Below are positions 1-64,000 of a stretch of DNA of 64,000 bases, one piece after another. Position 1 is the stretch's first letter. The number at the start of each line of letters is the position of its first letter. Made by a program: the position numbers and the translations under genes. Under the pieces are notes generated by a model that saw only the letters and a program-made list of their open reading frames with translations, was not told the origin of the DNA and did no database searches. This stretch comes from Magnetococcales bacterium (GTDB lineage Bacteria > Pseudomonadota > Magnetococcia > Magnetococcales > JADGCL01). The DNA is taken from contig JADGCL010000006.1 in the NCBI GenBank assembly GCA_015229005.1, forward strand, positions 1 to 64,000, read 5' to 3'.

Positions 1-62
1 CCCACCACTGCCACGAACCCCTCCAGCGCAGCCAAAGACCTCGTCCCCCGGGCGAGGCGGCG

Positions 63-497
63 TTGGCGCTGGGGGCCGACCGGGTGATCGACTACCGGAC
101 CACGAGCGTCGCGGATTATGTCGAAGCCCTCACGGGGGGGCAGGGGTTCGATGTTGTTTTCGATACCGTTGGCATGGGCAATCTCGACGGATCGTTTCAG
201 GCGGCTCGCGCGGGGGGGACGGTGGTGACCTGTGTTGCCCGTTCGACCCACGATTTGAGCCCGCTCCATGCCAAGGGGTTGTCTCTGCATGTGGTCTTCA
301 TGCTGCTGCCGCTCTTGACGGGTCGGGGCCGGGAGCGCCATGGGGAGATCCTGCGCCGCGTTTCCGAGCTGGTGGATGCGGGGAAGCTCCGGCCCCTGAT
401 TCATGAGCGGCGCTATTCCTTCGACGAGGTTCCGGCGGCGCACGCGGCGCTGGAAGCCGGCGAGGCGTTCGGCAAGATCCTGATTCGGATCGGCTAG
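63..497 (+). CDS. Zinc-type/MDR alcohol dehydrogenase or quinone oxidoreductase, C-terminal part only
   Basis: Translation LGADRVIDYRTTSVADYVEALTGGQGFDVVFDTVGMGNLDGSF...GKILIRIG is typical of an MDR Rossmann/C-terminal half; the N-terminal half is not present in the same orientation. Confidence 0.8.
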   Translation: MALGADRVIDYRTTSVADYVEALTGGQGFDVVFDTVGMGNLDGSFQAARAGGTVVTCVARSTHDLSPLHAKGLSLHVVFMLLPLLTGRGRERHGEILRRVSELVDAGKLRPLIHERRYSFDEVPAAHAALEAGEAFGKILIRIG

Positions 498-550
498 AGG
501 TCCATTGATCGACGGACAGGGTTTTCCGGGGGCTGCCGGCGGAGGGGAAA

Positions 551-1723
551 TTGAGGGTTTATTATTACCATCCCTTCGAGTTTCATTTTCGCTCCGCCAT
601 GACGATCCAGGCGATCCACGACTATGTCCACCTGGCGGCCCACGGATACGAGGTCATTTTCTACGGGACCTATGAAGATTCGATGGCCTTTCAGGAAGTT
701 CGAGAGGTCATCGGCGCTGCCCGGGTGCGCCTCCTGGTGCGACGGGGCAAGCTCTGCCGCTGGCGGGGAGCCCTGAAGGCGCGGCTGCTGTGGATGTTTT
801 GGCGCGATCCTTCGCCGCAAAAGCTCCTGGTGACCCGCAATTTTTCCAAGGAGGCCGAGGTACAACGCCTGCTTCCTCTCCTGGGGAGGGGGGGGAGGGG
901 GTGTCGCACCCTCATGGAGATTCACGAGGATGGATTTCCACACCTGTTGCCGCAGAAAAAAGGGGGGGATCCGGCGGCCATCAAGGTGAATCATGCTCGT
1001 ATCCTGGAGCGGTGCGGCGGACTGGTCCTGACCAATTATTCCCAGGAGGGGACGCTTTGCACGGAGTTCCCGCGCCATCCGGGATATGTGGTCCTTCCCA
1101 ATGGGGTCGATCCGGAGAGATTCGCCTCTGCCCGCGCCCCGGAGGTGAAGGCGGAAGGGCCGTTCGTGGTGACCTATACCGGGCAGTTCGTTGCCTGGAA
1201 GAATGTCGAGTTGCTGTTTCGGTCGCTGGCGCTCCTGGATTCCCGTTTTCATCTGCGCATTGCCGGTGGCAAGGGTGACGCGGCGAGCGACGGGTATGTG
1301 GCGGAACTGACCGCTCGTTATGGGCTGGAGGGACGGGTGGATTATCGTGGTTTCGTCTCGCCGCGCCGGCTGGTGGCCGAGGTGTTGGACGGCTCCTCGG
1401 TGCTGGCACTGCCGTTGGGGGAGAATCTGCGTTCGCGTCTGTTCACCAGTCCGATGAAGCTCTTCGAGGCGATGGCGACGGCGATTCCGGTTGTGGCGGT
1501 CGATTTTCCGACCGTGCGGGGTATCACGGGAGAGGATACGGTTTTCTTGGCGGCGGCGACGGACGAAGGGTTTGCCGGGGCCATTGGAGCGGCGGTCTTT
1601 TCCCCGGAGCGCGGGGAGCGGGTGGCGCGGATGAATCTCCTGGTCCGACGCTATGCTCACCGCGAGCGGGCAAGGCGGTTTCACGAGTGGCTGGTGGAGA
1701 GCGGCGGATGTCTCCATTCTTGA
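551..1723 (+). CDS. Glycosyltransferase family 4/group 1-like protein
   Basis: 390 aa; VLPNGVDPERF and SPMKLFEAMATAIPVVAVDFPTVRGI motifs typical of GT4. Confidence 0.8.
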   Translation: MRVYYYHPFEFHFRSAMTIQAIHDYVHLAAHGYEVIFYGTYEDSMAFQEVREVIGAARVRLLVRRGKLCRWRGALKARLLWMFWRDPSPQKLLVTRNFSKEAEVQRLLPLLGRGGRGCRTLMEIHEDGFPHLLPQKKGGDPAAIKVNHARILERCGGLVLTNYSQEGTLCTEFPRHPGYVVLPNGVDPERFASARAPEVKAEGPFVVTYTGQFVAWKNVELLFRSLALLDSRFHLRIAGGKGDAASDGYVAELTARYGLEGRVDYRGFVSPRRLVAEVLDGSSVLALPLGENLRSRLFTSPMKLFEAMATAIPVVAVDFPTVRGITGEDTVFLAAATDEGFAGAIGAAVFSPERGERVARMNLLVRRYAHRERARRFHEWLVESGGCLHS

Positions 1724-1762
1724 GGAGGCGATCCGCCGGATTCCGGGGTAATGGTTGGGGAG

Positions 1763-2080
1763 CTATTTCTTGAAGTGGTAGAAGGTGTCGTTAAGATAGC
1801 CGACGACCTTGGCCTCATCTTCCGGCCACCACTTGGGCTTGACGATGTTTTGATTGCAGGTGGCCACCTGGGCTTCCAGTTTTTCCAGGGAGCTCAGTCG
1901 GTTGGGGCGGTTGTAGAGGTCGTTGGCTTTGCCGCCGGCCCGGCTTGCATGGCACTCGGTGAGGCAGCTCTTGTCGTGGAGGAGCTGGCCCGGGGAGGGT
2001 TCCTCCGCCCTGGCGCCGGGGATGGCGGCGGTGAGGAGGAGGCAGGCGAGGCCGAGGCGGATTGCGGCAGAGTTTCTCAT
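1763..2080 (-). CDS. Small periplasmic c-type cytochrome-like protein with CX3CH motif
   Basis: Signal-like N-terminus (MRNSAAIRLGLACLLLTAAIPGARA); CLTECH motif; tail RPNRLSSLEKLEAQVATCNQNI..WWPEDEAKVVGYLNDTFYHF resembles small cyt c proteins. Confidence 0.7.
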   Translation of the reverse strand: MRNSAAIRLGLACLLLTAAIPGARAEEPSPGQLLHDKSCLTECHASRAGGKANDLYNRPNRLSSLEKLEAQVATCNQNIVKPKWWPEDEAKVVGYLNDTFYHFKK

Positions 2081-2117
2081 GGGTTCAGGATCTCCGGAAA
2101 AGTGGGGTTGGTGGGTC

Positions 2118-3101
2118 ATGACTGATTCAATGGAACCGGGGCCGGGAGAGGGAGGTCCTCCCCCCTTGCGGGTGTTGACGGTCGGTGCGGGGGCGGTGGG
2201 GGGGTTCTATTCGGCGAAACTGGCTCAGGGCGGCGCCCGGGTGAGTACCGTTCACCGCTCCGATTTTCAGGAGGTGGTACGCGCGGGAATCCGGGTGGAG
2301 AGCATCCATGGCGACTTTCATTTCACCCCACACCGGGTTTGGGAACAGGTGGCCGACGCGACCGAGCGGGCCGATTATATCCTGGTTGCGACCAAAGTTC
2401 TTCCCTTGATCGATACGGCGGCGGTGATTGCACCGGCGGTCGGACCGGGGACGGTGATCGTGATGTTGCAAAATGGTATCGAGATTGAGGGGCCGGTTGC
2501 GCGGGCATTTCCCGACAATGAGATTGTCAGTGGTTTGGCTTTTGTCTGTTTGAGTCGCCTGGCGCCTGGGCGGATTGCGCATCTTTGCCATGGGCGGGTG
2601 GTATTGGGGCGGTATCCATCCGGACTTTCACCGGCGGCGGAGCGTCTTGCCGCCTGCTTCCGGAAAGCTGGCATTCCCTGCGTCGTGACCGATGACATTG
2701 CCTTGGAGCGATGGCGAAAGCTGGTATGGAATGCGGCGTTCAACCCGATTTCGGTGCTGTCCGGGGGGATGACGACGACCGCGATCATGGCGGATCGGGA
2801 GATACGTCAGCTGGTGGAGGCGGTGATGGCGGAGGTGGTTGATGTGGCGGCGTCGGCAGGGCATCGTCTGCCGGAGGGGGTGATCGCGAAAAATCTGGAG
2901 GACACGATGCGAATGCAACCCTATCGGACGAGCATGTTGCTGGACTGGGAGAATGGTCGATCCCTGGAGGTTGAGGCGATTTTGGGCAATCTTGTGAGCG
3001 CGGCGAGGCGTCTGGGGGTGGCGACTCCCCGCTGTGAGACGCTTTATGCTCTTCTTACTTCCTTGACGACTGCCCGCCCTGACGCTGCCCGTGGGGTGTG
3101 A
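2118..3101 (+). CDS. 2-dehydropantoate 2-reductase / ketopantoate reductase family protein
   Basis: N-terminal GAGAVGGFYSAKLAQGG nucleotide-binding motif; ERWRKLVWNAAFNPIS..; PanE/ApbA-type C-terminal domain. Confidence 0.85.
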   Translation: MTDSMEPGPGEGGPPPLRVLTVGAGAVGGFYSAKLAQGGARVSTVHRSDFQEVVRAGIRVESIHGDFHFTPHRVWEQVADATERADYILVATKVLPLIDTAAVIAPAVGPGTVIVMLQNGIEIEGPVARAFPDNEIVSGLAFVCLSRLAPGRIAHLCHGRVVLGRYPSGLSPAAERLAACFRKAGIPCVVTDDIALERWRKLVWNAAFNPISVLSGGMTTTAIMADREIRQLVEAVMAEVVDVAASAGHRLPEGVIAKNLEDTMRMQPYRTSMLLDWENGRSLEVEAILGNLVSAARRLGVATPRCETLYALLTSLTTARPDAARGV

Positions 3102-3200
3102 CCCGTTGGGCGCGGAGGGGGAGGCGCAGGGCCGGGAACTCCCCTGGTCGGGTCGGAGAAGGCTGCTGACGGACTGGGTCGATGGTTTGTCCGGGTGTGG

Positions 3201-3368
3201 TCAGCGCTGCAACCATTGCACCAGGATGATCGCCTGGATCAGGGAGATGAGGATCAGGCCGTAGGCTCCGCCGACGTAGACGGCAGCCAAGACTCTGACG
3301 GCGAGTCTGCCGGCTCTGCCGGTATCGGTTTTGCCTGTATTTTTGACTGGTTGGACAGCCCGTCTCAC
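3201..3368 (-). CDS. Candidate 55-aa single-TM membrane protein (below ORF-track length cutoff)
   Basis: GTG start preceded by AAGGGAAGGAG; translation VRRAVQPVKNTGKTDTGRAGRLAVRVLAAVYVGGAYGLILISLIQAIILVQWLQR*. Confidence 0.5.
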   Translation of the reverse strand: MRRAVQPVKNTGKTDTGRAGRLAVRVLAAVYVGGAYGLILISLIQAIILVQWLQR

Positions 3369-3680
3369 TGCTGGCTCCTTCCCTTTCGTAGGTGCCCCGC
3401 CTTTGCCCTTTCGGACCTTGCCCCCGGGAGATCCCTTCCGACTCTCCCGGTGATGGCCAGGTTGCAGCGCCGCACCGGACTGTTCGCGACCGATTGGCTG
3501 GCCGACGCCGGAATTCTGACCCTTAGCCCTCCAGCACGCAAAATTGATTCCAATTTTTTTGTTTTCGGAGAAAAACGGGGGGTGACAAGCCGTTGAATTC
3601 GGAGGGTGAGGCGATATCGGGTATGGCCTCCCGGGGCAGAAAAGAGCGTAGCTGGCCGAAAGATAACACTCCTCCGGAGA

Positions 3681-4952
3681 TCATGTGGCCTGGGCAGCAG
3701 CAACCATGGCCTTCAATTCGGGGATGACTTCGTCGTGGCGTTTGTTCATATACTGTTCGATCATGTTCTGATCGCGGGGGGAGAGTTTGGCGAAGAGGAT
3801 GCGGGCAACACCGCTGCTGTTGCCCAGGGTGCCGACATTGAGGAGATTGCCATCGATTTCGATGTGCGGGGGGCCGAGTTCAAGGGTATCGCCCGTTTCG
3901 ACCCACTTGAGGGGAATGGCGAAGCGGACCCAGGCGTGTGCGAAGAGCATCATCTCGTCGAGGCCGGTGGAGTCGTCGAGGGTGATGGAGACGCCGCCGG
4001 GCGAGAGATTGAGGAGGGTGCCGTGGTAGGGCCTGCCCTCGACCTGGAGATCGACCTCGATGGGTTCGCCCGGCTCGATTCGGGAGTGTTCGCGTTGCCC
4101 GAGGGCGCCGTCGGCCAGGGTGATGCGGTGAAGGACGACAGTTCCTTGACGGAAATCCACCTCTTTGACTTTGGCTTCCAACCCAAGCCTGAGGTGTGGG
4201 GCATCTATGTAGGTTCCTCCCTCGAGTTTCATGGCCATAAGCTGGTCCCGGTTGACCTGCACGAGGACCTCCTCCTTGGTGAAGCGCAGGACGAGTCCTT
4301 TGTTACTGATGGAGATCCCCTTGAATTGATTGAAGAAGGAGATCTCCTGGATGCGTTCGTGGATCAGACCGAATTCCCGTTGGATATCGACATATCTGAG
4401 GAGGCTTGGGTCGTTGAGGTAGAAGGACATCCGGCAAAGATGCGCCTCCCGCAGCATACAAACCGGTTCGGTGTGGGCGATGGGTTGACTGAAATGGTGC
4501 CCCATTCCCTGGACGATTCCCTTGATGAGGGAACACATTCGTCTCTTTGACATGTAGGCGAGGGCGACCTCGCCGTGTTTGATGCGCAGGGTGCGGATGT
4601 CGGGGAAAGACATCCCCGGGTTGAGGGAGACGAAGCCTTCGAAGATATTCCGCAGATTTTCCAGGATATCCATGCTGGTCCAGCCATCGCGGACGAGACC
4701 CACGGAGTGGCCCATTTCCAGGAGACCGGGGGACATGTGTTCCCCCAACTGGAAGAGGAGATCCTCACGGCTGATGGAGAGGGCCATGGCGCCCGAATTC
4801 AGAATGGACTCCGCCTCGGCATCCGGGTAGGTTCCATCGGAGAAATATTCACGCTCGAAGAGGTCGGAGGCGGCAAGGACCCTTGGCCAGGTATCAGGTC
4901 CCAGGCGTTCTTCGAGAAAATCCTGAAGTGCCAAAAAGATGATGCCATGCAT
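3681..4952 (-). CDS. H-NOX/HNOB-like domain protein with C-terminal PilZ domain
   Basis: N-terminus MHGIIFLALQDFLEERLGPDTWPRVL... and YMSKRRMC (YxSxR) as in H-NOX; C-terminal REHSRI (RxxxR) and NLSPGG (NxSxGG) PilZ motifs. Confidence 0.75.
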   Translation of the reverse strand: MHGIIFLALQDFLEERLGPDTWPRVLAASDLFEREYFSDGTYPDAEAESILNSGAMALSISREDLLFQLGEHMSPGLLEMGHSVGLVRDGWTSMDILENLRNIFEGFVSLNPGMSFPDIRTLRIKHGEVALAYMSKRRMCSLIKGIVQGMGHHFSQPIAHTEPVCMLREAHLCRMSFYLNDPSLLRYVDIQREFGLIHERIQEISFFNQFKGISISNKGLVLRFTKEEVLVQVNRDQLMAMKLEGGTYIDAPHLRLGLEAKVKEVDFRQGTVVLHRITLADGALGQREHSRIEPGEPIEVDLQVEGRPYHGTLLNLSPGGVSITLDDSTGLDEMMLFAHAWVRFAIPLKWVETGDTLELGPPHIEIDGNLLNVGTLGNSSGVARILFAKLSPRDQNMIEQYMNKRHDEVIPELKAMVAAAQAT

Positions 4953-5051
4953 TAGCGGACCTTGCCGGTTTGGGCGAACCCATTCACTCCGGGGAGGATA
5001 GCGTCCACAGTCAGGGACGCAAGGTTCCGGGAGGGGATCGGACCAGATTGA

Positions 5052-6095
<1,044 letters not shown>

Positions 6096-6120
6096 AGAGT
6101 TGAGGTTTGGAGGGGGACTG

Positions 6121-6151
6121 GCGAACGGGTCGCTTTGTGCGGCCCGTTCGC
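6121..6151. terminator. Perfect 9-bp stem-loop downstream of trxB (no T-tract)
   Basis: GCGAACGGG-N13-CCCGTTCGC. Confidence 0.4.
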
Positions 6152-6157
6152 GTGTAT

Positions 6158-6301
6158 CAGCCCGTTGATAAACGGGCTGCGCCGGCCAGGGATGGCCGGC
6201 CAAATTCAACGGGATGGTGTAACCCGTTGAATTTGGAAGGAAAGGCAAAACCACGTTTTGCCTTTCCGGGTTGAAAAAGTCCATGGATGGACTTTTTCAA
6301 C
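6158..6301 (+). repeat. Repeat family A, best copy (A1): five contiguous hairpins
   Basis: CAGCCCGTT/AACGGGCTG; GCCGGCCA/TGGCCGGC; CCAAATTCAACGGG/CCCGTTGAATTTGG; GGAAAGGCAAAA/TTTTGCCTTTCC; GTTGAAAAAGTCCAT/ATGGACTTTTTCAAC, back to back. Confidence 0.9.
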
Positions 6302-6332
6302 AGTCTCGTATGGGGCACGAAGGGAGTGTTCG

Positions 6333-7523
6333 ATGGCAAGGGATCCGGAATCGAAGGATGGAGGGGGGCGTTTTTTTCACCGGCATCCCGGGTGGACCCT
6401 GACGGGGATCGTGATCGTTGCCCTTGTGGGGCTGGACCTGGGCCTCGGGGCTTGTTACCGCTGGGTGGTCGGAGACTCCTTCTATTACAGCCGGGTCGAC
6501 TTCGGTCGGGGGCTCAACCGTCGCTACCGTTCCGGATCACCGGTATTTCATCATGGGTTGAAGCCCCTGGTAAGCATGCGGGCGCAGTGGGGCGAGTACG
6601 CCTACACGGTTCATACCAACGCGCTGGGGTTCAAGGACGGGGCGGCTGTGGATGTGCCATTGGTGACGGATCGGTATCGGATTCTGTTTATCGGGGATTC
6701 TGTGACCGAGGGCGTGGGGATGTCTCATGAAGACACCTTCGTGGGGAGGATCGGAGAGGCGTTGAAAGAGGAAGGGGTGGAGGTTCTGAATGCGGGGGTT
6801 TCCTCCTATGCCCCGTCGCTCTATTTGGCGAAGGTGAGGCATTATCTTGAGACGGTCGGCTTGAAGATCGACGAGTTGGTGGTGTTCCTGGACATTTCCG
6901 ATCCGTGGGACGAAATCTATCGTTATCCACCGGCGGTGCTGGCACCGCCCCCTTTGCCGGAGGAGGCGGTTCCGCCGCCGCCGGTCGGGATCACTCTGGA
7001 GTCGGTGAAGCTGTTCTTTCGAGAGTACAGCATTCTCTACAGCGTTCCGCGCTGGTTCAAGCTGCGACAGAAGTTTGTCAAGCCGGGGGCGACGCCTGCG
7101 GACAACCCGGTGATCGATTACCCCCGGGGGCGTTGGACCTTCGATGATCAGGCCTATCGGGAATTCGGTGAACCCGGGCTTGAAGTGATGCGGAAGAACA
7201 TGGAGGAGTTGGCGCGGCTTCTCCGGGGGCGGGGCATACCATTGACAGTGGTGGTGTATCCCTGGCCGGGGCAGATCTACTATCGCGACATTCCATCGCG
7301 GCAGGAGGGGGCGTGGGCGGAATGGGCGGGGGGGATGGGGGCGGACTTTCTCTCCCTCTTCGGGGCGTTGGTGACGACCGACGCGGCGACGAATCGGGAC
7401 AATATCCTCGGATACTATATTCCCAACGATATGCACTTCAACCAGGCCGGGCACGAGTTGGTGGCGGCTCGGTTCGTTGACCATTGGCGCCACCACCACC
7501 CGGAGGGGGGCAAGGCGAATTAA
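6333..7523 (+). CDS. Membrane-anchored SGNH/GDSL-like hydrolase
   Basis: N-terminal TM; ILFIGDSVTEGVGMSHEDTF; C-terminal NDMHFNQAGHELVA (DxxH catalytic block). Confidence 0.8.
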   Translation: MARDPESKDGGGRFFHRHPGWTLTGIVIVALVGLDLGLGACYRWVVGDSFYYSRVDFGRGLNRRYRSGSPVFHHGLKPLVSMRAQWGEYAYTVHTNALGFKDGAAVDVPLVTDRYRILFIGDSVTEGVGMSHEDTFVGRIGEALKEEGVEVLNAGVSSYAPSLYLAKVRHYLETVGLKIDELVVFLDISDPWDEIYRYPPAVLAPPPLPEEAVPPPPVGITLESVKLFFREYSILYSVPRWFKLRQKFVKPGATPADNPVIDYPRGRWTFDDQAYREFGEPGLEVMRKNMEELARLLRGRGIPLTVVVYPWPGQIYYRDIPSRQEGAWAEWAGGMGADFLSLFGALVTTDAATNRDNILGYYIPNDMHFNQAGHELVAARFVDHWRHHHPEGGKAN

Positions 7524-7639
7524 TGTTTCCCGGCATCATGCACCTGGGGGCCATGTACCGTTCCGTATAGGCTGCAGTGTGCTGTATAAAGGCCATCCTC
7601 GGATAGTCCGGGGATTCGCGTTCATTCTGTGAGGCATTC

Positions 7640-8998
7640 ATGACACGGTCTGCAGGTATTCGGGCAGGGGCATGCCTGCTGTTCGTGTTCGGGGTGTCGC
7701 TTGGGTGGGGGAGTCGGTTGGAGGGGAGTGAAGTTCTCCCCTGGCAAGCAGCCGCTGCTCCTCTTCAAGCCGGTGATTATGTCCAGAGCTTGGCCATTCT
7801 CTCGCCTCTGGAGGAACACCATGCGGGAGAGCCTGCCTTCGACGTGATGCTGGGATCGGTCCTGTTCCGCCTGCGGGACTACGGGGCGGCATTGTTTCCG
7901 CTGGAGCGGGTCTTGATGAATGCCCCCGGCGACCAGACTGCCCGACTGATGCTGGCCATGACCCTGCACCGTCTTGGTGAGATTGCCCGGGCCCGAACCG
8001 AAGCCGCCGCCCTCCACTTCGATCGTCTCCCTCCCGCCCTGGTCGACGAGTGGCGGGAGATGATTCGTCCCAAACCCCCGGAGGGGGGGGCTCCTCTCGG
8101 GAACACCCGATTGCAAGGGCATTTGCAATCAGCTTTCGGCCGCGATACCAACGTCACTGCTGGTCCCGGTGATGGCGGCTATCTGATCCCCTCCTACTCT
8201 GCCACGGTTCCCGTATCTCTGGGCAGTTCCGAGGCTGCGGATGATTGGGTCACCTCCACGAGTGGGGTTGTGACCGCCTCCCATCGCCTGGGTCCGCTCA
8301 GGTCGCTGGTCGGTGGCGTGAGTGTTTCCCACTCCCTGAATCGATACCGGGAAGATCGGGAGGAGACTTATGGCAGCTCCTTCGGTGGCCTGGCATTCCA
8401 GTCCGGGCGGGATACCGTGACTCCGGTCGGGTTTCTTCAGGGGTATTGGCTGGGTGGGTCCCATTATCAGCACTATTGGGGGGGACAGATCAACTGGAGC
8501 AGGGTTCTGGGGGAGGGTGAGTCGCTGCATTCCCATGTGCAGTTCCTCGATACCACCTACCCTGGTTTCCACACCAGCGACTCCAGACGCTATGCGATCG
8601 GGACGACTCACCTGCGGAGAGCGTCTGGGGGGATTTTTAGTGGACACTTTCAAGGTTTGTACGGAGGTCTGGTAACTCCGGATGAGTCGGGTCCGGCCTA
8701 TATCGGATATGGTTTTGTTGGTGCCAATCTTGGGGGCCGGGTGCAGGCAGCCCCTGCCGTTGCCGTTTCCGGCAGCCTGAACTACGAATACCGTCATCAT
8801 CCGGATCCGGATAATCTGTACTCTCTTTCTCGGACCGACAATCAATTCCAGGGGGTTCTTTCGGTGGACTACGCGCTGGACAAGGAGTGGCATTTGATTC
8901 CCAGGGTCTCGCTGCTCCATGCCGATTCCAACCTGGCCGTTTATGCTTATGATCGGGCAACCGTTTCGCTGGCTTTGCAATGGAGTTTCGGCCAATGA
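7640..8998 (+). CDS. TPR-containing outer-membrane beta-barrel-like protein (surface-lipoprotein-assembly-modifier-like)
   Basis: Signal peptide, TPR-like N-terminus, alternating aromatic/polar beta-strand pattern to the C-terminal aromatic (LQWSFGQ). Confidence 0.6.
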   Translation: MTRSAGIRAGACLLFVFGVSLGWGSRLEGSEVLPWQAAAAPLQAGDYVQSLAILSPLEEHHAGEPAFDVMLGSVLFRLRDYGAALFPLERVLMNAPGDQTARLMLAMTLHRLGEIARARTEAAALHFDRLPPALVDEWREMIRPKPPEGGAPLGNTRLQGHLQSAFGRDTNVTAGPGDGGYLIPSYSATVPVSLGSSEAADDWVTSTSGVVTASHRLGPLRSLVGGVSVSHSLNRYREDREETYGSSFGGLAFQSGRDTVTPVGFLQGYWLGGSHYQHYWGGQINWSRVLGEGESLHSHVQFLDTTYPGFHTSDSRRYAIGTTHLRRASGGIFSGHFQGLYGGLVTPDESGPAYIGYGFVGANLGGRVQAAPAVAVSGSLNYEYRHHPDPDNLYSLSRTDNQFQGVLSVDYALDKEWHLIPRVSLLHADSNLAVYAYDRATVSLALQWSFGQ

Positions 8999-10041
8999 CC
9001 AAAGCCAGGATTGTCCCCGGGCACCGTGTTCCTGTTTTGACAAGCTGGATATTGGTTCTGCTCCTGGCGGTTGTCCTGGCGGTCCCCGGCTGGGGTGCCG
9101 GAGAGAAGGATTTCGCTGCCAAGGTCCTGGCTCTTCAGGGCGAGGTCCTCGTTGTCCGCAAGGGTCTTTCTGAACCACATTCCCTGAAGCTGGGTGAGAA
9201 GCTCTTTTCCGGTGATCGGGTCCAGACCGGGGAAGGTGAAACGCAACTGCGTTTTACCGATGGGGGTTTGCTGTCGATTTATGCCAATTCTTCTTTTGCC
9301 ATCGACGAGTATGTATTTTCCAGTGAAGGAAGGACGGACAACAAATCGTTTCTCAGCCTGATCGCCGGTCAATTCCGGGCACTTACCGGCAGGATCGGCA
9401 AGGAAGAGGACAAATTTCAAATGCGCACCAAGTTTGCCATCCTGGGTGTGCGTGGGACCCGGTTTGTCGTCGACCTTGGACAAAGGTTGCACGTTACTGT
9501 GGATGAAGGCACGGTTCTTCTCAGCAATGATGGCGGCGTTCTTCCGGTCCTGGCGGGCCAGAACGCGATTGTTGCGGGTTTTGCCCAGTTGCCGGAATTG
9601 TCCCGTGTTGCTGTGGAGCCGCGATCTTTGGGTCAAGTCCCTCCGGTGGGGACAAAACCGGAGCCGGAAGGCAGGGATGGGGGCAAGGGTGACGGTGTTT
9701 CCCGGGGTTCTGACGGCGTCGATGGGGGGCATCCCCCTGGTGCCGCTGGTGGGCCGGAGGGGGGGGGGGCTCCCGGGGAGGGGGGTTCCGATGGGCCCGG
9801 GCCCGGTGCGGGATCGCTCGGTGGCAGAGGCCAACACCCTGCGGGCCTGGGACTGGATTCCGGCATGCCCCTCGGTTTGCCCTTGGGGGGTGGTTTCGCT
9901 GCGGGAGCGGTGGATTCGGCTCCGGCAGGGGGTATGCCGCCGCCTCCGGGTCATTCCAATCTGGGGGGAGAAGTGGGTCAGCAGTTGCCGCCGCCACCAT
10001 CACTGCCGCCACCGCCACCGCCACCGCCACCCGGTCCTTGA
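8995..10041 (+). CDS. FecR-domain protein with Gly/Pro-rich C-terminal tail
   Basis: GEVLVVRKG..KLGEKLFSGDRVQTGEGETQLRFTDGGLLSIYANSSFAIDEY..TKFAILGVRGTRFVVDLG; ATGA overlap with upstream gene. Confidence 0.85.
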   Translation: MTKARIVPGHRVPVLTSWILVLLLAVVLAVPGWGAGEKDFAAKVLALQGEVLVVRKGLSEPHSLKLGEKLFSGDRVQTGEGETQLRFTDGGLLSIYANSSFAIDEYVFSSEGRTDNKSFLSLIAGQFRALTGRIGKEEDKFQMRTKFAILGVRGTRFVVDLGQRLHVTVDEGTVLLSNDGGVLPVLAGQNAIVAGFAQLPELSRVAVEPRSLGQVPPVGTKPEPEGRDGGKGDGVSRGSDGVDGGHPPGAAGGPEGGGAPGEGGSDGPGPGAGSLGGRGQHPAGLGLDSGMPLGLPLGGGFAAGAVDSAPAGGMPPPPGHSNLGGEVGQQLPPPPSLPPPPPPPPPGP

Positions 10042-10053
10042 GAGGGGTCTTGG

Positions 10054-10197
10054 CAGCCCGTTGACAAACGGGCTGCGCCGGCCAAGGATGGCCGGAAAAG
10101 TACAACTTGACGGTTTAACCTGTCGAATTTGAAAGGAAATGTAAAGCCTGGTTCCACCTTTGCCGGGTTGATGGAGTCCACGGATGGACTTTTCGAC
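10054..10197 (+). repeat. Repeat family A, copy A2 (partly decayed)
   Basis: CAGCCCGTTgacaAACGGGCTG, CCGGCCAaggaTGGCCGG, GTTGATGGAGTCCACGGATGGACTTTTCGAC in the same order as A1. Confidence 0.85.
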
Positions 10198-10234
10198 AGT
10201 CTGTCAGGTCCCCTCCCGTTCGGGTTTCCGAAAG

Positions 10235-13200
10235 ATGCCTTTGCCCGCCTCCCGTTTCCTTTTTCGTGACCAACCCGCCCCCCCTGGTGGAGAGGGAGTG
10301 AGGTCGGGCGCAGCCGCCGGAGACCGGGGAGGGAGGGGCCGCTGGCCATCGCTCTCCTCCGGATTCTCGTTGTTGGTGTTGATGGTGCTGTTGGCCGGTC
10401 AGCTGTTCAATCCGGCCCCGAGGCAGGCAATCCGCAATTCGGCTTTTGATCGGATGCAACAGTTCGTTCCCAGGGCGTATACGGAGGAACTTCCCCTGCG
10501 CGTGGTCGCCATCGACGAGGCGAGCCTGAAAGCTGTTGGCCAATGGCCCTGGCCGCGCATGCGGATCGCCGAGTTGGTCGACCATCTGCACCAGATGGGA
10601 GCGGCGGTCGTTGTCCTCAACCTGCTGCTGGTAGAACCGGATCGCACCTCGCCTGCCGGCCTGGCCGCCTTGTGGCCGGATCACCCGGAATGGACCGCGA
10701 CCCTCAAGAGCATGCCTGACCACGACCAGATCCTTGCCGAGGCCCTGGCTCGATCACCTACCGTGATTGGTTTTACCTTGGAGAATCTCACCGAGGTCTC
10801 GCGTCTTCCCCTCGAGAAGGCGAAGTTCATTACCGTTGGCGAAGACACCCGTGAGGTCTTTGCGGCCTTCACGGGCGGTCTGGCCTCGTTGCCGTTGTTC
10901 GAGCATGCCGCCAGCGGCAATGGCGCCATCACTCAGGAACAGAGCGATGACGACGGTGTGCTGCGCCGACAAACCTTGATCTACCGCGTCGGCAACGGCC
11001 TCTATCCTGTTCTGGGATTGGAAGCGCTGCGCGTCTACGAGGGAACGGAAAACCTGCAGTTGGATGCCCGCCAGGGTGTGGAACACCTGAACCCTGGGTT
11101 GGCCGGGATCGTTTTCGGCAAGGCGCTTCATTACACCTCTCCAAGGGGGGAGATCTGGCTTTATTACCGTCCTTTGAATCTTGGGCGTTATCTGTCTGCG
11201 AAGGACGTGCTGCATGGTGTCGTCGATCCGGTTTTGATCAAAGATCACATCGTCTTTGTCGGTACCACCTCGGAGGGAATGGGGGATCGGGTCTTTACTC
11301 CCCTTGGGGAGGTGATACCCGGCGTCGAACTGCATGTTCAACTGGTGGAACAGTTGATTCTCGGGGATTATTTGTTGCGTTTTGGCTGGGAAAGTCCGAT
11401 TGTTGTCGGATTGTTGGTGATGGCATGGTTGTTCTCGCGTGTTCTGAGGCGCCATTCGCGCGTTCTGCCCCTGTTGATTCTGAATACCCTGTTGGCATGC
11501 GGGATATTGATCCTTGCCTCATATCTGTTTGTCGAGAAGCATTTGTTGTTTGATCCGATCTATCCTATTCTGTCAATGGTCGTATTGTTGATGAGCGTCA
11601 TCATTCCGAACCTTTTTGTGGCGGAGAAAGAGCGACATTTGGTGCAGGCCAAGAGTGCCTTCATAGCCAATGTCAGCCACGAGCTCCGGACGCCGTTGAA
11701 CGCCATCCTGGGGTTGACGGAACTCTGTCTTCGGACTGGGATGACTGCCAGGCAGCGGGATTATCTGGACAAGGTGAAGGTGGCCAGCAAGTCGCTGCTC
11801 GGTTTGATCAACGACCTGTTGGACATGTCCAAGATGGAGGCGGGCAGGTTGACATTGGAGAGCATTCCCCTCGATCTGGACAGGGTTCTGGAGAATGTGG
11901 CGACGGTGACGGAGGTGAAGGCCCAGGAGAAGGGGGTGCCGCTGACGTTCCGCCGGCAGCCGGAGATTCCCGCGAACCTGATGGGTGATCCGAACCGCCT
12001 GGGACAGATTTTGATTAACCTGGTGAACAATGCCGTCAAATTCACCGAGTCGGGGGAGGTGGAGACCTTCATTCGTTTGCAATCCCTTCGTGGGGACCGG
12101 GTGATCCTGGAGTGTTCGGTGCGGGACAGCGGTATCGGGATGACCGAGTCCGAGAAGCGCCGGTTGTTTCAGGCATTTTCCCAGGCGGATCCTTCCATCA
12201 CGCGGAGGTATGGCGGCACCGGTCTTGGATTGGCCATATGCAAGCAGTTGGTGGATGGGATGGGGGGACGCATTTGGGTGGAGAGCGAACCCGGCAAGGG
12301 CAGCACATTTTTCTTCACTGTCGAAATGTCTTTGGGGGTTGCCGGCGATGGGTCGTGTTTCCTGCCTCCTGCTGGGGCGGTTCGGGAGGGGAAGGCCTCT
12401 CCGGGCGCCGACCTGGCTGCCCTGAGGGGGGCCCGCGTTCTGCTGGTGGAGGACAACGCCTTCAACCAGGAGGTGGCCACCGGGCTTTTGCGCCACGTCG
12501 GCGTTGTCGTCGATTGCGCCTGGAACGGCCAGGAGGCCATCGACAAGCTGGAAGACGGTGTCTACGATGCGATCCTCATGGACGTGCAGATGCCGGTCAT
12601 GGACGGCTTTACCGCGACCCGGAAGATTCGTGCCGACCGGCGGTTTGCGCGGCACCCGCCGATTCTGGCGATGACGGCCAACGCCCAGGCCGGGAGTCGT
12701 GCCCAGGCCCACGAGGCGGGCATGGACGGCTTCGTCTCCAAGCCGATCGATCCGGAGAGGTTGTATGCGGCGTTGGGGGAGTGGATTGTTTGCCGCCCGC
12801 CGGAAGAGTCGGTCTTTTCCCGGGTCGAGACGGGAGGCTCCCCGCCGCCCTTGCCGGGTCAGCCTGTCGATGCCTTGCCGTTTCCTGACCTCGGGGAGCT
12901 TCCCGCGCATCTGCCAGGGGTGTCCTTGGAAGCGGCGTTGGCGCACGTTGGGGGCAATCGCGCCCTGCTGGGCAGGTTGTTGGTACTCTTCCTCCAGGAA
13001 CATGCCGGCGATGGCGAGCGCCTGGTGGGGGCCTTGGACAGGGGCGATAGGGTTCTTGCCCACCGGATGGCTCATTCCATGAAGGGAATCGCCGGGTCCC
13101 TGGGCGCCACCCTGTTGCAGCAGGCAGCGGAGAGGCTGGACAGTGCATTCAAGGACGGTGAACTGGGCCGGTTGCGTGAACTGTCCCTTGACCTGACCCG

Positions 13201-13537
13201 GGAGCTGGAGCCGATTGTCGCCGGTTTGTCGTCCTGGGCCGGGTCCAGGCCGGTTCCCTTGATTTCCCCCACCTCGCCACCGGTGGGTGGTGTTTCCGAT
13301 CTGGAGATGGTGACTCCCCTCTTTCAGGAATTGGAACGGTTACTGATGGAACGGGACCCGGATGCCGAGGAATCGACCGAGGCGTTGGCGCGTCATCTTG
13401 ACCAGGGGGAGTGTGCGCCATTGGTTGCCATCTTGAGGAATCAGGTCAGGGCGTTCGATTTTGATGAGGCGAGGGAGACGTTGGCCTCTTTGCGGCAGCG
13501 ATTGAAGCCGCAAGGGCCTGAAGACGGGCAGGTTTGA
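10235..13537 (+). CDS. CHASE2-domain hybrid sensor histidine kinase (CHASE2-TM-HisKA-HATPase-REC-Hpt)
   Basis: FDRMQQFVPR..VVAIDEASLKAVGQWPWPR (CHASE2); FIANVSHELRTPLNAI (H-box); YGGTGLGLAICKQLVDGMGG; DAILMDVQMPVMDGF; AHRMAHSMKGIAGSLGA (Hpt). Confidence 0.9.
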   Translation: MPLPASRFLFRDQPAPPGGEGVRSGAAAGDRGGRGRWPSLSSGFSLLVLMVLLAGQLFNPAPRQAIRNSAFDRMQQFVPRAYTEELPLRVVAIDEASLKAVGQWPWPRMRIAELVDHLHQMGAAVVVLNLLLVEPDRTSPAGLAALWPDHPEWTATLKSMPDHDQILAEALARSPTVIGFTLENLTEVSRLPLEKAKFITVGEDTREVFAAFTGGLASLPLFEHAASGNGAITQEQSDDDGVLRRQTLIYRVGNGLYPVLGLEALRVYEGTENLQLDARQGVEHLNPGLAGIVFGKALHYTSPRGEIWLYYRPLNLGRYLSAKDVLHGVVDPVLIKDHIVFVGTTSEGMGDRVFTPLGEVIPGVELHVQLVEQLILGDYLLRFGWESPIVVGLLVMAWLFSRVLRRHSRVLPLLILNTLLACGILILASYLFVEKHLLFDPIYPILSMVVLLMSVIIPNLFVAEKERHLVQAKSAFIANVSHELRTPLNAILGLTELCLRTGMTARQRDYLDKVKVASKSLLGLINDLLDMSKMEAGRLTLESIPLDLDRVLENVATVTEVKAQEKGVPLTFRRQPEIPANLMGDPNRLGQILINLVNNAVKFTESGEVETFIRLQSLRGDRVILECSVRDSGIGMTESEKRRLFQAFSQADPSITRRYGGTGLGLAICKQLVDGMGGRIWVESEPGKGSTFFFTVEMSLGVAGDGSCFLPPAGAVREGKASPGADLAALRGARVLLVEDNAFNQEVATGLLRHVGVVVDCAWNGQEAIDKLEDGVYDAILMDVQMPVMDGFTATRKIRADRRFARHPPILAMTANAQAGSRAQAHEAGMDGFVSKPIDPERLYAALGEWIVCRPPEESVFSRVETGGSPPPLPGQPVDALPFPDLGELPAHLPGVSLEAALAHVGGNRALLGRLLVLFLQEHAGDGERLVGALDRGDRVLAHRMAHSMKGIAGSLGATLLQQAAERLDSAFKDGELGRLRELSLDLTRELEPIVAGLSSWAGSRPVPLISPTSPPVGGVSDLEMVTPLFQELERLLMERDPDAEESTEALARHLDQGECAPLVAILRNQVRAFDFDEARETLASLRQRLKPQGPEDGQV

Positions 13538-13571
13538 GCCGGCATTCGCCTGTCGAAAACTGGGGGTCGAG

Positions 13572-14531
13572 ATGGAACAACAGGAAAAAATTCTGATCGT
13601 TGATGATGAAATTTTCAACGTTGAATCTTTGGTTGGTCTCTTCAAATCCGAATACAAGATCGTGGTTGCCAAGAACGGAGAGCAGGCATTGCGGGCCGTT
13701 CAGTCGGGAAAGATGCCGGACCTGGTGCTATTGGACATCACGATGCCCGGGATGGATGGTTATGAGGTTTGCCGACGTCTCAAGGAGGAGGCGCTTACCC
13801 GGAGCATACCGGTGATTTTCCTGACCTCCCGCAACGATGTCTCCTCGGAGGCGCAGGGACTGGCACTTGGCGCGGTGGACTATATTTTCAAGCCGTTTCA
13901 CGCTGCCATCGTTCAGGCCCGGGTTCGAACCCATCTTGGGTTGAAGCGCAAGATGGACCTTCTGGAACGGACGGCCTCTCTGGATGGTCTCACCGAGATA
14001 CCCAATCGTCGACATTTCGATATGACCCGGCAGCAGGAGTGGGCCCGCGCTCTGCGGATGGGGGAGTCGCTTTCCCTGATCATGATCGATGTGGATATGT
14101 TCAAGCAGTACAACGATCACTATGGGCACTCGGGTGGGGATCTTTGTCTGCAACGGGTGGCGCGGGCGCTGACGGCGGCTCTGAGCCGACCGGCGGATTT
14201 TGTGGCGCGATATGGTGGGGAGGAGTTCGTGGCGGTGCTGCCGCAGACGGATTGGGAGGGAGCCAAGCGTGTTGGTGAGCAATTGCGGCTGGCGGTTGAA
14301 TCATTGCGGTTGCCGCATGTTCGCTCGACCGTAGCCCCCTGTGTGACGGTCAGTCTGGGAGCGGCAACGACGGTTCCCCGGGCAGGTGTCGGGGCGGAGG
14401 CATTGCAGGAAGCTGCGGACCGTATGTTATACGAGGCCAAACACCAGGGGCGGAACCGGTGCTGTGCCATTCACCTGGAGTGCCGTGGCTCCGAGGGGGG
14501 GGAGGCGTGTTCGGCCCTTGAGAGCAAATGA
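13572..14531 (+). CDS. Response regulator with GGDEF domain (diguanylate cyclase)
   Basis: ILIVDDEIFNVESL, DLVLLDITMPGMDG; C-terminal DFVARYGGEEFVAVLP (GGEEF). Confidence 0.93.
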   Translation: MEQQEKILIVDDEIFNVESLVGLFKSEYKIVVAKNGEQALRAVQSGKMPDLVLLDITMPGMDGYEVCRRLKEEALTRSIPVIFLTSRNDVSSEAQGLALGAVDYIFKPFHAAIVQARVRTHLGLKRKMDLLERTASLDGLTEIPNRRHFDMTRQQEWARALRMGESLSLIMIDVDMFKQYNDHYGHSGGDLCLQRVARALTAALSRPADFVARYGGEEFVAVLPQTDWEGAKRVGEQLRLAVESLRLPHVRSTVAPCVTVSLGAATTVPRAGVGAEALQEAADRMLYEAKHQGRNRCCAIHLECRGSEGGEACSALESK

Positions 14532-15643
14532 CCGGCGAATGCCCACGGGTGCTGATCGTCGACGACGAGCGGATCCTGATTGATGTTCTCGTCGAGGCGA
14601 TCAGGCCGACGTACAAAATCATGGTGGCCCGGAACGGTGAGCAGGCTTTGAGGGCGGCTCGGGGGGTGCCGGCGCCCGACCTGATCCTGCTCGATGTTGT
14701 CATGCCGGGCATGGATGGTTACGAAGTTTGCCGTTGTTTGAAGGAGAGTGAGGCGACATGTGAGATCCCGGTCATTTTCATCACCTCGAAGAGTGAGGTG
14801 GATGACGAGACCAGGGGGTTCGCATTGGGAGCTGTGGATTATATCGGGAAGCCCATATCCCCCCCCATCGTTCGGGCGCGGATCAAGACACATCTGGCCT
14901 TGAGGCGCTCGATGGAGGTTCAAAGGGAACAGAACCGGGAATTGTTGGAGTTGAATCAGGTCAAGAACCGGTTTCTGGGAATGGCCGCCCATGATTTGCG
15001 CAATCCCCTGGTATCGATTCGCGGTATGAGCGAGTTGTTGCTGCAGCCGATGCGGCTGTCGGAGGAAAAACAGCGACAGTTTCTGCGGAGCATTCACCAG
15101 GTGAGTCAGCAGATGCTGACCCTGGTGAACGATCTTCTCGACGTATCGGCCATCGAGAGTGGCCATTTTGAATTGACCTTGGAGCGGGACAACCTCTCCC
15201 GATTGGTCCGGGAGCGTGCCGAGTTGGTTGGTTTCAGCGCCCGGGAAAAAGGGATTGTCCTGGAGGTCGAGACGGGGGATTTGCCCGATTGCCGGTGTGA
15301 TTCGGGGCGCATGGGACAGGTGGTGGATAACCTCCTGACCAATGCCGTCAAGTTCTCCCGTCCCGGGACGGTCATCCATCTCGGCACGCGGGCAACGGGC
15401 GATTGGTTGGAGGTGATCGTGGCCGATCAGGGGCCTGGTCTTCCCGAAGAGGAATTGGGAAGGATGTTCGGCACGTTCCAGCGTTTGAGCGCGAAACCGA
15501 CCGGAAACGAACGGAGTACCGGGCTGGGGCTCTCCATAGTCAAGAAAATCGTCGAGGCTCACGGTGGGACCGTTCAGGTCGCCAGTGAGGTCGGCAAAGG
15601 GAGCGTCTTCACGGTTTCCTTTCCGAGGGATTCCCCGGTATGA
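14528..15643 (+). CDS. REC-histidine kinase hybrid (REC-HisKA-HATPase)
   Basis: VLIVDDERILIDVL..DLILLDVVMPGMDGYEV; FLGMAAHDLRNPLVSI; STGLGLSIVKKIVEAHGG; ATGA overlap with previous gene. Confidence 0.92.
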   Translation: MTGECPRVLIVDDERILIDVLVEAIRPTYKIMVARNGEQALRAARGVPAPDLILLDVVMPGMDGYEVCRCLKESEATCEIPVIFITSKSEVDDETRGFALGAVDYIGKPISPPIVRARIKTHLALRRSMEVQREQNRELLELNQVKNRFLGMAAHDLRNPLVSIRGMSELLLQPMRLSEEKQRQFLRSIHQVSQQMLTLVNDLLDVSAIESGHFELTLERDNLSRLVRERAELVGFSAREKGIVLEVETGDLPDCRCDSGRMGQVVDNLLTNAVKFSRPGTVIHLGTRATGDWLEVIVADQGPGLPEEELGRMFGTFQRLSAKPTGNERSTGLGLSIVKKIVEAHGGTVQVASEVGKGSVFTVSFPRDSPV

Positions 15644-15686
15644 TCGCGAAGCCCCATCCCGACCCGATCTTATCAAGGAGACATAC

Positions 15687-16094
15687 ATGACGACCGCCGG
15701 GTTTCCGAGTCTGCTTCTCGTGGACGATGACGACAATTTGCGCATGCTTTTCTCGACCGCTCTGGAGGGGGCCGGATTCAATGTCGTCGGAGAGGCGAAT
15801 CAGGGGGATATCGGGCTTGAAAAATATCTTGCCTTGAAACCTGACCTCACTTTATTGGACATCGAGATGCCGGTAATGGATGGTATCCGGACCCTCAAGG
15901 CCATCCTCGGCAGAAACGACAATGCCGTTGTCGTTATGCTGACCTCGATCCAACAATCGGCCATCTGGGATGATTGCCTTCTGGCCGGTGCCAAGGCTTA
16001 TATCCGCAAGGATGCCCCCCTGGCGGATCTGCCTGCCAGGGTGATGGAGGTTTGGCAGGAGAATCGGCCGGTTGAAATTGGCGGGAAAGGCTGA
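15687..16094 (+). CDS. CheY-like response regulator
   Basis: LLLVDDDDNLRMLF..LTLLDIEMPVMDGI..VVMLTSI..AKAYIRKDAP; AAGGAG upstream. Confidence 0.9.
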   Translation: MTTAGFPSLLLVDDDDNLRMLFSTALEGAGFNVVGEANQGDIGLEKYLALKPDLTLLDIEMPVMDGIRTLKAILGRNDNAVVVMLTSIQQSAIWDDCLLAGAKAYIRKDAPLADLPARVMEVWQENRPVEIGGKG

Positions 16095-16140
16095 AATCGG
16101 GCATTCCCCTCCCAATTCCGAACGAAAAATCGATGAAGAA

Positions 16141-16240
16141 AGATAATATCAGAAGTGATTGGAGGAGCCCGAGGGGGAGGCTCCGCCTGCCCCCTCGGTG
16201 TGTTCGGGGGCGAAACCCCCGAAATGATCGGACGATACCC
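16141..16240 (+). repeat. Repeat family B, copy B1
   Basis: AGATAATATC..GGAGGAGCCCGAGGGGGAGGCTCCGCCTGCCCCCTCGGTG..TTCGGGGGCGAAACCCCCGAAA, shared with 20.97, 33.7 and 45.0 kb. Confidence 0.85.
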
Positions 16241-16250
16241 TTACGAGACT

Positions 16251-16281
16251 GTTGAAAAAGTCCATCCATGGACTTTTCAAC
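16251..16281 (-). repeat. Repeat family A, copy A3 (terminal hairpin module only)
   Basis: GTTGAAAAAGTCCATCCATGGACTTTTCAAC with conserved flank (CAGTCTCGTA on the opposite strand). Confidence 0.8.
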
Positions 16282-16287
16282 GGTCTG

Positions 16288-18135
16288 TCAAGGGTTGTCC
16301 ACGTAAACGTGCCCCCAGTTGCCGCCAATGGTAACCCGGGTAAAACCTGCGTTGGGGTAAACGTCTCTCTCCTCCATCAATTCCCGCCATTTCCCCGTAT
16401 GTGGAAACGGCACATCGATCTCTGTTTGTTCCAGGCTGAAGTTGAGGACGATCATGAATTTCTGGTATCCACCGCCATCTGGCTTCCAACCCTCCCGGCG
16501 GTAGATCATGAGCTGGCGCTTGACATCGATACCATATCCGTCGGAATCGAAGGTTTGTTGCGATTCATTCCAGAGATCCGGATAGAAATAGTTCCCGCGC
16601 AACGCCGGATACTGATGGCGCATGGCGATCAACTTCCGATAGAGCCAGAACGATTTTTCCCCGAATCGGTCTTCCAGTTTCCGCCAGTAAAGGGGGCGGG
16701 AGTGGATCCTCCGCCTGCTGCCTTCATCGTTGTCCGGCACCCAGTGATCCTCTGCGAACTCCTGCCCGTTCTGGAGCATTGGCGCTCCGGGGGCGGTGAA
16801 CAGGGCGATGGCCCAGGGCTGGGTCCGATACCAGAGGATGCCCCCGTTGTTGTTTCTGGCTCCGGCCTGCCAACAGACATGGGAATGGTCGTGGTTGCTG
16901 AGATACGTTGTGGGGACCTTGGCAAAGTCGCCCATCCATCTGTTGGTGTTCAGGGCGTTCAAAGCCGTCGGCTGCAATTTGTATTCCCACAGGTGGTGAA
17001 AGCAGGCGTGGAGAATGGCGTCATCCCAGTAACTGGTGGCCCGGGTTCCACGAACCACCGAGACGGCGCTCTCGTCGAGATGTTCTATGGTCATGGAGAA
17101 ATTGTGGATGCCGTTCTGGGTGACGTGATCATGGATCTCGGCCATGAGTCTTTCGACTCCATGGCCCGGGTCATTGGGAATCTGGAAGTTCGTGGTGTTG
17201 TCGAAACGGATCCCGTCGATCTTGAACTCGTCTATCCAATAGAGGCAGACGTCTCTGATAAAGTCTTGAGTACAGGCATTGTTGTAGTTAAGATCCTTGA
17301 GTGTACCAAACTCTTTATCGTAGACGCCGATATAGGGGCATCTGTCCCTGTCTTGATACATATCCCGGTACGGAAAGTATTCGGAGACATGATTGAATAC
17401 CCCGTCCATGATGACATGGATACCTTTTTCGTGGCAGGCGCTGATCAACTTTTTGAGCCAGGAGATCTTCTCGGTTGGCTTCAGGGGATCATTGGCAAGG
17501 CGATACTCCACCGCGAAAAATTGGAGCGGTTCGTATCCCCAGTCGAAATGGCGATCCTTCCACGCGGTCCAGGGCATGAAGAGAATGGCGTTGATGCCCA
17601 GGCTCACGAGATGTCCGAGTTTGTCCCGGACGGCGTCCAGGGGGGCACGGCATTCGCGAAAGTCGGCGGTGAAATCGTCGATGTTCATCTCGTAGATGAC
17701 GAGATCCCGAAGGGGCTTGCGGTCGGCAAGGCCGGCGATGGGATTATCACCCGGCTGACTGCCGCCGATGACGACGGCCGCATTTTGGTTTTCCGTGCCG
17801 CTGTAACGGGTGCAGGGGTCGCTGAGGTGACGCGACTCCCCGTTTTCGAACCAGGCCATGTATTTGTACTGGTAAAATCCTGCTGGCAGAGAAGGTGTCT
17901 CGAAGCTGTAGAAAATACCATCTGGAATGGTTTTCTTAACCATCTCTGGGCCATTATTGAAATCCCAATCCGTCTGTCCCATGTGATTCTGGAAGTCTCC
18001 GGCAACCTTTATCTTGGTGATGCCGGTGGGGAAGCCTTTTGGGAAAAACAGCTTGAAGCCGATCTTGCCACCGTTGGCATCTCCCCCCATCTGCCAGGCC
18101 CCAAGTTCTTGTTTGGTATGAAATTTTTTCTCCAT
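16288..18135 (-). CDS. Alpha-amylase family glycoside hydrolase (GH13) with N-terminal CBM48-like region
   Basis: HVIMDGVFNHVSEYF, FKIDGIRFDNTTNF, TIEHLDES, TYLSNHDHSHV catalytic regions. Confidence 0.88.
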   Translation of the reverse strand: MEKKFHTKQELGAWQMGGDANGGKIGFKLFFPKGFPTGITKIKVAGDFQNHMGQTDWDFNNGPEMVKKTIPDGIFYSFETPSLPAGFYQYKYMAWFENGESRHLSDPCTRYSGTENQNAAVVIGGSQPGDNPIAGLADRKPLRDLVIYEMNIDDFTADFRECRAPLDAVRDKLGHLVSLGINAILFMPWTAWKDRHFDWGYEPLQFFAVEYRLANDPLKPTEKISWLKKLISACHEKGIHVIMDGVFNHVSEYFPYRDMYQDRDRCPYIGVYDKEFGTLKDLNYNNACTQDFIRDVCLYWIDEFKIDGIRFDNTTNFQIPNDPGHGVERLMAEIHDHVTQNGIHNFSMTIEHLDESAVSVVRGTRATSYWDDAILHACFHHLWEYKLQPTALNALNTNRWMGDFAKVPTTYLSNHDHSHVCWQAGARNNNGGILWYRTQPWAIALFTAPGAPMLQNGQEFAEDHWVPDNDEGSRRRIHSRPLYWRKLEDRFGEKSFWLYRKLIAMRHQYPALRGNYFYPDLWNESQQTFDSDGYGIDVKRQLMIYRREGWKPDGGGYQKFMIVLNFSLEQTEIDVPFPHTGKWRELMEERDVYPNAGFTRVTIGGNWGHVYVDNP

Positions 18136-18212
18136 GATCGCCGGCCTCTCCCGTCTCGACATTGAGGATACTAGCGATCAGGATAACACATCTAAGACTT
18201 TTATGGCAATGG

Positions 18213-18875
18213 TTATACATCTTGAGCTGATCCGGCCCTGTCGTCGCAAGGGGGAGGGGCGCTTTGGCACCAAGTTGCGATGACGCATTCCGCGCAGCGG
18301 GGCTGGCGTGCCCGGCAGACGTGACGCCCGTGGAGGACCAGCCAGTGGTGGGCATTTCTCCGAAATGGTGGGGGAATGATCGCCAGCAGGGCTTTCTCGA
18401 CAGCCTCGGGGCTCTTGCCCTCCGCCAGCCCGGTGCGGTTGGCCACCCGAAAGACATGGGTGTCCACCGCCAGGGTCTCCTGACCGAAGGCCACGTTCAG
18501 GACCACGTTGGCGCTTTTGCGTCCGACTCCAGGCAGCGACTCCAGGGCCTCCCGACTGTTGGGGACCTCGCCTCCGAACCGATCCACCAACATGGTGGCC
18601 AGGTTTGCCAGGTTGCGTGCCTTGGTGTTGAACAGCCCGAGGGAGCGGATATGATCCCGGATCGCCGCCTCTCCCAGGGAGGCGAGGGCTGCCGGATTCG
18701 GCGCTGCCCGGAAGAGAGCGGGGGTTACCCTGTTGACCCCGACATCGGTGGATTGGGCCGAGAGGACCACCGCGACCAACAGTTCGAAGGGGTTACCGTA
18801 CCGGAGTTCGCTCGCGGGTGCGGGATTTGCTCGTTCCAGTGCCGAGAAAAGTTCCGCGACTTCCTGCGCGTTCAT
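18213..18875 (-). CDS. nth: Endonuclease III
   Basis: LLVAVVLSAQSTDVGVNRVTPALF, LPGVGRKSANVVLNVAFG, 4Fe-4S motif CRARQPRCAECVIATWC. Confidence 0.93.
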   Translation of the reverse strand: MNAQEVAELFSALERANPAPASELRYGNPFELLVAVVLSAQSTDVGVNRVTPALFRAAPNPAALASLGEAAIRDHIRSLGLFNTKARNLANLATMLVDRFGGEVPNSREALESLPGVGRKSANVVLNVAFGQETLAVDTHVFRVANRTGLAEGKSPEAVEKALLAIIPPPFRRNAHHWLVLHGRHVCRARQPRCAECVIATWCQSAPPPCDDRAGSAQDV

Positions 18876-18950
18876 GGCCTTCTCCCGACGTTTGCGCCAG
18901 AATCCCCGGGCTGAGGTTCTGTTGAAGCCGATCCTTTGGAGGAGTCGACC

Positions 18951-20972
18951 ATGGCACTCCGGGAATTTCCCACGACCTGTCCCCTGGATTGTCCCAGTGC
19001 CTGTGCCCTGATCGCCACCATCGCCGATGGGCGCCTGCTCAAGCTGACCGGTGACCCGAGCCATCCCTTCACCCGGGGGGTGATCTGCAGCAAGGTTGCC
19101 AATTATCACCGGTTTCTGGAAGGGGAAAGGCTCACCCGCCCCCTTCTCCGGAGCGGCCCCAAGGGGAGTGGTCACTTTCGGGAGATCACCTGGGACGAGG
19201 CCCTGGACCGCATTGCCGCCGGGTTGTTGGAGGTGACGCGACGGCATGGCGCCGAGGCCGTCTTCCCCTACCATTATGGGGGCACCATGGGGGTGGTGCA
19301 ACGCAATGCCCCCGAGCGCCTGACGCACCGGGCCGGTTATTCGCGCCTGGAGAAGAACATCTGCTACAACATCGCCGAGGCCGGCTGGTTGGCCGGGGTG
19401 GGCAAGGCCTGGGGGCCGAATCCCGCCGCGATTGCCGACAGCGATCTGCCGGTTCTTTGGGGAATCAACGCCGTCTCCACCCATCTCCAGCTCATGGGAT
19501 TCGTCACCGAGGCCCGCCGACGGGGGGCGCCTCTGGTGGTGGTCGATCCTTATCGCAATCGGACGGCACGTCAAGCCGACCTGCACCTCTCTCCCCGGCC
19601 CGGGACGGATGGGGCCTTGGCCGTGGCGCTTCTGCATCTTCTGCTCGTCGAAGGGTATGCCGATACGGCGTACCTGGCGCAATGGACCGACTATTCCGAT
19701 GCCTTGCGCCACCACCTGGAGTCGCGCACCCCCGCCTGGGCGGCGCTCCTCTGTGGTGTCCCCGAGGCCGACATCCGCCGGTTTGCGCATCTTTATGGGA
19801 GGGCCAAGCGTCCGTTCATCCGCATCGGACTGGGGATGAGTCGGCACCGCAACGGCGCCGTCAATCTGCATGCCGTCTCCTGCCTGCCGGCCCTGACCGG
19901 TGCCTGGAGGCGGGGAGGGGGGGCCCTCTTCGCCACGGGGGATGCCTTTGGCGTCGTCAGTGAGCCGGTCATCCAGAGCCGGTGGAGGCAGGAACGGACC
20001 CGGATCCTCGACATGAGTCGCCTCGGGGCCTTGTTGACGGACGAGGCGCCGACCCCGGGGATTCATGCCCTGTTGGTCTTCCATGCCAATCCGGCGGGGT
20101 CGGCCCCGGATCTCGGTCGGGTTTGGAAGGGATTGCGGCGGGAAGATCTCTTCACCGTGGTTCATGAGCTGGTGATGAGCGATACCGCGCGTCTGGCTGA
20201 TCTGGTTCTTCCGGCGACCTCCTTTCTCGAACATGAGGATCTCTACAAATCCTACGGACAGTACACCCTTCAGCATGCCGGGAAGCTCCTGGAGCCGGTC
20301 GGCGAGGCGCGGAGCAATAACGATACGGTCAATGCCCTCGCCCGTCGCCTGGGTTTCGATGAGCCGCCGTTTCAGTGGGATGCGGGTGTCTTTGTGGAAC
20401 AAGTACTCGAGGCCTCCGGGCTTCCCCGGCGGGTGGATTGGCCTGGGCGCTGGCTGGATCGGGCTCCGACCGAGGCGAAGCAGTATTTTCGGGAGGGTTT
20501 TCCGCAGGAGGATGGCAGGTTCCATTTCCAGCCCGGTTGGGCGGATGCGACCATGCCCCGTTTCCCGGACCATTGGCCGGTCAATGCCAGGGATCGGGTG
20601 GATTCGGGTCGATATCCCCTGGATTTCATGACGCCGCCGGCGCACCACATCCTCAATACCACCTTCACCGCGTCGGCGTGGCACCGGTCCAGACGGGGCC
20701 GACCTCTGCTTTGGATCCATCCCGCAGACGCCCGGAGGCGGGGGATCGGAGAGGGGGACGCGGTGGTGGTATTCAACGATCAGGGAAGTGTGACCATGTG
20801 GGCGCGGGTGACCGAGGGGGTGAGGGAGGGGCTTTGTGTGACCGAGTCGAACTATCGGGGCGACGAACTGCCGGAGGGGATCGGGATCAACCTCTTGACG
20901 AGCGCCGACCGGGTCGCGCCTGCGGGTGGGGCGGCTTTCCACGACAACCGGGTCGAGGTCAGACGGCTATAG
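18951..20972 (+). CDS. Molybdopterin-dependent oxidoreductase
   Basis: CPLDCPSACAL...GVICSK (4Fe-4S), ITWDEALDRIA, DLVLPATSFLEHEDLYKSYGQYTLQ. Confidence 0.88.
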   Translation: MALREFPTTCPLDCPSACALIATIADGRLLKLTGDPSHPFTRGVICSKVANYHRFLEGERLTRPLLRSGPKGSGHFREITWDEALDRIAAGLLEVTRRHGAEAVFPYHYGGTMGVVQRNAPERLTHRAGYSRLEKNICYNIAEAGWLAGVGKAWGPNPAAIADSDLPVLWGINAVSTHLQLMGFVTEARRRGAPLVVVDPYRNRTARQADLHLSPRPGTDGALAVALLHLLLVEGYADTAYLAQWTDYSDALRHHLESRTPAWAALLCGVPEADIRRFAHLYGRAKRPFIRIGLGMSRHRNGAVNLHAVSCLPALTGAWRRGGGALFATGDAFGVVSEPVIQSRWRQERTRILDMSRLGALLTDEAPTPGIHALLVFHANPAGSAPDLGRVWKGLRREDLFTVVHELVMSDTARLADLVLPATSFLEHEDLYKSYGQYTLQHAGKLLEPVGEARSNNDTVNALARRLGFDEPPFQWDAGVFVEQVLEASGLPRRVDWPGRWLDRAPTEAKQYFREGFPQEDGRFHFQPGWADATMPRFPDHWPVNARDRVDSGRYPLDFMTPPAHHILNTTFTASAWHRSRRGRPLLWIHPADARRRGIGEGDAVVVFNDQGSVTMWARVTEGVREGLCVTESNYRGDELPEGIGINLLTSADRVAPAGGAAFHDNRVEVRRL

Positions 20973-21115
20973 AAGACATTATCGAGAGTGGTTGGGGGAG
21001 TCTGAGGGGGAGGCTCCGCCTGCCCCCTCAGTGGTGGTTCGGGGGCGAAGCCCCTGAAACAACCGGATTATGCTTCTGCCCATGCTCCCTTGAACGGTTT
21101 CCGTGATTCCTCCCT
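20971..21115 (+). repeat. Repeat family B, copy B2
   Basis: AGTGGTTGGGGGAGTCTGAGGGGGAGGCTCCGCCTGCCCCCTCAGTGGTGGTTCGGGGGCGAAGCCCCTGAAACAA..CATGCTCCCTTGAACGGTTTCC. Confidence 0.85.
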
Positions 21116-21181
21116 TGAGATGTGTTCCGCTTCGAAGGAAGGCTCCTCCCTTTGGAAGGGAGGAGCGGCCCATGTCAAATT

Positions 21182-21892
21182 TTATCCCCGGGTTTTTTCC
21201 GTCCGTTTTGCGGTTCTCTTGGCGGAGGGGGGGGAGCCGGCCCGTTGCCGGGTCTTGGTCGATGGTGAGCGTTTCCCGGGGGGGACTTCCGTCGCAGCGG
21301 CGGTCTCTTTTATTGGCGCGACGGGTTCCTCGGCCAGCGGGGGAAGAGTCGCCGCTGCTGGGAACGGCCTCCGTGTCAGTGCCGCTTCGGCCATCTCCCG
21401 GATCTTCGGCGCCGGGTCTTTAGCGGCCACCTGCAACCAGGTCTCCACGGCCTCCTCGTCCCTTTCGGCCAGGATCTCGACTGCCCGCAATCGGATGGGC
21501 TCGGCAACATCCTTCAATGCCGTGCCCAACAGTTCCGTTGCCGCCCCCCCGGTAATCTGTCCGAGGAGGGTGACGACCCGGGCCCTGACCACCTCCGCCG
21601 AATCCCGCAACCCCAACCGCAACAACGAAACCACCAGCGGATGATGGGTCTGCCGCGACAGTTCGGCGAGTGTCGCCAGGCGTACCGGCTCAGCCGGATC
21701 GGTCAATGTCTTACCCAACAGTTCGACCGCTTCGGGATCTTCGAGGGCGCCCAGTTCGCTGATCGCCCACAAACGCGTTTCTTCGTTTGCATCCAGACAA
21801 GCCAGACGAAAAGGCTCGACCGGTGACACCTCCTCGATCGAGTCGAAGACCAGCACCGGCTTTGGTTCTTCACTGACAGCCATGTTCTCCAT
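21182..21892 (-). CDS. HEAT-repeat protein with basic C-terminal tail
   Basis: Repeated ~31-aa helical units (DPAEPVRLATLAELSRQ.., DSAEVVRARVVTLLGQI.., DVAEPIRLRAVEILAER..); Lys/Arg-rich tail. Confidence 0.75.
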   Translation of the reverse strand: MENMAVSEEPKPVLVFDSIEEVSPVEPFRLACLDANEETRLWAISELGALEDPEAVELLGKTLTDPAEPVRLATLAELSRQTHHPLVVSLLRLGLRDSAEVVRARVVTLLGQITGGAATELLGTALKDVAEPIRLRAVEILAERDEEAVETWLQVAAKDPAPKIREMAEAALTRRPFPAAATLPPLAEEPVAPIKETAAATEVPPGKRSPSTKTRQRAGSPPSAKRTAKRTEKTRG

Positions 21893-21999
21893 GTTCGTTT
21901 TCTCCAAAGGGTGATGATCGATCGAAGCGTCCGGCGAGCCCTCGCCAGTTGCCGAAGAATACCGGCGCTCGAATTGACTGGAGAGCCGATATTCTTCCC

Positions 22000-22037
22000 A
22001 AAAAAAACGCCGCCCCTCCGGTTCGGGGGGGCGGCGC
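22000..22037 (-). terminator. Rho-independent terminator for the pfk gene
   Basis: On the minus strand CGCCGCCCC..GGGGCGGCG stem followed by about 8 T. Confidence 0.85.
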
Positions 22038-22062
22038 AATCCACCTCATCCGAACGAGCGGG

Positions 22063-23277
22063 CTACTTCTTGAGGATCTTCGCGACGCCGGGGGCCCGGA
22101 TCCGCGCCGTCGCCATCGAACCCGATCCCAACAGCGGTCGGAGATAATTGTCCCAGGCTTCGGTGGTGTTGTTGCCCTCGGCGTTGATGAAGGAGGGATC
22201 CATCACCTTGGTCTTGGCGGCCACGGCCTTGAGATCGTCCAGGCGGTATTCGACCGCGTAGTTGCCGGTCCGCCGGATCGTCACCGTCCCGGTCAGGCCG
22301 CCGACCAGACCGAATTGGGCTGCCTTCGCACCGGCCTCGCGCGCCTCGCGTGCATCGACGTCCGACACCACCCCCAGGAACGAGCGTTGCAGGTAGCCGA
22401 AGGTATCACCGCGAACCCGCTTGATCCCGAGCTTGCTCTTGATTTCCTCGGTGAGAAGATCCGCCAGGGCTCCGGTCCCGGAAAGCTGGACATTGCCATG
22501 GGCGTCCTTCTCGATGTTCTGCATCAGCTTGGTCATGATCGGGGTGCCGCTGGCGTCATGGATGCCCTCGGAGACGGCGATGATGCAGCGACCCAAACGG
22601 TCGTTGATCGCTTTGACGTCGCGGAGGAAGTGATCCATGACGAATTCCCGCTCGGGGACATAGATCAGGTGCGGGCCGTCGTCCGGGTGGGTCCGTCCCA
22701 GCGCGGACGCTGCGGTGAGGAAGCCTGCGTGCCGTCCCATCAACACGGCGACGTAGACTCCGGGCAGGGCCGCGTTGTCCAGGTTCGTGCCGGCGAAGGC
22801 CGAGGCGACGAACTTGGCGGCTGAGGGATAGCCCGGGGTGTGGTCGTTGATCATGAGATCGTTGTCGACGGTCTTGGGGATGTGGACCGCGGTGAGATCG
22901 TATTTCTCGTTCTGGGCGAATTCAGCGACGATCCGGCAGGTGTCGGAGGAGTCGTTGCCGCCGATGTAGAAGAATCCACGGATGTCGTGGGCCTTCAGGA
23001 CCTTGAAGATTTCGGCGCAGTAGGCCTGGTCGGGCTTGTCCCGGGTGGAGCCCAGGGCCGAGGCGGGGGCATTGGCCACGCTCTCCAGATTCTGCACCGT
23101 CTCCTGGCTGAGATCGACCAGATCCTCGTTGATGATTCCCCGGACGCCATGCCTGGCGCCGTAGATCTTCTCCACGTGGGGGATCCCGCGGGCCTCGAGG
23201 ACCGCCCCCACCAGGGATTGATTGATAACTGCGGTGGGGCCACCACCCTGCGCAATCAGCACCTTTCCCGACTTCAT
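22063..23277 (-). CDS. 6-phosphofructokinase, probably pyrophosphate-dependent
   Basis: GGGPTAVINQSLVG, FYIGGNDSSDT (in place of GGDGS), IPKTVDNDL, MGRHAGFLTAASALG. Confidence 0.88.
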   Translation of the reverse strand: MKSGKVLIAQGGGPTAVINQSLVGAVLEARGIPHVEKIYGARHGVRGIINEDLVDLSQETVQNLESVANAPASALGSTRDKPDQAYCAEIFKVLKAHDIRGFFYIGGNDSSDTCRIVAEFAQNEKYDLTAVHIPKTVDNDLMINDHTPGYPSAAKFVASAFAGTNLDNAALPGVYVAVLMGRHAGFLTAASALGRTHPDDGPHLIYVPEREFVMDHFLRDVKAINDRLGRCIIAVSEGIHDASGTPIMTKLMQNIEKDAHGNVQLSGTGALADLLTEEIKSKLGIKRVRGDTFGYLQRSFLGVVSDVDAREAREAGAKAAQFGLVGGLTGTVTIRRTGNYAVEYRLDDLKAVAAKTKVMDPSFINAEGNNTTEAWDNYLRPLLGSGSMATARIRAPGVAKILKK

Positions 23278-23696
23278 GCCTTCTCGCTCCTTTGCTTTGG
23301 TGAAATTGACGACTGAATCGACGACTGAACTGACGACCGAACCCAGGGCCGGCACGGCCCGCCCGATGTCCCCGGCATATCCAACGACGGAGTCCAGGGA
23401 AGCTGAAACCGACGCTCGCTCGGGTTCGCGGCTTTCGGAACCAGTCGGGTTAAGCGCCGACCGATTTTCCAGGGGAGTTTCGGCGTGTTCAGGCCCCGCT
23501 GCGAACGGGACGAGACACGGACCCGGGCGGCCACCACCGAGGGATCGAAACCCCGACCACCATGACACTATCGGCCATGATACGGCATAACGCAAAGTCA
23601 AACCGCTATTTTTTTGTTCCGACTCTTTCCTTCAACCACCGCTGTCGGCGGAAACTCCCGGTTGCAGGGACGGTTGTGCGGAGTGAGGAGAAAAAA

Positions 23697-24302
23697 TCAA
23701 CGGAAACGGGCCATATGGATAAGGTCCCTCTCCACACCTTCGGCGATATAGTGTCTCGATCTCGTTCCGTCCGGGATCATTCCCGACCGTTCCATGATGC
23801 AGCGCATGGCCTCGTTGCCGGTCAGGGTGCCGGCGGTCACCTTGCGGATGTCGCCTCTGGCCAGGAGGTGGTCGCACACGGCCCGCCAAGCCTCCAACCC
23901 GTATCCCAGACCCCGGCATTCCGTGGCGCCGATCAGCAGTGCCACATCGGCGAGGCCGTTATTGGGGTCGATGGTGGCGGAGATGTTGCCGATGTGCCCG
24001 ACTCCCCGGAGGAGTTCGACGATTGCCCAGAAGCGATGAGGCGTTCCTGAAAAGGAGTTCCAGAAGGTCCGGCACGACTCCAACGTATGCACATGGTGGC
24101 GCTGCTCGCTGAAGCGCATCAATGCCCGGTCGTTGAGCCAAGCGACATACCCGGGGGTCAGAAACTCCTCCCGGAAGGGGGTAATCCGCAATCTGGGGGT
24201 GAGTAAATCCTCTGGTGCGGGAGCGGTGATGGGGTTGTCGATGGCCGCGTCACTCTCTGCCGATGGTTCCTTCCAGGGGGGTGTTGCCCCTGCGTGACAC
24301 AC
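23697..24302 (-). CDS. GNAT-family N-acetyltransferase (RimJ/RimL-like)
   Basis: LLTPRLRITPFREEFLTPGYVAWLND, GVGHIGNIS, LLIGATECRGLGYGLEAWRAVCDHLL. Confidence 0.85.
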   Translation of the reverse strand: MCHAGATPPWKEPSAESDAAIDNPITAPAPEDLLTPRLRITPFREEFLTPGYVAWLNDRALMRFSEQRHHVHTLESCRTFWNSFSGTPHRFWAIVELLRGVGHIGNISATIDPNNGLADVALLIGATECRGLGYGLEAWRAVCDHLLARGDIRKVTAGTLTGNEAMRCIMERSGMIPDGTRSRHYIAEGVERDLIHMARFR

Positions 24303-24388
24303 GCGCCCCCTCCGATATCATTATGCCTGAGCGCGGCCCGCTTGGGAAGGGCCGTCTCCGGTTGGTGGCCTTACCCCGGTCGGTGGCC

Positions 24389-26164
24389 TTACTGGATCCC
24401 CAGGAGTTCCATTTTCCGGTAGAGGCTGGAGCGGCTGATGCCGAGGAGTTTGGCCGCCTCCTTTTTGCGCCAGTGGGTCGACTCCAGGGCCCAGATAATC
24501 GACTCCTTTTCGCCACCACCTTCGGGAGGGATGGCGGTCTCCGGCTGGGAGGGGGCGGCGAGAGGGGGAATGTGACCAGGGGCTGGCGACGGAAGGGGGG
24601 GGAGGCCAGCCGCGTCCCGATCGTGACTCCCCAGAAGGAACTCCTTGGGTAGATCCTTGACCCGCAGGACCGATTTGCGACACACCGCGAAGGCGCGTTC
24701 GATGACATTTTCCAGCTCGCGGACATTGCCGGGCCAGCGGTAGGTCTCGAAGACCTCGATGACCTCGGTGGCCACCTCGTGGATGTTCTTGGCGTATTTG
24801 GAGTTGAATTTCTCGAGGAAATGTTTGGTCAGGAGGGGGATGTCCTCGCGCCGCTGGCGCAGGGGGGGCAGCTTGATCTCGACGACGTTCAGCCGGTAGA
24901 AAAGGTCCTCGCGGAAGGAGCCGTCCGCGATCTGGCGCTTGAGGTCCTGATTGGTGGCCGAGATGATGCGGACGTCGACCTTGTAGGTATGGGAATCGCC
25001 GACCGGCTCGTACTCTTTTTCCTGGATGGTCCGGAGGAGACGGGTCTGCATGCGGGGGCTGATATCGCCGATTTCGTCGAGGAAGATGGTGCCGTGATCG
25101 GCCAGGGCGAAGCGCCCCCGCCGGTTTTTCACGGCGCCGGTGAAGGCTCCCTTGACGTGGCCGAAGAGTTCGCTCTCCAACAGGGCGTCCGGCAGGGCTG
25201 AACAATTCACCTTGACGAGGGGTCCCTTGGCGCGGACGCCTTCGTAATGGAGTGCCTCGGCGACCAATTCCTTACCGGTGCCGCTCTCGCCGGTGACCAG
25301 GACTGTGGCCTCCATCGCCGCCAGGTCCTCGATCAGGGTATAGACCGACTGCATGGTGGCACTGACCCCCACCAGCCGGTGAAACCGGGTTCGCTTCTTT
25401 CGGTGGAGGTCCAGGGGGGCGAGTGTGGAGCGGTCGCGGATGACGACGATGGCTCCGGTATCCTCCGGGTATTCGCCCGGGAGCGGGAAGATCGAGACCC
25501 GGACCACGAGGTTGGGGTCCGAGTGTCCCTGGCAGAAGAGTTCGGCGTCCAGGATGGCCTCCTTGTCGATCGACATGTGTCCGATCAGACCGGCAAGCTT
25601 GGGACCGCAAAGGGGGACATCCTCGAGGCGGGTGTGGTCGATATCCTCCAGGGTGATGGGGCAGAGACGAAAAACCGACTCGTTCGCGCCGCGGATGATG
25701 CCCTGGGCATCGACCCTGAGGATGGCTTCCTGAACCCCCGAGAGGACCGCTTCCAGGGTCCTTTCCGAGCGGGAGTGTCTCCTCTTGAGGGATTGATGTT
25801 CGAGATTGTGGCGGATCCGGTGGAGAAGCCGGTGGCGGGCCAGGGGGCGCATGCAGAAGTCGGCTATCCGGACCGGCAGGTGCTGGGGGATGGAGTCGCG
25901 ATCCTCGGGCGTGCCGATGAGGAGGAGGGGGGGGAGGTCCTCCGGGGGGGCTTTGATCAGCCAGCCGAGACTGGCGGTGGCCAAGGGGACACCCAGGTTC
26001 AGGATGATCATCCCGAAGCGGTTCATCCCGACTGCGGTCAGGCACTCTTCTCCGGGAGCGGCGAGGGTGACCGAATAGCCGGCCTCTTCCAACCAGAGGC
26101 CGAGCTCCGGATCGCTCTCCTTTTCCATGTTGACCAGCAATAGGGCTGCCGGGGCGGGATTCAT
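24389..26164 (-). CDS. Sigma-54-dependent transcriptional activator (degenerate REC-like - PAS - AAA+ - Fis HTH)
   Basis: VTGESGTGKELVAEALHYEG, ESELFGHVKGAFTGAV, GTIFLDEIGDISPRMQ, RWPGNVRELENVIERA, C-terminal AKLLGISRSSLYRKMELLG. Confidence 0.93.
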   Translation of the reverse strand: MNPAPAALLLVNMEKESDPELGLWLEEAGYSVTLAAPGEECLTAVGMNRFGMIILNLGVPLATASLGWLIKAPPEDLPPLLLIGTPEDRDSIPQHLPVRIADFCMRPLARHRLLHRIRHNLEHQSLKRRHSRSERTLEAVLSGVQEAILRVDAQGIIRGANESVFRLCPITLEDIDHTRLEDVPLCGPKLAGLIGHMSIDKEAILDAELFCQGHSDPNLVVRVSIFPLPGEYPEDTGAIVVIRDRSTLAPLDLHRKKRTRFHRLVGVSATMQSVYTLIEDLAAMEATVLVTGESGTGKELVAEALHYEGVRAKGPLVKVNCSALPDALLESELFGHVKGAFTGAVKNRRGRFALADHGTIFLDEIGDISPRMQTRLLRTIQEKEYEPVGDSHTYKVDVRIISATNQDLKRQIADGSFREDLFYRLNVVEIKLPPLRQRREDIPLLTKHFLEKFNSKYAKNIHEVATEVIEVFETYRWPGNVRELENVIERAFAVCRKSVLRVKDLPKEFLLGSHDRDAAGLPPLPSPAPGHIPPLAAPSQPETAIPPEGGGEKESIIWALESTHWRKKEAAKLLGISRSSLYRKMELLGIQ

Positions 26165-26223
26165 CTCCACGAACTGCCGTCTCCTCGACCACTGACTTTT
26201 GCGAAGGCCCACCCTTGCGACCC

Positions 26224-26299
26224 GGGACCTGACGCGGGGCGTCCGACCCGGGACACGAGGTGTCCAATCTGGGACATTGTGTAGCAAACACAATGTCCC
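26224..26299. promoter_or_regulatory. Candidate enhancer array: three successive GGGAC..GTCC dyads
   Basis: GGGACctgacgcggggcGTCC (26224-26244), GGGACacgaggtGTCC (26250-26265), perfect 12-bp palindrome GGGACATTGTGT-agcaa-ACACAATGTCCC (26271-26299). Confidence 0.65.
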
Positions 26300-26406
26300 A
26301 AAGACAGGGAAAATGCCTCCGTGTCTCATTGTAACAGAACCTGCGCTTCTTTGGGCATGGTCTGGTCTCCTCCCCATGTCGGAGCCGGTTCAGGGCCGAG
26401 GTCTTT

Positions 26407-26421
26407 GTTACAAATTGTGAC
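26407..26421. promoter_or_regulatory. GTNAC-N5-GTNAC motif
   Basis: GTTAC-AAATT-GTGAC, 22 bp upstream of the -24 element. Confidence 0.4.
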
Positions 26422-26442
26422 GGAGGATTGCCCTGGGAGTGT

Positions 26443-26458
26443 TGGCACGATTGATGCT
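26443..26458 (+). promoter_or_regulatory. Sigma-54 (-24/-12) promoter
   Basis: TGGCACGATTGATGCT against consensus TGGCACGNNNNTTGCW (one mismatch), correct GG-N10-GC spacing. Confidence 0.8.
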
Positions 26459-26699
26459 TTGTATTCTGTCAAATGGCTGGTGTGGCCGTCCTGACAGAGG
26501 GGTGGCGTAGGGCCGGGTTGGTTGCGCTGGTCAGAAAAGAGGCTGTCGGGGAACCGAAAGCACGGTTCGGTGTCTTCCCAGGGCGAAGGTGGGTGCGCAT
26601 ATGGTGGGTAGCACCAGTCGGGCGGTTGGGGAGACGAGGCCCCGAGAGGGGAGTGGCTGTTGGTGGTTTGAGGGACAAAAGAGAGGAAGGAGCCAGATT

Positions 26700-27662
26700 A
26701 TGAACACGACGACAAGGAGATTTGGGATCCCGGCATTGACGGTGGCCTGTGCGGTAGCCATCTTCGGCCTGCGGGGCAACGTCGTCGATCCTCAGGTTGG
26801 CGATCTCGCCATTGCGGCGATGAACGGTGATGTGGATCGTGTGGAGGCCATCGTTGCCCGTGGGATGCCCAGCTTGGCCGGGAAACATCAGGAGATGACG
26901 CCTCTTATGTGGGCTGCCCAGGAGGGGCATGATGCGATCGTCGCCAAGCTCCTGATTGCTGGGGCCGATGTCAACGCCCGGGACCGCTTTGGGTTCACCC
27001 CCTTGATGCTTGCTGCCCAGTGGGGTTATGACGACATCGCCGATATGCTTCTGGACAAGGGTGCGGAGGTCAATGCCCTTACGGAGAGTGGTCACAGTGC
27101 CCTGATGCTCTCTTCCCGGTACGATTTCCCGGACATGGCGAGGAAGCTCATCGCCTCCGGCGCCGAGGTGAACCAGGCCAATCGCGAGGGCAAGACGGCG
27201 GTCGCTTATGCTGCGGAGTTCGGTCACTACGAGATGGTTGCCATGCTGTTGGACAACGGGGCCGACCCCAATGTCCAAGAGAGGAAAGGTGGGTACACAC
27301 CGTTGATGCTGGCGGCGAGGGCTGGCCACCAGGAGGCTGCCGATCTTCTTTTGGCTGCGGGGGCCCAGGCCGACCTTCGCCATGACAGTGGGGCGACGGC
27401 GCTGTTGATGGCTGCTGAGCAGGGCCATACTGGCCTTGTCCGGGCGATGTTGGCTCACGGTGCCGATGTCGATGCTGCCGATGAGGATGGGATCACGGCG
27501 CTGATGTTTGCGCTCCAGAGCGGTCATGCCGAGACGGCGAAGCTCCTTGTGGAGAATGGTGCCAGTGCGATGGGCGTCGATAAGGAGGGTCGCTCGGTTG
27601 CCGACTATGCTTTCCAGGGGAAGATGCCGGATGATGTGGTGAGGTCGATTCTGGCCGGATGA
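26700..27662 (+). CDS. Ankyrin-repeat protein, probably exported or membrane anchored
   Basis: Hydrophobic N-terminus; many ANK units (TPLMWAAQEGHDAIVAKLLIAGADVNARD, TPLMLAAQWGYDDIADMLLDKGAEVNAL ...). Confidence 0.92.
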   Translation: MNTTTRRFGIPALTVACAVAIFGLRGNVVDPQVGDLAIAAMNGDVDRVEAIVARGMPSLAGKHQEMTPLMWAAQEGHDAIVAKLLIAGADVNARDRFGFTPLMLAAQWGYDDIADMLLDKGAEVNALTESGHSALMLSSRYDFPDMARKLIASGAEVNQANREGKTAVAYAAEFGHYEMVAMLLDNGADPNVQERKGGYTPLMLAARAGHQEAADLLLAAGAQADLRHDSGATALLMAAEQGHTGLVRAMLAHGADVDAADEDGITALMFALQSGHAETAKLLVENGASAMGVDKEGRSVADYAFQGKMPDDVVRSILAG

Positions 27663-27713
27663 TCCTGGGGTTCCGCGACTCGCTTCGGGACTCTGACGGG
27701 ATTGTTGCTGATG

Positions 27714-27736
27714 ACGGGACCCTGCGCGGGTCCCGT
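27714..27736. promoter_or_regulatory. Intercistronic perfect hairpin (possible attenuator or processing site)
   Basis: ACGGGACCC-tgcgc-GGGTCCCGT between the ankyrin and heptaheme genes. Confidence 0.45.
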
Positions 27737-27793
27737 CCGTCGTTTTCGGGTGGCGGTTCGATCCGGGTGGTCTTCACTGTGGGGTTGACTCTC

Positions 27794-28930
27794 ATGAACG
27801 GTTCGCGGGGGCGCGGGTCCCACGGGTGGGGTTCGGCGCTGGTGTTGCTGTTGTCGGTGGTCATGCTACCCCGATTAGGGTTGGCGATTCCCGAGGTGGG
27901 AGAGGGTGTCGGGATCGCAGTTCCCTCGGGCGTTGCTGGTCCGGGGTCGCAGTCTGGTCCGGTGGAAGGTGAGGTCCTGGTTGGTCCGGGGTCGCAGTCT
28001 GGTCCGGTTGAGGCGGTGGCCCCGCTCCCTGGCCCGGAGACGGGCGAAGGCGCCCTGGTTCCGGGTGACGGCTCCGAGGGGGCCGGGTCCAATCAGGGTT
28101 GCCTGCGCTGTCATGGCATGCGGACCCTGTCCTACCAGGATCGGCTGACGGGAAAGCTGGTCAGCCTCTTTGTCGACGAAGCGGAACTGGTCAGGTCGAG
28201 TCACGGCGGTATGGCATGTGTGCGTTGCCACAGCCGGGGCTTCCGTCAGGTGCCGCACACGCGCACGGCGCTGGCGGAGACCTTGAGCTGTCTTGACTGC
28301 CACGAGAAGAATAATAGATTCAACCGCGACTGGTTTCAGATGATCGAGCGTCAGTTCACTCAGAGCGTTCATTATCAAGCGCATGCGGGAGAATTTAATT
28401 GCTTTTCCTGCCATGATCCGCACCGTTTCCTCTGGTCGGCGAAGAGCCGTTCGGTTCGTGAGGTCGTGGCCCAGGACAATGCCATGTGTCTCTCCTGCCA
28501 TGGACCGGACGGGCAGTTGAACCAGTGGAGCCGGAGGTCCTTTCGGACACTGGATGCTTCTCACCGGTGGCTGCCCAAGGCGGCGTTGCACTGGCGGAAT
28601 GTGCGTTGTGTCGAATGCCACACGCCGGGGGAGACGATCGGGGTTTCTCACATCATACTGGGGGCCCCCTCGGCGGAGCGAAAATGTGTGGCTTGCCATT
28701 CCCGGGATTCGCTTCTTCTGACAAAGCTCTACCAGCACCGTGTCTTTGAGGAGCGGCAACAGGCGGGTTTTTTCAACAGTGTGGTTTTGAATGATGCCTA
28801 CATCATCGGCATGACACGGAACCGCTTTCTGGATTGGATCGGTTTTCTGGCGGTGGGAGGGGCGGTTGCCGGGGTTTCGTTCCACGGCCTCGGTCGCTGG
28901 CTGGTGGCGAGGAGGAAACGTCATGTCTGA
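27794..28930 (+). CDS. Membrane-anchored heptaheme c-type cytochrome
   Basis: Seven CXXCH motifs (CLRCH, CVRCH, CLDCH, CFSCH, CLSCH, CVECH, CVACH); signal peptide; C-terminal TM. Confidence 0.88.
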   Translation: MNGSRGRGSHGWGSALVLLLSVVMLPRLGLAIPEVGEGVGIAVPSGVAGPGSQSGPVEGEVLVGPGSQSGPVEAVAPLPGPETGEGALVPGDGSEGAGSNQGCLRCHGMRTLSYQDRLTGKLVSLFVDEAELVRSSHGGMACVRCHSRGFRQVPHTRTALAETLSCLDCHEKNNRFNRDWFQMIERQFTQSVHYQAHAGEFNCFSCHDPHRFLWSAKSRSVREVVAQDNAMCLSCHGPDGQLNQWSRRSFRTLDASHRWLPKAALHWRNVRCVECHTPGETIGVSHIILGAPSAERKCVACHSRDSLLLTKLYQHRVFEERQQAGFFNSVVLNDAYIIGMTRNRFLDWIGFLAVGGAVAGVSFHGLGRWLVARRKRHV

Positions 28931-29555
28931 GAGGAGGGTGGAGCTTTACCCGCTGTGGTTGCGACTGTGGCACTGGCTGAATGCTTTGCTGTTTCTCCTG
29001 CTGCTTGGGAGTGGCTTGGCACTGCATTTTCCGGATGCGCTGGCGGGGATTCTCGGATTCAATGACGCCCGGGTGATTCACAACACCTGCGGGGTTGCCC
29101 TGAGCGGCCATTACCTGATCTTCGTGGTGGCGACGTTTCTGGGGGGTAACCGGCGCCACTATCTGCCCCGTTGGCGCGGGTTGCCGGGCAGGATTGGACG
29201 CCAGACGCGATTTTATGCCTTGGGCATCTTCCGGGGGGAGCCGCATCCCTTTCCGGCGACGGTGGCCTGCAAGTTCAATCCGCTGCAGCAGTTGACCTAT
29301 ATCGGGGTCATGTTCGGTTTGCTGCCGGCGGTGATCGTGACGGGTTTGCTGTTTCTCTTTCCCGAATACGCGCCTGAGCGGATCGGGGGGATGGGCGGGC
29401 TTTGGCCTGTGGCCGTCGCCCACTACCTGGTCGGTTTGGCCTTGACGATATTCCTGGTCGGACATCTCTATCTTGCCACTGCCGGTGAAACCCTGCTGGG
29501 CGAGGTCCGGAAGATGATCCGGGGATCTACCCTTTCCGAGGAGTCACGGTCATGA
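28923..29555 (+). CDS. Cytochrome b561-type membrane subunit
   Basis: WLRLWHWLNALLFLLLLGSGLALHF, HNTCGVALSGHYLIF, VAHYLVGLALTIFLVGHLYLAT: several TM helices with His residues. Confidence 0.85.
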   Translation: MSERRVELYPLWLRLWHWLNALLFLLLLGSGLALHFPDALAGILGFNDARVIHNTCGVALSGHYLIFVVATFLGGNRRHYLPRWRGLPGRIGRQTRFYALGIFRGEPHPFPATVACKFNPLQQLTYIGVMFGLLPAVIVTGLLFLFPEYAPERIGGMGGLWPVAVAHYLVGLALTIFLVGHLYLATAGETLLGEVRKMIRGSTLSEESRS

Positions 29556-31711
29556 GTACCACAGAGTCCCCTGGAGTCCGGAGAAGGCGTCGGTTGGTCG
29601 GGGCCGGTATTTTCGTACTGTTGGCTGTGGTGTTTTGGCGCTGGGGCTATCCGTGGATGTTCGAGCGTTACACCGGGGTGGTCAACGCTCCCTTGACCTA
29701 TGCCTCGTCGCAACGGGTTACCGATGCCGAGTTCGACGCCCTCGCCGATGAATTGACGCAGAACTGGCGTCTCGAACAGGCCCTGTTGGTGGCCGGGGGG
29801 GAGAAGGACGAATTTGCCCGGCGGGTCAAGGTCAACATGTTGATGAAGACGCGGTCGTTCAAGGCCAAGGCCCCTTTTCCTCACATCGACTATTTCCGCA
29901 AGGCCGGGATTCGGGTCTATGAAGGTCCCCGGACCTGTCTGACCTGCCACGAGACGATTTCGGTGCGTGACGCCCACGGGGAGTCCCACCGGGTGGGGAC
30001 ATTGGAGGATGTGGTCGATTCGGTCCACTTCAAGTTCCAGCGGAGTGCGCCGGGCTTTTCCACCTACGGCTACGATGGTCGGGAGGTGAACGCCGAGGGC
30101 AGCAGGCCGATTCCGGTGGGCAAGATCGACCGGGCCTGCGGGGTCCCTGGCTCTTTCTCCTGGACGGGCTGGGCCGAGTTGGTCGACGCCAAGCCGGCCA
30201 GGGGCGCCGGGGAGGTCGAGGTCAGGAGCGAGGGGTGTGGCCAGTGTCACATCGGCGGGGGCTACCATCCCGCGACGGAGAAGATGATGCCGATTGGGGA
30301 TGTGCCGGCGGAGATCAAGGAGGGGATCGACTGTTTGATTTGCCATGCGACGGCCTACGACATGAACCAGCGGACGGTCATCGAGGATGGCAACGGGCGT
30401 CGGTGGAATCAGGATCGGAGCCTGAAGAGTGCGTTGACGGTGGGCAACCCGGGCTATGCCAACTGCATGTTGTGTCACCAGCACAATATGGGTGGGGATC
30501 AGGAGAAGGATCTGCCGGCGAATGCGGCGCCGCGCAATCTGGGCTACGAGAACAAGCGGTTGTTGCACCCGGGTGCCAAACGGGCCAATTCCATCACTGC
30601 GGAAAACGATGTCCATGTGGCGGCGGGGATGACCTGCACCGACTGCCACACCCCCCAGGGTCACAAGATTCCGCGGGGGACCAAGGGGGTCGACCTGGTG
30701 GCCAACGATCTTCCGGGGCAGGAGGTGACGTGCGAGGGGTGTCACACGGCGGCTCCGCATGTGAAGTCGGCGGATCGGGCGATCCTCAACGGTCACGGCG
30801 ACCGTCTGGCCTGCGAGACGTGCCATATTCACCGGTTGCGGGATGACAATGTGGTCTTGCGTGACTGGATCCATCCGGTGTGGAATGAGGAGGAGGGGGT
30901 CTACGTCTTCGTCGATGTTTTGCAGACCGGGGAGCCCGGGCAGGGGTTCAAGTATCTCTGGTTCAATGGCAACGGGACGTTTTTGGCCAATGCCCTCGGT
31001 GACAATCCGATGGGTGGGGAGGGCTACAACCCGTTGATGTCGCAGATGGTGGTCATCGACCATCCGGAGGCGGTGGCGAAGGTGCGGGCGGCGGCCTTGA
31101 AGCTCAAGGAGTCCTACCCGGATCTGGATGTCGACCGCTATGTGCGGGAGGCAACCACGCCGTTGTCGCAGCTTTCTCCCGAGAGGCTGGCCGAGAGGGA
31201 GCGGATGATTCGGGAGAATCTCCGGTCGGTGATGCGGCAGGGGAAGAGCAAGATCACTCCGTTCAAGATCTTCAATGCCATCATGTACGAGGACATGTCG
31301 AATCAGGGGCCGTTCGGGGCGATGATCCTGCCCTTCGACTATCCGACCTACTACGAGACGGGCGATTCCCTGGGGGCGATGCGGAAGGCCCTGGAGCATC
31401 CGATCGTGAAGCGGATGTACCAGCTTCCCTTCAAGGGATACATGATGGACGAGTTCATGAGCTACTTCGGCGTGGCCGGCTGGTCGGGGATCTATCCCCT
31501 GACCGACGGCGGCGAGTTGCGCAACGTGGAGGCGCACTGGATGCGGCAGATGGGGACGCTTATGATCAATCATGGCATCCAGCGGCAAGGCAGGGGGTGT
31601 CGGGATTGTCACGCGCCGAACGGGATCATCGATTTCGCGGGGTTGGGATACCCGGAGGAGAGGATCCGGGACCTGGTCAATCCCCCGGAGCTGGTGACCA
31701 TGGGGCGTTGA
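29552..31711 (+). CDS. Octaheme c-type cytochrome (octaheme tetrathionate reductase-like)
   Basis: Eight CXXCH (CLTCH, CGQCH, CLICH, CMLCH, CTDCH, CEGCH, CETCH, CRDCH); GCGQCHIGGGYHP..IDCLICHATAYDM..ANCMLCHQHNMGGDQ..DVHVAAGMTCTDCH arrangement; N-terminal TM; ATGA overlap with cyt b gene. Confidence 0.82.
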   Translation: MSTTESPGVRRRRRLVGAGIFVLLAVVFWRWGYPWMFERYTGVVNAPLTYASSQRVTDAEFDALADELTQNWRLEQALLVAGGEKDEFARRVKVNMLMKTRSFKAKAPFPHIDYFRKAGIRVYEGPRTCLTCHETISVRDAHGESHRVGTLEDVVDSVHFKFQRSAPGFSTYGYDGREVNAEGSRPIPVGKIDRACGVPGSFSWTGWAELVDAKPARGAGEVEVRSEGCGQCHIGGGYHPATEKMMPIGDVPAEIKEGIDCLICHATAYDMNQRTVIEDGNGRRWNQDRSLKSALTVGNPGYANCMLCHQHNMGGDQEKDLPANAAPRNLGYENKRLLHPGAKRANSITAENDVHVAAGMTCTDCHTPQGHKIPRGTKGVDLVANDLPGQEVTCEGCHTAAPHVKSADRAILNGHGDRLACETCHIHRLRDDNVVLRDWIHPVWNEEEGVYVFVDVLQTGEPGQGFKYLWFNGNGTFLANALGDNPMGGEGYNPLMSQMVVIDHPEAVAKVRAAALKLKESYPDLDVDRYVREATTPLSQLSPERLAERERMIRENLRSVMRQGKSKITPFKIFNAIMYEDMSNQGPFGAMILPFDYPTYYETGDSLGAMRKALEHPIVKRMYQLPFKGYMMDEFMSYFGVAGWSGIYPLTDGGELRNVEAHWMRQMGTLMINHGIQRQGRGCRDCHAPNGIIDFAGLGYPEERIRDLVNPPELVTMGR

Positions 31712-31841
31712 CGGCAATGGTGATGGCAGGGGCTGTCGCGGTTGGCGACGGCTCCTGCCGGCTTGGAGGGGGCGTGTTGGCGGCGGCGGGGTGGGTGTCG
31801 TCTGTCGTCCGGTTGGTGCCAACCTGGGAGGAGGGTGATTG

Positions 31842-32285
31842 ATGGCGCAAAGGCCTTTCCAGAGGAGGGGGGTTCCCCGACCGGGGAAGAATCGACCGGA
31901 GGTGTTGGCGACGATCGCCTCAGGGGCGGAACGGGCCGCGAACGAGAGGCAGGCTGGTTACCGCGAGCAGTCGCTGCGGATCCACCCTCTGGTCTGCGCT
32001 CGTTGCGGGCGGTCGTTTTCCCGCGATTCTTTGACCGAGCTTACGGTTCACCACAGGGACCACAACCACGAGAACAATCCCCCGGATGGCAGCAACTGGG
32101 AAAACCTCTGCGTTTACTGTCACGATGATGAACACCGTCGCTACGAGGAGCATGTGGCTCGGGGGGGGCCGTCCGGGGGAGTGGGCAAGGAGGTGGTGGA
32201 GGCCGCAACCCACTCTCCTTTCGCCAATCTGAGGGCGATGTTGGAGTCCGGTGGCGGGGAGGGGCGTGGCGGCAAGAGCGGTTGA
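31842..32285 (+). CDS. yajD: YajD-family HNH nuclease
   Basis: CARCGRSF..LTVHHRDHNHENNPPDGSNWENLCVYCHDDEH. Confidence 0.85.
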   Translation: MAQRPFQRRGVPRPGKNRPEVLATIASGAERAANERQAGYREQSLRIHPLVCARCGRSFSRDSLTELTVHHRDHNHENNPPDGSNWENLCVYCHDDEHRRYEEHVARGGPSGGVGKEVVEAATHSPFANLRAMLESGGGEGRGGKSG

Positions 32286-32492
32286 AGTCCACTAGTCGCG
32301 GTTCCCTCCGGAATCTTTTCATCGGTCGGACGGGTGAAGGGGAGAAGCGCGAATTGTGGCGCGGGAAAAAAAAAGGGTGTATAGTGCCGCCCCAGATCCT
32401 TTCGTGTGGATTGGCGGCACCTCTCTACTGCTAGGATACATGCGAGTGTTGGCAGACGTTCCTTAGCGAAAAAAAAGAAGGAGTTCACGAAA

Positions 32493-33053
32493 ATGTTCAA
32501 CTCAAGGCTCTCTCAGTCGGTTCTTGCGGGTGCGGTGTTGGTTGGTGCCTCGGTGACCGCTCCGGTCCCGGCCCAGGCTGATGCGGCGGGTTTGGCTCTG
32601 GCTCTTGGCGGTACGGCGTTGCTGGGGCTCTTTGCCCATGCCGCGCAACCGGCGACTCCCGCTCAGGCGAGTGCCGCTCCGGTCGCCGCGAGCTATGCCC
32701 CGGCGGTCTCCAGCGGTGTGGCGGTGACCCCGGCTGCGGCGGTCGTCACCACGGGCTTCGCCTACGATCTTTGGCCTGCCTACTCCTACGCTGCCTTTGG
32801 CTACGGCTACCCCTACCATTACCCGTTCGCGGCCTATCCCTACTATCCGGCCGTGGCCTATGCCGCGCCGGCGGTGACCTACGCCTCCGTCGCCTATGCG
32901 GCGCCGGTGGTGGCTCCCTATTTTTCGTACAGCTACGCCTATGCCTATCCGGCGGTCTACCCCATGGCCTATTCGTTTGCGGCGCCGGCGGTGGTCTCGG
33001 CTCCTGTGGTTGGCCCCGTGGTTGGTGGAGTCGTCCGGAGTGGCCCCATGTGA
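32493..33053 (+). CDS. Exported Tyr/Ala/Pro-rich low-complexity protein
   Basis: Signal peptide MFNSRLSQSVLAGAVLVGASVTAPVPAQA; strong AGAAGGAG RBS; YAAFGYGYPYHYPFAAYPYYPAVAYAAPAVTYASVAYAAPVVAPYFSYSYAYAYP. Confidence 0.7.
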   Translation: MFNSRLSQSVLAGAVLVGASVTAPVPAQADAAGLALALGGTALLGLFAHAAQPATPAQASAAPVAASYAPAVSSGVAVTPAAAVVTTGFAYDLWPAYSYAAFGYGYPYHYPFAAYPYYPAVAYAAPAVTYASVAYAAPVVAPYFSYSYAYAYPAVYPMAYSFAAPAVVSAPVVGPVVGGVVRSGPM

Positions 33054-33184
33054 TCGAGCGCGGTCCGGTTCGGCTCCCGGTGGGGCCCGTCCCATGGGCG
33101 GCTCTCACCGGGGCCGGCACTGCAAGGAGCCCGGAGCCAGAGATGGTTTCGGGCTTTTTGCTGTGTGGTGATCCGGTGTTCCGG

Positions 33185-33676
33185 CTACTCCGATCGATGC
33201 CTTTCGAGAGTTGCGGGTGGGCAGGGGAGGCAAGGGGTTGGCGGCTCCGGCAGGTCGCCTTGCGGTTGTGCCAGGGGAGGCGAGACCGGGGTGACCGGGC
33301 GTTGGATCCTGAGTTTGACCAGCCCCTCGTCAAGGACCTCGGTCGTGGCCAGGAGCCCCCTCTCCTGGAGTCTGGGGTAGAGCAGTTGGGGTATGCGACT
33401 GTGGAGGACGGTGATCTCCCCGCCGGGGGCCAGTCGGGTGACGGCTTCCAGGATTCGCACCAGGGGCTCGGGTGGGGGAAGCTGCCGGACGTCAAGATCG
33501 ACCGGGGAGTGGTCGGTGGAGTCGTCCGGGGTGGCAATGTTCTGGGCGGATGAGACATTTTCGGATGGTTTCACGGGCTTTTTCCCCTCGGGAGGAAGTG
33601 GTGTTACAGGTGTGTTTGCTGTGATAATCCGGGGCCGGTGGTTGGTTATCGTTCCTGGAGAGACGGGCAAGGACAC
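33185..33676 (-). CDS. DUF2249-domain protein
   Basis: VDLDVRQLPPPEPLVRILEAVTRLAPGGEITVLHSRIPQLLYPRLQERGLLATTEVLDEGLVKLRI. Confidence 0.75.
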   Translation of the reverse strand: MSLPVSPGTITNHRPRIITANTPVTPLPPEGKKPVKPSENVSSAQNIATPDDSTDHSPVDLDVRQLPPPEPLVRILEAVTRLAPGGEITVLHSRIPQLLYPRLQERGLLATTEVLDEGLVKLRIQRPVTPVSPPLAQPQGDLPEPPTPCLPCPPATLERHRSE

Positions 33677-33683
33677 TGTATTA

Positions 33684-33778
33684 ATGTTCCATGGGCTTCG
33701 CCTTCGAATCCCCGCCGAGGGAGCGGGTGGCGCTTCCCCCTCGGGTTCCTCAAGTCATACACTCCATCGGTCGTGTTT
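33684..33778 (-). repeat. Repeat family B, diverged copy B4 (inverted)
   Basis: Reverse complement GGAACCCGAGGGGGAAGCGCCACCCGCTCCCTCGGCGGGGATTCGAAGGCGAAGCCC. Confidence 0.7.
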
Positions 33779-33976
33779 GCGGCTGATTTTCGCTTGATGT
33801 CGGCCTGTTCGGCCAAGAATTCTGGTTCTTCACTCTGGTGAACGCTTACGGAGGGTGTTGCCCCGGGTTTTCGGTCAAGGAATCGATCTTCGGGATTGTG
33901 GCAGACGGGCCGGAGTGAGGGCAATTCCTTTTGATGAAGAGCGCAAGCGTTCGTCGAGAGAGAGGGAGGTGAGAGG

Positions 33977-34636
33977 ATGGAAGCAAGACCCCCACTCTTT
34001 CCCCTGTTTCTGGATCTTCGGGATAAATCCTGTCTGGTTGTGGGAGGGGCAGGCGAGGCCCCCCAGAAGGTGGCGGCTCTGCTGATGGCCGGGGCCCGGG
34101 TGACCATCGTAGCCCGGGAACTGGACGACGGGTTGTTTTCCCTGGTGCGGGAGGAAAAGGTGGAGTGGCGTCGGGAAGATTGGAGCCCCGATCACCTCCA
34201 GGGGGTCTGGCTGGTAGTCAGTGCCTCGACTGATCCCGAATTGAATCGTCGGTTGGATGAGGAGACGCGGAGGCGTCGTCTGCCGTTGAATGTCGTCGAC
34301 GCCCCCCAGTACGGTTGGGCCGTGTGGCCTGCCCTCGTGGATCGGGACCCCGTCAGGGTGGCCATCAGTTCCGGGGGGAGCAGTCCGGCGCTGGCGGCGT
34401 ACCTGCGCCGGCGGGTGGAGGCGACGATCCCCGAGGGGATCGGAGGGTTGGCGCGGTGGCTTGCGGCCAAGCGTCCCGGGGTGGCCGGGCAACTGGCCGG
34501 ACTGAAGGAGCGGGGGCGATTTTGGCGGCGTCTGTTTGACGAGGGGCTGGCGGAACGCTATCTTGCGGGCGGCGGGGAAGGGGCCGAGAAGGCGCTTGAT
34601 GAGGCTGTGTACCGACTCCGGGAAGGGCGGGAGTGA
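33977..34636 (+). CDS. Precorrin-2 dehydrogenase / sirohydrochlorin ferrochelatase (siroheme synthase N-terminal type)
   Basis: FPLFLDLRDKSCLVVGGAGEAPQKVAALLMAGARVTIVA; NVVDAPQYGWAVWPALVDRDPVRVAISSGGSSPALAAYLRRR. Confidence 0.9.
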   Translation: MEARPPLFPLFLDLRDKSCLVVGGAGEAPQKVAALLMAGARVTIVARELDDGLFSLVREEKVEWRREDWSPDHLQGVWLVVSASTDPELNRRLDEETRRRRLPLNVVDAPQYGWAVWPALVDRDPVRVAISSGGSSPALAAYLRRRVEATIPEGIGGLARWLAAKRPGVAGQLAGLKERGRFWRRLFDEGLAERYLAGGGEGAEKALDEAVYRLREGRE

Positions 34637-34761
34637 AATCCGCGGATCGGTCGGCGGAGGGTTTACGCTGGGGCTCGTTCCGGGGTGTTTTCTGAAAGGG
34701 CTGGTTCGTTCGAGACTCTGTTCGGGAATAATCGACTTTTACCATGGGAGGAGAATCAGGA

Positions 34762-35739
34762 ATGGCTAACCCGATCCGTGTTGCCGTGACCGGCGCTGCC
34801 GGTAACATCTCTTACAGCATCCTGTTCCGGTTGGCGTCCGGGGCGATTTTTGGACCGGATCGCCCGGTCCATCTGAAGCTCCTGGAGATTCCGCCGGCGA
34901 TGAAGGCGCTGAACGGGGTGGTGATGGAGCTTAACGACTGTGCCTTCCCGACGTTGGCGGGGATCGATATCACCGACAAGGCGGAGACTGCGTTCGATGG
35001 GGTCAACTGGGCCATCCTGGTGGGGTCGAAACCCCGCGGACCGGGCATGGAGCGCGGCGATCTGATTCGCGAGAATGGACCGATTTTCGTTGGTCAGGGC
35101 AAGGCCTTGAACAAGGCGGCCTCCGATGTGCGCTGCATTGTCGTGGGCAATCCTTGCAATACCAACTGCCTGATCGCGATGAAGAATTCGGATGTTGGCA
35201 ACGACCGTTTTTCGGCGATGATGCGCCTGGACCAGAACCGGGCCCAGAGTCTTTTGGCCGAGAAGTCCGGGCGGACGGTCAAGGAGGTCACCAACATGGT
35301 GATCTGGGGCAACCACTCGAATAATCAATATCCGGATTGCGAGAATGTTCGCATCGGTGGCAAGCCCGCGACGGAGGTGATCGGGGACAAGGAGTGGCTG
35401 CTGGGGGATTTCATCAAGACGGTGCAGAATCGGGGTGCCGATGTCATCAAGGCCCGCGGGGCGTCGAGCGCTGCTTCCGCTGCCAACGCGGCCCTGGATC
35501 ATCTCCTCTCCTTGGCCCGTCCTACTGCAGCCGGCGACTGGTTCTCGGCGGCGGTCTGTTCGGATGGGCAGTATGGTGTCGACAAGGAACTGATTTTCGG
35601 CTACCCCCTGACCAGCCCCGGTGACGGGACCTGGAAAGTTGTCGAGGGGCTGCCGATGTCAGACTGGGCCAAGGGCAAGTTCGAGAAGGTCCTGAACGAG
35701 TTGCGTGAGGAGCGTGAGTTCGTCAAGGGGCTGTTGTAA
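34762..35739 (+). CDS. mdh: Malate dehydrogenase
   Basis: [68 protein letters not shown]. Confidence 0.95.
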
Positions 35740-35881
35740 TCCTCTGTCGGAGAAGTTGGGGTATGCAGGAGAGGGTGTCTGGCGGTCGGCACTCTTCTTC
35801 CTGCTGCCCTTTCTTCCCGGGTTGCCGAGGAAGTATGTTCGTGAGGGGTTTCGTTTCGGGAGGGTAATACCGGGTATTGTC

Positions 35882-35965
35882 TTCCGTTCCAAATCCAGCC
35901 GGTTGCGCCAATCTGCCGGATTTGGTCGATCGTCCGTGGCTGGCTGATCGGTCGTTTATCGACGT
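35882..35965 (-). repeat. Repeat family A, diverged copy A6 (inverted) in the apgM leader
   Basis: Reverse complement CGTCGATAAACGACCGATCAGCCAGCCACGGACGATCGACCAAATCCGGCAGATTGGCGCAACCGGCTGGATTTGGAACGG aligns along A1. Confidence 0.6.
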
Positions 35966-36002
35966 GCAGCTCAATGGGGGGGGGGAGGCGTTGGGAGGGG
36001 TG

Positions 36003-37208
36003 ATGGTGGATGCCATGAAGTATGTGATTTTTCTGGGCGATGGCATGAGCGATGAGCCCCTGCCCGAGCTGGATGGCAGAACCCCCTTGATGGTTGCCGA
36101 TACTCCCAATCTCGATCGGATGGTTCGAGAGGGGGTTGGGGGCTGGTCGAAGAATACCCCCGACGGTTTCGAACCGGGGTCGGATGTGGCGAATCTGGGG
36201 GTTCTGGGTTACGACGTGCGCAAGGGTTATACCGGTCGCAGTCCCCTGGAGGCGGCGGCCATGGGGGTGGAATTGGCCGAGGACGACGTGGCGTTCCGAT
36301 GCAATCTGGTGACCCTGGCGGATGGCTACTCGGTGATGGGAAATTTTTCTTCGGGTCACATTCCTTCATCCGAGTCCCATCCACTCATCGAGGAGCTGAA
36401 TCGGCAGTTGGGTGACTCCCGGTTTCAGTTTTATCCGGGGGTGAGTTACCGTCACCTATTGGTCTGGAAGTCCGGGCGAACGGGGGTTCGCTGTACCCCT
36501 CCGCATGACATCTCCGAGCGTCCTGTTGCCGATCATCTGCCGGCTGGTGAGGATTCTGCTCCGGTCATGGCGCTGATGCGGGCTTCGCATGCGGTGCTGG
36601 CGGAGCATCCGGTCAACCGCCGCCGCCGGGCTGACGGGCTGCCCGAGGCCAACGCCATTTGGCTTTGGGGGCACGGTCGTCGCCCGGTCCTGCCGCCGTT
36701 TCGGCGCCTCTATGGCAAAACGGGAGGGATGATCTCCGCAGTCGATCTCATGCGGGGGATCGCCAATCACATCGGTTTCGAGTATCTCCCGGTCCCGGGG
36801 GCCACGGGGTGGATCGATACCGATTATGCGGGAAAGGCTTCGGCGTGTCTGGCGGGTCTGGAGCGTCAGGACCTGGTCTTCGTGCATGTCGAGTCCCCAG
36901 ACGAGTCCGGCCACGCCGGGCGCCTTGACTACAAGATTCAGGCGATTACGGATTTCGATCGCAAGGTTGTCGGTCCGGTATTGGATGGACTTGCCCGCCG
37001 AGGTGGACCTTTTCGGGCCTTGGCGTTGCCGGATCATCCCACCCCGGTTGCCAAACGGACCCACACACCCGACAGGGTTCCCTTTGCTCTATATGGGGCG
37101 GGGATCAAGCCCGATGTCAACGTGAGTTATGACGAGAGATTGCTGGAGCGGGGCAGTCTGGGTTTCGATCCTGGATGCGAAATGATGGCGGCGTTGCTGG
37201 CCTCCTGA
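36003..37208 (+). CDS. apgM: 2,3-bisphosphoglycerate-independent phosphoglycerate mutase, archaeal type
   Basis: MKYVIFLGDGMSDEPLPELDGRTPLMVADTPNLDRM; GSDVANLGVLGYD; VHVESPDESGHAG; LPDHPTPVAKRTHT. Confidence 0.92.
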   Translation: MVDAMKYVIFLGDGMSDEPLPELDGRTPLMVADTPNLDRMVREGVGGWSKNTPDGFEPGSDVANLGVLGYDVRKGYTGRSPLEAAAMGVELAEDDVAFRCNLVTLADGYSVMGNFSSGHIPSSESHPLIEELNRQLGDSRFQFYPGVSYRHLLVWKSGRTGVRCTPPHDISERPVADHLPAGEDSAPVMALMRASHAVLAEHPVNRRRRADGLPEANAIWLWGHGRRPVLPPFRRLYGKTGGMISAVDLMRGIANHIGFEYLPVPGATGWIDTDYAGKASACLAGLERQDLVFVHVESPDESGHAGRLDYKIQAITDFDRKVVGPVLDGLARRGGPFRALALPDHPTPVAKRTHTPDRVPFALYGAGIKPDVNVSYDERLLERGSLGFDPGCEMMAALLAS

Positions 37209-37501
37209 TGTAGATTCCTTCCCTCGGCGGGCGACAGGGCAAGACCGAGAGTTCGGGCTGCCCGGGGAGTTCCAATTGAGCCTCGGTCCGGATCGGGGAG
37301 GGCGCGAACCCAGCCTCCCCCCGGGGGCCACCTCCGGGCGGTCGCCGCGCCCCCCCTCTTGTCCTCTGTATTGGGCGCTCCCCTCACACCGATCTCGGGT
37401 ACGCTTACCTCAACTCGAGGAAACAGGGCAGGTGCGCGACCAGGACGACCGCCCCCCCCCCGAAGGGACCGGAAAGTGGTGGGATCCCCCTCGGGGGGGT
37501 G

Positions 37502-37804
37502 TCAGGGAGCGTCGTGCTGACCGGCGGTGGATCTTTCGGCGACGATACGGCGCAGGCGCTTCAGTTCCGGTGCGAGGCTCTCCTCCCGCGCCTTCAGGAG
37601 GAAACCGTCAAGCCCGCCGGCCAAGTCGATGCTGCGCAGTGCCCCCGTTGACAGGTTCATGCGGATAAACCGCCCGAGGGCGAGGCTGAACAGGGATTTT
37701 TCCTGGATGTTGAGCTTCCATTTCCGTTTGGCCTTGCGGTTGGAATGGGATACCTTGTGCCCTGTTTGGGGGGGTTTTCCTCCGAGGGTGAACTTGGCTG
37801 ACAC
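37502..37804 (-). CDS. rpmB: 50S ribosomal protein L28
   Basis: GGKPPQTGHKVSHSNRKAKRKWKLNIQEKSLFSLALGRFIRMNLSTGALRSIDLAGGLDGFL; GTG start with upstream AGGAG. Confidence 0.88.
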   Translation of the reverse strand: MSAKFTLGGKPPQTGHKVSHSNRKAKRKWKLNIQEKSLFSLALGRFIRMNLSTGALRSIDLAGGLDGFLLKAREESLAPELKRLRRIVAERSTAGQHDAP

Positions 37805-38045
37805 GGACGCTCTCCTGCTCCCTTGTTGGGCTCCCTGCGGGGAAGGGAAGGTGAAGGTTGAAACGGCGAAAGTTCCCGACGACGAACCTGTCACTGTAGT
37901 CGAACTGGGTCGTCTGCCGCAAGGTGTTCTCGATCCGGGCTCCCGCGGCCTGGTCAGGTTTGGGTGATGGCAACCATGGCTTGTTTATTGCAAGCTGTTC
38001 GAGCCCTGGGCCTTGTTCTCCCGAGTTCAATGCCGTGTGGCTGTC

Positions 38046-38190
38046 CTGGCAGCCCGTCGATGATCGATCCGTGCGGGTCGTGGAAGGCGAGCAGGATTCG
38101 ATGGGACGGTGTAGCATGTTGAATTTATGTGGAAAAGCAGGGAAGGGTTGCGCCATTCCGAAGGGCCTGTTGACGGACCTTGGTCCCATG
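38046..38190 (+). repeat. Repeat family A, decayed copy A5
   Basis: CAGCCCGTCGATGATCGAT..GATTCGATGGGACGGTGTAGCATGTTGAATTT..GTTGACGGACCTTGGTCCC in A1 order. Confidence 0.55.
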
Positions 38191-38332
38191 CTAGGTCGGG
38201 GAACGTGCTGATTGAAATGTTCTGGGGCAAACGTTAGAATTCGGGGGAAGCGGACTGCCGGGGTTGTTTGGTCGGGGTGGGGGCGTCGGGTGTTGTTTGT
38301 TAGGTGTTGTTGGCAGGGTTTGAAGGGTCGCC

Positions 38333-40105
38333 ATGGTGAATTGCAGGAAGTTGAACAGGAAGTTGAATGAGTTGGCCGGTCGGGTCAAAGTTGTTGCCAT
38401 AAGCTTGCCGCTTGCCCTGTGGGGGTGCCTCGGCCCGTCACAGGTTGCCATCCCGAGCGACGAATCCCGGAGCGGGCCGCCGGTGGCCGGCTTCGAGAGG
38501 AGCGAGGCGGTCACCAAGGTGGAGAAGGCAGTCTTCAGCTATATTGCGGGGCATCTTCTCCTGGAGGACAACCAGTGGAACGAAGCCGAAGATGCCTTCA
38601 AGGAGGTGGCCTCGGCGGACGTGGAGGCGCTGGATGCCCGGGTGTTGGTTGCGCACTTGGCCACGCAGAGGGGGGACCTGAGCGTAGCGGGGGAGTATGC
38701 CCGTCAAGTGCTGGAACGTGATGCCGACGAATCGAAGACGCGCCTTCTTTTGGCCGGTGTCCTGACTGCCTCCAAGGCGTACAGCGAGGCTGCCACCCAG
38801 TATGAGGAGCTGCTGAAGCGTGAGCCGGACAATGCCCGGGCGCGTATTCTGCTGGCGCAGATCTACGGGCTGTTGAAGACGGCGACGAAGGCGGCGAAAG
38901 TCCTGGAACCCCTTCTCGGCGACCCTGAGTGGGCTTGGCAGGGCCATCTGGCGCTGGGGCGCTCCTGGGCCAATCAGGGGGAGTTGGAGAAGGCACTGAA
39001 GCCGTTCAGGCAGGCCTATCGGCTGGAGTCGGGGAATCTGGAGCCAGTGCTGGCGCTTGGCGCGGCCCTCCAGGAACTGAAGCGCCCCAAGGAGGCGGAA
39101 AAGGTTTACCGGGATTTTCTGGAGCGTCACCCCGACAGCAAGGCCGTTCACGGTCGGTTGGGAAGGCTGTTGTTGACCCGCGATGACCGGGAGGCGGCCC
39201 TTGAGGAGTTTCGGGAGATCAGCCGTCTTGCCCCCGACAGTGTCCAGGCGCGTCTGACGACGGCGTTGATCCTCTTGAGCCGGAAGGATTACGACGAGGC
39301 CCTCCAGGAGTTGCGCCTTGCGGAGGCGTTGGGTCCCGACAATTCGGGAGTCTATTACTATCTCGGTCAGGCCCTGGAGTCATTGGATCGGGATTCCGAG
39401 GCGGTGGTCGAGTATGACAAGGTCCAGAACGGTCAGCCTTTTTATCTGGAATCTCAGCTGCGTTTGGCCTTCCTTGATGCGTCCCGGGGGGCGGATGCTG
39501 CGGCGGTGGAGAGGTTGCGGCAGTTGACGGCCTCCAATCCGGAGCGGGTTGATCTGGTTCTGGCGCTCAGCATGTTGCTTCTGCAGGCTAAGGATTATCC
39601 CGGGGTAGTGGAGACCTCTACCAAGGGATTGGCGCTCGATCCGGCGCAGTCGCGGCTGCGTTTCAATCGGGCGATGGCCCTGGACAAACTGCAGCGCTGG
39701 CCGGAGGCCGAGGCCGACCTCAAGACCTATATTTCGGACAATCCCACCGATGCCCACGCGCTGAATTATCTGGGGTATACCTGGGCGGAGCGGGGCGAGA
39801 ACCTGGAGGAGTCGCACCAGCTTCTGCGGAAGGCGGTCAAACTGGCTCCCGGCGATGGTTTCATTACTGACAGTCTTGGTTGGGTTTTGTTTCGCATGAA
39901 GCGGCTGGAGGAGTCCCTGACGATGATGCGAGAGGCGGTCCGCCTGGAGCCGGGTGATCCTACCATCGCCGAACATCTCGGGGATGTGCTCGAGGCGACG
40001 GGTCGGGTCGACGAGGCGGTCAAGGTCTGGCGCAAGGCGTTGGAGTTGGATGCGGGCAACCAGCGCCTGCGCGACAAGATCGGAGGGCATGGGCACCCCC
40101 TCTAG
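38333..40105 (+). CDS. TPR-repeat lipoprotein
   Basis: Lipobox-like VVAISLPLALWGCLG; many TPR units (GHLLLEDNQWNEAEDAFKEV..., LGYTWAERGENLEESHQLLRKAVKLAPGD). Confidence 0.85.
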   Translation: MVNCRKLNRKLNELAGRVKVVAISLPLALWGCLGPSQVAIPSDESRSGPPVAGFERSEAVTKVEKAVFSYIAGHLLLEDNQWNEAEDAFKEVASADVEALDARVLVAHLATQRGDLSVAGEYARQVLERDADESKTRLLLAGVLTASKAYSEAATQYEELLKREPDNARARILLAQIYGLLKTATKAAKVLEPLLGDPEWAWQGHLALGRSWANQGELEKALKPFRQAYRLESGNLEPVLALGAALQELKRPKEAEKVYRDFLERHPDSKAVHGRLGRLLLTRDDREAALEEFREISRLAPDSVQARLTTALILLSRKDYDEALQELRLAEALGPDNSGVYYYLGQALESLDRDSEAVVEYDKVQNGQPFYLESQLRLAFLDASRGADAAAVERLRQLTASNPERVDLVLALSMLLLQAKDYPGVVETSTKGLALDPAQSRLRFNRAMALDKLQRWPEAEADLKTYISDNPTDAHALNYLGYTWAERGENLEESHQLLRKAVKLAPGDGFITDSLGWVLFRMKRLEESLTMMREAVRLEPGDPTIAEHLGDVLEATGRVDEAVKVWRKALELDAGNQRLRDKIGGHGHPL

Positions 40106-40106
40106 G

Positions 40107-40210
40107 AGACTATTGAAAAAGTCCATCCATGGACTTTTTCGAGCCGGAAAGGCAAAACGTGGTTTTGCCTTTCCTTCCAGATTGGGCTCGTTGGGGCGGC
40201 CCGGATCGTT
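40107..40210 (-). repeat. Repeat family A, copy A4 (inverted)
   Basis: ATTGAAAAAGTCCATCCATGGACTTTTTCGAgccGGAAAGGCAAAACGTGGTTTTGCCTTTCC = last two A1 hairpins, reverse orientation. Confidence 0.8.
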
Positions 40211-40341
40211 TGGGTTTTCGAAAAGGGTCACCGTTCGGTTTTCCTGGCTGTAGAGTCACGGAGGGACTCTCCGTTGCGGCGCTGGTCCGGTATGTTTTTC
40301 CCCTGCATTCCTGTCAATGCTGATACTTCTGAAAGAGCCAC

Positions 40342-41247
40342 ATGGTAGCCCAGGTGAAGGGGGTGTTTTCGGGTGGCGCGGAGTTTGTGCCTCTGGCTGT
40401 TGACGGGCGGAGCGTCCGTCAAGGGTGGTGTTTGTCGTTGTTTCTGTTTATTTTGTTGGGTTTTTTCGGTTGTGCTCTGCCGACGCAGAAGGTCAAGCCG
40501 CCGGCGATGGTGAAACCGTCGGAGATCGATGCGACCCTGGAGCGTTTCCGGAGGGACCAGTTGGTGCGGTTGAACCGGTTCGGTTCGTGGTATGCGGAAG
40601 GCATCATGGATCTCACGACCGTGACCCGACGGGAGGAGTCGAACCATCGTGGCCGGTTCCGGCTGGTCGGGGATGGTACCGATCAGGCCTTGTTGGAGGT
40701 GTATGGACCGTTTCACCGGGTGATGATGTCGTTGTGGTTGGGACGGGAGTGGGTCCGCCTGGTGGATCCCGATACGCGGCGTGTCCTGGAGGCGCCAGCC
40801 ACGCGCGAGGGGCTTTTCGAGTTGGCGGGGATCTTTTTGGAGCCGAGACACCTGCTCTTGACTGTTCTGGGGATGGTGGGGTCGCTCCCGGAGGATCTGT
40901 CGATATCGGCGCGGGTGGAAGCGGAAGGGCTGGCTTGGCTTTCTCCCGGCGGGGAATCATTTCGCCTGGATCCAGAGAGAGGTCTGATTCGGCAGCGATG
41001 GGGGGCCACGGGCAATGGCGGCTGGTACCAGGCGGATTACGAGTGGGAGGAAAAATTGGGGGACCCGGAGAAGGGTGCCGAGCTGGTGATGCCTTCGCGT
41101 CTGCGGGTGGCGATGACCGATGGCACGGAGCTGGTTCTGGTCTCGCCGAGCTGGGGTGAAAGGGACTCCTCCGATCCGCTCGAACCGCCGCCGTTGCCCG
41201 AGGGGTTTCAGCGGGTGCGCCTGCCGCAAGGGGCATCAGGGGGGTGA
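40342..41247 (+). CDS. LolB/DUF4292-like outer-membrane lipoprotein
   Basis: Lipobox LFILLGFFGCALP; RLNRFGSWYAEGIMDL..RGRFRLVGDGTDQALLEVYGPFHRVMMSL; directly upstream of ispE. Confidence 0.65.
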   Translation: MVAQVKGVFSGGAEFVPLAVDGRSVRQGWCLSLFLFILLGFFGCALPTQKVKPPAMVKPSEIDATLERFRRDQLVRLNRFGSWYAEGIMDLTTVTRREESNHRGRFRLVGDGTDQALLEVYGPFHRVMMSLWLGREWVRLVDPDTRRVLEAPATREGLFELAGIFLEPRHLLLTVLGMVGSLPEDLSISARVEAEGLAWLSPGGESFRLDPERGLIRQRWGATGNGGWYQADYEWEEKLGDPEKGAELVMPSRLRVAMTDGTELVLVSPSWGERDSSDPLEPPPLPEGFQRVRLPQGASGG

Positions 41248-42173
41248 GTCTCCGCTTCAGTGCCCCGGCCAAGGTCAATCTGGTGCTTCGGGTCGTTGGC
41301 CGTCGCGGGGATGGGTACCATCTCCTGGAGACGGTGATGACCTTTTTTCCCCTGTTCGATTATCTGGAGTTTACCCCGGCGGCGGAAATCGAATTGACGA
41401 CGGAGCCGGAGCCTGGTTTTCCGCCGGAGAAGAATCTGGTTTACCGTGCCGCTTGCCGCCTCCGGGAGGAGGGCGGACGCTCAAACGGGGTTCGGATCCA
41501 TCTCGAGAAGCGTATTCCCGAAGGGGCAGGTCTGGGAGGCGGCTCTTCGGACGCGGCTACGGCTCTGCTGGTGCTGAACCGGTTGTGGGGGCTGCACTGG
41601 CCCCTGGAGCGGTTGTTGCCTCTGGGGCAGGAGCTTGGGGCGGATGTCCCGTTTTTCTTGGGGGGAAAGGCGGCGTTGGCGGAGGGGATTGGGGAGAGGC
41701 TGCGTCCGTTGCCGGAGTTGCCGTCGTTCGATCTGGTTCTGGTCAATCCCGGGATCGCTCTCCCGACTGCTGCCGTCTTTGCCGAGTTGGCCGGGCAATT
41801 GACAAATCACCCCTCGCCGATTACGATCCCGTCCGCCGGGCAGGTGGGGGGGCGCCCGCCGGTTTTTCTGTTGAACGATCTGGAGGCGCCGGCGCTGCGG
41901 CTCATGCCCCGGTTGTCCGAGCTTTTCGCGGCGCTGCGCGAGAGGGGGGCGGAGGGGGTGCTGATGTCGGGCAGTGGCGCCTCGGTTTTTGGGGTGTATC
42001 CGGGTCCCCGGGAGGCGGAGGTGGCGTTCCGGAGTTTGCGGGAGGCCTTCCCGGGGTGGTTGGTCTATCTGGGACGGACCTTTTTCGAGCATCCCTTCCT
42101 GCGGGAGGGGCCGGGGGGGGTGTGGGGAGGGCCTGACCTGGGTGGACCTGGACAAGGAGTGCCGTCCTTTTGA
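41244..42173 (+). CDS. ispE: 4-diphosphocytidyl-2-C-methyl-D-erythritol kinase
   Basis: FSAPAKVNLVLRVVGRRGDGYHLLETVM; PEGAGLGGGSSDAATALLVLN; LMSGSGASVFGVY. Confidence 0.93.
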   Translation: MSLRFSAPAKVNLVLRVVGRRGDGYHLLETVMTFFPLFDYLEFTPAAEIELTTEPEPGFPPEKNLVYRAACRLREEGGRSNGVRIHLEKRIPEGAGLGGGSSDAATALLVLNRLWGLHWPLERLLPLGQELGADVPFFLGGKAALAEGIGERLRPLPELPSFDLVLVNPGIALPTAAVFAELAGQLTNHPSPITIPSAGQVGGRPPVFLLNDLEAPALRLMPRLSELFAALRERGAEGVLMSGSGASVFGVYPGPREAEVAFRSLREAFPGWLVYLGRTFFEHPFLREGPGGVWGGPDLGGPGQGVPSF

Positions 42174-42266
42174 GCTGTGGTGTTGCCTTCGGGCGGTACG
42201 GAGTCAGGGCGGGTTGTTTCTGTCTTCCTGTGGGGGGGGGCGGGTGGTGTGAGAGTGGCTGGTCAC

Positions 42267-42341
42267 TGGGCCGTCGCCAAGCGGTAAGGCACCGGATTTT
42301 GATTCCGGCATCCCCAGGTTCGAATCCTGGCGGCCCAGCCA
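42267..42341 (+). tRNA. tRNA-Gln (anticodon TTG), encoded CCA
   Basis: TGGGCCG..CGGCCCA acceptor stem, GCCAAGCGGTAAGGC D-arm, CCGGA-TTTTGAT-TCCGG anticodon arm, GGTTCGAATCC T-arm, GCCA end. Confidence 0.97.
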
Positions 42342-42448
42342 AGTGTCTCCTCGACGGGAACGGGTAAGCCGGAGGGTTCCGTTCGTCGTCTTCATCCTTT
42401 TCTCAGCGGTGGTGCGCCGGCGCCATTGGCTCCCTTGCCGATGCCATC

Positions 42449-43393
42449 ATGTCTATCCATAAGATGAAGCTCTTCTGCGGTTCGGCCAGTCGTCAGTTGA
42501 CCGAGAGGATGGCCGAACACCTGTTCACCCATGTGGGCAACTGTACCATCCGCCATTTCTCCGATGGTGAGATTTTTGTCCAGATCGACGAAAACGTGCG
42601 GGGACGGGATGTCTTCGTGGTCCAGTCCACCTCTTGTCCGGCCAACGATCACCTGATGGAGTTGTTGATCATGGTGGATGCCCTGCGTCGGGCCTCGGCA
42701 GGGCGGATCACGGCGGTGATCCCCTATTACGGGTATGCCCGGCAGGACCGCAAGGAGGCCGGGCGGACGCCGATCACGGCGAAACTGGTGGCGGACCTCC
42801 TGAATGCCGCCGGGGTCGGTCGGGTGTTGACGATGGATCTCCACGCTGGCCAGATTCAGGGCTTTTTCAACATGCCGGTGGACAACATTTATGCCACCCC
42901 TGTACTTCTTGACATCATCCGCAGGCGGGGAACGGGAAACGGTGTGGTTGTCTCCCCGGACGTGGGGGGGGTCGTTCGGGCCCGCTCCTATGCCAAGAGG
43001 CTGGATGTGGATCTGGCCTTCATCGACAAGCGGCGTCCGGAGCCGAACACGGCCGAAGTGCATCACATCATCGGGGATGTTGAGGGAAAGGATTGTCTGA
43101 TCGTCGATGACATGGTCGATACCGCCGGCACCCTGGCCAAGGCGGCGGATGCCCTCATTGAACACGGGGCCCATTCGGTCACGGCGTTGTGTACGCACGG
43201 AGTTCTGTCCGGGCCTGCGGTCGAGCGCATCACGAACTCCTCTCTCAACGAGTTGTTGGTCACCGATACCATCGCCCTCTCGCCGGCGGCGTCGGTCTGC
43301 CCGAAGATCCAGGTACACTCGGTGGCTCACCTTCTGGGCGAGGCGATCCGGCGGATTTCGAATGACGAATCGGTCAGTTCGCTGTTCGTCTGA
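42449..43393 (+). CDS. prs: Ribose-phosphate pyrophosphokinase
   Basis: [68 protein letters not shown]. Confidence 0.95.
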
Positions 43394-43701
43394 GTTTTCG
43401 CGTTTTTTTTGGGGCGACCGCGTCTCTCTTGGTTTTCTGACTGCGGTCGGATTGCTGCGATTGGTTTGCTGTAGTCGGAATGCTGCGGTTGGTTGCGGTT
43501 GGTCGTGGCGGGCAGGCTGCGGTTGGTCGGCTGCGCGAGTTGTGGCGGAAGTGGCGGGATGAGGCGGGTTCGATCGCCGTTCGACACCCCTGGAGGTCGA
43601 GGCGCGATCGGGACGCGGAAGCCATCCCTTCGCGAGTTGGTGGCAGGCCGGTTTGTGTCGGTTTGTCGGGCATCGGCATTTTTGAGCAGGAGTGGCAGGC
43701 A

Positions 43702-44340
43702 ATGGCAACGATTCAGGCACGATCCCGTGAGGGGGCCGGCAAGGGGGTGGCCCGCAAGCTCCGGCGGGAGGGGCGGGTTCCGGCGGTGATCTATGGTGGG
43801 GGGGGAGGCAACGCCAATATCTCCCTGGACCGGCACGAGTGGGTTCTGCTCATGTTTCGGGAGGGTAGCCAACTGCGTACCCGCAAGCAGGATCTGGTCC
43901 TGGATGGCGGGAGGCAGGAACCGGTGCTGCTTCGTGGTTTGCAGTTGCATCCCGTGGATGGATTGCCGCTGCATGTGGATTTTCTGCGGTTCAATGTTGA
44001 CATGATGATTCAGGTGGCGGTGCCGGTCCACGTCATCGACGAGGCGGATGCCCCTGGGTTGAAGTCGGGAGGGATCGTTCAGGTGGTTCGCCATGAACTG
44101 GAAGTTCATTGTAAGGCGGGCGACATTCCTGCGCGTATCGATGTCTCGATTGCCGGTCTTCAGATCGGTCATTCGATTCACATCAACGATATTCCTCTGC
44201 CTCCCGGAGTTCAGGTGGATAGTGAGGACAACTTTGCCGTGTTGGCGATGGTGGGTGTCAAGGCAGAGCCGGTTGGTGAAGGGGAGGAGGGAGCGGTTGC
44301 AGCGGCGCCCGAGGCCCCGGAGGCGACCCCTTCGGAGTAG
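43702..44340 (+). CDS. rplY: 50S ribosomal protein L25/Ctc family
   Basis: REGAGKGVARKLRREGRVPAVIYGGG; HPVDGLPLHVDFLRF; C-terminal TL5-like domain and acidic tail. Confidence 0.92.
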   Translation: MATIQARSREGAGKGVARKLRREGRVPAVIYGGGGGNANISLDRHEWVLLMFREGSQLRTRKQDLVLDGGRQEPVLLRGLQLHPVDGLPLHVDFLRFNVDMMIQVAVPVHVIDEADAPGLKSGGIVQVVRHELEVHCKAGDIPARIDVSIAGLQIGHSIHINDIPLPPGVQVDSEDNFAVLAMVGVKAEPVGEGEEGAVAAAPEAPEATPSE

Positions 44341-44378
44341 TCTTGTCTTGTGCCATGGCAGTTGGTTCCTGATCCTCT

Positions 44379-44972
44379 GTGGAATTGGGTCCGGCGGTGT
44401 TTCTACTGGTTGGTTTGGGCAATCCCGGGGACCGATATCGCGGCCATCGCCATAATCTTGGCTGGGATGCGGTCGTCGGGATTGTCCGGCGTTGTGGTTT
44501 GGCCGAAGGGCGTGAGCGGTTTCGCGGCATTTTTGGTGATGGCCAGGTCGAGGGTCGCCGCCTGATGTGGCTGTTGCCGACGACTTTCATGAATCTTTCG
44601 GGCGAGGCGGTGGGTGAGGCGGTCCGATTTTATAAGGTGGAGGTCGGTCGGGTGGTGGTGTTCCATGATGATCTGGATCTGGAACTGGGGCGCCTGAAGA
44701 TGAAGATCGGTGGCGGTCATGGGGGCCACAATGGCCTGCGATCGATCCAGCAGGTTTTGGGGACAGCGGAGTTCGTGCGGGTGCGCCTCGGGATTGGTCG
44801 TCCTCCCGTGGGGGTGGATCCGGCTCGGTTTGTTCTGCAGCCCTTCGAGCCCCACGAGAGGGGGTTGGCTGACGAGGTTCTGGAGTGTCTGCCCGGGGCC
44901 TTGCCCTGGATTCTCGACCACGATTTTGGTCGGGCGCTGAATCATTGTGTCCGGCAGCGTCGCCCCCTGTAG
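44379..44972 (+). CDS. pth: Peptidyl-tRNA hydrolase
   Basis: LVGLGNPGDRYRGHRHNLGWDAV; PTTFMNLSGEAV; VFHDDLDLELGRLKMKIGGGHGGHNGLRSI. Confidence 0.95.
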   Translation: MELGPAVFLLVGLGNPGDRYRGHRHNLGWDAVVGIVRRCGLAEGRERFRGIFGDGQVEGRRLMWLLPTTFMNLSGEAVGEAVRFYKVEVGRVVVFHDDLDLELGRLKMKIGGGHGGHNGLRSIQQVLGTAEFVRVRLGIGRPPVGVDPARFVLQPFEPHERGLADEVLECLPGALPWILDHDFGRALNHCVRQRRPL

Positions 44973-45008
44973 TCACGACCGGAGGGTTGACCCTCGGGTT
45001 CTTCCATA

Positions 45009-45145
45009 AAAGATAATATTGACAGTGGTTGGGGGAGCCCGAGGGGGAGGCTCCGCCTGCCCCCTTGGTGGGGGTTCGGGGGCGAAGCCCCTGAAACAAA
45101 CAGGATGATATCCCTGACCATGCTTCCCTGAACGGTTACCCTGGA
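45009..45145 (+). repeat. Repeat family B, copy B3
   Basis: AGATAATATTGACAGTGGTTGGGGGAGCCCGAGGGGGAGGCTCCGCCTGCCCCCTTGGTGGGGGTTCGGGGGCGAAGCCCCTGAAACAA..CCATGCTTCCCTGAACGGTTACC. Confidence 0.88.
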
Positions 45146-45163
45146 AGATTCTGATCTCAATCC

Positions 45164-46291
45164 GTGGATGGAGTGAAGCCCGTGGCCTTGAAGTGCGGAA
45201 TCGTTGGTTTGCCGAACGTGGGAAAGTCGACCATTTTCAACGCGCTGACGGCGGCTGGGGCGCCGATGGCCAATTACCCGTTTTGCACGATCGAGCCCAA
45301 TGTGGGGGTGGTGGCGGTGCCGGACGGGCGTCTGGCGGAACTGGGGCGGCTGAACAGGTCGGCGTCGATGGTGCCGACGGCGATGGAGTTTCTGGACATT
45401 GCCGGTTTGGTGAAGGGGGCGAGCAAGGGGGAGGGGTTGGGCAATCAGTTTCTCGGGCACATTCGCCAGGTGGATGCGATCGCGCATGTGGTGCGATGTT
45501 TCGAGGGGACGGAGGTCACCCATGTCCATGGGCGCGTGGATCCGGTGGCGGACATCGAGGTGATCGAGACCGAGTTGCTGTTGGCGGATTTGGGGTCGGC
45601 GGAGAAGCGCCTGGAGGGGGTTGGGAAGAAGGCGCGGATCGGCGACAAGGAGTCGAAGCGGGAGGCGGAGGTCCTGGAGAAGGTGGTGGCGGGGTTGAAT
45701 GGGGGCGTGCCGGTTCGGCGCCAGGGTTTGGGTGAGGAGGAGCTGGCGGTTGTTCGGGCGATGTTTTTTTTGACTTTGAAGCCGGTGCTGTATGTGTGCA
45801 ACGTCAGTGAAGGTCAGGTTGCCGGGGCGCAGGCGGCGGGGGGGGATGGATTGACGGATGCGGTGCGTGCCCTGGCGGCGCGTGAGGGGGCGGAGGTGGT
45901 GGCGATTTCCGGGGCGATGGAGGCGGAGATCGCGGAGCTGGAGGGGGACGAGAAGGGGGCGTTTTTGAGGGATTTGGGGTTGGAGAGTTCCGGGTTGGAC
46001 CGGATGATCGGCAGTGCCTACCGCTTGTTGGGGTTGTTGACCTTCTTCACGGCGGGTCCCAAGGAGAGTCGGGCCTGGACGGTGACCGACGGAGCGACGG
46101 CCTACGACGCGGCCGGGGTGATTCATACCGATTTTCAAAAGGGATTCATTCGGGCGGAGGTGATCGGTTACGGGGATTATGTGGCGGCAGGTGGTGAGAA
46201 GGGCGCCAAGGAACTGGGGAAGATGCGGCTGGAGGGGCGGGAGTACCGGTTGGTGGATGGCGATGTGATCTATTTTCGGTTCAACGTTTGA
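45164..46291 (+). CDS. ychF: Redox-regulated ATPase YchF (OBG family)
   Basis: LKCGIVGLPNVGKSTIFNALT, NYPFCTIEPNVGVV, DIAGLVKGASKGEGLGNQFLGHI, TGS-like C-terminus. Confidence 0.95.
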   Translation: MDGVKPVALKCGIVGLPNVGKSTIFNALTAAGAPMANYPFCTIEPNVGVVAVPDGRLAELGRLNRSASMVPTAMEFLDIAGLVKGASKGEGLGNQFLGHIRQVDAIAHVVRCFEGTEVTHVHGRVDPVADIEVIETELLLADLGSAEKRLEGVGKKARIGDKESKREAEVLEKVVAGLNGGVPVRRQGLGEEELAVVRAMFFLTLKPVLYVCNVSEGQVAGAQAAGGDGLTDAVRALAAREGAEVVAISGAMEAEIAELEGDEKGAFLRDLGLESSGLDRMIGSAYRLLGLLTFFTAGPKESRAWTVTDGATAYDAAGVIHTDFQKGFIRAEVIGYGDYVAAGGEKGAKELGKMRLEGREYRLVDGDVIYFRFNV

Positions 46292-46373
46292 TTCCGATTG
46301 TCACCGAACGGGCTTGGGCCGAACGCGGGGTGGGATGGTGTTCCCTCCATCCACAGGTTCTCCGGCAGGCGCC

Positions 46374-47345
46374 TCACGGAAATTGACCGGTTCCCAGGTC
46401 CAACCCTACCTCTTTATGAAAACGCAGCCGCTCCAGGTACTCCTCGGGGGGTTTGCGGGTGACCTGTTCCCCCGGGCGGGGGAAATAACTGGCCACGAGT
46501 CGGGTCAGGGCGAATCTGAGCGCTGCGGCCCCGAGTGTCTGGGGCAGGAGGCGCATCTCTTCGCGCCCCGGGGGGCGGCTTTCCCGGTAGGCTTGCCAAA
46601 GCGCCTCCAGGCACGGGCGATCCGGACGACCATCCGGGGTGAAGCCCCAGGCGTTGATGGCGATGGCGAGGTCCCAGACCAGTGGGGCCTGACAGGCAAA
46701 GTGGAAGTCGATGATGCCCGTCAGACGTTCCCCCTGGAAGAGGGTATTGTCCGGGAAAAGGTCGGCGTGACACACCCCGGTGGGCAGAGCCGAGGTGAAG
46801 AGCCCGCCCATCGCCAGCGCATCCAAGGACTCCCGGCAGAGGCTCATCGCCTCCGGCTGGCGTTTGCTCAGGAGCGGGGTCAGCCTCTCCAGAAGCGCCG
46901 CCAGTCGTCCGGGCCCCATGGGGTTTTCCCGATAGAGTGGGAATTCCTCCCCTGCCCGGTGCAGGCGGGCGAGCATGTCACCTGTCTCCGCGCATTGTCC
47001 CGGTGTGGGACGGATGGGCGACTCTCCGGGCAGGTGGGTCACGATGATGGCCTGATGCCCGAGAACCTCCTGGATGATGCCCTGGTTCCGGTCGCGGATC
47101 GGTTGGGGGACGGGGATTCTGCGGCGAGCGAGAAAATCCATCAAGCGGGTGGCGAAATCGAGGGCCTCGCCTTGCTCCGAATCTTCGATCAAGGTGAGAA
47201 TGTAGCGGTCGCGGTCGGTGGTGAGACGATAGTTGGTGTTGACCACGCCTTGCGGGATTCCCTCCAGGGAGACGAGGCGACCGATCTGGAAGCGGTCGAG
47301 CAGGTCGGCGACCTGTTCCGGGGAGAGGGTTGTGAATACCGACAC
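46374..47345 (-). CDS. thrB: Homoserine kinase (ThrB, APH-fold type)
   Basis: MSVFTTLSPEQVADLLDRFQIG..SLEGIPQGVVNTNYRLTT; GVCHADLFPDNTLF; GIIDFHFACQAPLVWDLAIAINAWG. Confidence 0.92.
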   Translation of the reverse strand: MSVFTTLSPEQVADLLDRFQIGRLVSLEGIPQGVVNTNYRLTTDRDRYILTLIEDSEQGEALDFATRLMDFLARRRIPVPQPIRDRNQGIIQEVLGHQAIIVTHLPGESPIRPTPGQCAETGDMLARLHRAGEEFPLYRENPMGPGRLAALLERLTPLLSKRQPEAMSLCRESLDALAMGGLFTSALPTGVCHADLFPDNTLFQGERLTGIIDFHFACQAPLVWDLAIAINAWGFTPDGRPDRPCLEALWQAYRESRPPGREEMRLLPQTLGAAALRFALTRLVASYFPRPGEQVTRKPPEEYLERLRFHKEVGLDLGTGQFP

Positions 47346-47445
47346 GGGGGCTCTTCTCGCGTCTGGGGTGGGCGGCGGCGTTGGCCGAGCGCGGACGAAT
47401 GTGCGGGATTGTTTCTCAAGGGCGAGGGGGTTGTAAAGCGCGACG

Positions 47446-48072
47446 ATGGAATCGGCTCCGATTGTGGTGGCGATGACGGGGGCCTCCGGGGCTGTTTACG
47501 GCCTTGGTCTGATTGCCCGGCTCCTGGCCGCCGGGCGGTCGGTCGAGCTGATGCTTTCCGCCGCCGGTTGTGAGGTCTTGGGCCTGGAGTGTGGCCTGGA
47601 TTGGCGGCTGGCGTCGGATCGGGAGATCGAGGCTGCGGCGCGGGGTCGTTTCGGGGCAGCGGCGGGGAAGTTACGCTATCATGGTCGGCGGGAGTGGTCG
47701 TCGTTCCTGGCTTCGGGCAGCGGCGGGCGGCGGTCGATGGTTGTCTGTCCCTGCTCGATGGGGACTCTGGCGGCGGTTGCCGGGGGGCTTTCGGACAACC
47801 TGATCGAGCGGGCGGCGGATGTGGCGATCAAGGAGAGATGGCCGTTGATCCTGGTTCCCCGGGAGATGCCCTTATCGGCGATCCACCTGGAGAACATGCT
47901 CAAGCTGGCGCGGCTGGGGGTGACCATCATGCCGGCGGCCCCCGGGTTTCACCATCGCCCGACGGGGATCGAGGGGTTGGTCGATTTTGTGGTCGCGCGG
48001 ATAATGGACCATCTGGGGGTGGCTCACCGGCTGATCCCTCCCTGGGACGGCGGCGGGGCGGTCGGGACGTGA
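47446..48072 (+). CDS. ubiX: Flavin prenyltransferase
   Basis: VVAMTGASGAVYGLGLIARLL; VVCPCSMGTLAAVAGGLSDNLIERAADVAIKERWPLILVPREMPLSAIHLENMLKL. Confidence 0.93.
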   Translation: MESAPIVVAMTGASGAVYGLGLIARLLAAGRSVELMLSAAGCEVLGLECGLDWRLASDREIEAAARGRFGAAAGKLRYHGRREWSSFLASGSGGRRSMVVCPCSMGTLAAVAGGLSDNLIERAADVAIKERWPLILVPREMPLSAIHLENMLKLARLGVTIMPAAPGFHHRPTGIEGLVDFVVARIMDHLGVAHRLIPPWDGGGAVGT

Positions 48073-48109
48073 TCGCGGGAAGGGACGAAGGAGAAGGGAT
48101 GGGCAGGCG

Positions 48110-49117
48110 ATGAAAAAGGTCGAGGTGTTGGCCCCTGCGGGCAATCTCCCCTCCCTGAAGGCGGCGGTGGCGAGTGGTGCGGACGCGGTCTATTTCGGTT
48201 TCCGCAACGCCACCAATGCGCGCAATTTCGAGGGGCTCAATTTCAGCGAGGTGGAAGCGAGGCAGGGGATCGAACACGCCCATCGTCACGGGGCCCGGGC
48301 CAACATCGTCCTGAACACTTTTCCCCAGGTCGATGACCCGACTCCCTGGTACCGGACGGTGGACCTGGCGGCGGAGTTGCGGGCCGATGCCCTGATATTG
48401 GCCAATATGGCCCTGCTTCGCTACGCGCGGGATCGCTATCCGGACCTTCCCCTGCACCTGTCGGTGCAGGCCTCGGCCTCGAACTCGGCGGCGATCGACT
48501 TCTTCCAACGCCACTTCGGGATCGAACGGGTGATCCTCCCCCGGGTCCTGACGATCGAGGAGATTCGTCGCCTCAAGGAGACGACGAGCGTGGAACTGGA
48601 GGTTTTCGCTTTCGGGGGGTTGTGTGTGATGGCGGAGGGGCGTTGTCATCTCTCCTCGTATGTGACCGGGGTGTCGCCCAACATCGAGGGCGTCTGTTCG
48701 CCGGCCCGGGCGGTCAGATTCGACCAGGAGGGAGGCCTTCTCAAGACCCGCCTCGGGGGGGTCTTGATCGCCCAGTACGGGGAAGGGGAAGACGCCGCCT
48801 ATCCGACCATCTGCAAGGGCCGGTTCGTGGCGGCGGATCGGGTCTACCATGTGATGGAGGAGCCGGGCTCGCTCAATATTCTTGAGATGTTGCCGGAGGT
48901 GATCGGTGCGGGGGTGGTGTCGCTCAAGATCGAGGGGCGGCAGCGGACGAAGTCCTATGTGGCCACGGTCACCCGGGTGATGCGGGAGGCGGTGGATGCC
49001 TATTACCGCCTGGGGGCGGAGGGTTTCCGGGCTCGACCAGGTTGGCTCAAGGTCCTCAATGCCACCTCCGAGGGGACGACCCACACCCTGGGGACCTATC
49101 AGGAGGCGTGGCAATAA
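48110..49117 (+). CDS. ubiU: U32-family protein UbiU (O2-independent ubiquinone hydroxylation)
   Basis: LAPAGNLPSLKAAVASGADAVYFGF..NARNFEGLNF; LCVMAEGRCHLSSYVTGVSPNIEGVCSPA. Confidence 0.9.
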   Translation: MKKVEVLAPAGNLPSLKAAVASGADAVYFGFRNATNARNFEGLNFSEVEARQGIEHAHRHGARANIVLNTFPQVDDPTPWYRTVDLAAELRADALILANMALLRYARDRYPDLPLHLSVQASASNSAAIDFFQRHFGIERVILPRVLTIEEIRRLKETTSVELEVFAFGGLCVMAEGRCHLSSYVTGVSPNIEGVCSPARAVRFDQEGGLLKTRLGGVLIAQYGEGEDAAYPTICKGRFVAADRVYHVMEEPGSLNILEMLPEVIGAGVVSLKIEGRQRTKSYVATVTRVMREAVDAYYRLGAEGFRARPGWLKVLNATSEGTTHTLGTYQEAWQ

Positions 49118-50019
49118 TGCGCATTGCCGTGGGGCCGGTTCTCTTCGATTGGGGGAAGCGGGCCATCGAGGAGTATTACCGCCGCCTGGCCTTCGAGAGC
49201 GAGGCCGACATTCTCTATTTGGGGGAGGTGGTCTGTTCCAAACGCCTGGGTCTGGGACCGGAGGAGTTGGGGCGGTTGGCCCGGGAGTTGGCCGGTTCGG
49301 GCAAGGAGGTGGTCTTTTCGACTCTGGGACTGGTGATGAACGACGGCGAACTGGAGCGGGTTCGCCGCGTCGTCGCCCTGGCCGGGGAACTGGGACTCAA
49401 GGTCGAGGCCAACGACATGGCGGCGATCGGCCTGGGAGAGGGGCAGCCGATGGTGGCGGGACCGCACATCAACACCTACAACCCGGAGACGCTGGCCTTT
49501 CTGGCCACGGTCGGGGTGGTGCGGGTGGTGCTGCCGGTGGAACTCTCCGCGCGTGCCATCGCCGGTGTGATCGGCAAGCGGGGCGATCTTCCCATGGAGC
49601 GGGAGCTCTTCGCCTATGGCCACATGCCGTTGACCTTTTCCGCACGTTGCTACACTGCCCGGGCCTTTGAGCTGCCGAAGTCCAATTGTCAGTACAAATG
49701 CGGGGAGTTCCCCGAAGGTCTCCCGACCATGACCCAGGACGGGAGCGATTTCCTGCTGATGAACGGTATCCAGACGATGTCCGCCCGGGTCTGTAACCTG
49801 GTGGCGGAAACCGAAGAGATCCAGGGGCTTGGGGTGGATATCGTGCGCCTCTCTCCCAGGAAGGAACGCTTCCGGGAGGTGGTGGGGCTCTGGCGGCAGC
49901 GTCTGGATGGGCGCCTGGATGCGGTGACCGCCGCCGCGAAATTGGCCGAACTGGATCCGGGTACGCGGTTCTGCAACGGCTATTTTCATGGTCGCCCCGG
50001 GTTGGAGCAGGTACCGTAA
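49117..50019 (+). CDS. ubiV: U32-family protein UbiV
   Basis: Overlaps the ubiU stop by 1 nt; RIAVGPVLFDWGKRAIEEYYRRLAFESEADILYLGEVVCSKR; NSNCQYKC-type Cys region (PKSNCQYKCGEFPEG). Confidence 0.9.
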   Translation: MRIAVGPVLFDWGKRAIEEYYRRLAFESEADILYLGEVVCSKRLGLGPEELGRLARELAGSGKEVVFSTLGLVMNDGELERVRRVVALAGELGLKVEANDMAAIGLGEGQPMVAGPHINTYNPETLAFLATVGVVRVVLPVELSARAIAGVIGKRGDLPMERELFAYGHMPLTFSARCYTARAFELPKSNCQYKCGEFPEGLPTMTQDGSDFLLMNGIQTMSARVCNLVAETEEIQGLGVDIVRLSPRKERFREVVGLWRQRLDGRLDAVTAAAKLAELDPGTRFCNGYFHGRPGLEQVP

Positions 50020-50157
50020 ACTGTCGCTGGGGGGCGGTCCCGCCGGGAGTGGGACCGGGGCGATGTTTCTCTCGGGCCTGAACCGAAGTACTTCTTGGGC
50101 CTGAACCGCAGATGATCTCAACCGCCGATTCCGACAACACCGGAAGGGAGGAGTGCC

Positions 50158-50418
50158 ATGCAAATCGACAACGCCATCATCGATCAGATCACCCAGAACC
50201 TGCTGGGAGTTTTTCAGTCCGTGGGGCATACCCGGGAGGAGATGATCCGCAAGATTCGGGAGGTGGTGCAGGAGGGGGCGGACCACTTCAACCTGATCAC
50301 ACGCGAGGAGTTCGAGGTCTCCCGGGAATTGTTGGCCAACACCCGGATCAAGGTCGAGACGCTGGAGAAGCGGCTTGCGGAGTTGGAGGCGGCCTTGACG
50401 GGGAAGGATGGGGGCTGA
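50158..50418 (+). CDS. ubiK: Ubiquinone biosynthesis accessory factor UbiK (BMFP family)
   Basis: DQITQNLLGVFQSVGHTREEMIRKIREVVQEGADHFNLITREEFEVSRELLANTRIKVETLEKRLAELE. Confidence 0.87.
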   Translation: MQIDNAIIDQITQNLLGVFQSVGHTREEMIRKIREVVQEGADHFNLITREEFEVSRELLANTRIKVETLEKRLAELEAALTGKDGG

Positions 50419-50478
50419 CCTCCGGCGTTCCGGGTGGGGTGGTCGGGATGTGATGCGGAAGGGGCTGGGGAGGCGGCG

Positions 50479-51909
50479 ATGAAGATGCGGGCCTATATCG
50501 GCGGCGAGTGGGTGGAGAGCGGACGGGAGCTTCCGGTTGTCAATCCCTACGATGGGCGGGAGGTGGCACGGGTCGGTCTTTGTGGGCCGGCGGAGATGGA
50601 GCGCGCCCTGGAGGCGGCGGTCGATTCCCTGGAGACCACACGCCGGCTGGAGCCCTACGAACGGGCGCGGAGCCTGGCATTGGTCCGGGATGGGATGCAG
50701 GTTCGGCGCGAGGAGTTTGCCCGGGCGCTTACCTCCGAGAATGGCAAGACCTTGGCGGAATCCCGGTTGGAGGTGGACCGGGCGGTTGCCACCTTCGATA
50801 TCGCCGTGGGGGAGGCTACCCGGGTTTACGGGGAGGCCTATGACCTGGGGGTCAATCCCATGGGGGCCGGGCGCCGGGCGCTGGTGCGGCGCTATCCGGT
50901 CGGGGTGGTCTCGGCGATCGCTCCCTTCAATTTTCCCTTGAATCTGGCGATTCACAAGGTGGCCCCGGCGATGGCGGCGGGGTGTCCGGTGGTGTTGAAG
51001 CCGGCCTCCAAGACGCCGGTCACGGCCCTGATGCTGGCCGGTCTGATCGAGGCTTCGGGATGGCCGAGGGGGGCCTTTTCGGTGGTGCCGAGTGATCGGG
51101 CCGCCGGGCAGATTCTGGTCACGGATGAACGGATCAAGCTCCTCTCCTTTACCGGCTCGCCGGAGGTTGGTTGGAAGATGAAGCGGGAGGCGGGCCGCAA
51201 GAAGGTTGTCCTGGAGCTGGGAGGCAACGCCGGTCTGATCATCGACCGGGATGTGGCCGATTGGGATTGGCTGATTCGTCGCACTCTGATGGGGGCCTTT
51301 TACCAGTGCGGTCAGGTTTGCATTTCGGTGCAGAGGATTTTTGTCCATCGGGAGATTCTGGACGAGTTCCGGGAGCGTTTCCGGCGGGCGGCGGAGGGGC
51401 TCAGGTCGGGGGATCCGGCGGAGGAGTCGACCACTCTCGGACCGTTGATCGACTCGGGTAGTCGTGAGCGGTTGCAGGATTGGGTGGCGGAGGCCTTGGA
51501 TCGGGGGGCGCGTCTGGTCACGGGGAACACCATCGCTCCCGGGGGGCAGGGCAACTGCATGACGGCGACGATTTTGGAGGAGGTGGGGTCCTCCTGCCGG
51601 ATCGCGGCGGAAGAGGCCTTTGGTCCGGTGGTGACCTTGACCCCGGTTGATTCCATGGAAGAGGCGTTTCAGCGGGTCAACGATTCCCGCTTTGGTCTGC
51701 AGTGCGGCATCTTCACCCGCGACTTCAAGACGGTCATGCGGGCGTTGGATGTCCTGGAGGTCGGCGGGGTGATCCATGACGATGTTCCCTCGTTTCGGGT
51801 CGACAGCATGCCCTATGGCGGGCTGAAGGATTCCGGTCTGGGACGGGAGGGTGTGCGCTATGCCATGAACGACATGCTGGAGGAGAGGGTGTTGGTTTAT
51901 CGCCCATGA
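50479..51909 (+). CDS. Aldehyde dehydrogenase family protein
   Basis: YPVGVVSAIAPFNFPLNLAIHKVAPAMAAGCPVVLKPASKTP; SFTGSPEVGWKMK; LELGGNAGLIID; YQCGQVCISVQRIFV. Confidence 0.93.
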   Translation: MKMRAYIGGEWVESGRELPVVNPYDGREVARVGLCGPAEMERALEAAVDSLETTRRLEPYERARSLALVRDGMQVRREEFARALTSENGKTLAESRLEVDRAVATFDIAVGEATRVYGEAYDLGVNPMGAGRRALVRRYPVGVVSAIAPFNFPLNLAIHKVAPAMAAGCPVVLKPASKTPVTALMLAGLIEASGWPRGAFSVVPSDRAAGQILVTDERIKLLSFTGSPEVGWKMKREAGRKKVVLELGGNAGLIIDRDVADWDWLIRRTLMGAFYQCGQVCISVQRIFVHREILDEFRERFRRAAEGLRSGDPAEESTTLGPLIDSGSRERLQDWVAEALDRGARLVTGNTIAPGGQGNCMTATILEEVGSSCRIAAEEAFGPVVTLTPVDSMEEAFQRVNDSRFGLQCGIFTRDFKTVMRALDVLEVGGVIHDDVPSFRVDSMPYGGLKDSGLGREGVRYAMNDMLEERVLVYRP

Positions 51910-51949
51910 GGCTCCTGGCAGGGGATGGGGAGACAGTGGAAGAAAAATC

Positions 51950-53473
51950 GTGTTAGCTCGTGTGGAAACCATTGCCCTGGAGGGGATCGCTGCCCGTCCC
52001 GTCGAAGTTGAGGTCGACGCGTCGGTAGGGATGCCTGGGCTCCATATCGTCGGGTTGCCGGAAGGGGCGGTTCGGGAGGCCAAGGATCGGGTGACGGCGG
52101 CGGTAGGCAATGCCGGAATCAGGCTGCCCAAACGTCGAGTCACGGTCAATCTGGCGCCGGCGGATTTGCCCAAGGCGGGGAGTGCCTATGATTTGCCGAT
52201 CGCCCTGGGTCTGCTGGTCGCTTTGGGCAAGCTGCCGGCGGAGGGGTTGAAGGGGCGCCTTTTTTTGGGCGAATTGGCGCTCGATGGTCGGATCAAGCCG
52301 GTGCCGGGGGTGTTGCCGGCGGCGATCCTGGCCCGTCGGTCGGGGTTTCGGGAGTTGATCATCCCGGCGGAGAACGGTTTGGAGGCGTCCCTGGCTCCAG
52401 GGATTGCGGTGGTGACACCAGCGACGTTGACCGATCTTGTCTGGCATCTCCTTGGGGAGCGCCCGCTGGCGCCGCTGGCGGAGGCCGATTGGCGCCAGTG
52501 GCTGGATGGGGAGCGGCCATCGGGCGGGGATCTGGCGGACGTCAAGGGGCAGGAGCATGCCAAGCGGGCGTTGGAGATCGTCGCGGCGGGGGGGCACAAC
52601 CTGTTGATGAGCGGTCCGCCGGGGTCGGGCAAGACGATGCTGGCACGGTGTCTTCCCGGGATTTTGCCGCACCTCTCTCTGGACGAGTCCCTGGAAGTGA
52701 CGGCGGTTCACTCGGTGGCGGGGAAGCTTCCGAGCGGGCGACCGCTGGTGGGATCGCGACCGTTTCGTGCCCCGCACCACACGGCCTCGCATGTGGCGTT
52801 GATTGGAGGGGGGAGTTTTCCCCGACCGGGGGAGGTGAGTCTGGCGCATCGGGGGATCCTCTTTCTGGACGAGATCCCGGAGTTTGGGCGCACGGCGCTG
52901 GAGGTGTTGCGGGAGCCGTTGGAGTCGGGGGATGTGGTCATTTCGCGGGCGGCGCGCAGCATTCGTTTTCCGGCGCGTTTCCAGCTTGTTGCGGCCTGCA
53001 ACCCGTGTCCATGCGGTCACCAGGGGGATCCTTCGCGTGTGTGCCGGTGCAGTCCGGTGCAGGTCTCGCGGTATCGTTCGCGTCTCTCCGGGCCGTTGTT
53101 GGATCGGATCGACCTTCACGTCGAGGTTCCGCCGGTCCCTTCGGAGGTATTGGTGGGATTGCCCAAGGGGGAGAGTTCAGGGTCGGTTCGGGGGCGTGTG
53201 GAGGGGGCTCGGGAGAGGCAGGGGCTGCGCCAGGGGCCCGGATTGTTGAATGCCAATCTGGACGGGGGGGATCTGGCGGCCCACGCGGGGCTTTCGGTGG
53301 AGGGGCGGGAATTGATGTTGGAGGCGGGGCGGAGGCTCGGTTTTTCCGCACGGACCCATCATCGGGTGATTCGGGTGGCACGCACGGTGGCGGATCTGGC
53401 CGGCAGTGAGGTGATCGACACCGACCATTTGGCCGAGGCGGTGCAGTTCCGGGTGGGAGGGAGGTTTCAGTAG
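51950..53473 (+). CDS. comM: YifB/ComM-family Mg chelatase-like AAA ATPase
   Basis: VDASVGMPGLHIVGLPEGAVREAKDRVTAAVGNAG; LLMSGPPGSGKTMLARCLPGILP; FRAPHHTASHVALIGGG; LVAACNPCPCGH. Confidence 0.93.
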   Translation: MLARVETIALEGIAARPVEVEVDASVGMPGLHIVGLPEGAVREAKDRVTAAVGNAGIRLPKRRVTVNLAPADLPKAGSAYDLPIALGLLVALGKLPAEGLKGRLFLGELALDGRIKPVPGVLPAAILARRSGFRELIIPAENGLEASLAPGIAVVTPATLTDLVWHLLGERPLAPLAEADWRQWLDGERPSGGDLADVKGQEHAKRALEIVAAGGHNLLMSGPPGSGKTMLARCLPGILPHLSLDESLEVTAVHSVAGKLPSGRPLVGSRPFRAPHHTASHVALIGGGSFPRPGEVSLAHRGILFLDEIPEFGRTALEVLREPLESGDVVISRAARSIRFPARFQLVAACNPCPCGHQGDPSRVCRCSPVQVSRYRSRLSGPLLDRIDLHVEVPPVPSEVLVGLPKGESSGSVRGRVEGARERQGLRQGPGLLNANLDGGDLAAHAGLSVEGRELMLEAGRRLGFSARTHHRVIRVARTVADLAGSEVIDTDHLAEAVQFRVGGRFQ

Positions 53474-53530
53474 GTGCGCTCTCCTCCAGGAGAGTACGCG
53501 GGCAACGGATTGTTGTGTTCCGCAGAAAAC

Positions 53531-53548
53531 GGGGGGGGGGGGGGGGGG
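53531..53548 (+). repeat. Homopolymeric G tract (about 18 G)
   Basis: Uninterrupted run of G between comM and the EPS chain-length gene. Confidence 0.8.
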
Positions 53549-53738
53549 CTTTTTCTTTCGGGGCGGGTGACGGGGGCCGGAGAGGTGCGAGGTGGGCCTT
53601 GAACGGCCCTGTTGTCGCCTCGCCGGCGGTGTTCGGTGCCATCGTTGACTCGACAGCGGAGTGGGGGCCTCTTCCCCGCGTTCCGCGGACCAGGGTTCCA
53701 GACCCGGACTCCAAACAGAATTCAGGCGACGTTGCGGC

Positions 53739-55328
53739 ATGCAGGAATTTGGCGTACGCGATATCTATAACTTGGTTTTCGTCCATGCCCGGGGCATGTG
53801 GCGGCATCGCTGGCATATGATGCTGGTGGCTTGGTTCGTCTGCATCTCCGGTTGGATCGCTGTCTCGTTCATGAAGGATCAATACCTTGCGACCGCCAGG
53901 GTCGCTATCGAGGATCCGAACATCGATGTGGCCTCGGTCCTCGGCGCCGGGGGCAATCTGGCCTTTCCGGATGTCACCCGCGAGGCCCGGCGGGTGCTTC
54001 AGGGGTTGCTGAGCCGGGAGAATATCGTCAAGGCTCTGCGGCAGACCGACTTGGGCCGCTACTTCGAGGATGGCGCGAACGAAATGGAGATGGAGCGGGT
54101 CATCAGCGAGACCCGTTCCCAGGTCTCCGTCCGCGCCGCTGACGAGCAGTCCAGCATCTTCGTTATTTCGCACCGACATAATGTCCCGAGGATCACCTTC
54201 CAGGTCGTCTCTGCCCTGGTCTCGCTATTGCCACAGGAGTCGGTCGGGGGGTCGGAGGGGGGCAAGATCCAGACGACCAAGGAGTTTATCCACGAGCGGG
54301 TCAATCAGCTCAAGGACAAGGTCATCGAGGCCCAGACCCGGCTCAGGGATTTCGAAAAGGAACACTACCTGATCATCTCCCAGGAAGGGGGAGGGTACTA
54401 CGCCCGGGTCAAGGCGCTGATCGAGAAGATCGAAAGTGAGACCGCAAAGGGCCGGGAGCTGGAGGCCCGCCGACTGGAGCTGCAGAAACAGATGCGGGAC
54501 ATGGAGTCGCGCCTGGAGTCGCCGACCCGGGATTTGGATCGCCGGATCCAGGAGCTGAACCAGAAACTGATTGAACTTCAGGCCAAAACCTATGCGAAGG
54601 GCGGGCAGGTCCTGCCCCTCTACCCGGACACACATTCGGATGTGATCGCCCTGCGTGGGGCGATCGCCTCCCTGGAACAGCAGAAGCTGGATCGCTCCAA
54701 GCCGACGCGGGACGGTGGCGATGATCCCAACCTCTGGCAGTTGGAAGCGGATCCGGTCTACCGCAAACTCAAGAGTTCCCTGGGGCAGGTCGATGTCGAG
54801 CTGGGCTCGCTCCATGCCCGGATCTCTGAGTTGCAGGCGAAGCTTGCCGAGTTGAAAAGCCTCGAAGAGGGGCTTCCGACGGCGGAAAACGAATATCTTC
54901 GCCTGAAGCAGAATCTGGAATTCCTGAAGGCCCAGATGATGGAACTTCTGAACCGCAAGGGGCAGACGGAGTTCCGGGTGGATATCGAGGAGAGCATGAC
55001 CAAGTATGTCCGGTTCGCGGTGCTGGAGCCGCCCTCGTTACCGTTCCACCCGATCGGGCCGAATCGTCCGTTGTTTTTATCGGTAGTCCTGGTCGGCGGG
55101 ATCCTGGCTGGTTTGGCGATGGCTTTGTTTCTGTCGGTGGTGCGTCCCGTTTTCGATACGACGGCGACCATGAAGAACGTCTTGGGGTTGCCAGTCCTGG
55201 GGACGGTCTCGATGTTCGATGATCGTCCGGGAATGGGTTTGGTCGAGTCGCGGGTCTTTTTTCTTCTCTCTCTGGCGGGCCTGTTCGGGGCCTATCTGGG
55301 GATTCTCATGTTTTTCCGCCTTATCTGA
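53739..55328 (+). CDS. Wzz/GumC-like exopolysaccharide chain-length determinant
   Basis: N-terminal TM, long coiled coil, PSLPFHPIGPNRPLFLSVVLVGGILAGLAMALFLSVVRPVFDTTATMKNVLGLPVLGTV. Confidence 0.88.
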   Translation: MQEFGVRDIYNLVFVHARGMWRHRWHMMLVAWFVCISGWIAVSFMKDQYLATARVAIEDPNIDVASVLGAGGNLAFPDVTREARRVLQGLLSRENIVKALRQTDLGRYFEDGANEMEMERVISETRSQVSVRAADEQSSIFVISHRHNVPRITFQVVSALVSLLPQESVGGSEGGKIQTTKEFIHERVNQLKDKVIEAQTRLRDFEKEHYLIISQEGGGYYARVKALIEKIESETAKGRELEARRLELQKQMRDMESRLESPTRDLDRRIQELNQKLIELQAKTYAKGGQVLPLYPDTHSDVIALRGAIASLEQQKLDRSKPTRDGGDDPNLWQLEADPVYRKLKSSLGQVDVELGSLHARISELQAKLAELKSLEEGLPTAENEYLRLKQNLEFLKAQMMELLNRKGQTEFRVDIEESMTKYVRFAVLEPPSLPFHPIGPNRPLFLSVVLVGGILAGLAMALFLSVVRPVFDTTATMKNVLGLPVLGTVSMFDDRPGMGLVESRVFFLLSLAGLFGAYLGILMFFRLI

Positions 55329-55384
55329 CGGCCGCTGGTGGGGAGGGTGGTTCACCTTCCCTCGTTATCCACGGGGTTTCCGGT

Positions 55385-56290
55385 ATGAGCATGGACAGCG
55401 TACGCAAGAAGGTCATCCTCGACTTCGACAAGCTGCGGGCCAAAGGGGTTCTGACCCCTGACGAGGGGCGGAGTACGGTGGCCGAGGAGTACCGGATCAT
55501 CAAGCGTCCCCTGTTGCTCAACGCCACCAATCGGGGTCCTGGTGGGGTCCACAAGGGCAACATGATCATGGTGACGAGCGCTTTCCCCAAGGAGGGAAAG
55601 ACCTTCACCGCCATCAATCTGGCCATGAGTTTGGCGGCGGAGATGGACAGCACCGTCCTCCTGGTGGATGGTGATGTGGCCAAGCCCTCCGTGGCCAGGG
55701 TGTTGGGGTTCAAGGCCAAGGTTGGTCTGATCGACTGTCTGTTGGGGAAGGTCCAGGATTTCTCCGAGGTGCTGATCCGGACGAATGTCCCGAAGCTGAT
55801 GCTCTTGCCTTCCGGACGGTTGCACCACCATGCGACAGAGTTGCTGGCGAGCGAGAATATGCGGTTGCTTTTGGAGGAGATGCTCAGGACCGGACCGGAC
55901 CGGATCGTGGTCTTCGATTCACCGCCGTTGCTGGTCACCACAGAGGCCCGGGAGTTGGCACGTAATATGGGGCAGATTGTCATGGTGGTGGAGGCGGAGC
56001 GGACGCCGCAGATGGCGGTCAAGGATGCGCTGGATCAGTTGGACAATCTGGAGATTGTGGGAATGGTTCTCAACAAAACCCGTGGCCGAGGGGGTGGGGG
56101 CTATTATGGCTACGGCGGCTACGGCGGCTACGGTGGCTACGGTGGTTATGGTGGTTACGGGGGCCAAGGGGGTGGGGGCTACGGTAGCTACGGGGGCTAT
56201 GGTGGGTATGGCAAGCGTGGGGGTGGAAGTTATGGGGGCGCCCCGAAAAGCAGAAAGGGCAATTTCTGGAAGAAGCTGCTCGGGATGTGA
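55385..56290 (+). CDS. CpsD/CapB-type BY-kinase (tyrosine autokinase) with Gly/Tyr-rich tail
   Basis: MIMVTSAFPKEGKTFTAINLAMSLA (Walker A), VLLVDGDVAKPSV (Walker A'), VVFDSPPLL; tail YYGYGGYGGYGGYGGYGGYGGQGGGGYGSYGGYGGYG. Confidence 0.92.
   Translation: MSMDSVRKKVILDFDKLRAKGVLTPDEGRSTVAEEYRIIKRPLLLNATNRGPGGVHKGNMIMVTSAFPKEGKTFTAINLAMSLAAEMDSTVLLVDGDVAKPSVARVLGFKAKVGLIDCLLGKVQDFSEVLIRTNVPKLMLLPSGRLHHHATELLASENMRLLLEEMLRTGPDRIVVFDSPPLLVTTEARELARNMGQIVMVVEAERTPQMAVKDALDQLDNLEIVGMVLNKTRGRGGGGYYGYGGYGGYGGYGGYGGYGGQGGGGYGSYGGYGGYGKRGGGSYGGAPKSRKGNFWKKLLGM
56098..56250 (+). repeat. In-gene tandem 9-bp (GGY) repeat tract
   Basis: GGCTACGGC/GGCTACGGT/GGTTATGGT units encoding (GGY)n. Confidence 0.85.
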
Positions 56291-56420
56291 CTCCAGGCTG
56301 GTTTGGCGAGGTTGGGGCCGGGTGTGAGGCGCGTTGTTGGTGAGTGGCGTCGTCTTCTCGCCGTCGGGTTTGGTCGGCTGTCTCTTCCTGGCTGGTGAGG
56401 ACCGCCTGGTGACGGGCTGT

Positions 56421-58442
56421 TCAGTGCGCTGCCATCCCGGAGAGAACCAGAAAGAGAAGCGTCAGGCCGATTCCGATCAGCGCCAGGCCCAGCGTTCTGG
56501 ACAACGCTGTCGTGGTCTTCGTCGGCGCCGCGACCAGGTGTTCTTCCAGGTTTCCTGAACGCAACAGGCGCTCGTGGTGGGCCGGGTGTTCGTCGGCCCA
56601 GGTCGACAGCTCTTCCGTCCCGGTGAACATGACGATGTTGGGCGGCGGCAGCTTCGATGGGCGGAAGTGATTGTTGAAGAAGTGTACGGTAAAGAGAAAC
56701 ACCGTCGCCAGGATGGCCTCTTCCCCGTGGATCAGGAGGGCCACATTGAACGCCCATCCCTCCACATATTGGCCGAACGACTCCGGAAACGCCAGCAGGA
56801 GGCCACTGGCTCCCATGACGGTCATTCCCCAAAAGACGGCCCAATAGTCGAACTTCTCGTAGTAGGTCCACCTGTCGAAACGGGGCCTCTCGCCTTTCCC
56901 GAGAAACCAGCGAAACATCGCCCTGCAATCGGTCAGATCCCGCCACCCCGGAACCAACGAGTCTGGCCCGAACCAGGTGAATCGCGGGTCTCGGCAAAGA
57001 CGGGGTAACAGGAAGAGCAGGTGCAGGAAGAAGAGAGCGAACAGGAGGGAGGCCGTCAGTCGATGGATGCGCCCCATCTGTTCCACGCCCCCCAACAGTT
57101 GCGTCACCACCGGGGCCCAATCGGTATCGGCGAAGCGCAGGGAGATCCCCGTCAGTACCATGAGCATCATGGCCAGGGCAAAAAGCAGGTGAAGAGCTCG
57201 CCAGAGCCCGGAAAATCGTCGGAAATGCTGGCCGGAAGGAAGGGTTGACGGGGCAGAGGCGGCGCGATCGGGCGCTCTCCTCCGGGATCCATTCCCAAGT
57301 TCTTTCCACTCCCGGAAGAACCAGAGTCCGGAATGGACCAGGAAAAAGAGAGCCACGCCGCCGAACAGGGTTGCCATGAAACGTGAGGCGATCCACACCT
57401 CCGGGTAGCGGGAATAATCGCCATCGTGGGCGTGGGGAGTGAAGGTGAGAAATCCGACCGGGGCCAGTGGGCGTTCTTCGCCATCGTGGCAACGCCGGCA
57501 GGTGGCGAGTCGATTGCGCGGATGCACTGTCGAGTTCGGGTCGGAGATGCCGAAGGCCTTGTGTGCCTCGTGGCAATCGAAACACTTGGCCGTGTGGACA
57601 AAACCCATGCGGGTCACCTGCCCGTGGTAGGTGTCACGATAGGAGGTGAGATTGGCGGGGTGGCAGCTCCCACAGGTATCGGGGCTCCGCCGTTTGAAGT
57701 CGGCCAGGTGCGCACCCCCGATCGCATGGGTGGAGTGGCAGTCGATGCAGGTAGGGGCCTTGGGGTTTTTGTTCTTCAGCAGGGCGACGCCGTGGATCGA
57801 GCCGAGGTACTCTTCCCTCTGTTCCTCATGGCATTTTCCGCAGAGGTCGGGTATGGCCGCTCTCCAGGCGGCATAGGCCGCGCTGTCTCGGTCCGTGGGG
57901 ACGTTGAATGAATGGGCATCGTGGCATTCATGGCAGGTTGCATTGATCACTTCCGGGTAATCGATGTTGGCGCGGGCATGAAAGGATTGTCGATAAGCTT
58001 CGGCGTTGGCCACCACTTTTTCAAGGCGGCTCACCGGAGGGGGTGGGGACTCGGCACGGCGCGAGACCAGCAGTGCGGCGTGGCAGTACGAGCAGTCGAT
58101 CTGCTGCGGGGTGCCGCTCTGATGGGGCGGCTCGGGGCTGGTCATCGCCGTATGGCAGCGGGTACACGCGAGTTTTCCATGTACGCCGGCTTGGTAGGGC
58201 ACGACCGGGGTGGGGGTCAGCTCGCGGGTATCCTCCTCCGCATCCGGGCGGGTCGCGGCGACTTTGATGGATTTTCTGCCATCGTGGCAGCGCCAGCAGG
58301 CTTCATTGTCGGTTCGCCAGTGGGAGAGGGCGTCGTCCGCGCCAAGACTGGCGGGAAAGGCCACGAGGAGAAGAAGGGGTGAGAGGCGGAGGAGAAGCCA
58401 CACCCACGCCGGGAGGTGTATTGTTCGGGAACCGGGTCGCAC
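56421..58442 (-). CDS. Nonaheme c-type cytochrome fused to a cytochrome b/FdnI-like membrane domain
   Basis: Nine CXXCH (CWRCH, CTRCH, CSYCH, CHECH, CGKCH, CIDCH, CGSCH, CFDCH, CRRCH) followed by several TM helices with His residues (LWRALHLLFALAMMLMVLTG, MGRIHRLTASLLFALFFLHLLF). Confidence 0.87.
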   Translation of the reverse strand: MRPGSRTIHLPAWVWLLLRLSPLLLLVAFPASLGADDALSHWRTDNEACWRCHDGRKSIKVAATRPDAEEDTRELTPTPVVPYQAGVHGKLACTRCHTAMTSPEPPHQSGTPQQIDCSYCHAALLVSRRAESPPPPVSRLEKVVANAEAYRQSFHARANIDYPEVINATCHECHDAHSFNVPTDRDSAAYAAWRAAIPDLCGKCHEEQREEYLGSIHGVALLKNKNPKAPTCIDCHSTHAIGGAHLADFKRRSPDTCGSCHPANLTSYRDTYHGQVTRMGFVHTAKCFDCHEAHKAFGISDPNSTVHPRNRLATCRRCHDGEERPLAPVGFLTFTPHAHDGDYSRYPEVWIASRFMATLFGGVALFFLVHSGLWFFREWKELGNGSRRRAPDRAASAPSTLPSGQHFRRFSGLWRALHLLFALAMMLMVLTGISLRFADTDWAPVVTQLLGGVEQMGRIHRLTASLLFALFFLHLLFLLPRLCRDPRFTWFGPDSLVPGWRDLTDCRAMFRWFLGKGERPRFDRWTYYEKFDYWAVFWGMTVMGASGLLLAFPESFGQYVEGWAFNVALLIHGEEAILATVFLFTVHFFNNHFRPSKLPPPNIVMFTGTEELSTWADEHPAHHERLLRSGNLEEHLVAAPTKTTTALSRTLGLALIGIGLTLLFLVLSGMAAH

Positions 58443-58529
58443 GGGGGTTCTTCTCGTTCTTGATTTGGCCGCTCTGTGCAGCCAGTTCGGGGGGTTCCCT
58501 CCCGCTGCGGGGAACCCGGGTGGCGCGGG

Positions 58530-60386
58530 CTACGCCCCCCCCACGGAAACCACCGCTTCGCCCCCTGCGAAGTGGTAACCGTTACGCCCGCCCCTTTTGA
58601 CTCGGTACATCGCCTCGTCCGCTCCCTTGAGCAGGGCCTCGCTGTCCGGGCCGTGGTCCGGAAAGAGGGCGACACCGATGCTGACGCCGATATTGCATTG
58701 ATTGCCGCGCAACTGAAAGGGAAGCTGTACCTTTTCGATGATCTTCCGGCAAACCAGGGCTGCGTCGCCCTGGCCCGAAATGTCCGGCAGCACGACGGTG
58801 AATTCGTCCCCGCCCAGCCTGGCCACGAGGTCCGACTCCCGCAGGCAGCTTTTGATTCGCTGACTCACCTCCTGCAGCAGCAGGTCACCCACCTCGTGCC
58901 CCAGGGAGTCGTTGATCCCCTTGAACCGGTCGAGGTCCAGGAACAGGAGGGCCAGGCATCCCCGATCCCGCCGGGAGCGGGCGATGTGCTTGACCAGGAT
59001 TTCGCGGAAGAGCTGACGGTTGGGAAGACCGGTCAAGACATCGTGGTGCGCCAGGTGGCGCAGGCGCTCCTCCCCGCGCTTGCGTTCGATCAGACCGGCG
59101 AGGGTGTTGGCCATGGAGACGAGGAAGGCCTCCTCCTCCTCGTTCCGTTGGTGGCCATCGACCACATAGGTATTGATCACCCCGAGAACGTTCCCCTGAA
59201 AAAGGATGGGAATGCAGTAGTGGCCGTGCGCCGAGATCCCCGGGAAGGTCACATCGTGGCGGTGGTCCAGATGGGAGGCGAAGACCACCTCCCGTTCCAA
59301 TGCCGCACGTCCGCAGAGGCAATGGCCCAGGGGCAGTCGGGCGCAGGTCTTGAGGAGGTGATCGGGGAACCCTCGCTGCGCCGCCAGGAGGAGGAGCTTT
59401 TCCTCGGAATCGTAGAGGAAGATGGAGCCCTTCGACAGGATCCTGAGCCAAGGCACCGATAAAATGACCTCCAGCGCCCGGCGAACCTGGTCTTCCAGGG
59501 AGATGGGTTCCAGAGCCACCTGCAGGAGAGTGCTGATTGCCACTCGGGATTGCTGGATCCGGACACTCTGTTTTTCACCCCCCTTGCGGGCACTGATGTC
59601 ACGGATCACCGCCGCGTAGTGACGGTCGCCGAAGGCCGTCCAGCTTCCGACCGAAATTTCCAGGGGAAACTCTTCGCCATTCTTACGGCGTCCGGCCATC
59701 TCCATCGTGGCGCCGTCGGAACACCCTACGAAGGGGATGAGAGTCCCGTCGGTTTCCTCCCCCGTGCTTCGCTCGACGCGATCCGGAATCAGTTTCGTGA
59801 CCGGTTGACCGATCACTTCCCCCTCCTCGAAGCCGAAGGTGCGCCAAGCCCCCCGGTTCCAGTAGGTGATCTGTCCCCTGCCGTCCAAGGCGAGAATGGC
59901 ATCGTTGGCTGATTCCGGAACTGCCCGGACCCGATCACTTTCCTCCTGAAGCTTCAGGTTGCTCGATGCCAGACGGGCGTAGGAGGCTACCAGGACCTCC
60001 GCAAAGGACTCGACATCTTCCAGGCTGGTGATCGTTGGCAACCACCGGACGAGACCATAGGCCAGGAGTAGCGTCCCGCCGAGAAGGACTACCGGCTCCA
60101 GGAAACCCGCCACCTCCACCAGTTCGACTCCCAACCAACCCCATGGCGAACGACCGACGCAACCCACTCCCCGAAGCAGGAACGCCAGGGTCAGGAGTCC
60201 GAAGCCGGCGAGAATCTGGTACCACCCGTGTTGATGCAAGACCCGGCGACGCCGCCCCTCCCGTCGGAGGAAAAGCCACAACACCACGACGGTCATGACC
60301 TCCAGCGAACCCAAGAGTGCCCCGATCATGGCGATACCCCTCCCGACTTTGTCACAGGAAGCTGTTATCCCGGGATCAGGCAGCAT
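58530..60386 (-). CDS. Membrane PAS-GAF-GGDEF diguanylate cyclase
   Basis: N-terminal TM helices; PAS (ESANDAILALDGRGQITYWNRGAWRTFGF); GAF; LVARLGGDEFTVVLPD. Confidence 0.9.
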   Translation of the reverse strand: MLPDPGITASCDKVGRGIAMIGALLGSLEVMTVVVLWLFLRREGRRRRVLHQHGWYQILAGFGLLTLAFLLRGVGCVGRSPWGWLGVELVEVAGFLEPVVLLGGTLLLAYGLVRWLPTITSLEDVESFAEVLVASYARLASSNLKLQEESDRVRAVPESANDAILALDGRGQITYWNRGAWRTFGFEEGEVIGQPVTKLIPDRVERSTGEETDGTLIPFVGCSDGATMEMAGRRKNGEEFPLEISVGSWTAFGDRHYAAVIRDISARKGGEKQSVRIQQSRVAISTLLQVALEPISLEDQVRRALEVILSVPWLRILSKGSIFLYDSEEKLLLLAAQRGFPDHLLKTCARLPLGHCLCGRAALEREVVFASHLDHRHDVTFPGISAHGHYCIPILFQGNVLGVINTYVVDGHQRNEEEEAFLVSMANTLAGLIERKRGEERLRHLAHHDVLTGLPNRQLFREILVKHIARSRRDRGCLALLFLDLDRFKGINDSLGHEVGDLLLQEVSQRIKSCLRESDLVARLGGDEFTVVLPDISGQGDAALVCRKIIEKVQLPFQLRGNQCNIGVSIGVALFPDHGPDSEALLKGADEAMYRVKRGGRNGYHFAGGEAVVSVGGA

Positions 60387-60453
60387 TATAGGCGGCGGTT
60401 CCCTCGTTTCCCATGCAAACTTCTGATGATTCCCGGGCGATGTTTCGATTTCT

Positions 60454-60468
60454 GTGACGTTCTGTTAC
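60454..60468. promoter_or_regulatory. GTNAC-N5-GTNAC motif
   Basis: GTGAC-GTTCT-GTTAC within the divergent intergenic region. Confidence 0.4.
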
Positions 60469-60597
60469 AGACATGGTTTCCGTCAAACAATCATCGGGTA
60501 GGGATCCTTTTCCTTCCTTGAAACCAAATTCGATTCCATCCATCCTCGAGAAGCCCTGATCGGCCAGCCGCCGTCGGTTGGGGAGGGGGCGGTTGCG

Positions 60598-60612
60598 GTG
60601 ACATTTTGTTAC
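60598..60612. promoter_or_regulatory. GTNAC-N5-GTNAC motif
   Basis: GTGAC-ATTTT-GTTAC, 65 bp upstream of the Lgt-like start. Confidence 0.4.
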
Positions 60613-60676
60613 CAAATTTTTTCGCGAAAACGTCTTATAGTCCTGATCTTGGTTGCTTTCGAGGATCCAAACCATC

Positions 60677-61546
60677 ATGCACCCGATTCTGTTTTATCTG
60701 GGAGAGCTTCCGGTCTATACATATGGCTTCGTGATGATGGTCGTCCTGATCCTTCTGTACTGGCTGGCGGCGCGGAATCCGGAAAAGGGGGAGCTGGACG
60801 CACACGATCTCAGTTATCTCAGTCTGCTGGTGGTGGTGGCCATCTGGTTTGGTGACTCGTTCTGGCGGGGGATCGGGGGGCTTTTGGCGTTTGTTCCTGG
60901 CCTGGAGACGGTGTTGCGGCAAGCGCCTCTGTTGCCGCAGGTGGAGGTCTCCCCTCGCCTGGGAGGGTTGCAACAGACCTCGACTCTGGCTGTCGGGGCC
61001 TTTCTGGGAGTGTGGCTGCCGTTATACTGCCGTTGGCGACGACTGCGGCTGCTGCCGGTCCTGGATTTTTTCCTTCCTTATGCACTCCTGGGCTATGGTC
61101 TGCAGCGGCTGTTCGGCTGTTTTGCTGCCGGTTGTTGCCATGGGACCCCCACCGATCTGCCCTGGGCGGTGCGTTTTCCGGAGACCTTCGGCATTGGCCC
61201 CGAGGCCGGTGTGGCCGTCCATCCCAGCCAGCTCTATATGGGGTTTCTGGCGCTGCTGGCCTTCTCGATCCTGGCCATCTGCGAGCGGTGCCAGGCGCGG
61301 GTGGGCATGCGGAGCGGCGGCGCGTTGACGGGTCTTTTCGGGCCTTATTTTCTGGTCTCGTTCGTCCGCGGTGACCTGAACCGGGTACCGGTGGTTCTCC
61401 TGGGGCTAAGTCCGCTCCAGTTGGCGAGTCTCGGGCTCTTTCTGACGGGGGTTCTCCTGATGATCGCCGCTGCCGGCGGCCTCAACTATTCAACTTCCGC
61501 TCCTGCACCGGGACCAGGGCATCCAACCCCCGGGAAAAGGTCGTGA
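60677..61546 (+). CDS. Prolipoprotein diacylglyceryl transferase (Lgt)-like membrane protein
   Basis: ILFYLGELPVYTYGF; YGLQRLFGCFAAGCCHGTPTDLPWAVRFP; HPSQLY. Confidence 0.8.
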   Translation: MHPILFYLGELPVYTYGFVMMVVLILLYWLAARNPEKGELDAHDLSYLSLLVVVAIWFGDSFWRGIGGLLAFVPGLETVLRQAPLLPQVEVSPRLGGLQQTSTLAVGAFLGVWLPLYCRWRRLRLLPVLDFFLPYALLGYGLQRLFGCFAAGCCHGTPTDLPWAVRFPETFGIGPEAGVAVHPSQLYMGFLALLAFSILAICERCQARVGMRSGGALTGLFGPYFLVSFVRGDLNRVPVVLLGLSPLQLASLGLFLTGVLLMIAAAGGLNYSTSAPAPGPGHPTPGKRS

Positions 61547-63359
61547 CCCGGTTGCGACCGTCGGCCTTGGCCTTGTAGAGGGCGGCGTCGGCGAACTTGA
61601 TGACCTCCTTGAAATCGGGACTGTCCACCGGGAAATTGGCCACCCCGATGGAAATGGTTTTCTGGAGGGTCCCCCCGGGGATGGGGATGACCATGCGCTC
61701 GACGGCGGCGCGGATCTTTTCGCCCATCCGCGGACCGTTGTAGCCGGCGTTCTCCTGGAGGATCACCATGAACTCTTCCCCCCCGAATCTGACCACCAGA
61801 TCGGAGGTGCGGACCTGGCTTTCCAGGACCCGGGCCAGCGCTTTCAGGACGATATCACCGACGTCGTGGCCGTAGGTATCGTTGACCGACTTGAAGTGGT
61901 CCAGATCCATCATGAGGACCGAGATGTGATTTTCCTTGCGCTTGGCCGTGGCGATCAGCGTCTCGACGAACTCCTCCAGGAAGCGGCGGTTGTGGAGACC
62001 GGTCAGGGCGTCACGGAGGGCCGATTCGCGCAGGGTATCCATGAGCCTTTTGGCCTCGATCACCGGCGCCGATTCCCTGAGGTAGACCTTGATGAAGGGG
62101 ACGAGGAGCCGCACCTTGGGGCCGTCGCTCCGATCCATGACCAGTTGGACGATGCTTCCCACCGCCCCCGAGTGCAGGACCGGGATGCAGATGTGTTCCC
62201 GGCTCCTCCCCTCTTCCCCCAGAAACTGACCGCAGATATGGGTATGGGAGAGAGAACCGATCTCGTGGCCGGTCCGTTGCGCCCGACAGGCATCGGCCTG
62301 GCTGAGGATATCGGGATGGCACCAGCGGCACGGGGCGTTGGATTCGCCATCGACCACCACTGCCCGCATATGGTTTTTTGTCGTTGAGACCTCGTAAATT
62401 GTAAAATGGACCACGCTGAAATGGTTCTTCACCACCCGCCCGATCCGGGCGTAGACCTCCTGGGTACTTTGGTCTTCTTCGACGGCCTGTTTGAACTGGG
62501 CCACATCGACCAGGGCTTCGACCATTTCGGTGGTGGTGGTGATGAGATTGCGTTTTCCCGACAGCTCATACTCCATGAGCCTGGCGACATCGGAGGTGAT
62601 GTTGCCGAGGCTGTGGTGAAGGTGTTCCATCAATCGGTTGAGATCTTCGGCGATTTGCCCCACCTCGTCGGCGCCCTGGTATTCGATGCGCCCCATGAAA
62701 TCCCCTTCCTTGGCCCGGGCCACCACCTCCTGCACCCCTTGGGCGGTCGCCACCACGGGTGAAAGCTGGCGGCGGAAGAGGAGGGTGAAGGCGACCGCGA
62801 AGAGGGCGACGATGCCGGTCATGGTAAGGACTGTCAGGAGGGCCTTGCGTTGCAGGACGGTCAGGGAAATCTTGATGGTGATGACCCCAAGGACCGTGCC
62901 GCGGGCGACCTGGTGGCACTGGAGACAGTTTGGGGAGCCTGTGCTGGTGGCGATGAAGGGGATGGTTCCGCGAAAGACGGGGCTTATCTCGCTGCCGTCC
63001 ATACGGAAGACCGCCTCACCGGTATCCATGACCTGGCGATCGATCTCGTCGACGGACTCCGCTTCGGCGAGGCCATCGCCGAACTGGGTGACGACGGCGG
63101 GGGCCCGGCGAACCTGGGCGGCGGTGAGTCCGGGCACCTCGGCCAGACGGTCCAGAAACGATTGCCTGCGGTCGATGACGCCGTTGATCATCGATTCGGT
63201 GAGACTGACGCGCACCACCTCGGCTGCGGCCCGGACCTGATCCTCGGCGGTGGAGAGAGAGAACTGACGGAAGGCCACCAGACTGACCGTGACCAGGAGG
63301 AGGACCATTCCCCCCATCAGGGTGAGGGTCAGGAGAGTGGTTTTGGTTCCGAGACGCAT
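61482..63359 (-). CDS. Periplasmic CXXCH sensor (DUF3365/Tll0287-like) - HAMP - GAF-like - GGDEF diguanylate cyclase
   Basis: Two TMs around GSPNCLQCHQVARG; HAMP; CRWCHPD in the second sensor region; VVRFGGEEFMVIL. Confidence 0.87.
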   Translation of the reverse strand: MRLGTKTTLLTLTLMGGMVLLLVTVSLVAFRQFSLSTAEDQVRAAAEVVRVSLTESMINGVIDRRQSFLDRLAEVPGLTAAQVRRAPAVVTQFGDGLAEAESVDEIDRQVMDTGEAVFRMDGSEISPVFRGTIPFIATSTGSPNCLQCHQVARGTVLGVITIKISLTVLQRKALLTVLTMTGIVALFAVAFTLLFRRQLSPVVATAQGVQEVVARAKEGDFMGRIEYQGADEVGQIAEDLNRLMEHLHHSLGNITSDVARLMEYELSGKRNLITTTTEMVEALVDVAQFKQAVEEDQSTQEVYARIGRVVKNHFSVVHFTIYEVSTTKNHMRAVVVDGESNAPCRWCHPDILSQADACRAQRTGHEIGSLSHTHICGQFLGEEGRSREHICIPVLHSGAVGSIVQLVMDRSDGPKVRLLVPFIKVYLRESAPVIEAKRLMDTLRESALRDALTGLHNRRFLEEFVETLIATAKRKENHISVLMMDLDHFKSVNDTYGHDVGDIVLKALARVLESQVRTSDLVVRFGGEEFMVILQENAGYNGPRMGEKIRAAVERMVIPIPGGTLQKTISIGVANFPVDSPDFKEVIKFADAALYKAKADGRNRVTTFSRGLDALVPVQERKLNS

Positions 63360-63388
63360 GGGGGGAGAGTAGCGCCGGTTTGCCCCGA

Positions 63389-63530
63389 ATCGCAAGGAAA
63401 TCCCATGCAATCCGAAAGGTTACTCTTTGTTACCGAAGAGCGGGCGCGGGAGGGCAGCGCCTGTCCGCGCTGGATTACGAGGAAACCCCATGCAATCCGA
63501 AAGGTTGCTCGTCAGTTACCGAATGGAAAG
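63389..63530. repeat. Two-copy imperfect tandem repeat, period about 85 bp
   Basis: CGCAAGGAAATCCCATGCAATCCGAAAGGTTACTCTTTGTTACCGAA and ACGAGGAAACCCCATGCAATCCGAAAGGTTGCTCGTCAGTTACCGAA. Confidence 0.8.
63419..63433. promoter_or_regulatory. GTNAC-N5-GTNAC motif
   Basis: GTTAC-TCTTT-GTTAC, 60 bp upstream of the minus-strand GGDEF gene start. Confidence 0.4.
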
Positions 63531-64000
63531 GCGGGCCATGGCCAGGATTCGCCTCGCCTGATCGGCGTGGAGGCGCTCCACCAGTTGGCCGTCGACGACG
63601 CAGATTTCCTCGCCGCGACTGCTGGCGGCCTCCCATTCCCGCACGATTTTTTCTGCTCGGGCAATCTCCTCCTCGCCGGGTCCGAAGGCGAGATTGGCCG
63701 GCTCGACCTGTGAGGGATGGATGATCGTTTTGCCGTCGAAACCGAGGAGGGCGCTCTCGCGGCACTGGGCGGCATAGCCTTCGGGGTCGCGGATGTTGAC
63801 GAAGACGCCGTCGAGGATCATCCTCCCGGCGGCTCTGGCGGCGAGGATCGTCTGTTGCAAGGCGAACTTGAGCGGTCCGGTTCCGACGCCGGGCTTGAGG
63901 CGCATGGCGTGGGCGAGGTCGTTCACGCCCATGACGAGGCAGGCGACGCGGGGATGACTGGCGATGGCGAAGGCGTTGATGACCCCGAGCGGGGTCTCGA
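63516..64000 (-). CDS. HpcH/HpaI aldolase / CoA ester lyase (CitE-like), truncated by window end
   Basis: MGVNDLAHAMRLKPG..AAGRMILDGVFVNIRDPEGYAAQCRESALLGFDGKTIIHPSQVEPAN. Confidence 0.88.
   Translation of the reverse strand, partial: ETPLGVINAFAIASHPRVACLVMGVNDLAHAMRLKPGVGTGPLKFALQQTILAARAAGRMILDGVFVNIRDPEGYAAQCRESALLGFDGKTIIHPSQVEPANLAFGPGEEEIARAEKIVREWEAASSRGEEICVVDGQLVERLHADQARRILAMARLSIR

Follow-up and report, generated by a model that had tools for sequence, protein, structure and literature searches.

Short, non-autonomous mobile repeats that lie between genes and have RNA-folding potential are known in bacteria from the ERIC, Correia and RUP/BOX families, and among them we know of none in which an array of several hairpins with constant loop motifs is conserved. 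The element analysed here, found in a 64,000-nucleotide window (the whole stretch of DNA under analysis) from a Magnetococcales bacterium, is of the same general kind and unrelated to those families in sequence and layout. With its hairpins and the A(N)GGA motif it also resembles CsrB/CsrC and RsmX/Y/Z, multi-hairpin RNAs whose A(N)GGA loops bind CsrA/RsmA. Each of those RNAs comes from one chromosomal gene that has its own promoter and many GGA sites, whereas the element is dispersed and by all appearances mobile, has two such sites and no recognised promoter, and matches no relevant family in Rfam 15 (at gathering or at E ≤ 1). REP, BIME and REPIN sequences, which are associated with RAYT, are likewise dispersed intergenic palindromes in proteobacteria; the element differs from them in having a constant set of five hairpins as well as terminal repeats and target duplications, and in its occurrence in a genome (G015) without Y1 transposase.

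ERIC, Correia and RUP/BOX repeats are the subject of a review (PMC10969869). QMITE1 and QMITE2 of Coxiella burnetii are, like the element, strongly folding MITEs (about 50 copies), and some QMITE copies are transcribed as the small RNAs CbsR3, CbsR13 and CbsR16 (PMC5896051). They have other sizes and direct repeats of 2-4 bp and 7-9 bp, and are described in Coxiella only, QMITE1 with 'no orthologues in other genomes'; the paper makes no mention of CsrA (PMC5896051). Covariation across several families is not known for them. The RNAs RrA, RrB and RrF from E. coli rRNA operons are similar to the element in being short and in presenting GGA in stem loops, and their binding of CsrA in vitro is lost when three GGA are replaced, but they come from three fixed, non-mobile rRNA-operon loci (PMC8144298).

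Anatomy of the element and its copies

The full-length element of the window occupies positions 6158-6307 on the + strand (150 bp, CAG...CTC), as delimited by nucleotide search, covariance model and its target-site duplication, GTAT, which lies at 6154-6157 on the left and 6308-6311 on the right (no strand assigned). An earlier note, made from the letters of the window, had described five successive perfect hairpins at 6158-6301. The array is real, with perfect stems of 9, 8, 13-14, 13 and 14-15 bp and near-zero spacing, and the right end of the element falls at 6307 and not at 6301. All five hairpins are assigned to the + strand. Hairpin 1 (6158-6179; 9 bp, loop GATA) contributes its 5' arm as the left terminal inverted repeat, and hairpin 2 (6181-6200; 8 bp) has the tip CCA-GGGA-TGG with an A(N)GGA motif at 6188-6192. 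Hairpin 3 (6200-6236) pairs over 13-14 bp around a 9-nt loop and hairpin 4 (6239-6267) over 13 bp around a 3-nt loop. Hairpin 5 (6270-6301; 14-15 bp) has the tip CCA-TGGA-TGG, with the second A(N)GGA motif at 6283-6287, and forms the right terminal inverted repeat together with positions 6302-6307. The predicted folding energy of a 156-nt segment is -91.2 kcal/mol, compared to -46.1 ± 4.1 kcal/mol for dinucleotide shuffles (z = -11.1), and none of 200 shuffles folded equally well.

The recurrences reported earlier near 10054, 38046, 35882 (inverted), 16251 and 40107 were all recovered as model or nucleotide matches. A second full-length copy at 10054-10203 (+) is partly decayed and flanked by the imperfect duplication TTGG/TCAG; its model match spans 10051-10206 (E 6e-34) with 81% identity over the aligned part. 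Two old decayed copies lie at 35815-35972 (-; model E 2.2e-7) and 38047-38193 (+; model E 2.6e-7). The earlier note had listed both among the recurrences of the modules; the matches are genuine, and the stems are largely broken, the 38047 copy having lost most of its base pairs. This loss of stems in old copies indicates that individual copies are not preserved by host selection. At 40103-40223 (-), a partial copy found by nucleotide search and covariance model retains only hairpins 4 and 5 intact, and at 16238-16290 (-) hairpin 5 stands alone with a terminal repeat on either side. Copies reduced to hairpins 4-5 do exist, as do palindromes made of hairpin 5 with a terminal repeat on each side, but the polar loss of modules proposed earlier could not be established, other truncations being contig ends or assembly gaps. 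The palindromes measure about 45-50 bp (L171, L172 and window 16238-16290) and may represent minimal elements that arose from the full-length one.

The metagenome-assembled genome to which the window belongs comprises 3.28 Mb in 173 contigs and is 79% complete. Nucleotide searches of this genome found about 40 near-full copies, many of them at 90-99% identity, and a genome-wide search with covariance model R1, a check suggested in the earlier note, gave 56 matches, so that there are copies beyond those it had listed. Several matches to the terminal repeats at contig ends mark assembly breaks within the element. Several contigs of the assembly (G000) end inside it, at L169, L176, L177 and L178, and the true copy number is therefore probably above that found. 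The element measures 141-167 bp, and from this length and its dense hairpins we judge it to lack coding capacity.

The window contains further repeats. Another dispersed repeat, about 94 nt long (GGGGGAGGCTCCGCCTGCCCCCT...GTTCGGGGGCGAAGCCCC) and unrelated to the element, occurs at 16136-16229, 20969-21062 and 45006-45099 (65-89% identical). A 63-nt tandem duplication with 85-bp spacing lies at 63363-63425 and 63448-63510 (79% identical), and short tandem repeats at 56084-56211 appear to encode a glycine/tyrosine-rich stretch (GGCTACGGC units).

Ends, target sites and genomic context

Aligned copies have sharp ends, where imperfect terminal inverted repeats read TRN-CAGNCYGTTGA on both sides. 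In 23 of the 47 model-aligned copies with readable flanks, a perfect 4-bp direct repeat lies exactly outside CAG...CTG; there is no perfect 4-bp duplication at offsets of 1-4, and flanks swapped between copies give an expectation of 1.8. Insertions favour NTAN targets, in many cases YTAR. A Magnetococcales branch represented by G032 and G045 has elements of 141-144 bp with the ends GAGGCTGTTTGG...CCAAACAGCCTC, and several of its copies carry 3-bp TNA-like duplications on inspection. The target-site duplications that the earlier note had proposed to look for are thus present, and together with the terminal repeats and the genome-wide family they bear out its description of the sequence as MITE-like and more elaborate than a REP element. 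The element, as judged from its sequence, is almost certainly mobile. Our analysis shows that it is non-autonomous, duplicates its target and carries an old, conserved five-hairpin cargo.

Both 4-bp duplications at YTAR-like targets and 3-bp duplications at TNA targets are known within the IS5 family, which we take as a lead only. The element and its sister branch share these habits with IS5-family elements and their MITEs and, unlike an IS5-family insertion sequence, lack a transposase gene. An insertion sequence with matching ends was found neither with the terminal-repeat pattern in the element's own genome (79% complete) nor via PF01609 (DDE_Tnp_1) and PF13340 (DUF4096) in five Magnetococcales genomes, fragmented MAGs among them. 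A REP-associated tyrosine transposase, also put forward for checking in the earlier note, is absent from G015, a 99%-complete genome of the same order, in which the element is abundant with dozens of copies, and we rejected a REP/RAYT origin on this ground; G000 has a single weak Y1 transposase match without the ends of the element. An integron attC site is contradicted by the target duplications and inverted ends. A search for plasmid spread with four representatives of the element gave no match.

Among 72 copies for which a home-made predictor called both neighbouring genes, 23 lie in sense orientation to both genes and 17 in antisense orientation, 16 between convergent and 16 between divergent genes. 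A fixed cis-regulatory role is made less likely by this lack of orientation bias. In several cases, the gene upstream of a copy terminates inside the target-site duplication, which provides its stop codon, and around the window copy a scan gave no promoter-like or terminator-like match. These observations bear on the earlier proposal that the element processes transcript ends, in favour of which several insertions at stop codons can be cited, while the missing strand bias and the negative terminator scan speak against it. In its fullest form, this proposal would make the element a mobile transcript-end cassette in which hairpin 5 acts as a bidirectional terminator and the other hairpins shield the mRNA end, with no role for CsrA. 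Hairpin 5 reads AAAAAGTCC..GGACTTTTT, with a comparable arrangement of A and T in many other subfamilies and the succession of A-run, stem and T-run in most of them, and the duplicated target forms the end of several upstream genes, as such a cassette would suggest. However, the T-run lies inside the stem, is missing from the G032/G045 (f7) and G048 (f15) types and was not recognised by the terminator scan, and neither GGA nor the orientation of the loops discussed below would be explained. We consider this cassette very improbable.

Conservation of the fold and of two hairpin loops

R1 matches were found in six of 48 Magnetococcales genomes, to which the sister model R2 adds two, and in at least 45 of 399 genomes sampled evenly across the phylum, belonging to at least 20 genera and at least ten families; seven candidates per genome were scored, so these counts are lower bounds. 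When 12 of the bearing genomes were re-scored, as many as 71 matches were obtained in a single genome. As the family is absent from Rfam 15, its copies, which number in the tens in several of these bacteria, are not annotated there. Outside Magnetococcales, the sequence differs nearly everywhere, and the order and number of the hairpins and their approximate length are the same.

Across 43 distinct sequences, 92.9% of the cells pair and 52 of 57 base pairs show two-sided changes. The covariation score is 0.671, compared to 0.190 for shuffled sequences and 0.070-0.091 for slid partners. As the alignments were fitted to a structure model, or the structure was taken from one sequence, the percentage paired is biased towards structure, a bias that weighs less on the two-sided changes and on the slide control. 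Subsets restricted to Magnetococcales are also compensatory, in agreement with the cross-family set. Double changes occur in every stem, in line with the structured RNA that the earlier note had suggested. Divergence among young copies also supports the structure, at 2% in the stems as against 14% at unpaired positions, the latter figure including the target-site bases. Contrary to the other outcome it had envisaged, a family confined to the listed copies with neither compensation nor boundaries, further copies, compensatory changes and defined ends were all found. In the cross-family stems, G-U pairs exceed A-C mismatches by 99 to 31 (p 2e-9), or by 78 to 26 if each pair is counted a single time in each genome (p = 3e-7), compared to 170 and 146 among copies within two genomes in the same model alignment. 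The excess of G-U over A-C across families identifies the + strand as the constrained one and favours a single-strand constraint, either as RNA or as single-stranded DNA. We conclude that selection has probably acted on the structure of the + strand.

Paired changes can also arise by mutation, and an ordinary MITE might acquire its appearance from template switching within quasi-palindromes, in which one arm is rewritten from the other and the loops are flipped. Young copies already contain 10 double paired changes where 0.5 are expected. Among G015 loci (L032, L036-L050 and others), hairpins 3 and 4 each have loops of either orientation, in all combinations (hairpin 3, GGA 8 : TCC 8; hairpin 4, TCT 11 : AGA 3), which indicates that hairpins invert at the DNA level, and the hairpin-5 loops of a GGA-less G032 subfamily likewise bear this signature of inversion. 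Events of this kind could create some of the compensatory changes without selection. Yet uncorrected mismatches are abundant in old copies, which show 253 single changes and 52 double Watson-Crick changes, and template switching leaves unexplained the excess of G-U over A-C between families, the fixed number and order of hairpins over ten families and the two GGA loops that do not flip. As an account of the whole element, we regard it as improbable.

The A(N)GGA motifs at the tips of hairpins 2 and 5 are among the best-conserved unpaired positions across the family and make up most of the strongly conserved loop bases. Across families, the motif of hairpin 2 is retained as A in 42 of 44 sequences, G in 42, G in 42 and A in 43, and that of hairpin 5 as A in 42/42, G in 44/44 and A in 43/44. 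GGA persists while the length of the loop varies (CATGGATG, CAGGATG, CAGGAAG) and ANGGA exchanges with AGGA. In G000 and G015, GGA outnumbers its inverted form by 64:1 in hairpin 2 and 62:1 in hairpin 5, and in G048, G069 and G164 the counts are 39:0 and 35:0 (74:0 in total). Copies share descent, so that Fisher values for orientation overstate the significance; what counts is the contrast itself. A constraint on the two A(N)GGA loops is strongly supported by these data.

In a numerous G032 subfamily (L057, L062, L075, L126-L129, L268-L288), GGA has disappeared from both loops, and the loop of hairpin 5 is found in both orientations (TGAA 9, TTCA 13). The abundance of this subfamily suggests that the loops are dispensable for movement and shows that a partner reading them is dispensable for spread, and a host factor is therefore likelier than a transposase to be the reader of the loops.

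The same observations have to be weighed against the view that the hairpins serve the mobility of the MITE itself as single-stranded DNA or cruciforms, for recognition by a transposase or host factor or for targeting to replication forks, with RNA and CsrA irrelevant. Structure is kept between lineages while single copies decay, as if only mobile copies needed it; the copies show no bias of orientation towards genes; DNA hairpins also tolerate G-T, which makes the G-U excess compatible with DNA; and the terminal repeats belong to hairpins 1 and 5. On the other hand, this view does not account for a near-invariant, strictly oriented GGA in just two loops that mobility does not need, given the spread of the GGA-less G032 subfamily. 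Furthermore, perfect 3-4 bp duplications and inverted ends suit an ordinary DDE transposase, for which internal hairpins are unnecessary, and the Y1 (HUH) transposase is absent from G015. We therefore consider a purely DNA-level function of the hairpins rather unlikely.

CsrA and the proposed role of the cargo

ANGGA is the recognition motif of CsrA/RsmA (PMC9788540), and GGA in the loop is required for CsrA binding of RrB (PMC8144298). The genome that contains the window encodes a canonical CsrA (MLILTRRIGESLNIGDD...VHREEIYDKI), closest in sequence to RsmE (PDB 2jpp). Of the near-complete genomes in the sample of 399, those that bear the element all encode csrA (28/28), compared to 142 of the 311 that do not bear it; by genus, the figures are 20/20 and 78/192. 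This association is confounded by phylogeny, one family making up about half of the genera, and is thus a test passed, not a proof. Overall, 43 of 45 bearing genomes have csrA, and the two that lack it have completeness values of 69% and 74%. Nearly all Magnetococcales genomes encode csrA (39/41), so that its presence is uninformative within the order. One element-bearing genome, G138, has nine csrA genes, far above most of the sampled genomes. Literature searches for a link of MITEs with CsrA, or of Magnetococcales or Gallionella with MITEs, found nothing relevant.

From these data, we infer that the cargo functions as RNA, and we regard CsrA as a credible partner of the element, with the chances for and against evenly balanced. 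We therefore favour, at about even confidence, a composite in which a transposase-dependent MITE carries a structured, CsrA-binding RNA. A transposase supplied in trans would act through the imperfect terminal inverted repeats to move the gene-less MITE into YTAR-like sites, with duplication of 4 bp or, in one branch of the Magnetococcales, of 3 bp. Once a copy is transcribed, by read-through from a neighbouring gene or from a promoter that escaped recognition, the five-hairpin cargo would act as RNA, and the A(N)GGA loops of hairpins 2 and 5 could take up one CsrA dimer, with hairpins 3 and 4 as spacers. The copies would then be dispersed CsrA-binding sites or sponges, or would tether CsrA to the transcripts to which they are joined, and such tethering may soften the harm of an insertion. 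A net effect on the host via CsrA is doubtful.

Bacterial MITEs are usually regarded as ends only, and here a five-hairpin fold has been kept over ten families of one phylum. It is possible, and we propose it tentatively, that the element is a widespread, undescribed selfish DNA with a conserved CsrA-binding RNA, each transposition of which adds a binding site for the regulator. If so, the availability of CsrA would be tuned by the load of elements, and their tolerance by the host would depend in part on CsrA. Provided that CsrA binds, mobile DNA would have repeatedly multiplied the sites of a global regulator, as a bacterial counterpart of transposon-borne regulatory sites.
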